Of a DNA stretch of 64,000 nt, positions 1 to 64,000 are shown one piece after another. A program made the translations under genes and the position numbers. Below the pieces are notes generated by a model that had not been told where the DNA came from, ran no database searches, and saw nothing but the letters and a program-made list of their open reading frames with translations. Each line of letters opens with the position of its first letter. Position 1 is the stretch's first letter. This DNA comes from Odontesthes bonariensis (Eukaryota > Chordata > Actinopteri > Atheriniformes > Atherinopsidae): contig NC_134510.1 of the NCBI RefSeq assembly GCF_027942865.1, positions 31,866,663 through 31,930,662 on the forward strand. Reading direction: 5' to 3'.

Positions 1-1
1 G

Positions 2-3000
2 GGGCCCGAATCATCAGCTCAAGCCAAGCGGATAAGGTCAGTACATGTTAATAAGCCTAGAGCAGGTGTCTTCATGGTATGGGAGCGTTTGGAGGAAACA
101 TACGGAAGCCCGGAGGTGATTGAAAGTGCTCTCCTGGAAAAACTAGATACTTTCCCAGCTATCTCAAACAAAGACACACACAAACTCAGGGAATTAGGTG
201 ACTTGTTAAAAGAGCTGGAAGCCGCAAAGGCTGAAGGATTCTTGCCTGGACTCATGTTTCTAGATACGGCAAGAGGTGTGAACCCAATAGTCGAAAAGCT
301 TCCTTTCACCATGCGGGAACGCTGGATCACACAGGGATCCAAGTATAAGAAAGATTATCAAGTCCCTTTCCCACCATTCAGCTTTTTTGTCAGCTTTGTA
401 TGTTCCCAGGCTAAAACCCGCAACGACCCCAGTTTTGCATTTAACATCTCCTCTACTCCCAGCCAACACAAGTTAGGAAAAGTACCAAAATACTTTCCAA
501 AATCAACTGTGACAGTAAGGAAAACTGAAGTCGCTGCAGCAATCAGTGTGCCGCAGGTTAACACAGCCATCAGGAAAGAAGAACCGGACAAGCAATGTCC
601 TATACATAATAAACCTCACCCGCTATCAAAATGCCGTGGGTTCCGAGGAAAGCATCTTGATGAGAGGAAGACCTACTTAAAGGAGAATTCAATCTGTTTT
701 CGATGTTGTGCCAGCACCAAGCATATGGCTAAAGATTGCAGGACCACGCTTAAATGCATAGAGTGTGAAAGTGAAAAACATATCTCAGCGTTGCATCCTG
801 GTCCAGCTCCATGGTCGTTTGGTGGGCAGGCTGAACACTCACCTGAGGACAAGCAAAGCGGGGAGAATGAAGACCTTGTACCTCCTATGGTCACCTCCAA
901 ATGCACCAAGATATGTGGCGGCGCCCCCAAGCCAAGATCCTGTTCAAAAATCTGCTTGGTTAAGGTTTCCCACGCTGACCATCCAAGTAAGTCTCACAGA
1001 GTGTACGCAGTACTAGATGACCAAAGCAACCGGTCTTTAGTAAAATCAGAGTTCTTCAGTCTATTGGACATTAACAGCAGTGCATCCCCCTACACTCTGA
1101 AGACATGCTCCGGCACAATGGAGACTGCAGGGAGGAAAGCGAGTAACATCGTAGTGGAGTCACTTGACGGGAAAACCAAGGTGACACTTCCCACCTTGTT
1201 GGAGTGTAACTATCTGCCTGATGACAGATCTGAGATCCCAACTCCTGAGTGCACCCAATATTTTCCTCACCTCAGACCAGTGGCTGATAAGATCCCTCCA
1301 ATTGACACTAGTGCTCCCATCCTGCTGCTGCTAGGCAGGGATATTTTGAGCTTGCACAAGGTACGTGAACAGCGTAATGGGCCTCACAACTCGCCATATG
1401 CCCAGCGTCTTGACCTTGGCTGGGTCATAGTTGGGGAGTTATGCTTAGGTGGCGCTCACAAGACAGAGGTAGTCAACGCCTACAAGACGCATGTCCTCCA
1501 AAATGGACGCTCCTCTTTCCTTAAGCCATGCACCAATAGCATCCATATAAAGGAGAAGCTTAAAGGTCCAACCCAGTGCAGTCTTCAAACAGCATCTCAC
1601 ACTGAGCAAATATCTCAGGAGACATGTAAAGATGGTCTGGGGGAAAGTGTGTTTCAGAAAACACCTGAAGATGACAAACCAGCCATGTCAGTGGATGACA
1701 ACAATTTTCTGAGGATAATGGAAAAGGAGGTGCATATGGACAATGAAAACCACTGGGTGGCACCGCTACCTTTTCGTACACCTCGAAAGCCCCTTCTAAA
1801 TAACAGAGAACAGGCCTCCCAGAGACTCGCCTCTCTCCAGCGCTCATTCAGGAAAAAACCTGAGATGAAAGAGCACTTCTTTGACTTCATGCAGAAGGTC
1901 ATTGACAACCACCAGGCAGAGCAAGCTCCTCAACTAGAGCCGGGGAAGGAATGTTGGTATTTGCCGACTTTTGGGGTTTACCATCCCCAGAAACCTGGAA
2001 AAATAAGAGTCGTTTTTGATTCCAGCGCTGAGTACAAGGGAACGTCATTGAATGATATGCTTCTCAGTGGACCCAACCTCAACAACACGCTAATTGGTGT
2101 TCTACTAAGATTCAGAAGGGAGCAAATAGCTGTCACAGCCGATGTAGAACAGATGTTCTATGGGTTCAAGGTCAGAGAGGACCACCGAAATTTCCTTCGG
2201 TTTCTGTGGTACAAAGATAATGATCCAGACAAGGAGATCGTTGATTACTGGATGACTGTGCACGTGTTCGGGAACAGCCCATCCCCAGCTGTAGCAACAT
2301 ATGGGCTGAGGAAAGCTGCAGAACAGGGAGAGACTGAACATGGTACAGACGCAAGGCATTTCATCTTCAGGAATTTTTATGTCGACGATGGACTCGCCTC
2401 AGTGGCCAAGGAGGTTGAAGCTATCAATCTTCTGCAGCGAACCAAGGCTCTGCTAGCTGAATCTAACTTAAGACTTCACAAGATAGCTTCCAATAGCTCA
2501 AAGGTCATGGAGGCTTTTCCTATGGAAGAACGATCAAGTGACTTTAAGGATCTAGATTTGGGAGCAGACCCCTTGCCCCTCCAGAGAAGTTTGGGTTTAA
2601 GCTGGGAACTCCAGACAGACAGTTTCACCTTCAGAGTGGCAAGAGATGTTAAACCATTTACTCGAAGAGGCATGCTGTCCACAGTAAATAGTCTTTATGA
2701 TCCCCTTGGATTCGCTTCCCCCATAACAGTGCAAGGCAAAGCATTGGTGAGAGACGTTTCTTCAGAGCAGTATGAGTGGGACACGCCTCTCCCACCAGAG
2801 AAAGAGACACAGTGGAAAGCATGGACCAACTCCTTAATTGAGCTAGAACAGGTTTGCATTCAGAGAGCATACATTCCAGTCTCTATGTCATGTTCTAAAT
2901 GGACAGAACTATGTGTTTTTGCAGATGCTTCGACCATGGCTATAGCTGCTGTAGCCTTCCTGCGTGTCTTGGATTCAGAGGGAAAATGGCATGTAGGGTT

Positions 3001-5002
3001 TGTGATGGGAAAGTCAAAGCTAGCTCCTTACCCCATGCACACTGTACCTCGCCTGGAGTTGTGCGCAGCAGTCTTGGCAGTCGAGCTGGCAGAAGTGATC
3101 CAATCTGAAATAGATATTGAGCTGCAAGCAGTCAAGTTCTTCACAGATAGTCGCATCGTGCTGGGCTACATCCACAACAGTTCACGAAGGTTTTATACCT
3201 ATGTAGCCAACCGAGTAGCTCGTATTCGAAGCTCTACTGAACCAAAACAGTGGCAGTATGTGTTGACTGACCAAAACCCTGCAGACCAGGGAACCAGGCC
3301 AATTTCAGCAGCTTACCTGTCCTCATCCAGTTGGTTGCTTGGCCCCCCTTTTCTCAGGCAGTTAAACCAAGGTCAAGATGATGAAGCAGAACCATTTGAG
3401 CTTGTAAACCCAGACAAAGACAAAGACGTTCGGGCCCAAGTCACCTCTCTTTTAACCAAGGTCACAGATCATTCTCTTGGATCCACAAGATTTGAACGCT
3501 TCTCTACTTGGAAGAGTCTAGTAAGAGGTGTGGCATTTCTCATTCATGTAGTCAAGTCATTCTCAAGAGAGGCTAAGACTGAAAGTTGTAAGGGATGGCA
3601 TCAATGCAATCAGCTGCTCACCACAGAGCGTTCTCAAGCGAAGATGGATATCTTCAAGGCTGTGCAGGAGGATGTGTATAAAGAGGAGCTGAAATGCTTA
3701 ACTCAAGGTACCAAAGTGCGCTGCCAAAGTCCCCTTGCGAAGCTGGATCCCTTCATTGACAAGAGCGGATTGATTAGAGTTGGAGGTCGGATAAACAGGG
3801 CAGATTTGGAAGACCAAGAGAAACATCCACTCATCCTGCCAGCTGGCCATCATGTAACCACTCTCGTGGTCCGACACTATCATGATAAAGTAGCCCACCA
3901 AGGTCGCCATTTCACAGAGGGTGCATTGCGCACCGCTGGTGTCTGGATAGTAGGAGGGAGGAGGCTTGTCTCTGGTATCATATTCAAATGTGTCATCTGT
4001 AAGAAGTTAAGAGGCAAGAGAGAAGTTCAAAAGATGTCTGATCTGCCGGCTGACCGGCTGGAAATGGACCCGCCTTTTACTCATGTCGGGCTAGACGTTT
4101 TCGGTCCATGGAGTGTCAACACTCGACGGACACGAGGTGGAGCTGCTGAGAGCAAGAGGTGGGCGGTCATTTTTGCTTGTTTAAGTACAAGAGCTGTGCA
4201 CCTTGAAGTTATTGAAACCATGTCAACCTCGAGTTTCATCAACGCCTTGAGGCGCTTTCTATCCATACGTGGACCTATCAAACACCTAAGGTCAGACAGA
4301 GGAACAAATTTCATCGGTGCTTGCAGAGAACTTAAGGTTAACACAGACGATTCTGAGATCAAGAACTACCTGCAAGAGCAGGGATGTACATGGACCTTTA
4401 ATGCTCCCCATTCCTCACACATGGGAGGAGCTTGGGAGAGACTTATAGGAGTGGCAAGACGCATCCTGGATGGACTGCTAGTAAAGGATGGTGCTACCAG
4501 ACTGTCTCATGAAGTGCTATCAACCTTGATGGCCGAGGTTATGGCCATTATGAACGCTCGACCACTGGTTCCAGTCTCATATGATGCAGAGATACCTGAA
4601 ATGCTCTCACCTGCCACCCTGCTCACCCAGAAGGCGAGTATTACTCCTGCACCTCTAGGAGACTTTGAATTGGACCATCTGTGCAAGGTGCAATGGCGCC
4701 AGGTCCAGAGCTTGGCAGACTCCTTCTGGAAAAGGTGGAGATTGGAGTACCTGGCAACACTTCAACCACGGAGGAAATGGACCTCAGAGAAGCCTGACCT
4801 CCAGGAAGGGGACATTGTTTTGATAAAGGACGTTCAAGCGAAACGCAACGAGTGGCCTCTTGGACGGATAGTTAAGGCCATTGCCAGCTCAGACTGCAAA
4901 GTCCGTAAGGTCGTAGTGAAGATTCTTAGTCAAGGGGTAATTAAAGAGTATCTTAGACCCATCAGTGATGTTGTTTTACTTATGCCGCAGAAGAAAGAGT
5001 AA
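2..5002 (+). CDS. BEL/Pao gag-pol polyprotein, left copy, partial
   Basis: Open from base 2 (frame set by alignment to the right copy) to the TAA at 5000-5002. An ATG at 74 is internal and is not the biological start. The predicted protein equals the C-terminal two thirds plus of the right copy: end of gag, CCHC knuckle, aspartic protease, reverse transcriptase with YVDD, RNase H, HHCC plus DDE integrase, and a C-terminal WKRWR-type domain. No stop or frameshift interrupts it. It is truncated only by the window edge. Confidence 0.92.
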   Translation, partial: GPESSAQAKRIRSVHVNKPRAGVFMVWERLEETYGSPEVIESALLEKLDTFPAISNKDTHKLRELGDLLKELEAAKAEGFLPGLMFLDTARGVNPIVEKLPFTMRERWITQGSKYKKDYQVPFPPFSFFVSFVCSQAKTRNDPSFAFNISSTPSQHKLGKVPKYFPKSTVTVRKTEVAAAISVPQVNTAIRKEEPDKQCPIHNKPHPLSKCRGFRGKHLDERKTYLKENSICFRCCASTKHMAKDCRTTLKCIECESEKHISALHPGPAPWSFGGQAEHSPEDKQSGENEDLVPPMVTSKCTKICGGAPKPRSCSKICLVKVSHADHPSKSHRVYAVLDDQSNRSLVKSEFFSLLDINSSASPYTLKTCSGTMETAGRKASNIVVESLDGKTKVTLPTLLECNYLPDDRSEIPTPECTQYFPHLRPVADKIPPIDTSAPILLLLGRDILSLHKVREQRNGPHNSPYAQRLDLGWVIVGELCLGGAHKTEVVNAYKTHVLQNGRSSFLKPCTNSIHIKEKLKGPTQCSLQTASHTEQISQETCKDGLGESVFQKTPEDDKPAMSVDDNNFLRIMEKEVHMDNENHWVAPLPFRTPRKPLLNNREQASQRLASLQRSFRKKPEMKEHFFDFMQKVIDNHQAEQAPQLEPGKECWYLPTFGVYHPQKPGKIRVVFDSSAEYKGTSLNDMLLSGPNLNNTLIGVLLRFRREQIAVTADVEQMFYGFKVREDHRNFLRFLWYKDNDPDKEIVDYWMTVHVFGNSPSPAVATYGLRKAAEQGETEHGTDARHFIFRNFYVDDGLASVAKEVEAINLLQRTKALLAESNLRLHKIASNSSKVMEAFPMEERSSDFKDLDLGADPLPLQRSLGLSWELQTDSFTFRVARDVKPFTRRGMLSTVNSLYDPLGFASPITVQGKALVRDVSSEQYEWDTPLPPEKETQWKAWTNSLIELEQVCIQRAYIPVSMSCSKWTELCVFADASTMAIAAVAFLRVLDSEGKWHVGFVMGKSKLAPYPMHTVPRLELCAAVLAVELAEVIQSEIDIELQAVKFFTDSRIVLGYIHNSSRRFYTYVANRVARIRSSTEPKQWQYVLTDQNPADQGTRPISAAYLSSSSWLLGPPFLRQLNQGQDDEAEPFELVNPDKDKDVRAQVTSLLTKVTDHSLGSTRFERFSTWKSLVRGVAFLIHVVKSFSREAKTESCKGWHQCNQLLTTERSQAKMDIFKAVQEDVYKEELKCLTQGTKVRCQSPLAKLDPFIDKSGLIRVGGRINRADLEDQEKHPLILPAGHHVTTLVVRHYHDKVAHQGRHFTEGALRTAGVWIVGGRRLVSGIIFKCVICKKLRGKREVQKMSDLPADRLEMDPPFTHVGLDVFGPWSVNTRRTRGGAAESKRWAVIFACLSTRAVHLEVIETMSTSSFINALRRFLSIRGPIKHLRSDRGTNFIGACRELKVNTDDSEIKNYLQEQGCTWTFNAPHSSHMGGAWERLIGVARRILDGLLVKDGATRLSHEVLSTLMAEVMAIMNARPLVPVSYDAEIPEMLSPATLLTQKASITPAPLGDFELDHLCKVQWRQVQSLADSFWKRWRLEYLATLQPRRKWTSEKPDLQEGDIVLIKDVQAKRNEWPLGRIVKAIASSDCKVRKVVVKILSQGVIKEYLRPISDVVLLMPQKKE

Positions 5003-5036
5003 ACAGTGGTATAACAATTGTATACCAAGCGGGGAG

Positions 5037-5578
5037 TGTTCTGACTCCTGTCAGTGACTGGGAAAGTTAAGTTTCCCCCTGGTGGTGATTTTCGGTTATT
5101 GCTGCATTGATTACCGGCTGCTTCCAGTGTTCATGCATAAGCTACAAGTGCTCCACCACAGAGAGTTGGTTGTCTGAGCCTTGGAGTGGAACCAACAGTG
5201 AGTATTGATGCACTTGGTGTATTTTAGTTGTTTCATGACACTGTGTTGTTCAAGGTTATGTTTAGGCATTTATTTACGTTACGAAAACCGTGCTAACTAT
5301 GCTAATGCTAATCGCGAAGCATTTCGTTAGCAAGAAGCTAGTTAAGCTGTTATGGCTAATTTAGTTGAGTGTATTTCATGTTATGATTACTTTCCTGTGT
5401 GTGCATTCAGGTGATAATAGTATGTTAGACATATTTCATTTATCTATACTGTAACATGTTGTGTATTTCTTGTGTTGCAGTTTTACAAATAAAAATATAA
5501 CAGAAGATTCAGTAAAGCAACCTCAGTTAAACTACTGGTCTCTCATTTTGTTCGCTATCTGTCAGCCAGGACAGAATA
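5037..5578 (+). repeat. LTR shared between the two BEL copies (542 bp)
   Basis: Starts TGTTCTG and ends CAGAATA, an imperfect inverted terminal pair. It is identical in length to the LTR at 11542-12083. It is preceded by a purine-rich tract (ggggag) and followed by the gag leader. An AATAAA at 5488-5493 is a plausible polyadenylation signal. Ends were set by where the 3' flanks of the two LTRs diverge (gtaaaat versus ctaagac). Confidence 0.92.
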
Positions 5579-5648
5579 GTAAAATGTTGACCACTCAGCG
5601 GGGAAAGGCAACTGAACAGCTGTGAACAGCACGCAGAAGCATAGCAAG

Positions 5649-8600
5649 ATGAGTGACCAAGAAGAACGTCGGTCTCAGCTGGAGACGAGGTCTCGAGTCT
5701 CAGCTTCCCACAAATCATCCAGAGCTTCAACCCGGACATCAGTCAGCGCCGCTGCAACAAGGGCTAGAGCTAAGGCAGAAGCAGCAAAAATTAAGGTATC
5801 CTTTGCAGAAAAGGAGGCAGCCATGATGAAAGAAAAGGCTTCAATAGAAGCAAGTCTTCATGTGTTAAAACAAGAGAAAGAAACTACTGCAGCATCTAAA
5901 GAGGCAGCAATATTCGAAGAAGCAGCAGCAGCAGTCAACTATGTGGAAGAATCCGCTCTTCGTGAGTTACAGGATTTAGCTCTTGAAGATCCAATAAAAC
6001 GCACCAAAGACTATGTAGAAACGCAGCCATTTGATAAACATGCTCCACAGGAGTTTCAAGTTGCTATGTCACTTCCACCAATCTTACATCATAAATCAGT
6101 GATGACCCGACCCTCTAGTAAGGCACAAGATTCACTGTATGAGTCATTTAAGGATGAAGACGAGCACAAACCCATTGCTGGTGAAGGCTACACACCTCCC
6201 CCTGTCCCGAGGGTATTTTTCCCAAAGCAAGAGTATTCACCTGTGACTCCTGACCCCCAAAATAAATCACCTACGGTTACATTTCAAGCTCCTCATCTGG
6301 CACAGAGTAATAAATACTCACCTTCAACTCCTCAAACAACAGATTTAGCTCAGTATCTTATGAGAAAAGAGATGGTGAGCTCTGGACTCCTTGCCTTTGA
6401 TGATTGCCCAGAAAATTACTGGGCATGGAAAGTGTCTTTCCTAGCAGCTACAAGGGAACTGAACCTATCTGATCAGGAAGAGCTCAACCTTCTGGTCAAA
6501 TGGCTGGGGCCCGAATCATCAGCTCAAGCCAAGCGGATAAGGTCAGTACATGTTAATAAGCCTAGAGCAGGTGTCTTCATGGTATGGGAGCGTTTGGAGG
6601 AAACATACGGAAGCCCGGAGGTGATTGAAAGTGCTCTCCTGGAAAAACTAGATACTTTCCCAGCTATCTCAAACAAAGACACACACAAACTCAGGGAATT
6701 AGGTGACTTGTTAAAAGAGCTGGAAGCCGCAAAGGCTGAAGGATTCTTGCCTGGACTCATGTTTCTAGATACGGCAAGAGGTGTGAACCCAATAGTCGAA
6801 AAGCTTCCTTTCACCATGCGGGAACGCTGGATCACACAGGGATCCAAGTATAAGAAAGATTATCAAGTCCCTTTCCCACCATTCAGCTTTTTTGTCAGCT
6901 TTGTATGTTCCCAGGCTAAAACCCGCAACGACCCCAGTTTTGCATTTAACATCTCCTCTACTCCCAGCCAACACAAGTTAGGAAAAGTACCAAAATACTT
7001 TCCAAAATCAACTGTGACAGTAAGGAAAACTGAAGTCGCTGCAGCAATCAGTGTGCCGCAGGTTAACACAGCCATCAGGAAAGAAGAACCGGACAAGCAA
7101 TGTCCTATACATAATAAACCTCACCCGCTATCAAAATGCCGTGGGTTCCGAGGAAAGCATCTTGATGAGAGGAAGACCTACTTAAAGGAGAATTCAATCT
7201 GTTTTCGATGTTGTGCCAGCACCAAGCATATGGCTAAAGATTGCAGGACCACGCTTAAATGCATAGAGTGTGAAAGTGAAAAACATATCTCAGCGTTGCA
7301 TCCTGGTCCAGCTCCATGGTCGTTTGGTGGGCAGGCTGAACACTCACCTGAGGACAAGCAAAGCGGGGAGAATGAAGACCTTGTACCTCCTATGGTCACC
7401 TCCAAATGCACCAAGATATGTGGCGGCGCCCCCAAGCCAAGATCCTGTTCAAAAATCTGCTTGGTTAAGGTTTCCCACGCTGACCATCCAAGTAAGTCTC
7501 ACAGAGTGTACGCAGTACTAGATGACCAAAGCAACCGGTCTTTAGTAAAATCAGAGTTCTTCAGTCTATTGGACATTAACAGCAGTGCATCCCCCTACAC
7601 TCTGAAGACATGCTCCGGCACAATGGAGACTGCAGGGAGGAAAGCGAGTAACATCGTAGTGGAGTCACTTGACGGGAAAACCAAGGTGACACTTCCCACC
7701 TTGTTGGAGTGTAACTATCTGCCTGATGACAGATCTGAGATCCCAACTCCTGAGTGCACCCAATATTTTCCTCACCTCAGACCAGTGGCTGATAAGATCC
7801 CTCCAATTGACACTAGTGCTCCCATCCTGCTGCTGCTAGGCAGGGATATTTTGAGCTTGCACAAGGTACGTGAACAGCGTAATGGGCCTCACAACTCGCC
7901 ATATGCCCAGCGTCTTGACCTTGGCTGGGTCATAGTTGGGGAGTTATGCTTAGGTGGCGCTCACAAGACAGAGGTAGTCAACGCCTACAAGACGCATGTC
8001 CTCCAAAATGGACGCTCCTCTTTCCTTAAGCCATGCACCAATAGCATCCATATAAAGGAGAAGCTTAAAGGTCCAACCCAGTGCAGTCTTCAAACAGCAT
8101 CTCACACTGAGCAAATATCTCAGGAGACATGTAAAGATGGTCTGGGGGAAAGTGTGTTTCAGAAAACACCTGAAGATGACAAACCAGCCATGTCAGTGGA
8201 TGACAACAATTTTCTGAGGATAATGGAAAAGGAGGTGCATATGGACAATGAAAACCACTGGGTGGCACCGCTACCTTTTCGTACACCTCGAAAGCCCCTT
8301 CTAAATAACAGAGAACAGGCCTCCCAGAGACTCGCCTCTCTCCAGCGCTCATTCAGGAAAAAACCTGAGATGAAAGAGCACTTCTTTGACTTCATGCAGA
8401 AGGTCATTGACAACCACCAGGCAGAGCAAGCTCCTCAACTAGAGCCGGGGAAGGAATGTTGGTATTTGCCGACTTTTGGGGTTTACCATCCCCAGAAACC
8501 TGGAAAAATAAGAGTCGTTTTTGATTCCAGCGCTGAGTACAAGGGAACGTCATTGAATGATATGCTTCTCAGTGGACCCAACCTCAACAACACGCTAATT

Positions 8601-11507
8601 GGTGTTCTACTAAGATTCAGAAGGGAGCAAATAGCTGTCACAGCCGATGTAGAACAGATGTTCTATGGGTTCAAGGTCAGAGAGGACCACCGAAATTTCC
8701 TTCGGTTTCTGTGGTACAAAGATAATGATCCAGACAAGGAGATCGTTGATTACTGGATGACTGTGCACGTGTTCGGGAACAGCCCATCCCCAGCTGTAGC
8801 AACATATGGGCTGAGGAAAGCTGCAGAACAGGGAGAGACTGAACATGGTACAGACGCAAGGCATTTCATCTTCAGGAATTTTTATGTCGACGATGGACTC
8901 GCCTCAGTGGCCAAGGAGGTTGAAGCTATCAATCTTCTGCAGCGAACCAAGGCTCTGCTAGCTGAATCTAACTTAAGACTTCACAAGATAGCTTCCAATA
9001 GCTCAAAGGTCATGGAGGCTTTTCCTATGGAAGAACGATCAAGTGACTTTAAGGATCTAGATTTGGGAGCAGACCCCTTGCCCCTCCAGAGAAGTTTGGG
9101 TTTAAGCTGGGAACTCCAGACAGACAGTTTCACCTTCAGAGTGGCAAGAGATGTTAAACCATTTACTCGAAGAGGCATGCTGTCCACAGTAAATAGTCTT
9201 TATGATCCCCTTGGATTCGCTTCCCCCATAACAGTGCAAGGCAAAGCATTGGTGAGAGACGTTTCTTCAGAGCAGTATGAGTGGGACACGCCTCTCCCAC
9301 CAGAGAAAGAGACACAGTGGAAAGCATGGACCAACTCCTTAATTGAGCTAGAACAGGTTTGCATTCAGAGAGCATACATTCCAGTCTCTATGTCATGTTC
9401 TAAATGGACAGAACTATGTGTTTTTGCAGATGCTTCGACCATGGCTATAGCTGCTGTAGCCTTCCTGCGTGTCTTGGATTCAGAGGGAAAATGGCATGTA
9501 GGGTTTGTGATGGGAAAGTCAAAGCTAGCTCCTTACCCCATGCACACTGTACCTCGCCTGGAGTTGTGCGCAGCAGTCTTGGCAGTCGAGCTGGCAGAAG
9601 TGATCCAATCTGAAATAGATATTGAGCTGCAAGCAGTCAAGTTCTTCACAGATAGTCGCATCGTGCTGGGCTACATCCACAACAGTTCACGAAGGTTTTA
9701 TACCTATGTAGCCAACCGAGTAGCTCGTATTCGAAGCTCTACTGAACCAAAACAGTGGCAGTATGTGTTGACTGACCAAAACCCTGCAGACCAGGGAACC
9801 AGGCCAATTTCAGCAGCTTACCTGTCCTCATCCAGTTGGTTGCTTGGCCCCCCTTTTCTCAGGCAGTTAAACCAAGGTCAAGATGATGAAGCAGAACCAT
9901 TTGAGCTTGTAAACCCAGACAAAGACAAAGACGTTCGGGCCCAAGTCACCTCTCTTTTAACCAAGGTCACAGATCATTCTCTTGGATCCACAAGATTTGA
10001 ACGCTTCTCTACTTGGAAGAGTCTAGTAAGAGGTGTGGCATTTCTCATTCATGTAGTCAAGTCATTCTCAAGAGAGGCTAAGACTGAAAGTTGTAAGGGA
10101 TGGCATCAATGCAATCAGCTGCTCACCACAGAGCGTTCTCAAGCGAAGATGGATATCTTCAAGGCTGTGCAGGAGGATGTGTATAAAGAGGAGCTGAAAT
10201 GCTTAACTCAAGGTACCAAAGTGCGCTGCCAAAGTCCCCTTGCGAAGCTGGATCCCTTCATTGACAAGAGCGGATTGATTAGAGTTGGAGGTCGGATAAA
10301 CAGGGCAGATTTGGAAGACCAAGAGAAACATCCACTCATCCTGCCAGCTGGCCATCATGTAACCACTCTCGTGGTCCGACACTATCATGATAAAGTAGCC
10401 CACCAAGGTCGCCACTTCACAGAGGGTGCATTGCGCACCGCTGGTGTCTGGATAGTAGGAGGGAGGAGGCTTGTCTCTGGTATCATATTCAAATGTGTCA
10501 TCTGTAAGAAGTTAAGAGGCAAGAGAGAAGTTCAAAAGATGTCTGATCTGCCGGCTGACCGGCTGGAAATGGACCCGCCTTTTACTCATGTCGGGCTAGA
10601 CGTTTTCGGTCCATGGAGTGTCAACACTCGACGGACACGAGGTGGAGCTGCTGAGAGCAAGAGGTGGGCGGTCATTTTTGCTTGTTTAAGTACAAGAGCT
10701 GTGCACCTTGAAGTTATTGAAACCATGTCAACCTCGAGTTTCATCAACGCCTTGAGGCGCTTTCTATCCATACGTGGACCTATCAAACACCTAAGGTCAG
10801 ACAGAGGAACAAATTTCATCGGTGCTTGCAGAGAACTTAAGGTTAACACAGACGATTCTGAGATCAAGAACTACCTGCAAGAGCAGGGATGTACATGGAC
10901 CTTTAATGCTCCCCATTCCTCACACATGGGAGGAGCTTGGGAGAGACTTATAGGAGTGGCAAGACGCATCCTGGATGGACTGCTAGTAAAGGATGGTGCT
11001 ACCAGACTGTCTCATGAAGTGCTATCAACCTTGATGGCCGAGGTTATGGCCATTATGAACGCTCGACCACTGGTTCCAGTCTCATATGATGCAGAGATAC
11101 CTGAAATGCTCTCACCTGCCACCCTGCTCACCCAGAAGGCGAGTATTACTCCTGCACCTCTAGGAGACTTTGAATTGGACCATCTGTGCAAGGTGCAATG
11201 GCGCCAGGTCCAGAGCTTGGCAGACTCCTTCTGGAAAAGGTGGAGATTGGAGTACCTGGCAACACTTCAACCACGGAGGAAATGGACCTCAGAGAAGCCT
11301 GACCTCCAGGAAGGGGACATTGTTTTGATAAAGGACGTTCAAGCGAAACGCAACGAGTGGCCTCTTGGACGGATAGTTAAGGCCATTGCCAGCTCAGACT
11401 GCAAAGTCCGTAAGGTCGTAGTGAAGATTCTTAGTCAAGGGGTAATTAAAGAGTATCTTAGACCCATCAGTGATGTTGTTTTACTTATGCCGCAGAAGAA
11501 AGAGTAA
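5649..11507 (+). CDS. BEL/Pao gag-pol polyprotein (1952 aa)
   Basis: Single frame from ATG 5649 (MSDQEERRSQ); the frame is open nine codons further upstream but without an ATG. Order of domains: E/K/A-rich coiled-coil-like N-terminus (about 1-110); BEL-type gag (about 200-400); zinc knuckle C518-X2-C521-X5-H527-X4-C532; retropepsin-like protease with the BEL-type LDDQS at D625-D626; reverse transcriptase with catalytic D1000 and YVDD at 1079-1082; RNase H with D1261, E1305, D1335; integrase zinc region about 1580-1625 and catalytic D1651, D1718, E1765; then a C-terminal domain typical of Pao polyproteins (WKRWR, GDIVLIKD). All catalytic residues are present, so the polyprotein looks intact. 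Function: self-replication through an RNA intermediate. Confidence 0.95.
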   Translation: MSDQEERRSQLETRSRVSASHKSSRASTRTSVSAAATRARAKAEAAKIKVSFAEKEAAMMKEKASIEASLHVLKQEKETTAASKEAAIFEEAAAAVNYVEESALRELQDLALEDPIKRTKDYVETQPFDKHAPQEFQVAMSLPPILHHKSVMTRPSSKAQDSLYESFKDEDEHKPIAGEGYTPPPVPRVFFPKQEYSPVTPDPQNKSPTVTFQAPHLAQSNKYSPSTPQTTDLAQYLMRKEMVSSGLLAFDDCPENYWAWKVSFLAATRELNLSDQEELNLLVKWLGPESSAQAKRIRSVHVNKPRAGVFMVWERLEETYGSPEVIESALLEKLDTFPAISNKDTHKLRELGDLLKELEAAKAEGFLPGLMFLDTARGVNPIVEKLPFTMRERWITQGSKYKKDYQVPFPPFSFFVSFVCSQAKTRNDPSFAFNISSTPSQHKLGKVPKYFPKSTVTVRKTEVAAAISVPQVNTAIRKEEPDKQCPIHNKPHPLSKCRGFRGKHLDERKTYLKENSICFRCCASTKHMAKDCRTTLKCIECESEKHISALHPGPAPWSFGGQAEHSPEDKQSGENEDLVPPMVTSKCTKICGGAPKPRSCSKICLVKVSHADHPSKSHRVYAVLDDQSNRSLVKSEFFSLLDINSSASPYTLKTCSGTMETAGRKASNIVVESLDGKTKVTLPTLLECNYLPDDRSEIPTPECTQYFPHLRPVADKIPPIDTSAPILLLLGRDILSLHKVREQRNGPHNSPYAQRLDLGWVIVGELCLGGAHKTEVVNAYKTHVLQNGRSSFLKPCTNSIHIKEKLKGPTQCSLQTASHTEQISQETCKDGLGESVFQKTPEDDKPAMSVDDNNFLRIMEKEVHMDNENHWVAPLPFRTPRKPLLNNREQASQRLASLQRSFRKKPEMKEHFFDFMQKVIDNHQAEQAPQLEPGKECWYLPTFGVYHPQKPGKIRVVFDSSAEYKGTSLNDMLLSGPNLNNTLIGVLLRFRREQIAVTADVEQMFYGFKVREDHRNFLRFLWYKDNDPDKEIVDYWMTVHVFGNSPSPAVATYGLRKAAEQGETEHGTDARHFIFRNFYVDDGLASVAKEVEAINLLQRTKALLAESNLRLHKIASNSSKVMEAFPMEERSSDFKDLDLGADPLPLQRSLGLSWELQTDSFTFRVARDVKPFTRRGMLSTVNSLYDPLGFASPITVQGKALVRDVSSEQYEWDTPLPPEKETQWKAWTNSLIELEQVCIQRAYIPVSMSCSKWTELCVFADASTMAIAAVAFLRVLDSEGKWHVGFVMGKSKLAPYPMHTVPRLELCAAVLAVELAEVIQSEIDIELQAVKFFTDSRIVLGYIHNSSRRFYTYVANRVARIRSSTEPKQWQYVLTDQNPADQGTRPISAAYLSSSSWLLGPPFLRQLNQGQDDEAEPFELVNPDKDKDVRAQVTSLLTKVTDHSLGSTRFERFSTWKSLVRGVAFLIHVVKSFSREAKTESCKGWHQCNQLLTTERSQAKMDIFKAVQEDVYKEELKCLTQGTKVRCQSPLAKLDPFIDKSGLIRVGGRINRADLEDQEKHPLILPAGHHVTTLVVRHYHDKVAHQGRHFTEGALRTAGVWIVGGRRLVSGIIFKCVICKKLRGKREVQKMSDLPADRLEMDPPFTHVGLDVFGPWSVNTRRTRGGAAESKRWAVIFACLSTRAVHLEVIETMSTSSFINALRRFLSIRGPIKHLRSDRGTNFIGACRELKVNTDDSEIKNYLQEQGCTWTFNAPHSSHMGGAWERLIGVARRILDGLLVKDGATRLSHEVLSTLMAEVMAIMNARPLVPVSYDAEIPEMLSPATLLTQKASITPAPLGDFELDHLCKVQWRQVQSLADSFWKRWRLEYLATLQPRRKWTSEKPDLQEGDIVLIKDVQAKRNEWPLGRIVKAIASSDCKVRKVVVKILSQGVIKEYLRPISDVVLLMPQKKE

Positions 11508-11541
11508 ACAGTGGTATAACAATTGTATACCAAGCGGGGAG

Positions 11542-12083
11542 TGTTCTGACTCCTGTCAGTGACTGGGAAAGTTAAGTTTCCCCCTGGTGGTGATTTTCGG
11601 TTATTGCTGCATTGATTACCGGCTGCTTCCAGTGTTCATGCATAAGCTACAAGTGCTCCACCACAGAGAGTTGGTTGTCTGAGCCTTGGAGTGGAACCAA
11701 CAGTGAGTATTGATGCACTTGGTGTATTTTAGTTGTTTCATGACACTGTGTTGTTCAAGGTTATGTTTAGGCATTTATTTACGTTACGAAAACCGTGCTA
11801 ACTATGCTAATGCTAATCGCGAAGCATTTCGTTAGCAAGAAGCTAGTTAAGCTGTTATGGCTAATTTAGTTGAGTGTATTTCATGTTATGATTACTTTCC
11901 TGTGTGTGCATTCAGGTGATAATAGTATGTTAGACATATTTCATTTATCTATACTGTAACATGTTGTGTATTTCTTGTGTTGCAGTTTTACAAATAAAAA
12001 TATAACAGAAGATTCAGTAAAGCAACCTCAGTTAAACTACTGGTCTCTCATTTTGTTCGCTATCTGTCAGCCAGGACAGAATA
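11542..12083 (+). repeat. 3' LTR of right BEL copy (542 bp)
   Basis: TGTTCTG to CAGAATA. It matches 5037-5578 over its full length with no difference that I noticed. Unique flanking DNA (ctaagactg) starts at 12084. Confidence 0.92.
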
Positions 12084-12171
12084 CTAAGACTGCCCCTCAC
12101 AACACCTTTATGTCTTTTAGAATATTATACTGTATGCAACATAGACCACTATGCAAACATCATTTACGCTA

Positions 12172-12805
12172 GGTGCTGTTTACACATACCCAGGTATTTT
12201 GATAAACGAAGACCTTTCCCTTCGTTTGTGCCTTTCGTTTATACACAAACGGAGTTTTTTCCTCCGAAAACGAAGCATAAAAAAAACTCCGGCAAAAGTG
12301 GAGATTTTTTAAAAACTCCGTTTAGCGTTTGTGTATAAACTGGTTGAAAGAGACAAAAACGGAGTTTTGGGCAATTGAGAATGAGGAGTTGTCGTCATAG
12401 TACAGAGCCCCGCCCCTATCCGCCATGTTGGCAGGAAGCTAGCGTGAAAACGCCACAGTGAAAACGCAGTTTTATAGTCCAGCGCAACATTTAAAAGTAA
12501 CTCAGTCTTGCTGTCAGTCCACACACGAGCCTGGCGCCATACTTTCTTCTTGAAAAGGATCCGGAAGTTCTTCCTGTCAGCGGTTCTCTATTAGGCTTCT
12601 GATTGGCTTGTGTGGAATTCTCATTGTTCTAACACTGCCACCGTGAGGCTTGGTGTAATTTAACAGCTCCTGATAGCGTATTTATGCTGATCAATGTAGA
12701 CGTGTTTTTTTTTTTAAACGGGGCTGTGTGCACCTAGTCATTGTTGCAAACGAAGGTTAGAAAATATGCGTTTATCAAAATACCCGGGTTTGTGTAAACA
12801 GCACC
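12172..12805. mobile_element. 634-bp MITE with 37-bp terminal inverted repeats
   Basis: Ends are GGTGCTGTTTACACA (12172 on) and its inverse (to 12805). The TIRs run 12172-12208 and 12769-12805 with two mismatches. Both ends are flanked by TA (CTA if the last C is counted), consistent with a 2- or 3-bp target duplication. There is no coding capacity. The interior has a 15-bp perfect inverted repeat (12237-12251 with 12326-12340) and repeated AACTCCG/CGGAG motifs. Superfamily is not assigned. It lies in the same bcan intron as the BEL tandem, 88 bp from the right LTR. Confidence 0.85.
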
Positions 12806-13085
12806 TAAGTGTACTATATCTCCATTGAGTTAGAGTTTTAACCAATCAATCAAAAAAATCTGCACTTAAATAGCTTTTTTAAGATTATGAGGAAGTTAAT
12901 CTTTGCCCTGATGGATTGAATGTGTCAAATACTGCAATAGGATTTTCAATCATGATGAAACTGGGAAACACTGCCTTTAAGACATTCAATCTTAGATAAT
13001 GTGGTGTGCTGTACAGTACTTGCCAGATTCACTTGCTCCAAGTAATAACATCTTAATCTTAGCAGACCTCAAACCAAGTTTGTAC

Positions 13086-13244
13086 CGTTGATGTAGACTT
13101 GCTCCTCGGGAGTCATGACAGAGAGTAGATGTCCGCCACACATCCGGCAGTGCTGCTCGGCTGCCTCCCAGCTCTGCTGTTTACTGAAGTGACGATAACA
13201 AAAACCCTGAAACTTCTCCCAGCCTGGCTCACATTCCTCTGCAT
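13086..13244 (-). CDS. bcan: bcan exon 11: first exon of C-type lectin domain
   Basis: 159 bp, phase 1 to 1, acceptor CTGTTTTAG, donor G|GTACAA. Encodes [17 protein letters not shown] and [11 protein letters not shown], ending TPEEQVYIN. The continuation with the calcium-binding motifs (EPN/WND region) is not present anywhere between here and position 1, so the next exon is beyond the BEL tandem. Confidence 0.9.
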
Positions 13245-16200
13245 CTAAAACAGAGTGGATAACACGGTAAAGACACATGTCAAAGAGTTAAATATAATGT
13301 GAGTTAGAGGAGACATATTGCTGAGAATGTGTTATGTTAAAAATGGCCGGCACTACACCTGTCTGACACAAGTCTCCTCCGTAACCGGGCAAACAAAAAC
13401 ACCTTATTGATTCACCATCAACACAAGTGCCTCCATTCAAACAAGGGTTCTCCAGGCAAGAATCTGCAAACACAAGCGGATGAAAATTAAATCAGAATAT
13501 GTATGGACAATATTCAATATAACTTTAAATATTCATATTTTAGAAGAAATTGAATAATGCCATATAGCATTAGATTTAGTTGTCAGAGTTGTTAAGGTCT
13601 TAATTGGCTGAAGCTGGGAAGGTGCCACTATTAGGGTTTCACCTCTCATGCTGAAGCTTACCATGCTCACTTCTGCACTGTATATGCTATTTCTTTTTCA
13701 GTTAACTTTAATTCTAAGTCCCTTTTCCTTCGAAACTCTTTGTCAAGTCACCACTTAATTTTGCCATAACTGAAGTCACGCACACATTATGCTTCAAGCT
13801 GTTTTCAATCTGAATGAGAATCATATTTATTGTTTATTCCTACTATCTTGCCAACAATTGTTTTAATTTGGTTCTATTTTTTCTGTATTTGTGTGACCCA
13901 TACAAAACTGCATTCAGAAGAAGAGCCCTCAAATATTTTGCTGTCTGACTAGTTGGTATCTAGATACACGACCCTGTCTCCATCAGTGGAGCTGAGGTGG
14001 AGCAGAAGATGTTTAGATTCGTGGAAATACATTTTATAGAAAGCCTGCCATGGTCATCACAAATCGTAACTCCAGTCAAGACAGCTTCTTAAAGCCTAAA
14101 ATGAACAGGAACAACTGAGAGCATCCAGAAAGAAACATCACAAAGTGGCATTGAATGTGCTCAAAAACACATGCAGAGGATGATTTAAAGCATTCAGTAA
14201 AACATTAGGGTCCATCTACTAAACATCAAGAGATGTCCATTTATTGTAAAACAAAGTGACTACATCTGTCATGTCATTATATAATCAATCTCCTGTTGCA
14301 TAATGATGCTGAAATTCAAGTGTGCATTTTTTTTTTTTTAATGGAAAGCTACCAGCAGGCGGAGCTGCTACATCAGGTTTGGTTTCCACTAACTGATTAC
14401 AGTGTCATATATTTTGCAAATCTTCCTACAGGGTCTTCTTATCATTAAGAATTAACCTTTTTCTTTTAGAAATTAATATTGATATGATAATATGAAAATG
14501 TCTCTTAAATACCCGAACTCGAAACCAGGGTTTGAATCCCATTCCTGCTTTTCTTACCTCTTTTATTTCTTCCCCTACCCGAACCAGGGTTTGCATCCCC
14601 ACCCCGCTGTGACTCGTGTGCAGTTGGTGAGAGGCTGAGGTACCTAACTTATCGCACTTACTCTAGCACTAGTTTTGCTCTTAGCTGTTTGGTTTTGGAA
14701 GGAAATGCACTTATGATTTCTTGTGACCTGAAGTTCTTTTGCCTACCGATGTTGAACGCACTTATTGTAAGTCGCTTTGGTTAAAAGCGTCTGCAAAATG
14801 ACCGTAATGTAATGTAATGTAATGTTAAATGCAACAGTACAATATAATAAATAAGACATTCTTGAGCTATTTATTTTCAACCACAAACAATATTGGCATT
14901 TAGTATATATATATATTAAGTGTATATTCTAAGTGAGAATAATCCATGTAAATGATGTAATCTTTTCAAAATGTAGCTCTGTTCATTTTTCATGATGGTT
15001 AGCTGCTCATGTAAGGTAAACATCGTGTGAGTTGTCAAAGAAAACAACGGACTGCGCTCATTTGTACGTCATTTGAAAGTGTCGGCCAAATGAGTAGATG
15101 TGAATCAGTAATGTGAAAAGAAATCCATCTCAAACTAGTGTTGTTGAAAGTACAGTAAATTATACACTTAAGTTATTCATCCAAATGTATTAGATAAAAT
15201 GGAAGGCTCCATCTGTTGTTTTGAATCTGCTTCCCCCTATTCTAAACAACAGTACAAGCACATTAACACCAGCTGTTGTGCTTTATGGAGTACAACTACC
15301 TGAAATGCCTCCTTGTTTTGCAGCCGGCAGGGAGGCACCCATGGCTGTCTGCGCCCCCTCTTCTTTTGTAAGATACTCAGGATGAATGGTGGGAGCAACT
15401 ATGGTCACATCACTGCCGTCGGTGGTGAGTGCTGGACTAGAGGTCTTCTCTTCTTCAGGACGCCATGTGCATATGTCAACCGAGGGCTCGTCTGTGCCGG
15501 GCTCCCCCTCAGCTCGCTCAGATCCATGTTCTGTTGAGACAGTTTAATAAGACATCTTACTGTATATATTCGTAGCTTATATATAGACAGATAATGTCAC
15601 TCAAATACTTTCCAAGAAAAAATGAGTTCACAGAGAACTTTTTAACAAAAAGGTGAGTACTGAATCTGTTGCTCAGTTTATTTCTAAGTTTCAGGGGTGC
15701 ATTTGACATTTTAAGTAATGGTTTGGTTACGGATTATTTTTCTGTTAATTCTGGTCATTTTCAGCTATTCAAACCAATCAGTTGGTTAGACCACAAGCAT
15801 GCTTTAAAGGTCTGAAGACCTGGTTGACTCTGAATTTTCTGCTTCTAAATTCAGACAAAACTAAAGTGGTTGTCTTTGGACCTGAGCGCCTCAGGAAGTC
15901 ACTGTCTAGCTATATGGTTACTCTAGATAGCATTACCTTACCTTCCGGTATGACCTTGACAAACTCTGGAGTGATTTTGGACCCGACTCTGTCCTTTGAC
16001 AACTCCCATAAAAGACTGGTTTCTTTAACCTTTGTAATACTGCCATGATTGGGAACATCCTAACATACTGGTTTGAATTAGACTATACCCTTCAAGTGTC
16101 TTGAGTTGAGTTGATTTTGGTGCTATACAAATAAAACTGCATTGAATTTAATTGAATTATTCATCTCTATTTAGTTCAGTGTTGACATTTGTTTACATCA

Positions 16201-19200
16201 TTTTTCTTTGTTTGATTTAATACTTTATGATGAGTGGCAAAAAACATGTGAACCTATTCTTTGTTTCAGCAATATAATTGACTAACAGAGTAGAGGAAGT
16301 GACTGTTGGATACACAAAATGTTACCATTAATATTGCTTGTGGTAATCTCTTGTTCCATAGAGATGTCTTCAGATTCCTCAGTGACAGGAGGCACAGCGC
16401 TGTATTCCCGATCAGAGCGGGACTCCTGCGGAGTGGAGAAGGAAGGTTCTGGTTCCCAGCCAGGTGTCATGGTCAAATGAGGGATCAGTGTGATTTTTAT
16501 CTTTGATGGGGGGGGTGCATCAGTGCCAGCCTCATCAGTAATTCCATCCGAGGTGTGATCGACTGGAACTGTTGGGTTTGTCAAATGGAGTTCCAGTTTC
16601 ATCTGCGGACTTTCTCCTGATAATTCACCTGATCCCTCTGGATCGTTGTCTGTGATACTCTGGGCTGTGTTGAGGAAGATTGAAGGGTTTTCTCCTAATC
16701 CCTGCTGGTCATGCTTATCCTGAACATCTTCCAGAGATTCAGCATCGGATGAAACATTATCTAGTGGTAGGAATGTTACAATTTCTGGTGAGATGGCTTC
16801 AGTCTCCACAGAAGCTGGAAATGGGGTTACAGACACTGGGGATGCCAACAATGTAAATGAATTATTTTGTAGACTGGAGTATGTGTCATTTAGAACTACT
16901 CCAGCTAATGGGATTTCTACTGGATACATGTGTCCACTCTGCTCTGTTGGATCATCTGGTGCCGTCTCCTCTGAAGTGCTGCTGAATTCCTCATTACCGT
17001 GGTCCACCGGGATAGAGGACTCTGTTGTTACACCTGAGTGCTCTTCAGTGGGATTAAAACCTGTAAAGAGGGAACATAATCAAGCACATCTGTCCACTTC
17101 TGAAGCAGCTTAGATTGAAAATGAAAAATATGCAAAAACAGAGCAGCAGATAATGTTCAGTCAGAATTGAAGCTTGATATCTCCTGCATTTTTACCATTA
17201 ACTGTGCAGACATTTCACTCCACATGGAGGAAACAAATATTGAATTTTTGCTAAAAAATTAACGACAACTCCAGTTTGACAAGAATATATTTGTCAGCAG
17301 CTGTGACGTAAAACAGTTGATACAGGTCTACAATGAGTCTAAGAAGTATTTTATTATGAGAGGCTGACATGTACTCACTTGAATCTGAAGTAGGGACCAC
17401 TTCAGAGGTGGTAAGGACTTCTATACCCATCAAACATTGGCTAGTAGAGTTGTTTGTTTCCTCATGTAGAAGAGGATTTGTGGTGTCCTCTTCAGATCCC
17501 TCTTCTGTTGGGTGTTTCTCAGGTGTACTGTTATCAAAGGATGGTAACATAGTGGTGTTGTGGACATAAGTTTCTTGAGTGTGGGGTGAAATGTCAGCTG
17601 ATATTTCCTCAGCAGTATCGGTGGTGGCTTCTTCTGGCTGTCCTGAGACATCAGATTCAGTTACAGAGCTGTGTTCCATGTGGACATCTTGAGTGTGGTC
17701 CTCTTGTGAAACTGGAAGATCACTTTCTTCCTGATGCACCTGAATTTCATCTGCCTCAGATGTGGCATTCACAAAGTGAATATCCATGCTTTCAGTCTCA
17801 GATACATGGTCTTCTGTTGGCTTTGTGCTTTCTGAAGTCCCAACATCAGTTGTTGTTATGGTAGGATCTCCAAGAGTCACCACAGCATCAAGCTTTAGAG
17901 TAGTTGTTGGATGAGACTGTTCATGATCTGTCTCTGGGTTTTCTTCAGGTGCTGGCTGATAGGACTCTGGGTAGCTGGCCTTCTTTACCAGCTCCCAGGC
18001 ATATTTGGTGGACAAGCTGTCTTGATGCTCAGACAGAGGAGTCACAGACTGAGCAGGGTCTTCTGTGAATGCATAACCTCTTACTGGGGACTGAGCGTCC
18101 ACAGGGCCCTGCTTTACTGGATTTGCTGTTTGGGCACGTTGCACCTCTTCAACTCTGTCTGGCGTTATGTCACTTTGACTGACGTCCCCCTGTGTTGTTA
18201 AGAAAATAATGTCTTGGCCAATGTCTTCTGGCTCAGTGGCAAGAAAATCTTGGGGAGATTCAGTGTAAGGACCATTATCACCTGGAGAAAAATAAAGGTG
18301 TTAAAAAAAGTTATTTATATTGCCTTTCTGTCCTGTTAACAATCTCTTGACCTTTAGACTTATAATGGTTCCCCCGACAGGTAAATTTACAAAAAACTGT
18401 AGCTTCCCCCCAAAAAAGATTGCTTTCTTACTTTTAAAGCAATAAACATCGTGTCGAGAGTGAATCTCTGGGAAGCCTGTCTGGTTGCTGTATTGATAGA
18501 TGGTTTTAACGCCAGGTTCGCCACCTCCACAGCGCTCTCTAGGGGTGACGATGGGATAACGCACGCTGCCGTCTGCCAGCCACCCGGGGCTGCAGTGGTT
18601 TAGTCCGTCACTCCAGGCTGCGTATAGCTGAGCTGTGGTGGCCAGCTCTGCACCGTGACTCACACAGTAAGCCATGGCTTCCCAGAAGGTGAAACGCTGG
18701 GGGGCGGAGCCATAGAACACCTCACCTTTAAGTAGAGAGATAGATGTCGTGATTTCTTTTCAATCTTTTAACTGTTGCTTTTGCTGTAGTTTTAGATGCT
18801 ACACCTGTCACAGTTAGCAGTCAAATTAAGTATTTTTACAATTTATCCACAGTTTTTTTTTTATCATTTTATTTTTCCCACTGCTCTGCTCTGTCTATAC
18901 ACACCTGTTTGTCATCAGTCATCACTCACTTGGATAGTTATCTTCCTTATTTCTCTTGTTGCTCGCCAGATAGTCTTTTTTTTGTTCTTCTTTTGTTGGG
19001 GCATCATGTTGTGTTTTTATACCTGTCTTTCCCTTGTTTGTACACTAATCTTTTCCCTCCCAACATTTCTTTGTCCCTGTAGTGTTTTCAGACTGAGATT
19101 TTATTCTGCTTTGCTGCCTGCTGCCTTTCTATTTGTTTGCTCCACTGCCTGACTTCTCATGCTTGTTGCATATTATCTGGCTTTGTCTTTTCTTGACTCT

Positions 19201-22200
19201 ACATCCTGTTACTGCATCCCAATATATAATTGTAATAGATCTCTGGAGTGTATTCTCCATGTTTTTTATAACTGTATGATCAAAAATATCTGGACATGAT
19301 TCCATTTCCACTATGTCACCTTGAAACAATTAATTAAAAACATTAATTTGCTGCTGTAGTGACTTTAACTCCCCTGGATTGTTCTAATGTCAATCTTTCA
19401 CTCAGAAATAGTTCAATGTATTGTAAACTGAGTAGCTTCTGCAGCCTAAACGAGTCAGGTAGCTTAAGTTTTATTCTAAGTACGTAAGAATCCTCGTGTG
19501 ACATCCAGTGGCTGCATAAGGTTGCATGCTGCGCCTTTAATATTGTTTGAAGTTAAACATGGTGACAAAACATGTCATATTTCAAAGGAGTCCGTTTAGA
19601 GAACAAAAGCAAAGAAGAGGCTAAAAAATTTAAACTTGAGTTTTTCATTGAGGTTGTCTAACCATGAATATTCTCTATGTAGCAGTAGACGTCATAGAGC
19701 TCATCAGGCTCTAAGAATCCATAGCTCCTCACTCCTGGCTGGCCATCCATGTCTCCAAAACAGCCTTCTCTTGGCATCTGAATGGGATATCTGTGGATGG
19801 AATGTCACATGTCATTGAGGTGACAACTGCCTCTTCTTCTGTAATGAAAACACCAGAATGAGGACTTTTCTGAGTGATGAGGTGTGCAGATATATTTGGT
19901 TTGAGATCAGCTGATAAAGGTAAAGGGCATATAAAATGCTACCTGGAAGCACCTCTAACTGACTGACCTCCATACTGGATGCATGCTTAGCCACACTTGT
20001 CATTCACTGCTGTTATTATTGAGCTATGAAAGAATTTAGAGTGGTGCCAAATATACACTCGGAAACTGGGATTCTACTCTATATAACTCAAAATGCAGAA
20101 TTTGAAAGCTCAGAGCCCAACAAGTGTAGCATGTTGTGTCCAATTGGACCATTTTCTCTAAGGTCCTGACCTCACTGAGTGGTCTGAGAGCCAGCCGGCA
20201 TCACACTGCTCATATCCGCTGTGATAGGCTGCAAGGAGCTGCTCTGGAGTGGCGATGTCAGCACCAATCTCCTCGCAGGCCTCTCTGGCTTGCTCAAAGG
20301 TAAAGGCATACCGGCTGGATGCATAACGATAATGAAACACCACACCTGGAAACCCCAGAGGAAGAGCTTTGTGAAGTGTTTAGTTTAATTTGCTCTTTTC
20401 TTTCAGTGTGATGAATAATATTTTTGACATCTTACCCTTGACCTTGACCTGAGCCACATCATCAGCGTCCTCCAGGCCCTGCTGCACCTCGCAGCGGTAG
20501 AAGCCGCTGTCGTTTTGCCTCAGACTCTCCAGGTGCAGGGTGAGGTCTGCAGGGGAGTATGCGTAATTGAGAAGCGAGGCCCGGTCTTTGTAGGCTTCGC
20601 TGACTCTCACCCTGTCACCCCGAGCCACCAGGATCTCTGTCTCTTGATCGTGAGTAAGGACGCTCCATTTGACACGGGGCACAGACAGCACAGCATGACG
20701 GCCGTTAGTAGAGGGGGACGGTGGCGGGTGGGCCAACGACACCAGGCAGGGTAAAGTTAGAGAACCACCCAGCACAGCAATCACAGGCGGCGTGGTGGTG
20801 ATGGTTACCTGGAGGAGCTTTGAATCATCTGAGAAAAAGACCAAGCTTTAAATGAACTTCTTTATTGATCACATCATTTATCATGTATCATTTTCTTTTT
20901 ACTTTCAGCCTCTGTTAGAAAAATACAGAAGGTGATCTGCTAACGTTGCTGAGAAGATCGTATCGTAACAAAACATTTTTGTTTGTCTATAGCCACCTCA
21001 GTTAACCTTGATTTTCTTGGACACTATCACCCTTACAAATAAGACTCCAGAGTGTGCATGTCAGCAAAAACAGTAAACAACAAGAAATAAGGAAAGACCA
21101 CCCCACTGTCTCAAAACGTCAGAGGTCACCATGACTTAATGAAATCACAGATGTCTGTAGCGGATGGCAGCGGTGGAGGTGACACAGATAGAGAGGGACG
21201 TGTGCATACCTGACTCGTGGTGGGTTGTGGAGGGCGATGGCAGGACAAGGAGACAGATGGCAAACAGCAGCACAGGTGGAGGCACATCCAGTCTAAAATA
21301 CAAGAGGAGAAGGAGACATAATGTTTGAAATTAAACATGACAAGGAAATCTACACTATGGATTCTCAATAAGTCTTTGGACACAGTCATTCATTCAAAAT
21401 TTTGCTTCGGACAAATGTTGGCTCTGTCATCTGTTCATTATCAATGAATTTCGTCTTTATCAGCAAATAAAAAATCTAAGTGAATGAGTCATTGGTTCAA
21501 CGTGTACTGATAAGAGAGAATCTAACGTTCAGTAGAAGTTATTCCCCCATTATTTTCCAAAAAATATTCAAAATACATTTTGCACTTGGTGATACTTTAT
21601 TTTACCCTGAATAATCCTGCTGCCAAACCTACTCAAGAGAGCATGAAATGTAGGTCACGTCACCAACTACTGGAGATAAGTCCCCTACAAAATGATTATT
21701 TCCTCCTGTTTTAGTCAGTGGAATTCAGCAGAGTAGTTCTTAACAATCAGATTCCTCTCAGCTCCAGCCTTGTTGAAGTAATGACATAAAGCCAGATTTA
21801 TCTTAGCTGATTTATAATTTCACACTGATGTGATATTAAGGACTGCTCAGGTGAATGTGTTTGACAACTCAAAGTTATGGAGTGCTTTATGCTTTGCAGC
21901 CATCAGCTGGGGCAGAAGCATTAGAGAAACTTAGATTGATAAGAAGACTGGCTCCATGCTGGGGATTGCCTCGCAGCTCTTGGAGCTGATTGTGCAGAGA
22001 ATGCTGCACATATTGATGAACATTTCATTGATTTAATTTTATTTCACAGTGCAGTTTTTTTTTTTAAATGCTGTGAAGTCTTTAAATGTTTGTTTTTCTT
22101 CATTAAATATTTAAAGTGCAGTTCAAATTTTTGAAAAGGGTTAACGATATTGCTTGACGTCAGCTGCCAACAAACACCAATCCAAAGAACTGAAACACTG

Positions 22201-25200
22201 GATTGCAGAACTTGTTTACTTAACCTCCCACGTTAAATATTAAGCCTCACAGCAGACACTTGATGGAAGCTGTAGAGTTTATTTTGCTTTTCCTGTCTGT
22301 TTTAATTTTCAGAGTGCACTTTTTGTATCTTTGTTAAAGCACACATATTTTTTTTTAACTCTGTTGTAGGCAACTCTGACAACTATCTTCCCTGAACAGA
22401 TGGCTAACACAAAGTAGTGCCACAGATATCATTATATAAAGAGTAACATATTGATTTGATGACTACATCGCAGAAAACATAAAGGATGGTTTTAGATTTA
22501 AGGTCACTTTTCTTTGTTTTATAGTTTCAGATGCATTTCAAGCCCTTTCAAGGTTCTATTTCTGTTGTTCCACGAAGGACAATCTTTTATGTGATTATAT
22601 TAGAAATCTTAACAGATTTATAATTGTATTATAATTGCCTTATGTTGTTTATTTTTGGCTTTAGGCCATGTTGTTGAAGGCTATCTTGGCAAGGGCATTC
22701 TGATATATCACACAATAGTTATATCTCCCACAAGGGACACCTCAAAATAAACATCTGTTACATTGAGCTCCATGTCAGATAAGTGCATCCATCCATCCAT
22801 CCATCCATTTTCTATACCCACATAATCCACAGGTGGCTGCACACAAAGTTAATTAAGCCATTTAAAGCTATGTGTATTCAACCATATTAGATTTAACCAG
22901 AATTATACCAGAATTTTTACCCTGATGGGCGTGACAGCAGATGCAGTTGGTAAATGGCAGTGAGGCGTTTTATGTGAACTATTAATGGTTTGTAAGAGCA
23001 GAACAGGGTAGCAACTTTAGCAGCAGAGTCTGCGTATCTTATATTACACAAACTTGGACTCTGGTGGAAAAACCTACGATCTGCCCTTTAAAAATTTCTA
23101 ATGATCCAGAATTAACTCAGAGTACAAAGGATGGATTACAGTCTAAAGAAGAAAGTGATAAACAGTTTGATAAATATATATATATAAAAAAAGTGAGAAA
23201 TATTTCAACACAGCCAGTTTTAATGATATTTAAATTTTTAATTTGTGCAAACTTGTACAGACTGATGATTCCATCAGAATGTAATAAAACCTAGTTTATT
23301 TATGGCTTGAAGTTATAGTAGCTGGAAAATGTGATATTTTTTTTTATACAACCATAATGTTGATTTTTTTTGTAATCATGGGTAACTGTGCTGTTTGTTT
23401 ATGTTTGTCATGCACATCAATCCATGTGAACTGAGGAAATAAACTGTACTTAAGACTTGTCTTAGGGGTAATTATTGGGATTAGGTTTCAGTTGTGGTTC
23501 AGTTATGATGGTTAAGGTTACGCTGGGGTGCAAAAGAATGCATTAATTTCCATGAGGAACCACCCCGTGGGAATACATGAGTGTGTTTGCTGCAATAGAC
23601 AGTCTCAGACAGACAGAGGGACTGCCTGTGTGTCCTTGGAGTTTTCTAGCAGCTCTGAGTCAGACTTCAGGAGCTGCAAAGTGTGAGCTGAATTCTGATT
23701 CCTCTAAAACTTCCAAGAGGGTCGGACAGAAGCCCAGCTGCCAGCTTAACCAGATTTACATGATTATCACCCCAGTTATGCTGAAGTATACCCACATTTG
23801 TTTCCTTATCTTTGTTTTGTTTTGTTTTAACTCCTGTTTCAGTTACAATTGAATAATTTCCTACAGCACTGTTTTAGCTTTCTTCCCACTGCCTCTCGTC
23901 ACATTAGTGGCAAACAAATATGCTGATTCACTTTAACAACTGTGAAAGGCTTTCATACAAGAACAGGAAGCCTAGTTAATAAAATCGCATGAAATGACTG
24001 CAGAGTTATTGTGTGCTGTAAAAATTAAAACTTATATTTCAAAGGAGTCCTATATAAGTTGTACAACAAAAAAGGACTGCTGAATACATATGAAGATTTT
24101 ACATTATCTAAATTTAAATCAACGTTGGGTTTTTTTTGTGTATGTAAAAGCACTTGTGGAGTTATCCTCACTGCGTTTTAAAGGGCATCATACTTTGCTC
24201 CTAAACCAAGGTAGAACTGTTCTGTCCCATTCGGACAGTATCATCACTTGCAGTATTACTGCAGCACTGTGGAAGAAGCCAGGAGTTAAAAAATCTTCAT
24301 GAGCTACACTGGGTCGAATTAATATAAAGAAGAAAACAAACAATACAAACAATCATTTCCTCTTGAAATTAATATCATTGATCATCTTATTTAGCCACAA
24401 AAGGAAAACAGCAGGTCACCTCCGTCACCTGCCGGACTCCTTAAAAAATGGGACAAGACCGGACTTCACACACACACACACACCTGTATTAATAAGCAAT
24501 TTGACTGAAGGAGGTAAATGAGGCTAAATTAAAGTGATTGGTTCAAGCAGAGTCTCTATTATTTGTGAGTCTTAGATGAGAATAAATGAAAACATCTCAG
24601 TGGAATCAGCCATAAGAGTCTGCAAGCTTTTCTTTTGACTGAAAGGAGTATTAAACTTGCAATGAAGAGGGAAATTAAAGTTTGTTTTGTGGTTCTCAGT
24701 AGAGACAGACTTCTAATCAAAACAGGATTAATATGTAATTACTCAAAGGTTTTCTTCTTATGCCTCATTTTCGCTCCGCCGATCTAAAATGAAAGCTTTG
24801 AAGACAAAAAAGCCACGCGGGATAAAGCTAGCTGCTGGAATTGTTTTACTGAACAGAGCTGGGGGCTGCCAGTTATTAGTAAAATATACATGGGAAAGTC
24901 CAACAGATGAGCAGCAGCAAATCTATTTTGAATATGAAAGACAGAAATATTTGGGTTGCTTATTGTTACAAGATACCTAAGGAAATCAGTGGCACCAAAT
25001 ACTGATTACTGATGACCTATTGCAAATAGAAAAGCACTATTTTTTAAAAAGCAATTAAAACCACTGTTAGAAAATCTGAGCTGACTGATAGTCAGACTGT
25101 CTTTCAGCTTCTCTGCTGAGTATGTGCAAACAATGAAAAAATAAAGTCTGACTGGCTTTTTCTCCATAGCATTGATACTGTAGTATATATATCCACCCAC

Positions 25201-28200
25201 TACAAAAATCATTCCAAGAGGGTTTCACAAACAAACACTTAAATCTAATAAATCTAATCTCACAACCCATCTATAACATTGATATTGACAAAACAATCTG
25301 CAATAACTATCACTGTGGACAATACGAGATCAAATTAAACAGACGTGAGATCAGCCTTAAAAAAAAACAGTCTGAAAAGTAGACAGTAAATGCATCAAAC
25401 ACCTTTTTTGTCACACTGATGGGCACCAGAAAAGATTTGTTGGATTGTTAGGACGATCGTTATCTAGCCAATAATCTTCTTACTATCCAAATATATCTAT
25501 AATTTTACTTTCAAAAACTCAATCACACCCTCTTTGGCCCTGACCTGAGTGTATGGCTTCTTGCCATTACCTCATTTCCATACAGCATGGAAGGCAGGGA
25601 GACAGTGGGGGAGGGAGAAAGAGAGAGGTGGTTTTCCCCGGGCAAAGGATGCATCCCAGGCAACATCGCAAGTGGAAAGACAGGCATCGCAAGAGGCTGA
25701 ATAGTCTATGACTTCACCTTGAGGGAAAGGAGGTTGGGGCCAAGAGAGGATGTTTGACTGCTCAGTTTGCCAGAGAAGGTCATCTGAGGCTGCAAAGGAG
25801 GAGGGAGAAGGAAGGGGGGGACTACATTCTTAAAGGAGTGCACCAGCTTTGTGAGAGTTTGGCCCATTTTGCCACTTTATCCAGTGTGTGATGACAATGC
25901 TGGTGCTCCAGCAGACAGTCCGGTGCAGAGCACATGCAACAAAACGTGTGCTCACTCTGAAATGATCCGACTGTCCAAAAACATCTTGATGTTTGAGACT
26001 TTTATCTCATGTTTGCATATCAAGGGTTTAGTCAATTTGTGGATGGAGGGTTATTCTCGACTTTCGGAGAGTAGCAGTTTGTTTAAATAGTTTCAAATCA
26101 GTTTCACTGAGCATCTCTCAGATAAGCTGTGCGCTTGGTGTTCAGATGTATGGAGGATCGTAAACAAGAACACACTAAAAGCCTGAGGGATTCAGACAGA
26201 AAACAGCCCTGCATTTAAAGAGAAATATTCTGGAAAAAATAAATAAATACATGAATTAATAAATAAAAAAAAGAGCATATAAAGCATATATTTGGCTGTC
26301 TGAAGTCCCCACTAACTCTAAAACTCAAGAAAAAAGAACTCTGACAATATGTTTGCTGTCTCATAGATTTGAAAACGTATCATTCATCAATCTGTTCAGA
26401 ATTATTGTGGAATTCTACAACATAATCCCAGGTCGGAGCTTCTCCCTCTTCATAACATAAACCCAGCAGAGCTCTTAGATCCAAGGACTCAGGTCAGCTG
26501 GTCCAGTCCAGAGTCCGGACTAAACATGGAGAAGCAGCATTTAGCTGTTATGCTGCAAACAAGTGGAACAAACTGCCAGTGGAGATTAAACTTTCACCAA
26601 ATGTAGACATTTTTAAATCCAGGTTAAAAACATTTCTTTTCTCATGTGTCTATGCATGAAATCTGCACAATATCTTTGAATTTATCTGGACTGTTGCTTG
26701 TTTTTAAATTAATTGAAATTATTTTATTTGTTTCTCCTTACATTCTTTTATGTATTTTTAATGCTTCTTCCACTCCCTGCTGCAAAATTTGATTTGATTT
26801 GATATGATATACCTCTGAAGTGGGAAGTCGAAACTTTTTTACTTTTGCTTTTTGCTTAAGTTTTGAGAGTAAAAAAGAAAACATGTTCTTCATGCTCTTC
26901 CAGGTCTTTGTCTCGTGTTTTATATACCTGCAATTACATTTGACTTTTTTGGGGGCATTCTTTAGTTTTTTGCATTCAGAAACTGGAAATTCTGATTCGC
27001 CTAATGTCACTGAATGCACCGTCAACATCTGAAAACTTCAGAAAAATGTAGCCTATTAAAACCAAACACAACGGAAACATAATAATGGCAGTGATAAAGA
27101 TACACTGGTTGACCAGACTGCAGGCGTAATGAAAAATGTGCTCAGATGAAACAAAGGCTGTTGTTCATCTTGTCTGATGAATATGCAGATTGGACCATTT
27201 CTTTAACTAGTGGTGTTCTTGCCTTTTAAGTTACAGCAAGGTGATTATCAACAGAACTGTCCATATGTTGTTTTTTTCTAATTATTCAGATTTGGTAAGT
27301 GGACTGAAAGCAGCATTTAAAATCAATGAATGCAAACGAACAAATGCAAACGAACTCAGTGACACTGAAAGTCTTTCACACATACAAAACACGAGCACCA
27401 AACACCGTTTCCAACGCGTCTGTCATTCAGATTTGAAAATGAGCGCAAGACCACTTGCTGAGCCACTATTAGACCAACCTGACCTCCCCCACAACCCTCC
27501 GTTTTCTCACGGCAAGGACCACCACCGTTACACTGTTCTGCCCCATGCAGATCGTCATCCTTCCAGCCCACCAGTCCCACATCACACCACCTCAAAGGAT
27601 GCCCATCTCCAGGGGCAACCTGAACCCCCCCTGACAGACACAATCTGACAGGAAGCAAGGAGCAGCCGGGGAGGGCTGGAAGCAAGGGAGACCTCTCAGA
27701 GAAAAGAGGTAGAAGCGGGAAAGAAAAAGGCTCCGTACAGCATGACTGAGTGCTAAGAGAGATGTTAAGTTCACGGGAATGATTTGGAACAGTTCACCAG
27801 TCAGCCTCAAGCAGCAGCCATGTCTTATTAGCTTTTAGCTGCTGACTCTCAGCGCTGGAGGGCAAAACTGTTAAAGCTCTGACAAAAGCCATAAGCTGAG
27901 CTGCTCGGCTGTTTGCGGCAGCAGAGTTTCAAATGGAGTATGAATAAGTGCCACAAGCTGATTAGACAGAACTGCTGTGAGTTTGGCTGACACCTAAAAC
28001 GGGGTGAGAAAAAAAACCACAGAATTGGTATTGACTCATACTGTTTGAGTCACTTTTCTGAGGAGCTGCAGGAAACTCACTGCGGTTGCTGTGGAGAAGT
28101 GGCACCTCCTGAAGTTACTGGAAATTGCAACAACACAATAACTTGTATCACCTGCTGCCTGCACCAAGAAGAAACTTTGATATACTTTACTGGGCGGCCC

Positions 28201-30140
28201 AAATAAATCTGAACTTAAAGCTCCAACACTCGATCGATCAAACGTTGAAAAACACTGCTCAGAACAACTCAATTATTTTTGCGTACAGACAGACAGTCTA
28301 GAATTAGGAAAAGTGATGGATTGAGGAAAAACTTAAAATACCTATAACAAGTATTCTGATAACAAGGAATAATTTACATACAAATGTTAATTTAATTTTT
28401 GTTCACTGTTGATTTGATTAAGTGAGGAAATATGCTATCAGAATTCCTGGAAATGTGACTCTGCCCTCCAGTGAGAGAACTGTGGTGCCCTGAAGGGGAG
28501 GATTTATGTGTGCGGGCACATTCACTGGTGCCTTGTGTAAAGTCTATCGTGTGGCTTTTTAAAACAAGTGATCAGTGACTTATCATTGATCAGTCTGTGT
28601 AAAGCTAAATATATTTAAAGATATGAAATGAATTCAGTCTGTGAGACACTCACACCTTAAACGAATAACATCTCTGTTCAGATTTCTTAGATTTGACTGT
28701 AACCCATGGCTTCCCTCAACAATGATGATGAGGTTAAACTTCGAGCTTCCTATTGGAAGCAGATAGCTCACACTAATTTCAAAATCAAGTCATTCCTCTC
28801 AATTGTTTTCTCATCAAATGTTTTGCATGTTTTCATCTTGCCTACTGTAATGCACCAAGTATCAGTCGGAGCTCCTTTCATTGCCTCCAGTTGGTTCAAA
28901 ATGCTGCAGCTGGACTCATTACAGGGACAAAAAAGGGCGAACATACCACCCCTGTGCTCGCCTCTCTGCACAGAGTTCCTGTTAGGTTTCATATTGATTT
29001 TAAATGCTTGTCACTCAACTTTAAAGCTCTGAATAACCTTGCCACGAAATACATCTCATCTCAAGTCAAATCAAAGTTTATTTCTATAGCTTATTTAAAA
29101 CAACCTGAGTTAACCAACGATATATTAATATAAATGTAATCAGCTGTGGCTAAATCAGCAACAAATATAAACTAAAATAAGCAACAAAAAAACCCTCATC
29201 AAATAAAATAAAAGTAAAACAAATCAAATTAAATTAAACAAAATTAAAGAACAGTTTGTTTCTACTATAAAAGCGATCAAGGGGGCAAAAAAATAGGTTG
29301 TCAGCAGTGTTTTCAAATGGTCATGGTTCGTAAAAGGTAGTTTGTTCCACAGATTACTGACCCGCTGTGTTCCCTTCTGACCACTGAGATCCACAGGTAC
29401 TGCCCAGCTGTCTATTCCCAGGTCACAGTTTGTGACAAAGGGAGTCTGGGCCTTGTCCATTAGAGCCTCCATTTTAGGAAATTCTTTGCCAAACTGAACT
29501 CAGTTACACCAAGTCTGTTTGGTGCTTTGAAACCTTTCCTTAAAACGTCCCACTCTGTGAAAGCTGTTGGCGAAGTCTGATATACTTATCAAGCAATTTA
29601 TTATTGTAAGCTCTGGCAAATCCACCTGACTAAACTCACACTATCTGCTTCTGGTACTGTTAAAAAAAAAGGGCTAGGCAAATAATATTTCAAGTGAATT
29701 AACCAAACTTGTTATTTTTATCATAATTATCAACATTATTATTGTTCACAACTAGAAATTGGAACTTGAACAATCTGCTGATTACTTTTTTTTTTACAAA
29801 GAATGCATCGCTATTACCATCCGTGCGTTGGATTATTTGTGCTCTGATATCACTATTCAATAAGGTCACTGGGACTCTCTTTGAAAACATGCAGTGATGC
29901 TGCAGCAGGTGACATCTAATGCTGTTAGCCCATTTCTCTGCATGCGCCTCGCACATGTCGCACTCTTTGGTTTAAAAGATCTAATGTTGATCAAAATGTA
30001 ACCTGTTCATTGATGGTGGTGTTTTCCTGTGCAAAGAGAACATGCAAGCTCAATAATGTAAAAAAAATGTAAGCTACAGAAGACCCGGTCATAGTTTGTA
30101 CCATTAACAAGCATGAAAAAAAACAGCGGACTTACTTCAT
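13086..30140 (-). CDS. bcan: Brevican-type lectican (hyaluronan-binding proteoglycan), first 11 exons, 3' end outside window
   Basis: Secreted chondroitin-sulfate proteoglycan core protein of the nervous-system extracellular matrix (family knowledge). Exons in transcript order, minus strand: 30140-30136 (coding part), 21292-21210, 20828-20436, 20345-20171, 19790-19663, 18725-18432, 18281-17379, 17060-16326, 15530-15300, 13463-13359, 13244-13086. All join in phase with GT-AG sites and give 1070 residues up to the last visible exon. Domains: signal peptide (about 1-21), Ig V (30-160), Link 1 (161-261), Link 2 (262-359), mucin-like (360-982), EGF (983-1017), start of C-type lectin (1018 on). Exon sizes 175, 128 and 294 bp for the Link modules are those I expect of lecticans. 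Brevican rather than neurocan: Link 2 has [20 protein letters not shown] and [10 protein letters not shown], the EGF ends [10 protein letters not shown], and the neighbours are isg20l2 and mettl25b. The remaining lectin exons and any sushi exon must lie left of position 1, beyond the BEL insertion. Confidence 0.9.
13359..13463 (-). CDS. bcan: bcan exon 10: EGF-like domain
   Basis: 105 bp, phase 1 to 1, acceptor TGTTTGCAG, donor G|GTGTAG. Six cysteines in EGF spacing: [12 protein letters not shown] then [12 protein letters not shown]. Confidence 0.92.
14510..14826 (+). repeat. tRNA-derived SINE-like repeat
   Basis: Lies in the bcan intron between exons 9 and 10. It has a pol III B-box-like gggtttgaatccc (14528-14540), a second related copy near 14585-14598, the common fish tail ttgtaagtcgctttgg followed by aaaagcgtctgc, and a terminal (AATGT)n run at about 14804-14825. 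Confidence 0.7.
15300..15530 (-). CDS. bcan: bcan exon 9: mucin-like region, part 3
   Basis: 231 bp, phase 1 to 1, acceptor GTCTCAACAG, donor G|GTAGTT. Found by scanning for a phase-1 exon between exon 8 and the EGF exon: the frame is open for 77 codons, starts [18 protein letters not shown] and continues acidic and Ser/Thr-rich. It contains one Cys and one Trp. No homology is recognised, so it rests on splice sites, phase and composition. Confidence 0.7.
15690..16157 (+). repeat. LINE 3' fragment (L2/CR1-like)
   Basis: A decayed reverse-transcriptase C-terminal segment is readable ([20 protein letters not shown] and [17 protein letters not shown]), followed by the fish LINE 3' end tgctatacaaataaa and a degenerate (ATTGA)n tail to about 16157. 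It lies within the bcan intron between exons 8 and 9. Confidence 0.72.
16326..17060 (-). CDS. bcan: bcan exon 8: mucin-like region, part 2
   Basis: 735 bp, phase 1 to 1, acceptor TCTTTACAG, donor GTAACA. Begins [17 protein letters not shown]. Acidic and Ser/Thr-rich, with [13 protein letters not shown] providing an acidic SG context typical of chondroitin-sulfate attachment (inference). Confidence 0.84.
17379..18281 (-). CDS. bcan: bcan exon 7: mucin-like region, part 1
   Basis: 903 bp, phase 1 to 1, acceptor TTTTCTCCAG, donor GTGAGT. Encodes 301 residues rich in Glu, Asp, Ser, Thr and Pro (for example [12 protein letters not shown] at the start), with few cysteines. This fits the poorly conserved central region of lecticans that carries glycosaminoglycan and O-glycan chains. 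Attachment sites cannot be assigned from sequence alone. Confidence 0.85.
18432..18725 (-). CDS. bcan: bcan exon 6: Link module 2
   Basis: 294 bp in one exon, phase 1 to 1, acceptor TTAAAG, donor GTAAGA. Starts [13 protein letters not shown] and ends [10 protein letters not shown]. It contains [18 protein letters not shown] and an N-glycosylation site NQT. All four cysteines are kept. This is the most brevican-like part of the protein. Confidence 0.92.
19663..20345 (-). CDS. bcan: bcan exons 4-5: Link module 1
   Basis: Exon 4 is 20345-20171 (175 bp) and exon 5 is 19790-19663 (128 bp), joined by a phase-2 intron inside the codon after SDHSV. Exon 4 begins [14 protein letters not shown] and includes [11 protein letters not shown] and [11 protein letters not shown]. 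Exon 5 begins [16 protein letters not shown] and ends [14 protein letters not shown]. The four Link cysteines are present. The donor of exon 4, AG|GTCAGG, is a weak match to the consensus. Role: hyaluronan binding. Confidence 0.9.
20436..20828 (-). CDS. bcan: bcan exon 3: Ig V-type domain
   Basis: 393 bp, phase 1 to 1, acceptor TTTTTCTCAG, donor GTAAGA. Ig cysteines are in SLTLPC and YRCEVQQG, with the DSGFYRC motif. The segment PRVKWSVL and the ending VAQVKVKG are typical of lectican and link-protein Ig modules. Confidence 0.92.
21210..21292 (-). CDS. bcan: bcan exon 2: signal peptide
   Basis: Acceptor TTGTATTTTAG before 21292, donor G|GTATGC after 21210; 83 bp. Together with exon 1 it encodes [20 protein letters not shown] followed by SPSTTHHES, a clear hydrophobic signal sequence. 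A competing ATG in another frame in this exon would not splice in phase to the Ig exon. Confidence 0.82.
26430..26815 (+). repeat. LINE 3' end fragment
   Basis: Readable remnant WNKLPVEIK and [11 protein letters not shown], typical of the terminal part of fish non-LTR reverse transcriptases. It ends in a (TTGAT)n tail (about 26785-26808). It lies in bcan intron 1. Confidence 0.7.
28700..29570 (+). repeat. LINE fragment, apparently interrupted by another dispersed repeat
   Basis: 28706-29060 encodes, with frameshifts, the RT C-terminal signature [30 protein letters not shown] and [12 protein letters not shown]. Roughly 29061-29478 is a different AT-rich repeat beginning caaagtttatttctatagc. 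About 29480-29570 resumes with a LINE-like NSLP region. Lies in bcan intron 1. Confidence 0.62.
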
Positions 30141-30350
30141 TTTCAACGGGGTTAACTCTGTCTCGCTTTTCAGAAGTTGTGACGCCGCGGTGTCTTCTGG
30201 ACGAAACCTTAGGACAGGTGCAGGCTTTATTTCCTCCTGCAGCCCCCTCTGCGCTGAAGTGGGAGTCTGCCGCCGGGATGTGGGGATGTGAAGAGAGGAG
30301 AAACCGGGATTAGCGCAGTGTTAAAGGACCAAGGACCCCCCTCCCTCCCC
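30136..30350 (-). CDS. bcan: bcan exon 1: 5'UTR and start codon
   Basis: The minus strand reads GTTGAAA ATG AA followed by donor GTAAGT (30135-30130). The ATG is at 30140-30138. The two leftover bases AA join A of the next exon to give ATG AAA CTG GAT and put the hydrophobic signal peptide in frame, which no ATG in exon 2 does. The upstream end (about 30350) is a guess based on the GC-rich, pyrimidine/purine-biased sequence; no TATA box is evident. Intron 1 is then 8.8 kb. Confidence 0.72.
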
Positions 30351-30359
30351 TCCTCCTCC

Positions 30360-33300
30360 TGCCTGGAAAATCCTCAAACCTGCTGAGAGGTGAATGCTGT
30401 AAAATAACAACCTTAATCAATTATTCTCACACTTTCGTTGTGAAATGAAAACTAAGTGGGAGGTCCTCATCTGTTAATCTCATATAAATTGAAATACCTG
30501 ATTTTTGGCAACAAACGACTCAATGTTAAAGCTGCAATTCATCGGACTTTTTCGGCCACAAGGGGGCAGAAGAACTTCAGTTATACTCCACCTAAAAAAC
30601 GAGATTAAGCAGAGACTTTCTGGCTCTCAGTTGTAGCATACTGCCAACTCATCTAGCCTCCTTTGTTGCAAATTCAAATTGGTAACTATTCCGTTCATGA
30701 CATTTTCTTGAAGAGCCTGGACACTTTATCTTTATTCAGAAATGTTTTTATCTGCCCACAGAAGGTCAAGTCAAATCCCAGAACACGAATCGGTGACCGC
30801 TTCAGAAACTTCTGTGAAATTTCTGAAAACAATGACACCGATTATTCCTACGTTTACTGTAACTTGTCATAAAACTACGAGAAGCTGAAGTTTAAAGACG
30901 AGCCTCCAAGTCAGATAACAATGACGCACATAGATAAAACTCGGATAACATGGGAAGTTCAGCAGGAATGTATTTTTGTCATTTAAGTTATTGAGCTCAT
31001 AAGGCTTCTGCTGCTGGGAGATTAAGAATAACAGTCAATTATCTGATAATTAGAAACAATCTGAGTATTTACTGACCTGTCACAGCTGTTTCACAGGAGA
31101 TCAAAACTCTTCCAGATGTCTGCTAAAGGTAACAACACTTCAAAAATAATCAGTCATTATAACTATAGAATAATCATTTCATAAATATTTACACGATATA
31201 TAAATGTAAATATGTTTGATGCTAGAATTGTTTTGCATGTAGTGACTCAAACGTTCTAGTATGACAACCTGCTTACAGTAGACAACTGAACCTATTATTT
31301 ACCACAGTGTTTTCAAAGCTGAGAACAGAGAGACTTTAACATGAAAACATGAATGAAAAGGAAATCACCCAGATGTACTCTACCACCTGAAACATGATTA
31401 TTCTCAGTACTGGTCACTGAGGGTGACCTTTTTCACAAGAGATATTGATTTATGGGGCAATGAAATAATGAACTAATCAATGGTCCCATTTATCTTACTG
31501 AGGAGCTGCAGGATGCTTGAATTACACACCTGTGCACACTGTGCACATTGTATATGCTATATGTGTAAGTTCATCTGAAAAACTGTAGACTGGACGAATT
31601 CCCGATGGTGTGGCACTGTGTAATAAAAAGCGAATTATGCACATGGTGATAATGCTGGGCCATGACTAATATGTAGGCTACAGTGTGTGATGTGTGTATG
31701 GGAAGGGATATACAATAAAGAATAAAGAGTAATATAAAGCGTCTAGCTTCCAGAAACTTGACCCGTGGGGCGATAAATTCCATAAAATCATTATTGAATT
31801 GCCTAACAAAACCAGCAGTGCTCTTTCATGTAATTCAGGGTCTTATTAATACAGCAGCTGATCCCTTAATCTTCTTTAACATCACATCTTAAGAACAGTA
31901 CTTAAACTAATATTGTGCGAGCACATTTTACCGAGGACTAAATGACATGTATAGAAAATAAATATTCAGCCTTGAACTTGATGAAGAAAACATAGTTTAA
32001 ACATATTTCTAACATATCAAACTCAAACAAAAAAATCCTCTTTAGAGTTGTTAAAGTTCTGGGTTTAATTTATAAATCTAACCAAATGAATAAAATTAAA
32101 TGATTCACAGATCATCTAAACCAGAGCGATAGATGCAGCACTTTTTCCACAAACTGGACTTTAACCCAAAAAGCTGACACAGTTTAGGCTTACTTTGTGA
32201 ACGAAGGGCCTCACATGACAACAGAGTGGTAGGATTTGATTATGTGTGTAAGATAGAAACCAAAAGAAATGAGGTGGAGGAGCTCCAAAAGATTTGGGGT
32301 TTGGTTCAGCACCGGCCAGTCCATTGCACGCGTTAGCGTTTCTCCTGCCAGCCTAAGTTCAGGCATTCTGTTTTTTACACTGAGATCAGTAAGTTTTTTC
32401 CAAGGATAAGAAAATGTTTTCACCAATAAAGACACTGATGGGTTACTCATTCTTTTAACAGAAAGAGAATAACAATAATGCTGACAATTTTAATTGGTGT
32501 CCTATTAAGTATTAGATTGACACCCCTTTGCTAACAGTGGTTTATAAAGAAAATGCTTTTTGGGTGACTCCAACATCTAGAGTGACCTCTGGGAAATTAA
32601 TTCATTTTCTAGACCCAAATTATCCTGTTAAGAGTCGCTGGAGGGCTGGAGCCTCTCCCAGCTGCCGGCAGGTGAGAAGCAGGGTACACCCTGGACAGGT
32701 CTGCAGTCCATCACATGGCCCGCTAGGTAATGATCAGATGAAAACAAATCTATGACCGGACAACTGCTAGAAAAACAGCACGATATGTTATTAAAAAGTG
32801 CTTGTGAATCATGGCTAGGGTTAGTGCGGGATGTTTGGTGCTTTTCTACCTCATTAATGAGGCTTTTATGCCCAGCAGTTGTGTCTGGTGTGCTTTCTCA
32901 GTATGGATGGCATGCTGTATAATTAATGTGCTGGTGTCAAATTCACAGCAGGGAAATAGTGCTGATACACTGAGCTTTAAGGACAAATACTTGCCAGAGG
33001 AGAGACAAAGTGGAGCAGTGAGACTCTGACCATAGTTTTGACGGGTGCCAAACATGGCAGGTGGTAAAATTATATCCAACACAGATCAAAGGCTTTGTAA
33101 GCAGGACTAGGCGGATTAAGACAGGCTGGTAATAAAGCTAAAATACTCCTTTAGTTTCTATATTAATAAAAGTAAGAAAGAAACTGATTCAGAAAATAAG
33201 ACAAATGTGTTAGAGGCATATGTTGGATCATCACTTAGGTCTGCACAAGACCGTTTTTAGATGCCTTCTTTTGAAATCCGACACATTTGTTGGTCCCAAG

Positions 33301-34870
33301 AGGATAGATCCTGCTGACCCTCTTGACTTTTCCTCAAGCAGCAACCTGAGGTTGACTGTTTTAATTATTAGTGAATTATTTCAGTTGAATGATTTTGATG
33401 GAATTTCGTATCCAAAAGATGAAATTATGAAAACGACATCTGTAATTACTACATCTAGTTCAATAATCCCCTGACTGAGAATCGAAACTTAACGTCTACA
33501 ATAGATCAGTTGGCCCAGCAAACTATTCCAAGAAGTCATGGTTAAGTCAAATTTTGAATATGTACGATAGTGCACAGTAATTTACAGTAAAATACTTGGA
33601 AAAATCATCTAAAACGGATAAAGTAAAACAGTTGAATTTGTTGATACTCTGAGATCAAAAAGATAATTTGTGGGAACCATAAAACAGCATTATTAGAATG
33701 TATTAGTATTCATACCTAAAATCCCTCAGATGAGACATTGAGCTTTAGAACATTTCATAAACAAGTTTTAACAAGAAAATACACATTAAAACCAGAGGAC
33801 TTGTCACATGCACAGCTTCACCTTTCCTCCCATTTACATTTCACTAAAAATGATTGCAGTCTAATCCAAGAGCCCTAAATAATTAATACCACTGTAAAGT
33901 TTGTTGTTTTTGTGATGCTGATTTAAGTGTATAGTCACACTTGTGACTATACACTTATATGCACTTGTGGTGTTTGTCTAACCACAATGTTTTTACTATT
34001 ATTTCTGCATTCAATGATGTAACAGACCATAAGTCTCTAGTCACACCTCTCAGCACATTATCTGATGATGTCTATGATAATGTGACATGAAAGTTGAAAG
34101 AAACTTCCAAAGTTACAAGTTGAAAGTGAAAATTTGAAAGCTCTTTTATACATTTCACCATAGGACATATGGTACCAGCTGTTATAGTTACATCAGTGTT
34201 GTAAGTGTTATGACAATAAAGACCTCAGAAATAATATGGTAATGATTTATTGGAGTTAAAACCAGGCTGAATGTAAAGAAGACAAATGAATTTGTCTGAG
34301 ACTCAACAGAAACTCAACAAACTCTGAAAGAAATCAAAGAGAAATTCAGTTTTCAGAATAAATGCATTTAGATGATCAACTTAACACTGGTGGTCTGTCT
34401 ACCATCAGGGTCGTAACCACCAACAAGGACCAATAAGTCCTCGTATTTTGCAGAATAAGTGGGTTTTAGAAATCAACTTGACTTTTAAGGGAAATCTTTT
34501 TATTTTCCCTTTAGGCTTCAAATAATCTTGATTTTACTGCAATAAAATAAAGTATCACCAACATCCATGAACTGAGAATGTTCTTTACACACGTACATGC
34601 TTGCATGATACGGCCCTGAGGGACATAACCGGTTATACCATGGTCTGCGTGAATACTCGATTCTGATTGGCTGGGGGGTGTAGGTTAAAACGTGAACCTG
34701 GAAAAGACATTCCAACGTGTAAATTCTGTGGCGGCGTGAACCATCCGACGCGAAGAAGAATTTCGTCCATTCATTTCTGATAATGGACACCTCGTCTGGG
34801 ATTATCCCTTACTTACATGTGAACCCTTTGACAAAATCTGATAGAGCCTAGTCTGAGGCATTTTTCTCCA
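30360..34870. other. Intergenic region between bcan promoter and the nested MITE
   Basis: No gene recognised. It includes a dispersed repeat fragment at about 32600-32720 (ctggagggctggagcctctc and gggtacaccctggacaggt) and a perfect inverted repeat at 33924-33957. The rest is AT-rich without a recognisable feature. Confidence 0.55.
32600..32720 (+). repeat. Fish dispersed repeat fragment
   Basis: Contains cattttctagaccc, ggagggctggagcctctc and gggtacaccctggacaggt, wording I recognise as a very common teleost interspersed repeat. Short and decayed. Confidence 0.6.
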
Positions 34871-34876
34871 ACTTAA

Positions 34877-35738
34877 AGGGGAAGTTCAGTTTTTTTAAAC
34901 CTGGACTTTATTTCTGGCATAAAATCCGTTCATCTACTTACAGATAACAGTTTGGTGAAAGTCGGCATCCTTCGGAAGATATTTAGATAACTCGAGATCC
35001 GTGTATATCCATTTAACTGTTAGCTCATAGCTGCGGTGTTGTTGTTATCCAGGGCTATCGGAGGGCTTAAGGGAGCTTTCTACACAGTAGTTTGCTACTA
35101 CAAACTCCGTGGGAAGTTGGCCGACTGTCACAGAGCACAGAGTAAATAAGCTGTGCTGCAGCGGCGAGCGTTGATGAAGTCATCCCACTAGACGCGTGTA
35201 GAAAGCTTCCTATAAGCCCCCCGATAGACCCGGATAACAACAACATGGTATAGCTAACAGTGCAATAGTACGCGTTCATTCATTCATTCATTCGGCTTAA
35301 AGTATTGCTGAAATAAAGACAGATAATGCCTTATTTACAGGCTGTATTGTCTATGCCAGTGAAGTCCAAAGTCGGTCCTCGAGGGCCGCTGCCCTGAAGG
35401 TTTTAGATGTTTCCCTGCTTCAACACACCTGATTCAGATTAAATGGATCTGTTCAAAAGATGAAGCCTGCTAATGATGCATTGATCTGAATCAGGTGTGC
35501 TGAAGCAAGGAAACATGTAGAACCTGCAGGACAGCGGCCCTCGAGGACCGGATGTGGACATCCCTGGTCTATGCCCTGTTCTGTCCCGTTATACGGATAT
35601 ACGCGGATCTTGAGTAATCTAAATATCTTCCGAAGGACGCAGACTTTCACCAAACTGTTATCAGTGAGTAGATGAACGTATTTTATACCAGAAATAAGGT
35701 CCAGGTTTAAAAAAAAAAAACTAAACAGAACTTCTCCT
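34877..35738. mobile_element. TTAA-flanked MITE with long inverted repeats
   Basis: Flanked by TTAA at 34873-34876 and 35739-35742. Ends AGGGGAAGTTCAGTTT and, inverted, AGGAGAAGTTCTGTTT. The inverted repeats run about 150 bp continuously and resume further in (cttagcg-free core: gttgttgttatcc and gctttctacac on both arms). No coding capacity. TTAA targets indicate a piggyBac- or Kolobok-like family. The right arm carries an inserted hAT MITE. Confidence 0.8.
35357..35566. mobile_element. hAT-type MITE nested in the TTAA element (210 bp)
   Basis: Begins CAGTGAAGTCCAAAGTC and ends, inverted, CAGGGATGTCCACATCC. The TIRs include GGTCCTCGAGGGCCG on both sides. Flanked by a perfect 8-bp target duplication gtctatgc at 35349-35356 and 35567-35574, as expected for hAT transposition. 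Confidence 0.9.
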
Positions 35739-36420
35739 TTAATTTTCTTTTTCCATCATCAGGGAGCACGCAATAGGAAGATGAGAATACACAAATGTGG
35801 GATGAATGTAGTCAACTGACCCTTTAAAAAAAAACAACATCTGCCTTGTGATATTTGATGCAACATTTTTGCTGTATGGCTACATACAAACCGTCTCAAT
35901 CATGTATTTGTTGCTGGAAAGACATGGCTGCCCCCAAGTGGCAGGAGCACCATTTTGACTCTATTAAAAGCCCTGAGAAAGAATGTAACGTTTTGGAAGT
36001 GAAAATGTTTGCGTAGATTCTCATGCCTGTTCATCAAAGTTACAAATGTAGAAAATATCCCTTCAAGCAGTTTTACATGACTCTACCCCTTGAATTTGCA
36101 TCTACAATGCAGGCCCTGTGTGTATCTAAATTAGCTTTGCCTCTCTACACATTACAAAGCCAAAAAGAACGAAAGAAACAAAACAACAATGTGTCGCTCA
36201 TGTTAGCGTATTCTTGTTCCTGATTGCCAGTCCGATTCTCCAAGTCGACCCAACAGCTCAAAGTCTGTTACATTTGAAAAACAGCTATTGGAGTCCTTGT
36301 GGTCGAGACTGTCAATGGTACACCGTAGCTCCAAGGTGAAAATGCTCAGCAATGGCTTTAAACTGCTATTTTTGATCATGAGGTTTTGTTTAGCGTAACA
36401 AACAGACTTGCTTAAATGAG

Positions 36421-36426
36421 TTTATT
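36421..36426 (-). terminator. isg20l2: Polyadenylation signal of isg20l2
   Basis: AATAAA on the minus strand 27 nt after the TAG stop, which would give a 3'UTR of only about 40-60 nt. Confidence 0.6.
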
Positions 36427-36452
36427 CCTGCGATTTCTCCCTGAACCTGGCA

Positions 36453-37949
36453 CTAACTGGCCATCGATTTGGAGACAAGCGTCCTCTCCCATTCCACTTC
36501 CACCACTTTGTAAAGCTCCATAGTGGCTTTGGCGTCCTCCACAGAAGAGTGGCCCTTCCTCCCAGTCTGTGGACACATGAGAGGAAGAGTTCAGCGTCAC
36601 ATTGACGACATCAACTAAATTGAGATGACAGTATTTTTTTCATTTTAGGACTGAAAATTGTGATTCTGCTTCAGCCAGATCATGTCATCGACCTAAAATG
36701 CATTGCACATGTCAAGTTAAGGCAGCTTCTTAGGTTTAGACTTTTTTAAAATACTATAAATATCTTATCCGTTTTTTAAAAACCTTTAACTGGAAGAGAT
36801 ACTAACAACACGGTAAGTCCTTTTAGGTTGTGGTTCCTTTTAAAATGCACACTAAGAGCCAAACAGTCTTTGCTTACCTGGATGTCACGGTTGAAAATGG
36901 CTTTGGTGAGTCTCTTCAGTGAAGCGCACTCACTCTCAGCAAAGCCAGCCTTCAGGTTGAGCAGAGGGATCCGAGATGTGTCCCTGGTCAAGACACTGGG
37001 GTGAGAGTAACCGAGGGCCTTGTAGTCATTGTGGATGGCATGGCCAATGACCACCTTCCCCATGAGCAGCTTCAGTATCTATTGAAGCAAATGGACAAAA
37101 CATTTAAATTACTGGCTGTTGTAGTGTTTGCTGTTCCCTGAACACACCTGGAATCAATAGTCACCTAACTTAAGTGTCTATTTATTTCTCCAGTACCTTG
37201 TTAGGTTTTGTTTTGCATTAAAACTAAAAGTGCTAAACCAATAATTGTGTGATGACCTGTTTCAACTGTTTCAGAATAAAAGACTTTCTCACCTCTTTCC
37301 TGGCCTCCGAGTACGGCGTGGCCTTGATGAGGTCTCTGGGTCGAATGCCGCTCCATCGCGTGCGGTAGTCCGTAACAGGCATCGAGGGTTTGATGAACTT
37401 ATCATAAACGACATCTCCTTCATAGGACACGATGCTGCAGCGCGCCAACTGGTTGATGCTGCCTTTTGGTCCTGAACCCACCATCTCACAGTCAATAGAG
37501 AGGAACTTATTGGGGTTTCCTGCTGTCGTGGTGGCGGGTCTATGGCTGCCCGATGCTGAAGGCCTGTGGTCGGCGGCTGCGGTCACAGGTTCCTTTGGCT
37601 GTTCTTGTCTGCCGTTGCTATTCACAGTGACAGATACTGAAGGCTGGCTGTTGGTGGATGTTGAGGGCCTGGAGCTACAGTGAGACGCACCGGCAGCACT
37701 TGTGAGATGAGGCGAATGTTTGTTTGGGGCAGCAGAGAAAGGATACTTTGTGAAAGATCCATTCTGTCGTTGACTTTGGTGATGTCTGTAGTCTGCCCTG
37801 TGGTGGGTGTTATTTTGTTTACCTCTCAGGTAGCCCTTAGCCTCCAAGTACCGCATCTTTTTATGATAGAACTTCTGTTTCTTCTTATTATTATTATTAC
37901 CCGTTAGGGTGTCATCAATAGGGCAAATGTTGATCACAAGATCTGACAT
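36453..37949 (-). CDS. isg20l2: ISG20L2, DEDDh 3'-5' exonuclease (323 aa)
   Basis: Coding exons on the minus strand: 37949-37293, 37078-36878, 36566-36453; all junctions are phase 0 with GT-AG sites. The N-terminal half is basic and low-complexity ([15 protein letters not shown]), consistent with nucleolar targeting. The exonuclease domain shows all DEDDh residues: LSIDCEMVG (D, E), [10 protein letters not shown] (D), and [18 protein letters not shown] (H, D). Known role of the mammalian protein: trimming of 12S pre-rRNA towards 5.8S in the nucleolus. It is called isg20l2 rather than aen from [23 protein letters not shown] and the neighbours bcan and mettl25b. Start at 37949: Kozak A at -3, and the upstream frame has no ATG before a stop. 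Confidence 0.92.
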
Positions 37950-38077
37950 GTTGACATTAAATGTAACGTTTTCCCACAGAACTTGCCTACAAATGTCTCC
38001 TTTTTTGACAGCCTCAACAGGTCTCTGTTCTTTGTAGTCCAACTTATACCAGCTGAAACGTGTTTAGTCGCATCATC
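37950..38077 (-). other. isg20l2: isg20l2 5'UTR exon portion with uORF
   Basis: Acceptor TCTGTTTTGCAG before 38077 marks the start of the exon carrying the main ATG. The first bases are GATGATGCG; an 11-codon-long uORF (ATGATG to TAA, 38076-38044) precedes the main start. Upstream non-coding exon(s) are not located. Confidence 0.65.
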
Positions 38078-38089
38078 CTGCAAAACAGA

Positions 38090-39292
38090 CACAACGTTAT
38101 CAAACACTGTCTTGATTTGCTGAAATTCATTGTGCAAGTTTTGTTTTTTTTTTCCCCATCAAAAATGTGCACCTTCCTGCTTCTGAGCGAAACACTTGAA
38201 CATGTCGATGTTCAGGTTTAACTGGAGTTTCCATTTTGCACATGATACTTGCAGAAAGAAGCCAAAATGAAAGCTACAGAAACTCGACTATCATTTAAAG
38301 ACAAAGTCATTTACACGGTAAACATCCTGGTGGTTAAGTTACACATAACTGATCACTTTTAAAGAATGCTGCTCCTAATTTCACGCCAAAGCCACAGAGA
38401 AACTTAAAAAAAACATGACAGAAAGGAGTGCAAAACGCTCGCTGTTATGACATATAGATTACTAGAGGGCCGCCCACAATAAGAACGATAACCATGACAA
38501 TAAATAAAACTAGAAAAAGGAGAGAATCCACATTGCTGATAACTAATATTCTTTAAACAGTGAAGCCAAACACACTTTATGTCCTGCAGTTGAAGAATTA
38601 AAGGTCATAAAATTTTACAAATTTTAAGTGGAATAAAGAGAATCTTCGGACACGTTTTATTCATAAAGTCATATGCTTCATTATAAGTTTGATGCCATTC
38701 TGTGCTGTCAAGTGTCAAAGAGGACATCAGTAAAGACTTCAGAGACACCATCAGAGCCAAAAATAAAACATTCTTTAAAGAATTGTATTGTGATTTCAGA
38801 GGAAAAGTTTCTGCGACACCAGTAATTAGCTCCCAAAATAAAGGCAATCTAAAACTTCAGACACAAAATACTTATTAAGTACATTTTTTGGTGATCAATT
38901 CTTACGGTGAAAAATATAAATGATAATCAAAATTGTTTTCAGCACAGCTTTGGAGTAAGAGACATGATCCTGGTGTACTTTGGACTACTTTTTCTTTTCC
39001 AATTGCTCAACAAATACCTTTCCTAAAAGAAATCCCAGCGATAATGTTTGCCATTACAGTTGAGGAGTGAACTCTGCCATTTATTTCAAATAGAAGAATA
39101 ATAACAATCACCTTTTCATAGTTATCATGAGTAGTTGTTGGAGTAAAAGCCTTAAAACGATGCAAAAGGCTTTTATCCGCAGCATAAGAGCACAACACAG
39201 CAGAAAAAGTCACTGCACTTGCATTATTTTAACAAATGAAATAGAAGAGAAGAGAATAAACTAACCACCAGCTCTGGATTGAACACGATCTT

Positions 39293-39327
<35 letters not shown>

Positions 39328-41640
39328 ATCCACCCGAAGTCATCTGAAGCTCACATTTAGCATCAAGTCAGTCATTGTCACAATGATGCTAACGAATGCA
39401 CTTTTTGTTTGAATCTGCTATGGGGAAGTGCATTCGATTCAAGATGATGTTTGATTGGACGCAAAAATGAATCTGTGTTCCTGGTGCACGTTGAGTCATC
39501 GACATTCTTTTAGTTGGCTCAAAGGAAATTTAAAACATAAACACTTCAACAGGGAATTTGGGTTTCAGGGGACTTTTAACACTACTACAGAAGTACCGGG
39601 CAAGCAACTGAATAAATACCATCTGTGGACAAGAGAAATGCTGTTAATGTCAAGTGTTTCCATAAATATTAAACTCTTCACCTCAACGTCGCTGGATGTT
39701 AGTTTCGGTTTTTGACATTAACGTTAGCTAGCGGTTGATGACGCTAACAACAGCTAACGTTAGCTTGCTAATTGCTGATGATGGTTACAATAACTGAACA
39801 TGACGGTTACCGAACAGGAAATTCGACTCATCCTATTTGTAAATAATCGTTGCTTGATATCGATAGATTCCCTATGAGGAAATATCTGAGAATAAGTATC
39901 TGAAGCACAAAACCAGACCTGCTGCGCGCCAGGACTCCACGAGGATTCCTGTCCACAACAAGATATCAATATCCGGGGCATGATGCCTTCAAGAACTGCG
40001 TGCGGCATCCGGACCAAGAATAAACGCATCTTTTAACATAGTTGTGTAATAACTTTACATTCAGACTTATAAAAAACTTTGTTTCCACGTCGAAAGTGGC
40101 ATCTATCATCACTAGATCAGTATCAAATATCAATAACACAATTGATAACTGAAACGCACAATGTTACAATTAATTAGTAAACTTGAGAGGCCAGAATATA
40201 GGCATGAAGTTAGGTAATAAATGACCACATGTGTGGTGTAGTCTAATTACTAAAGAACAAGTAAAAAGTTGCAGTTACATTGAACAAAAATAACTCAAGT
40301 AGATTCTGATTAAAATATTACAGCAAATGCAAAAACAAAACAAACACACACAGCTGTATACATTTAGTATGTCTTTGTGCATTTATATTGACAGATTAAT
40401 GCAGACTGTCCTCTATAGTATGCCTAAATTAGTTTATCCTCTCATGCTGCCATTTGAGTTGGTGGCTTTACTAACATTATATTGCTTTTGGGGGGGTTTT
40501 GTGATAATTAGGGATAATAGAGTTTTATTGCTTTAAAATAAAAGTGGAAGATGAACATTTCTGAGATTGTCCTCAATGAAAAGAGGAGCAGCAAAACTTA
40601 AAAGACAAAACATCACCGGTGCTGTCCTTTGTACCGGTTCAGTTTTTGTGCTTTTTTTTTTCCCCTTTTTGCTATCTTTCTTCCTTTCACTCTTTCTTTA
40701 TGTATTCATTTATATGATAGAGACTAATTTCAAAAAGAGAAATTGAACTGAAAAAATGTGTTGCTGTTTCCGTTTTTGATAAATTGTTTAATTTTGAAGT
40801 ATTTTTGGTTTGGTTTGGTTTATTTATGGATATAGGAAGACAATGGGTATCCAAGGGATTACATGTAAAAGCGTAAAACACTTATTTCCAACATGGTCCC
40901 TGATGGGAAATGACAAGACATACAAACACATGCAACAGATATCACATATACTCGTATACAATCACATTCCTAAGTCACCTAATTCTCTACTTTATTCCAC
41001 AAAAAACCTCTAACTCTTTGTTTAAAAACCCTTTTTGTTTCTGACTCTTTAATATTTAGTGGAAGGCTATTCCATAGCATAATCCCTGTATAAAAGAAAG
41101 AGCTACGTGCCGCGCTCTTTGCAGATGGTACCTTACAGGAGCGGACACTGGCTCTTGTTTCATGGGCATGTTGAGTATGCACCATTACAATTTGGGATCC
41201 CAAATACTTAGGGGCTAACCCATAAGTAATCCAAAAGTATTTAGATTAGATCAAAATTTATCTATAATGGATTAATTACAAATGTGACTTATAAATGACA
41301 TTTGTTTTCTGTAACATACAATATTTCAAAGCTATGTATCCAACCCAAACCCTACTTAAATTGGACATTAATGAAAGGAGGAATTACGAGGAGGATGTGA
41401 ATGCATCAGCACTCTACATGTGAAAGTTACAGTAAGCTATTAGCTAGTGTTTTAAAGCAGTCTGTCTTCAAAATTCAAAGCACCGCGTTACGTAATATAT
41501 GCTTATTTTAAGAGCCAGCTGATAACAACCCATGTATTTTAGACTCTTCATTTGAATTGGTACAATAACGTAGCTTTACCAGGCTAACGCATATTAGCAT
41601 TAGCTCCCTTTGAATCCTGTCAGAAGAACATTCAGCTGCA
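38090..41640. other. Intergenic region between isg20l2 and mettl25b (divergent genes)
   Basis: Contains a T28 run (39294-39321), gctaacgttagct-type repeats near 39720-39765 that are common in fish promoters, and a LINE fragment at about 40800-41225. First exon(s) and promoter of isg20l2 probably lie here but were not identified. Confidence 0.5.
40800..41225 (-). repeat. Non-LTR retrotransposon 3' fragment
   Basis: On the minus strand it reads ARTSVRSCKVPSAKSAARSS then MLWNSLPLNIKESETKRVF, a typical RT tail of fish LINEs, ending in (CCAAA)n at about 40808-40823. Confidence 0.65.
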
Positions 41641-41644
41641 CGAG

Positions 41645-41650
41645 ATGTGA
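41645..41650 (+). promoter_or_regulatory. mettl25b: Start-stop uORF (ATG TGA) before mettl25b start
   Basis: ATG immediately followed by TGA, ending two nucleotides before the main ATG at 41653. If transcribed in the 5'UTR, such a minimal uORF can reduce initiation downstream (general knowledge); its effect here is inferred. Confidence 0.4.
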
Positions 41651-41652
41651 AG

Positions 41653-45721
<4,069 letters not shown>

Positions 45722-48220
45722 GGGCAAAAAGGAAAAATTCAGACTTTTCGCTGTTGAATTTTAGCTGTATTAAATAATGGAAATGTAGGGAAGATTTCTT
45801 ATTTGCTGGCCTTTGGACATCATCTATCCTAAGTCTGTTTTGACTTAAACAAATGTTAGTATCTTCATCTGTTGTAATCATGGTTTCTTAAGAAAAAAAA
45901 AGTTTTTAAAAAATGTATAAAATAGAGTGATTTCTTTATCTCTTTGTCTGTGTTTTATGTTTCTACAGATTATTTCTGTGTTCTGTAATGTTTTCCTCGC
46001 TTGACTATGTTTTGTTTATTTTCATTTACTTTTAAGATGAAGTGCACTGAGCTCACAGTATTTATATGGCGAAAGTAAGAGCCCCTTTGGGATGTATTTT
46101 ACAACTCTAAATCTGTAAAATGATCTGAACTCACCCCTCTAAAATCCAGTTTTAGTGTTGTTGGGGGGGGGGGGGGGGGGGGGGGGGGGCAACAGTTGTT
46201 ACCTGGAGTTGGAGTTATAATAGTTGTAAAAGGGCAGAAAACTTGGCACACTTGCTTTTTAATTTTTTTTTTTCTTTAAATGTGTTAAGAGTCTTGGACA
46301 ATCTTGCCTTTGTCAGTGGTCCGAGGTTTGAAAGAATCTTCATGCTCGTCTAGCTAACAGCGGGTATACAAAATGAATGAATACAGTTCTATTTTAGGAC
46401 CTATTATCTGTTGAAGAACAGATAATAGGGAAATGCATTAAACTAATATCTGTGTAAATACAACATATTACAAGAATTTGCCCCAGTGAAATTCTCCCAG
46501 AGACTAAATCTGTAAGCAAAGAGATGAGGGCTCATGGATTTCTGATAACACTGTTTTCTCTGTTTCTCTGAGAGCCAACTCAGAGCCGGAGTCAGCAGAG
46601 CACTGGACCTGAGCTGATCAGTCCTAATTTACAACCTAGCTCATAAGTGAAAAAACAAAGCACAGACACATGACATTTAAAGTTGACTTGGAAAAAAACA
46701 AGTAAGAGTAAATCAAAGATGATGCAGTGCAAAAAGAAGTGATGCAAGCTTCACTGGGCATGCCTTATATCTTCACCTTCACAGGTGAAGCAGCTTGAGA
46801 CAATAGAGACCATTATAGACAAACACCAAATAAAAGATGCACTGCAAAGACTAGGGCAGCAGAGGAGTGTATTATCTAAGAAAAGAGTTAAAGTTCAGAA
46901 ACTTCTATTATGAGTAAAATATACCTAAGTAAAGTTCACAAATTACTTTTAAGCAAAACCTTTGCATTGTTTCTCCAGATTTCAGTCCAAAAAGCATAAA
47001 TTCCACAGAGATGCTTAAATTTCTATCTTAGATCATTTATATTTCATTGTAGAAACCGACATTGGAAATCTAAGCTTTCTGACCGATGACCAAAGTTATT
47101 GAATTTCAGGGGTCTTTGAAAAGAGAAAGAACAATCTGCTGTCTGCTAACAACAAAGTCAACCAGCGTTTGTGTTCCTGTCTTTATAAGTCACCGCATAT
47201 ATGATACGCAACTTATTCTCTTTACAGTGAAACAACACGGTATCACAGAGTGAAAGGCCTAGAAATAAAAGACTCAGACACTGCTATTTGAAAATCCTGT
47301 AAACAGTTGTTTTCTCTTTCGCTTTTCTGCCCAGAGGTTATATTTATTGTGCAAGCGTTCTGCATCCAATTCTCAACCCACAGTTTACACAAACAGCACA
47401 TAATCACAACCAAGTGTTGCTCCTAATTCTTTGTACTGAATACTTCTGCCCCAAGACCACAAAGCAATAAAAAAAAGTGTTGATTCACCTTTCCAGAGTC
47501 TGCAAAACAGTGTTTAAGATATAGAAAACACCACAGTTCAGAGATATTTGTTCCTCAGTTTGGGCTGTGTTAGATACCCTCACTGTGTACAGTCTCACAC
47601 TATTTACAGCTGTGTTAAATGTACTTCAGTTTATATCAATTTCATAAATACTTTCCTTTTTGCTGTCACTTTTCATCATAACATGTCACCTTGATGGTAA
47701 TGCCTCACCTGGTCACACCTAGATGATTACAGAGGGATGGTTATAATAAAGGTAGCTGCTGCTAATGGGGATTCTACCAGTTCCGACATTCAAGAGCCCT
47801 ATTTATCTTTTTTTTCAGGTAAAACTGTGAATGAGAACTGTGTAGCTGTATAAAAAGCTGTTGTTAGTTGAGCACATATAAATGTCAATGCAGATATCAT
47901 GGTTGCACCACAGAATTAATTAACTAAACTTTCCAGGTGTAAGTGTAGATAAGTGTGTCCTCATCACTAAGATCATTCTGGAGAATGATTTAAGCAAAGT
48001 GCATGAAGTAGATTCTGTACATGAGTAAACATTCATAGTGACTCGAAGACTCAAACATGAACCTTCTTGAGTTGCTAGAAAGGGGACAACACTGCTTTAT
48101 CCTTCAGAGAGAATATCCTCCTCCAACTTTTGGTTACACTGAAGTTTTTATTTAGTTCCAAAATGATAAACTCAACAACATGATGCCACATAGTGGATGT
48201 GCAGTTTTGGAAACTGTTTT
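45722..48220. other. Intergenic region with G27 tract and a perfect stem-loop
   Basis: mettl25b 3' flank. Includes an uninterrupted run of 27 G (46163-46189) and a 13-bp perfect hairpin with a GAAG loop (46400-46429). No gene recognised. Confidence 0.6.
46163..46189 (+). repeat. Poly-G tract (27 nt)
   Basis: Uninterrupted G27 on the plus strand. Length in the assembly may be unreliable because long G runs are hard to sequence. Confidence 0.9.
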
Positions 48221-48229
48221 TCAGTTATA

Positions 48230-49420
48230 TTAGAACTAAAATTCCTTCAATCCGAGTTGTGTGTGTTGAGCCAGATTTATGAAGCAAAATTTCAGCCCCC
48301 TTGGTGACTAAGAAAGCACATTATCGCTACCAGATGTTACTTACACATGCCACAAAGCTATGGGTCCTTGGGACAGAGTTTCCCAGAGTAAAATTCCTGC
48401 TGAGAGACCAGTTTAGCTCTCATATGCGACCTTAACATTGGTTTTAAATCAGTGCCCTTTTTGTAAAAACAACATTTGTGGATTTGTAATCCACCTCTTA
48501 AGAAAACACTAACAAAAACTAATACTTGAGCTCCTTAAATTTTGTGAAACAGTCCAGGGCCGAGCCGACATCACTGAGAACCATGAAGCTTTTGCCAAGG
48601 TTTGGGATATGTCACAACCCTCCAACTGAACAGAGTCTAAGGCTTCAACCTGAAGCAAACTAGTCAAATTGTAGAGACGGCCTGTTCATTGCACATTGTT
48701 GTGTTTTTTTCTCCCGCAGAATGAAATGAGCCAGTATAGGTGGTTTAGGCACCAGATAATTAGAAACTATGGACACATCCATTAGAGACTGAACAGGTCA
48801 ACTGGCTGGAGGGCACAGGGCTGAACCTATGACTCATCGGAAGATTTGTATCTAAAAATTTGGATGGATGGATGGATGGATGGATGGATGCTTGTTGGTG
48901 GTGTTTTAGCAGAGCAGGCTAAATGCTTCTACCAGTGCAGTCTGCTACAAAGATGGAATCAATCTACTTAACATTAATATCTATTAATGTAAAACCTAGA
49001 ATGGTACTTTGTGAATTTAGCAGGAATGAAGGTGACAGAAGGCTGAACACTGTCAGAAAGGGCACAAAATTTACAGATATAGATGATCATTTTTCTGCTC
49101 TACCAGGGTCAAGCCATCCCTGTTACTCATGCAACCCCTGCAACATGTCAAGCATTTGCTGTCCATCCTGCCACATATTGTAGGGCATAAAGTTGAGGTA
49201 GAGGCCGGCATGGTGACATGTCAGTTTTTCCCACTTGTAAAAGCAGACTGAAGCTCTTCTTGTGCTAAATCTTGACACATAAATATCCGTCAGGAAGGCC
49301 TCAAGCTCCCTGAAGAGCACTCTGTGAGCAGGTACAGTCTGGCTGTACAACAGTGATTAATGTTTTTTTGTCCTTCAGGAGCGAATCGTGTACTACAGAG
49401 TCCTGTGAACGGAGAGTTTT
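48230..49420 (+). pseudogene. Decayed partial duplicate of the Frizzled-CRD/EF-hand gene (promoter, exon 1 and exon 2 relics)
   Basis: 48541-48710 resembles the first exon of the downstream gene (shared strings such as caaggtttgggatat and attgtagagacggcctg) but has an in-frame TAA at 48638-48640 where the intact gene has CAA. 49101-49175 resembles the second exon including its acceptor (ccag then GGTCAAG), and 49285-49420 resembles its end (gcactctgtgagcaggtac, cagagtcctgtgaacgg); the middle is missing. 48230-48540 also matches the 5' flank at about 50330-50600. There is no open frame across it. Confidence 0.8.
48861..48891 (+). repeat. (GGAT)n microsatellite
   Basis: About seven GGAT units within the pseudogene region, between the exon 1 and exon 2 relics. 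Confidence 0.9.
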
Positions 49421-50680
49421 TTTAATAGTGAGCACTGGCTGAAAAACATAGCTGCTTCTCTGTCCTCTTTGGTTGTGTTCACCAAACAGTGATGCCAGTG
49501 GATCTGTCACTGCAGCCGGATGAGAAAAACAGATTTACAGAAGGTGTCACATTTGTCTGGCAGCAACATACTGTAGAAAAAGAAATAGTTAAAAGCAATC
49601 ATTTCTCCAGTATGTTCTTTGAAGGAGGCTATGGATAACACATTAGGGCACCCATGTATTCCATGAGAAGGATGTGTGGAACAAGAAAGTCTGACATATA
49701 ATTTGAAACAACCCTATGTCTTTCACATATCTTAAGATGGAGAGATGTTTATATTGAAGATTGAATACCCCCAATCCCAAAAATCTTGGGGTTTATTGGT
49801 TTGCTCAATCATAATGTTTTATTTTATTTTAGTTTTATTTTAAGATAATCAGTGCTGGTGTAGATTATGTACATTTAATAAATTGTTCCAATGTTCAGTT
49901 CAGTCTATGATTTTTTTTGCATGACAATTGTCTCATTTAAAAAATAAACTAAAAGACAGAACCCATCATACTTTAAGTGCTTTTTGTACACACCAAGCAG
50001 TGTATTCAACAAACAGGTACAGAGATGAGGTCTGTTTAAAACTGTGAATATTTCTTTCATTTCTCAGTTTTACACGTATCAGCTGCATCATGCTATTAAG
50101 ACTGTTTAAACTTAAATATTTTTAAAGTGTCACACTTCATCTCAGTGATTGACATCTGATTTTCAGGTCTCCTGACCAGTGAAAGTCGGGCTTTCAATGA
50201 AAAGTTGGCTAAAACTCTGGTATCACTCAGCAAGAATGTCAACCATCCGTAAAACAGTGTTTTGTTTTGTTTTTCTCAAATGTCAATAGTTATTGCGTTT
50301 CCATTTCTGGCAGTGTTGAAGTACTTTCCATCCATAAGTCAGGTTTATTATGCCAGCTTTAAGCACAAACACCCCCTACGTTGGTAACTCAGAAAGCCCA
50401 TAATAACAACCAGATGTTGTGCATGCTGCAAAACTGTTAATCACTTGGACTGAATTTCTCAGAGTAGGGCTACTGCTCTGAGACCAGTTCGGCTTACATT
50501 ACATGTTGAGCATCCTATTGTTCGTGACCTCACCGGTGGTCCTAAATCAGTGTGCTGTTTGTGGAAACATCATTCGCGGATTCGTACTCCTCCTCCAACT
50601 TGAGGCAGTGCACACTTAATGCCAAACCTCTTAAAGCTCAGTGAAACAGTCGAAAACTGTTTTTGAGGTCCTTGTGAAAT

Positions 50681-51070
50681 ATGAAGCATTGGTTTTTGGG
50701 TGTGTGTCTGCTGCTGTTTCCTCAGCAGACACAATCCTGGAGAGATGAGAAGACAACCTGCAAGCCAGTAACATCCAACTTTTGTCAAGGTTTGGGATAT
50801 ACCACCACCCTCCATCAGAGTGGAGTCCAAGGCTTCACCCTGCAGCAAATTGGTCAGATTGTAGAGACGGCCTGCTCGCCGCACATCGCCACACTCATGT
50901 GCCGTGTCGTTGTGCCTGAATGCAACTCAGAGGATGACAGCCGAAAGAAACCATGCCGAGCTCTCTGTGAGACAGTCAAAAGAGACTGTGAGTCTCCACT
51001 GAGAGCAAAGCGTCTGTCTTGGCCGACAAAGCTCCGGTGTGACACTCTACCAGCATCTAACTGTATACAG
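50681..51070 (+). CDS. Exon 1 of Fz-CRD/EF-hand gene: signal peptide and CRD 1
   Basis: Ten CRD cysteines (from [14 protein letters not shown] through CETVKRDC to SNCIQ). The most divergent of the four CRDs; it lacks the LLGH motif. Donor CAG|GTTAGA, phase 0. Confidence 0.85.
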
Positions 51071-54000
51071 GTTAGAATGAAAAAATGATTTTGTATGAGA
51101 AAAGGTTTTTGTTGTTATCATTCTTCACATAATGAAGGGGACCGGGGACTTATTTATCTCTCTGAATGACTTTGGATGGCAAATTTGGAAACATTTAGAT
51201 GCATAGTAAATGTAAAGCAGTTAAAAGCAGTGTAAAGACTGAAAACAGAGGAAAAGAGCCAGTGTGGTATATCTGCGATGAAGTCAACCTGCAGCATTAT
51301 AGCTCACAAATTAGCAGCTGTATATTCTGGTGCAATCTGCACAGAAAGTTTCCTGTAAGAATTACAGTGGTTGCAAGTCATCGTTGCATAAGACCTAGAA
51401 ACTTAAATCCAGAAGTTTTTTGGGTTTTTTGCCTTGCAGTTTTTGTTCACATAGTGACTAATTAGTTTGAGCTGGTTGGTGTATTTTATAAACTTTTACC
51501 ACAGCCACATGAACTGCTTCTCCTGTATCTACTGCATCACCCATAATTATCAAATATACATGCTTACACATATACTGTCTAACTAGACCTGAACTAAAAT
51601 TAACACAAACAACTGCTGTATGCACCAAAAGTTCAATTCTCATAAAATATAATCTTCCATGCTAAATATGTTCTGCGCAGATCTTTCTGTGCAACTTTAA
51701 GTTAACTATAAGAAAGTTGTGCTTCTAAAGTCTTGTGGTTTTCTTCACTGTTTTGTGATAATAACCACAGAAGGAAAACAATAAAAGAAATTAGGAGGTT
51801 GAAAAGCTAAAGCAAATGACAAATAAGATTATCAATAAGACAATTAAGCTTACTTCTTGTTCTTCTTTTACACCTGGACTGATTTAGCTAATCACCGCCA
51901 CTTGCCTTTAGATAGTCATTTGCTCCCTCAGTATAAATACTCCTTGTATTCCATAGTTCATTGCCAGATCATTGTCATTATTTTTTTCCCGTAGCTTTCC
52001 CTGATGGTCAGTCCTGTTTGGGTTTTGTTTCTTGATAGTTTTCAGTTTGGTTGCTTGCTATTTCTGCCTCTGCAGTTTTGTTATCTATGAAGTCACTGTT
52101 TTCTTCAGCTTCCTGTAAGTTCGTTTGGATCCTTTCCCTCCTTGGTTCAGCCATAAATGTTTGTCTGCACTGAAAAATAGCTAAATAAATAAGAATAAGG
52201 AGGAAATCAATAGATACAGCTTTTGTGCTAGTTGCACATTTTTTGCTGTGGGATTTGGCTGCTATATCACTGCCCCATGAAAGCATTCTTGGCTTACACA
52301 GTACATGTAGGCCTTATTTTCAAGTGTAATCCTGGGAGAACAAACTAGTTAATGAATGTAATTACATTTAAGTTCATTTTCAATGACATTTTGGCAATCA
52401 ATTATGAAAATAAAATACAGAAAGAAATTCACAGGATCAAGGGTCCAGCAATTTATTGATATTTAAAAAATATATTTTTGCATGAATCCCCACAGGATTG
52501 TGCCCTCTGCAGAAGTGAAGCATATCCATGACGTTTAAAACCTAGATCTTAACCTGATGCTACCATGGCAAGTCAAAAATCCAGGTTCATATTTATGTCC
52601 ACCAGTGAGCAAGGGCAATAAAAATGGCTGATAATTAAATATATCCCTGTCTTTGTATTTTCTTGTCTTTCAGGGTCAAGTAGTCCCCGTTACACAAAGA
52701 CCCCCCGCAACATGTCAGCCAATCACAGTGCCGCTCTGCCAAGACATGCCTTACTCAGAGACCACCCTGCCCAATATTCTAGGTCACAGATCTCAGGAAG
52801 ATGCTGGCCTGGAGATAAATCAGTATGGTCCGCTTGTGAAAGTGGGATGCTCCCCTCAACTGAAGCCTTTCTTGTGCTCAGTGTACATACCTAAATGTGT
52901 GTCAGGAAGATGTCAGCCTCCCTGCAGAACTCTCTGTGAGCAGGCACGGTCCGGCTGTGCAACATTAATGAACAATTTTGGGTTTCAGTGGCCTGAGGCC
53001 CTCAAGTGCGAAACATTTACCACAGAGTCCTGTGAACGGGTAAGTCTACCTTTAACTACTTTGACTTGAAGATGAGGAGATATTTACATATTTGGGATCA
53101 ATAAATGCAGAGTTCTTAAAGAAAAACTGAGCACCCAAATTTTAAAAGGTGTTTTCTTCTGCCACGTTTGGTGTCAGCTGAAACTGTGAGTAGCATTTGA
53201 GAATGTGAGTAAACCAGTATTGCAACAAACTACAGCAGCAACGTGAGATATGGATTTTCATCAGGTGTTGGGTCAGTCTTTGATAATGACATCAAAATTA
53301 GAGAGTACATATAGACTTATAAACAATGATTTTCTTTTTTTTTTGATCCGGCACTTTTCACATATCAAACTACATGCAGTTTCAAACAGTAACAGTTTCA
53401 GCAAGACAAAAAAGTGCATGTGAGAATGTGCATGAAAACTACAATGGCAACTTTGTTCTTACTGGACTGATTTATGTTTCCATTTATCCAGGCTTCACTC
53501 GTCAATTTTCCTGAAATGTCTCCATCAACATGCCAGACCATTACACTGCCGTTCTGCAAAGATCTGCCTTACACAGAAACTGTGGTCCCCACCATTCTTG
53601 GCCACAAAACACAGGAAGAGGCCCATCTGGCAATGAGTGGACTTGTGCCACTAGTACAGTTTGGATGCTCTCCTCATTTGAAACCTTTCCTGTGCTCTGT
53701 CTACCTTCCTAAATGTGAGTCAGGGAAAGTTCAAAGTCCCTGCAGAACGCTCTGTGAGCAGGTACGAACTGGCTGTGAGCCAGTGATGAACAGGTTCGCC
53801 GTTCAGTGGCCAGAAATCCTCAACTGTGAGACATTTAGCACAGAGTCCTGTGGACTGGTAAGTCAGCCCCATCTCTTAGACAAAAAGAATAGGAAATGTT
53901 TACAAGAACATTTGTGTCTTGTACTTTTCAACTGTTCGTAACCTAAATCTTTGTGTCTCCTCCTCAAGTAGGATTTTTATTTCATATTTATAACATTTAT

Positions 54001-57000
54001 CTTTATAGGAAAACCTAAGACAGGGTAATTTTTTTATAAAGCTGGTAATACAAAATTAGCTTTCAGTCAGACTTTGTATGTTTTTTTTAATCTCTTGCTC
54101 TGAAACCAGGGAGCAATTATAGAATTTAAAAAAATGGGCAGAGTTCAAATAAAACAGTGGGTGACATTCGGTGTTACCACGTGTCATTGCGTGCATGATG
54201 ATATGTATCCTACCAATGTCACAATTCTGATGGTCTAATCTCAGAACACAAAAAAATAAGATAGCAGCGATGCTGATTGCTGTGTTCTGCTGGAAAGACA
54301 CTTAGTGCTCAGAAGTACTTCACTCAACCACATAAAAAAAAACATAGGTCACTAGTTTATTGATTATGTTTTAGGCCTTCATTGGCCTAACAGAGAAGTG
54401 GTCCAGTTCTTACAGACAAAGTCTCTGGCATTTTCACCAGAAATAGTCTAGCTAAAAACTAAATAAATCAGCTCCCAGCAATAACTACAGAGGATTGTAC
54501 TTTTATGTCTGCAGTACGGCGTGAGCAACAACGGGGGAATCTGTGAGCCGATCACCATACCCATGTGTCAGGGTTTGTCCTACAACCAGACCATTGTTCC
54601 GAATCTTCTGGGCCACAAAAGTCAAAGAGAAGCAGTCTCAAAGATGTCCTTTTTCAACTCGATGGTGCAGACTTTATGCTCAGCAGACATCCGCCACTTC
54701 CTGTGTAGGGTGTACGCCCCAGAGTGCGTGGAGGGGCAGGTGCAGATGCCCTGCAGATCATTTTGTGAGAAATCCAGACGAGACTGTGAAGGTTTGATGA
54801 CCAGTTTTGGCGTCTCCTGGCCTGAACAGCTGCAGTGTAACTCTTTCCCAGAGGAAATGTGTGTGTCTGTAAGTACTGAACACAAAATCCATGTGCAATA
54901 CTGCATCTCTAGATTTATGTTTAAAAGCAACTTCCTTCTATTTTTCTGTCACAGGAACAAAGCAGGACAAAGGTGAGTAAATCAAATCTTTTCAGAAATT
55001 TGATCTTATTTGAACAATCTTTGCTCATGATTTCAAAAATATAATTAAAAAAATGAAATAGAAGACAAGATACACTAGCAGCAGAACAAAATAGAAAATG
55101 AAAAGGTTAAAAACATCTTTATAGATCGCGTCAAATTTGTTTTCTTTCATTTCTGTAGGAATCATAACCTGCAAGGGATATTTTGTTGTGCATTCAATAA
55201 ATACAATTTAAATAACCTAATGTAAATAATAGTATAAACCTCTGTGTTATGAGGATACTGCATATTATGTGAAACAGAACACAGTTTTATCATCCTTTGT
55301 CTGATTTTGTTCGTCATTACTTCCAGGTACTGAGAGCTGAAGATGTTCTTGCTAAACTGAATTCCGGCGGCTACACCGTTCGTGGCAAATGTCAGTTTAA
55401 TTACCAGTAATTTCACCTCATTATCTCATGAGCTTAATGAGAACATTTTAAACTCATATTTGATTTTATTGTTTGAAATTTAGCCTTAACTCTCAAGACT
55501 GCCCACCTGCTCTTGATTTTCAAGGATGTATCCTTTGTAACTGCAACTGTTTGATTTTTTTTTACTATTAACTCTGTTGATATACTCAATATAAATAGAG
55601 ACATATTTTGTTCCTGGTTAAGAGGAATTAATGAGGAAACTGTCTTTTGTGTTAAGCTTCAGCTGCTCCTCTCTTCATTTTTGCAATTTCTAAAGATGTC
55701 ATCCCACATTAGCAAGAGATTTTTGCAGTATCAGTCCCTCCCAATTTTAGTTTATCTTTTTATGTCTATTCCTTTTTTTCACTATGGAAGCACAGTTCTT
55801 CGATATAAGACATATGAAATATAAATGTAAGAAAAAAGGTCTTTGACCATCTTTGGTGAGACCAAATAAATTATCTTGTTAGCCAATAATGAAAGACATA
55901 AGGTAAAAATTATGTAATTACCAATAGTTGCGTTTCTTTCTCTCTTGGTAACTACATTGATGGAGTCATCTTAGTCAAATCTGATTTGTCTGAAACATAA
56001 ATATCAGAATGCTGTGCTGTTACATTATCCTGAAGATTCTTGTGTTTCTATGTTCAGTAACCTGAAAATAGTACAAAGACAATATAATCAATGGCGAAAA
56101 TAAGAAATAGGAAATAACGCTTTTTAAAAGTGTTATGCATTGTCATATTATTAACATATAAGGTGATATCATTTAGAGAAAATGCTTCCATACACAGCAG
56201 CTCTGCTCTCATATTCAAAACATCAAAAGTTTGGAGAGGCCAACATACAAGAAGGTGTTGAGCTTTATGAAAAGTTTTACGCTCTTTAATCAGCACTTTT
56301 AGGCGGACAAGACGGGAGACTTGGATGTGGTGGAGTGGTTCAAACTGGAACACTATGTGGCTGTTGTCAGGAGAGAGTATGTGGAGAGCTACGAGAGCAG
56401 TAATCCAACCTCTGACACACAGACCCAGATGAAGAAGGCTCTCGCCGCCCATGGTATGAAATTGTATATTTAATAAGTAAAGTTTCAAACATCTTTCTCA
56501 CCATTTTGTTGCCAAGCCTGGAAGAGAAAAAAAGACAAATTACTGATACAAGAGATGCAAACACAAGTGAAACTTAAGTTAATACATCATAGATTGGATG
56601 CAGGATGCTGTGACAAAACTAAAATGTTTGCATGTGATCCTGTTTGCAAATATGGTCCAACATGAAATGCACACCCACTGTCACATGTTGGATGCACAAC
56701 ATCCGATTTTACTAAACAACTAACAGGTTCGTTGCTATGATCTGAAAACTTTTAAAAATGCACAAGGTTTGGTTTGTAGACTGATTTTCAGACATTGTCT
56801 TCTTAATGCAGATTTTGATTTAGATGAGGAAACTTTCAAATTTCTGTGGTTGGAGTACCGCTCCCAAGGTGGGATCGAGTACAACGACTATGTGGCAGCC
56901 CTGACAAGACTTCACATCCTCAAAGGTAACTGACACAAAAAGGAGATGTTTTTCATAATACACATAGTTTTTCTTTTCTCTACATTTTCATCTCATCACT

Positions 57001-58922
57001 TAACGTAGCTGCTTTAAATGTTGATAATTAGGTCTTCCTTTTTGTCCAAGTGGTATTGGCAAGTGAGGGGAATGATCTGGAGAGTCAGTATGAAAACACT
57101 GGGTTATTGTAAAAAAAATGTGGGTAAAATTCAGTGAATTTGTTGAATATCTTTATTATTGCTATATTACGGTGGCCGAGACGTGCAAACGCATTGCAAA
57201 CGGCAAAACAAATCCAACATAGTCATCATAAACCGGACAATGATCTATCAGACTATTTAGAGCCACGATTAGGTAACGACCTCAGATTTTAGTTTTTTAC
57301 TATGTCCCAGTTTGTAAAACCTTTGAACAACTGAAAGTAGTGTGACTCTTTTTTCCCATGGCTGTAAATATCTTCTTCGTGTCTCAGATCGTTTTCAGGC
57401 CCATCTGCTCAATTTGCCGTGTGACTGCCGAGTTGCCAGATTCTCTTTCAAGCAGGTGACTATACACAGTTTTATTAATCTTGTCAAATGAATTACGTCT
57501 CTTGTACATGATTGTTTGTTTACAATCCACAAACTGACATCAGTAAGATTTACAGTACAAGTTGGGTGATACAGTTACCATTTAGATATGTTATTAATTT
57601 AATTTTGCAGATAGGATAGGTATAAAAATTTTGTTTGTTTGAGTATTAGCTCAATTAGTCATGAAGGTTAGAAAACCAGCAACCGCTGTTACAAAGTAAA
57701 TAGACAACAGGCAACAGACTTTTAAAAATGCAATAGGAAAACAATTTAAATATTAGAGAGATAACTCCAGTTAATTCACAAGTTAACACTCTGGAGTCTA
57801 AAACCCGCCGGCGGGATTTTTTGACACTTCTCTAAAACCACATCTGTAACTCTGTGAGCTTTTGTCATTCAAACATATAAGTGACACCATTAAAAACCTT
57901 GAAACTTTTAGTTTTCAAATATATATATATTAAAATAAATTATATAGCTGGCCATTTTTAAGGAGAGTGAACAGAAATCTTTGGATTTTCTGTTGTCTCA
58001 GACTGTAGCAGCTTCCTAGGCCACACCTATCGCTATTCACATGTAAAGTACCAGGTGATTGAGTGGCTATTCACAGGTGAGAACACGCCCCATTCAGCCA
58101 GCATGTGGGGGAAGGCAGCAATGTCCTGCCAGTGACAGACAATTATCACATGGAGAGTGACAGGGGGGTGGGGGCAATCAGCCATCTAATTAGTATTCAA
58201 CTCTCAGAGACACTACCTGGAGTTACAATTACTTTTTTACAGTTTGTGTGAAAACAAAAAACCTTTCTGACTGCACTTTTTACTTTTATGCAGCCAACAC
58301 TTTTGTTTACAAGGTTCAACCTTCAAAAGTCTTGGCTAGATATATTTACAGTGTGTTTTCTTGCACTGTTTGAAGACCTCTAAAACTTGTTTTTTTGTAC
58401 AGTTGTGTTTCCCTCAATTTAAATAAAACTTGTTTGTATTACATTCACTTCACTCTCATATTATTTTTTGTTAGGCTTTTCAGAATACAACCATATGTGT
58501 CACTTTTGCATACATGTTTACAGTTAGTTGAAATACTTGAAAATGTCAAGGTGGTGAGAACTGCCTCAAAGTCTCTGAAAAGGCCTTAGACTCCAGAGGG
58601 TTCATTCCCAACAATTCATGAAAGTTTTTTTTTTCTTCTTCTCATTTCAAATATAGAGACAACTGAGCTGAGAAGTTTCAGTATTTTATAGAATCTAAAA
58701 TGGGGACCTCTGCTGGTCTTTAACTGGTATTGCAGTAATAGAATCACTATAAACGACCAACTGCCGAGTGAATTTCTGGCTTTCACCAATGATATTTGGT
58801 GTACTGCAGATTAAAGATTATAAGAAATTATTATATTTTTATTTCAAAATAAGTGCATAAGGCTAACAATATTTTCTATTATATTTGACCATTTTCAGTT
58901 CATGAAATCAGCCATAATCTGA
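50681..58922 (+). CDS. Predicted secreted protein: four Frizzled CRDs plus C-terminal penta-EF-hand module (652 aa)
   Basis: Eleven exons: 50681-51070, 52674-53039, 53492-53857, 54515-54868, 54955-54972, 55327-55390, 55484-55527, 56303-56453, 56812-56925, 57388-57455, 58899-58922; every junction is GT-AG and in phase. Start ATG 50681 has A at -3 and opens a signal peptide ([19 protein letters not shown]). Residues 1-130, 131-252, 253-374 and 375-492 are one Fz-type cysteine-rich domain each, one exon each; 493-498 is a microexon; 499-652 resembles the penta-EF-hand domain of calpains and sorcin. Fz CRDs bind Wnt proteins and lipids (family knowledge); there is no transmembrane segment and no netrin domain, so it is neither a Frizzled receptor nor a standard sFRP. 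Poly(A) signal AATAAA at 59167-59172. I know of no named family with this order; function unknown, a Wnt-binding secreted role being inference. Confidence 0.85.
52674..53039 (+). CDS. Exon 2: Fz CRD 2
   Basis: 122 codons, phase 0 to 0. Contains [38 protein letters not shown] and LCEQARSGC. It has 11 cysteines: the extra one is in VSGRC, between CRD cysteines 5 and 6. Confidence 0.88.
53492..53857 (+). CDS. Exon 3: Fz CRD 3
   Basis: 122 codons, phase 0 to 0, same length as exon 2 and clearly its closest relative: [52 protein letters not shown]. Ten cysteines. Donor CTG|GTAAGT. Confidence 0.88.
54515..54868 (+). CDS. Exon 4: Fz CRD 4
   Basis: 118 codons, phase 0 to 0. The most Frizzled-like: [40 protein letters not shown]. 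Ten cysteines. Donor TCT|GTAAGT. Confidence 0.9.
54955..54972 (+). CDS. Exon 5: 18-nt microexon
   Basis: Encodes EQSRTK between acceptor TTTCTGTCACAG and donor GTGAGT, phase 0 to 0. Skipping it would keep the frame, so its inclusion may be optional. It is a hydrophilic spacer between the last CRD and the EF-hand module. Confidence 0.65.
55327..58922 (+). CDS. Exons 6-11: penta-EF-hand-like C-terminal module
   Basis: 154 residues from [16 protein letters not shown] to FMKSAII-stop. The order follows the calpain domain IV layout: EF1 helix, then [15 protein letters not shown] leading into the canonical 12-residue loop [12 protein letters not shown] (EF2), a degenerate EF3 ([14 protein letters not shown]), EF4-like [15 protein letters not shown] and [15 protein letters not shown], and a terminal helix equivalent to the dimerising EF5. 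Only EF2 has a full set of calcium ligands. The EF2 loop is split between exons 7 and 8 (GAT|GCG GAC). The last coding exon (58899) is only seven codons plus stop, after an intron enlarged by a MITE. Confidence 0.75.
57787..58600. mobile_element. piggyBac-like MITE (814 bp) in the last intron
   Basis: Ends CACTCTGGAGTCTAA and inverted CCCTCTGGAGTCTAA. Left flank TTAA (57783-57786), right flank TTCA (58601-58604), a one-base decayed TTAA. No coding capacity. Confidence 0.75.
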
Positions 58923-59166
58923 GGATCAGCGGAGCTCGACGGACCATGTGGTAGCTTAGAGAGACTAAACTGAAGGAATCATGTATCTTGTTATGAGTTC
59001 ATTCATCATCTTCAGAAATATATTGTGATTGTAAAAGTCTGGAAAAAAAACAAACATATATGCATACTTTTTGTGTTATTTCATTGTGATTCCCAAAGTC
59101 AGTGATGATTCAAAATATTTTTATTTTCATTTGATGTATGAATAGTTATTTTGTCAGAATATTGGA

Positions 59167-59172
59167 AATAAA
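59167..59172 (+). terminator. Polyadenylation signal of the Fz-CRD/EF-hand gene
   Basis: AATAAA 245 nt after the TGA stop, followed by a GT-containing stretch. Confidence 0.6.
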
Positions 59173-60162
59173 GTTGTGCTTCAGAGCGATGCCATGGTAG
59201 AGTGTTTAAAAAAAACAGACAATAAAAACTTAATATTTACTGCAGATTTTTATTGGAGCCATAAATTTGCATGAATGCAGGACAGAGGAGAGAAACTTCG
59301 ATGTGCGCTAACGTTTCATTTTCAGAAAGCTGTAGTTGTCAAACTAACAATAATGTTGAGTCATCTCAACATTGTGTCATCATGTTAAAACAAACAGCAC
59401 ATTTCCTCTGATGGTGTGGAAAGGTGAGTAATCTGAGAAATCTGCATGAAGTGAAACTGCCCAAGCTCCTAAAAAAACAGTCTACAAAATACCTCAAATT
59501 CTGATGCCTTATGTTCATGGACGTGTAATAAAATGATACAATCTACATGTATAAGCTGACTAATGAAATAAAAAAGACACATTTGTAAATAAAGCCATGC
59601 AAAAAAGGTATTATTCCTTAAATTCATTTCCTAATCTCCTTTACAGATGCATAAAGTGAGAAACTTACAACTTAATAAAATATGAATAATGTTGAAGGTC
59701 AAAAGGAATCATTCCCATCATCTACATTCCTAATTTATTAGGTGAAGGATAAATAAAAACACTTTGCAAAGGCCCATGCTGGAAAGAACAGATCCTAACT
59801 AGGATGACGCCAGTTTATTTACAGTATGCATGACTCACTGAAATCAAACAGAATGTATTGGACATATTTTCCATGAGCTGATGAATACATTTATATACAT
59901 TAAAATTCTAAATCAGCAAAAAAAAGTTTCAAAATATAAACAGAACTAAATGTGATTTCATGTAAAAACATTTTAAGAGTGTCTATGGTTAGTATCAGGA
60001 AATAATAAATGGGCATATGTTGCAGGTTGGCCTGTCTGGGACCTTACAGGCAGCAGAATTAGAATCACCTAAACTCCCAGTGTTGTCATACAGGTATAGC
60101 AACAGATAAAAGTTCTGAGACAACATTTTCTCAGCTTGAGTCCCTCTGTTTTTACCTCCTTT

Positions 60163-63100
60163 CTATATCTGACACAAAGACACTGAGGGCTTCTTCATCC
60201 AAGGCTTCAACCTGAATGCTGGGTAGAGAGGTTCAGTGAATTTGGTGTGGATGGTGTGGAGGTGGAACAGTTTTTCAGAAGACACACTGTAAAATGACAG
60301 AGTGGAAGCAGGCCAGTCCAGGTACACTCCCACTCTGCTGGAAGTGGGGATATAGAGTGATGTTATGTTGTTATTGTGAAGAAAGGACCAACAAGGATCA
60401 GTGGACGTCAGACTCCAGGACTGATCGTTATTTCCCAGACAGGAGTCGTCAAAGTGTCCTTTCCTTCCTATTCCTTTGTAAGTCACTGCTAAATAAACTG
60501 CTCCTTCCCACTCAGCTTCCCAGTAACAGCGGTCAGTTGTTGACAGAGCATCTCTGGACATTACCTGGTTCCAGTAGTCAAACCTCTCTGGGTGATCAGG
60601 ATATGGGTGCTCATCTGTCATCAGTGACACTGTTTTCTTGTTCTCAGACAACTTAAGCTTTGTGTACACTGTGTTTGGGTCCAGTGAAACTTCACAAGCA
60701 TCTGTCACAGAATAGAGAGATTTGTTAATAGATGCAAACACAGTGAAAGGTACCTCAATCAGTAATGATTCGGAAAGATTCAGCAAATAACAGACAAATA
60801 CAGTTAGAAACTTAAGCTGCAGAGCTTTAAGTACATCACTCATCATCAGATGGAAACAAACACAACTAGAAATAGTATTAGTAGTATTGAATGATACTTT
60901 CTCCAAAGGTGCAGTGTGTGGAAATAAGTGCTAACAATGTGCATCAACCTAAAATGTCACAACTCACAACGTAGGATGTCAATGTTATACAAGTGGTCAA
61001 AAGAGATGAACAAAATAACACTAAATTCAATTCAGTAAGCACAAAGTACTTTAGTATTTAAAGAAGTTCTGTTCAAAAGTAGTTCTGGTTCAGACTACAG
61101 TTTTCAATGCAGTATATCAAGTGTCCTGTACTGACCATTAAACTGTACCTAATGTATTATTGCTCTCCTCACATTTGTGTTTTTAATGCATGCTTCTGCT
61201 GTTCATATGGCTCACTTCCACTCTCACAAGCTCTATGTCTGCCTTCTCTGACTCATTCTTGATATCAGTGTTGTATTAACAGATGTAGAGTGCTCTGCAT
61301 TAATATAAAATAACATTTTTACTAAAGATATCTTTTTTTTGGATTCAGGTTCAGTCTTTGCAGCTCCACATTTGATGTGGAGAATGAATGAAAGAAAGGG
61401 CACACTTACATTTTTTTGGACCAGGTTTCAACATCTTGGCTTCATTGTGGTCCACTCTAGAAGAATAGTTAAAAACATAAAGTTAGATAAGTATGTAAAT
61501 GCACTTTCGAATCATCTATGTACATCTTTGTGCATTAGCTGAAACTCTGTATTAGTTGCTGCTGTTTAAATGCTTGCTTGATGTTCACTTCAGTTCAACC
61601 AATATCTAAAAAGAATTAAAATGTATTTTGAGCTTGTCAGTTGCCACAACAATTTTCAAGAGAGCGAGGGACAAGACCGTCATTTTGTAAGACAAACTTC
61701 TGCAAATGGTTTAGATAAGTGAAAATATAATAATCTATTGAACGCCCAACTTACTTATAATTATTCTCCTTCCCTCTTTTGAAATGTTATCTGTCTTTTA
61801 AGCTGACATAGATTTAGTTTACTGTTCACCATTATTACCTCCGCCAAGGAGGTTATGTGATCGCCCGAGTTTGTCTGTTGCTTTGTCTGGATGTTCGTTC
61901 GTCTGTTCGTGCTGCAATCTTGCGACCTGCCACAAGGTGGCGCGACCTCAAAGTGCCAAAGCCAAACAGAGCCAAAGCCAGACAGAATGCGTAGTGCGCG
62001 GATTGAATGCATATTGCGCGGATTTGCTGTAATTAGCACAACAAAAGATTGCAACGGCAAGCCAGTGTGCATAACTGCATATAGCGTAATAATAACGGCG
62101 AACACTGCTTCCCGACAGAACATTATAATAATAATAATATTAATAATAATTAATAACGGCGAACACTGCTGTTCAATAATGAATAGGGAGAAGGGAATGC
62201 CTCTTCTGCTGACAGCGCCAAAGAACAAGTAGCCCACATCAGGAACGTATGTCCATACATGGCTCGCTATCCACAGGTAGGTTGGCGGTTGGCGGTTGGC
62301 GGAGGTCTGCACTCTCTGAGTGCATTTCTAGTTATTTATATGTTGGGATTTGCACTTTAAATTTTTAAGATTTTAAGCTTTAACAAGAGCATTGCATGAA
62401 TTAAGGAAGTTTCATCCTGTTTCTTTCAATCTACATGTACATCAAGATTCTTTCACTATCATTCATTAAGTGAGTCTATGACTGCATAAGAGTACAGTTT
62501 GATGTATGGATTTAGTTGAACCCTAAATTATATTAAAAAAAGAAAGGAAAAAATGTTAATTAAATTAATGTTTGACACATTGAAAACATATCTCAGAGTT
62601 TATTGTTTCTTTCCAAACAAGTGTCACAGTTCACTTGATGTACTTTTACTGGTGATCCTGCACCGTTGTTCTTGAATAAAAACTGTAATTTCTATTACTG
62701 TGTAAGAGTTGAATGTTCTGCTCACTTCACAGAAAAATCTTATAAAACTCATCAAAGAGATTAATTGAATCATTTCAGATCAATAAAACTAACATTTTTA
62801 CACAAGTATTGTTACTTGTACTTATTGTGTTTCAGTAAGTTGGAAACCAAATGTATTTTTTGTCATTGATATGATAAATGCAAAGTTATTTCCAGTTAAT
62901 GAAATTGTAAAAAGTCTATCTTCTGTAACACAAACTAATTCATATAACCAAACTCTCAAAAATCATAATTTTCAGATTTAGTTAGATGAATTAGACCTGT
63001 AGAAAGGATTATGAGCTGTGGACAGATGTTGCCTCTTAAAAAAAATAATTTATTCATTTTGAACCCTAGCTCCAACTATGTTCACCCCATTCCCTCAACA

Positions 63101-63287
63101 AAATAACCCATAGCCTTGATGTCCATACTTGAGGACTTCCAGTCCATAGCTTGCAGCAGAGAGATTCCCTCCTGCGTCTCCGAGATGATTGTAACTGAGG
63201 TCCAGCACTCTCAGATGGGAGGGCTTAGATCTGATCGCTGAATCCAGGGCAGCCCAGCCTTCCTCAGTGACAAGACAACCTGACAGC
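60163..63287 (-). CDS. 3' end of a fish NLR (NLRC3-like) gene: LRR, linker and PRY-SPRY (B30.2) exons
   Basis: Exons on the minus strand: 63287-63129 (LRR, LSGCLVTEEGW and LRVLDLSYNHLGDAGG), 61456-61410 (linker, VDHNEAKMLKPGPKK) and 60701-60163 (PRY-SPRY, begins YACEVSLDPNTVYTKLKLS and ends SVSLCQI-stop). Phases join: AA|A and T|AT. The PRY-SPRY contains HPERFDYWNQVM, CYWEAEW and GVYLDWPASTLSFYS, the usual motifs. This domain set is that of the large fish NLR-C group, cytosolic innate immune receptors (family knowledge). NACHT and earlier LRR exons would lie right of the window. The LRR exon end is unusual (SAASYGLEVLK in place of the common LLSAGLEDP), so a broken copy cannot be excluded. 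Confidence 0.82.
61835..62335. repeat. Teleost dispersed repeat with CCTCCGCCAA / TTGGCGGAGG ends
   Basis: Starts attacctccgccaaggagg and ends ttggcggaggtctgcactct with gagtgcatttctagtt. Contains an AAT-rich microsatellite (62120-62155), a 17-bp direct repeat (taacggcgaacactgct at about 62095 and 62155) and three to four tandem GGCGGTT units (62279-62303). It lies in the NLR intron between LRR and linker exons. Open frames in it are incidental. Confidence 0.7.
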
Positions 63288-63429
63288 CTGCACATATGCA
63301 TTAACATAATCACATTAAATCATGTTCACATCACTTCAAAAGGACTGTCAGGACAACATATGTTACTTAATGTATAACCAATGACAGTGCAGAAAAGGCA
63401 CTACTTGGCCAAAACAAAGTCACCATCTT

Positions 63430-64000
63430 TATTTTACAAAGCAAGTTCTATTTCATCCTTACTGACCGCCAGAGGCAGTGCTTCAAGCACTGAATCATAC
63501 ATCTCGCGCATGTGCAGGTCGAGTGTTTATACCAACAAAGTCACTCGTGACCCCTGATGACCCCGGAGAGCCTATATCTTCCGGTGACATCAGCGGATCT
63601 GTTCCTTTCATCTTCTCGCTCGCAGGTACGCACTACATATGAGACGAATTTTCAAACTACCATTACTGCTTCATTGTTCATTGCTGGTGGTCTCGCGACA
63701 TTCTGTCGGAGCTGCGAGCTGCTCGCCCTTCAGAGACCGCAACGAACTCTGCCGAGAGGTCTGTAACTCTGTTTATTCCTCGGCTGATGAAGTGTACTGC
63801 CGGTTGTTACAAGTGTCGGTGCAGGCGGCGTGTTCGCTCCTTCTCCCGGTGCTGTACAGCCGTAAGTATGTGCCTGTGTATGTGACAGCCATTTCCTCTC
63901 GGCATGCTCGAGTGGATAACGGCACGGTGGGAAGCCACAGGTTGGTGTCTCTTTTCCTGAAGGGTGCGCGGCGGTTGCGCCCCCCACAAGTGCGGCGCAC
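63430..64000. other. GC-rich segment at window edge, unassigned
   Basis: From about 63530 the base composition rises sharply relative to the neighbouring intron. A short plus-strand frame with a Cys/Arg-rich start (63786 on, MKCTAGCYKCRCRRR) is seen but is soon closed. It could be the 5' part of a retroelement or a CpG-rich exon cut by the window end; I recognise no homology. Confidence 0.35.

Follow-up and report, generated by a model that had tools for sequence, protein, structure and literature searches.

We found that a gene of Odontesthes bonariensis encodes a signal-peptide-like start, four Frizzled-type (Fz) CRDs, a linker exon of six amino acids and a penta-EF-hand-like (PEF) domain, in that order. 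The gene lies at 50681-58922 on the forward strand of the window, the whole stretch of 64,000 nucleotides that was analysed. The original prediction of a complete gene with 11 exons and clean splice sites was reproduced by rebuilding it from the raw sequence: the same span was obtained, with 11 of 11 exons conforming to GT-AG and a frame that was open throughout (zero internal stops), and the product was 652 amino acids long (652 codons plus stop). Each CRD is encoded by a single exon ending in phase 0, and a six-codon exon joins the CRDs to six EF-hand-type exons (Table 1). A putative polyadenylation signal (AATAAA) is located at 59167, 3' of the gene. The parts are known and their combination is new. 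No description of an architecture of Fz CRDs and PEF was found in the literature searched, a body that mostly excludes subscription papers, and to that extent the claim that no named family has this order held. As FZ-CRD proteins, a review lists FZDs, MuSK, ROR2, corin, Smoothened, sFRPs, CPZ and COL18A1 (PMC6938638).

Table 1. Exons of the CRD-PEF gene and CRD-like remnants upstream of it (window positions)
Feature	Position	Strand	Content and basis
Decayed CRD1-like exon remnant	48587..48709	+	61% identity over 41 aa
Decayed CRD2/3-like exon remnant	49104..49412	+	Frame breaks
Exon 1	50681..51070	+	Residues 1-130: CRD1 (class A) behind a signal-peptide-like start (~residues 1-20); splice/phase, Pfam Fz, KD
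Exon 2	52674..53039	+	CRD2 (class B), residues 131-252; 65% identity to FZD7 CRD over 102 residues
Exon 3	53492..53857	+	CRD3 (class B), residues 253-374; splice/phase, Pfam Fz, tree
Exon 4	54515..54868	+	CRD4 (class C), residues 375-492; splice/phase, Pfam Fz, tree
Exon 5	54955..54972	+	Linker EQSRTK, residues 493-498; splice/phase
Exon 6	55327..55390	+	PEF domain begins at residue 499 with the EF1 remnant; splice and model helices
Exon 7	55484..55527	+	EF2 entering helix; last codon is first Ca2+ ligand D534
Exon 8	56303..56453	+	Remaining EF2 loop, residues 535-545 (bases 56303-56335), then long helix
EF3 loop within exon 8	56393-56428	+	Degenerate EF3 loop, residues 565-576; located by sorcin alignment
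Exon 9	56812..56925	+	EF4 region; splice and model helices
Exon 10	57388..57455	+	EF5 loop; C634 (57420-57422), C636 (57426-57428)
Exon 11	58899..58922	+	FMKSAII (last helix), then stop; intron position matches salmonid sorcin junction in P0122

The assignment of the CRD and PEF domains is well supported. The four predicted Fz-type CRDs were recovered as Pfam Fz matches (PF01392) in four stretches (E 2.1e-113), and the CRD fold was confirmed. The ten-Cys pattern is present in all of CRD1-CRD4, with one additional Cys in CRD2. Identity to FZD7 was 31% for CRD1, 65% for CRD2, 50% for CRD3 and 51% for CRD4. The Frizzled closest to CRD2 was FZD7, followed by FZD2 and FZD1; CRD2 scored 156.8 bits with FZD7, 123.1 with FZD8, 99.3 with FZD4 and 87.5 with sFRP3. 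Netrin-like, seven-helix membrane, trypsin-like protease and LDLR domains were absent from the window protein (Pfam, E<=1).

We scored 130 distinct related proteins, isoforms included (the 120 listed of 241 matches and ten new ones among the 120 listed of 575), with purpose-built CRD and PEF profiles. The fused order, for which a search of other teleosts had been suggested, was found and is conserved there: among the matches listed, PEF was present in 117 of the 130 relatives and was preceded by all CRDs in 116, while in the remaining carrier (P0122) sorcin is followed by three CRDs and PEF. PEF was missing from 13 relatives, namely the fish proteins P0007, P0047 (a partial record), P0111, P0112 and P0120, those of krill, lobster and starfish, and five other rows. 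Both Oryzias proteins belong here (P0007 with eight CRDs, P0120 with three), possibly through loss or a bad gene model. The krill, lobster and starfish proteins (P0100, P0117, P0129) carry five to seven tandem Fz CRDs, and the five other rows are similar. Zebrafish, gar and tetrapod names were absent among the matches listed (120 of 241; 120 of 575), which is not proof of absence; the source name of one row, P0065, carries a mammal label as well, which we took as a mislabel.

Eight fused proteins of 530-657 amino acids (P0022, P0041, P0053, P0089, P0090, P0095, P0096, P0103) are encoded on contigs of 2011-2754 bases. A gene whose introns resemble those of the window gene would not fit on contigs of this length, which are therefore probably processed mRNA, although a retrocopy would look alike. 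The 1009-bp contig of P0134 also runs from CRD4 into PEF.

Transcripts ending after the CRD exons, together with a separate promoter for the EF-hand exons, had been named in advance as a finding that would speak against fusion, and here the evidence was divided: PEF-only protein models exist in several species (Odontesthes, Leuresthes, Xenentodon, Seriola, Enoplosus), but no clean PEF-only transcript contig was seen among P0131-P0146, out of the rows P0131-P0152. What speaks most strongly against fusion in Odontesthes is P0131 (164 amino acids; 'penta-EF hand domain-containing protein 1-like [Odontesthes bonariensis]'), which consists of PEF alone and contains window residues 493-652 unchanged. 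Its MCNT start lies at 54891 inside intron 4 and is followed by GC rather than GT. Together with P0132, P0135 and P0136, which are likewise PEF-only, and with the CRD-only fish models P0111 and P0112, this same-species model could indicate two transcription units, one for a CRD-only secreted protein and the other for a cytosolic PEF protein of its own that begins in intron 4 or exon 6, with nothing but gene prediction or occasional splicing to join the two. We consider this very unlikely. The whole fused frame is present on the eight 2.0-2.8 kb contigs, and the contig of P0134 is continuous from CRD4 to PEF. In the transcript-like fragments P0141 and P0143-P0146 the PEF exon is preceded by foreign, intron-like sequence, with no clean PEF start. 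Moreover, the P0131 start would require a non-GT donor and a 52-base intron, P0132, P0135 and P0136 all begin right where exon 6 does, the fused P0024 exists in Seriola lalandi in addition to the PEF-only P0136, and the PEF contains two conserved Cys.

The EF part had been predicted to be a calpain/sorcin-type EF-hand module, of which the PEF fold stood and a set of five working EF-hands did not. The EF part had no Pfam match at E<=1, and an EF-hand accession was absent from the annotations of all 120 relatives listed (best 120 of 241 matches). Against sorcin chains, E was 4.8e-8 with a single-sequence query and 2.5e-16 with a profile of eight family PEFs. Structural models of relatives match PEF structures, one of them being that of P0131 (window residues 493-652 preceded by four additional residues), and in the fold comparison grancalcin, calpain-3 and sorcin tied. 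In the profile search, the top E-values belonged to a mu-like calpain (73.9 bits, as a sum of domains of 34.9 and 36.2) and also to CFAP115 (66.3 and 66.2 bits, as a sum of many weak repeats); among single-domain matches sorcin led with 63.2 bits, followed by calpain-3 (51.8) and grancalcin (51.5). Identity of the PEF to salmonid sorcin was 26%. The model contains seven helices, with the EF1 entering helix missing, instead of five complete helix-loop-helix motifs and eight helices. Since only seven helices are predicted, we name the domain PEF-derived and not a full penta-EF-hand member. The sorcin PEF has eight helices (PMC4649501).

A canonical Ca2+ loop is found in EF2 alone. Among 107 PEF sequences, which are mutually related and include isoforms, so that the counts are not independent, the key EF2 ligands are kept in 106-107, and R, E, D or N replaces G at loop position 6 in 22. 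EF3 is degenerate, with Q at position 12 in 94 of the 107 and P at position 5 in 96 of the 107 pieces, and its sequence lacks the sorcin-type Ca2+ switch site. Judged from these residues, a sorcin-like calcium switch is unlikely. The EF4-EF5 region is retained, and EF5 carries a near-invariant Cys pair (C634/C636 in the window protein).

A possible source of the domain is indicated by P0122, annotated as 'sorcin isoform X2 [Salvelinus namaycush]', which is sorcin minus its usual last residues, reading into the first exon of the CRD-PEF gene. As this protein runs from sorcin to the CRD-PEF gene, sorcin would lie upstream on the same strand in Salvelinus namaycush, if the model is right. The junction of P0122 after FPYDD aligns with the last intron of the window gene (FSFKQ, then FMKSAII). 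In mouse Sri, a swap of the last coding exon replaces eight residues (PMC10502117); the last exon of the window gene encodes seven. The capture of a duplicated sorcin would be the simplest origin, as judged from one gene model and one gene structure. A sorcin gene was not found in the window, where the top tblastn match of the salmonid sorcin part was exon 9 of the CRD-PEF gene itself (E 0.028). The upstream neighbour is not sorcin but a methyltransferase-domain reading frame (PF13679; 44423-45229, +; mettl25b according to the original prediction). An Exonuclease-domain reading frame (PF00929; 37236-38063, -) is also located upstream, a PRY-SPRY exon (PF13765, PF00622; 60166-60930, -) lies downstream, and at 1-11504 a Pao-type retrotransposon reading frame is present twice in tandem, the two copies being nearly identical and one of them cut by the window edge.

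The number of CRDs varied from three to six across the full-length fused rows among the matches listed. A FastTree phylogeny of 105 CRD modules (pieces <87 amino acids excluded; support values not displayed) resolved three fish classes: A (CRD1), B (CRD2 and CRD3) and C (CRD4). The order is A-B-C in Oncorhynchus, Polymixia, Lampris, Myripristis, Centroberyx, Thalassophryne and Xiphias, A-B-B-C in the window gene, Perca, Lates, Cololabis and Menidia, and A-B-A-B-B-C in Nothobranchius, Cyprinodon and Xiphophorus. Five CRDs occur in Chaetodon (A-B-B-B-C) and Pampus (A-A-B-B-C), and Boreogadus is an exception with A-B-B. Sister isoform rows differing by one CRD (P0043 and P0013, P0097 and P0059, P0104 and P0069) are consistent with skipping of phase-0 CRD exons. 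The two CRD copies upstream of the window gene (Table 1) were ruled out as part of the present gene by stops and frame breaks. By sequence they look like what is left of the extra CRD1-CRD2 pair retained by relatives with five or six CRDs, namely six-CRD cyprinodontiforms and, in part, Melanotaenia, and these decayed exons suggest that the window lineage lost an extra A-B pair.

The window protein has a hydrophobic stretch of ten residues at residue 4 (KD 2.62) and a sole N-glycosylation sequon at residue 398, in CRD4. Its signal-peptide-like start, its disulfide-needing CRDs and the absence of a membrane-helix-like stretch together imply secretion, which we regard as predicted. Membrane anchoring was considered for the family and rejected: 27 of 130 relatives had 19-mers with a KD of at least 1.6 beyond residue 60, which in 26 cases were the Cys-bearing CRD helix; the other case was PEF-less P0127. 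A full-length model (P0022; mean pLDDT 84.6) was confident within domains and left the inter-domain arrangement undefined (pTM 0.39).

We propose, at what we judge to be an even chance, that the protein is a secreted, multivalent Wnt-binding decoy in which four CRDs sit on a PEF-derived domain acting as a constitutively Ca2+-loaded dimerising scaffold. The protein would be secreted. Since extracellular Ca2+ is millimolar, the EF2 site would always be filled outside the cell, and the PEF would serve as a rigid scaffold rather than as a sensor. Pairing of two chains via EF4-EF5 may give eight CRDs per particle, and the FZD7-like CRDs may bind Wnt or the Wnt lipid, so that the protein would buffer or trap extracellular Wnt with high avidity. 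Through disulfide formation, the paired Cys of the EF5 loop probably fix the loop, or the dimer; a CxC disulfide is strained. While we infer both dimerisation and Wnt binding, dimerisation through the EF part is plausible by analogy, as EF4-EF5 is kept here and sorcin dimerises via EF5 (PMC4649501).

The low identity of CRD1 to FZD7 (31%) counts against the Wnt-decoy reading, as do the PEF-only models, the 13 of 130 relatives without PEF (five of them fish), the 22 of 107 EF2 loops substituted at position 6, the undefined inter-domain arrangement and the strain of a CxC disulfide. The low identity of CRD1 would fit a secreted CRD-PEF protein with a non-Wnt ligand, such as a lipid of another kind, a protein of the matrix or of gametes, or a factor from a pathogen, which would drive the observed change in CRD copy number from three to six; corin, MuSK and Smoothened are further proteins with Fz CRDs (PMC6938638). 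This is unlikely in our estimate, as CRD2 resembles FZD7 more closely (65%; 156.8 bits) than it does FZD8, FZD4 or sFRP3. Alternatively, the PEF might act inside the secretory pathway, as a tail that aids the CRDs in folding or trafficking, rather than as an extracellular scaffold. Ca2+ is generally known to be high in the ER and the EF2 loop is retained, but the window protein ends in SAII, which is not KDEL-like, and neither is any of the five commonest C-terminal ends (73 of 130 relatives), so that we hold this role to be highly improbable. The extracellular Wnt-binding scaffold can be extended to the history of the family: a PEF captured from a neighbouring sorcin gene would have lost its calcium switch, retained a single structural Ca2+ site and acquired a Cys pair. 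It would have come to dimerise outside the cell as the scaffold of Wnt-binding CRDs whose number rises and falls, so that the protein would be a multivalent teleost Wnt buffer. We offer this history tentatively and regard it as somewhat doubtful.

If the decoy reading is true, a domain familiar as a calcium sensor of the cytosol has a structural role outside the cell, and a tandem-CRD family joins the possible Wnt regulators in fish. As the PEF part is below Pfam's reach, domain surveys would miss the family and annotators would misname it, and a secreted player may be overlooked in Wnt work on fish models.

Several known systems resemble the window protein in part. An sFRP consists of one CRD and a netrin-like domain; it shares with the CRD-PEF family an Fz CRD without a membrane part and a proposed sequestration of Wnt, whereas the family has three to six CRDs and PEF, and the window protein no netrin-like domain. 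Frizzled-7, -2 and -1 are similar in the CRD (65% identity between CRD2 and FZD7) and differ in the seven-helix membrane domain, which the window protein lacks, and in not having CRDs in tandem. Corin has more than one Fz CRD and often lends its name to database rows of the relatives, but neither its trypsin-like protease nor its LDLR repeats are present here. The krill, lobster and starfish proteins share tandem Fz CRDs, with no other Pfam domains listed, and differ in the absence of PEF; Acanthaster CRD2-4 and krill CRD2-6 group separately in the CRD tree, from which lobster was left out. Finally, the PEF domains of sorcin, grancalcin and calpain share the fold and the EF2 loop, and that of sorcin also the last intron position. 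In contrast to these, the window PEF sits behind a signal-peptide-like start and CRDs, has no EF1 entering helix and combines a degenerate EF3 with the Cys pair of EF5.
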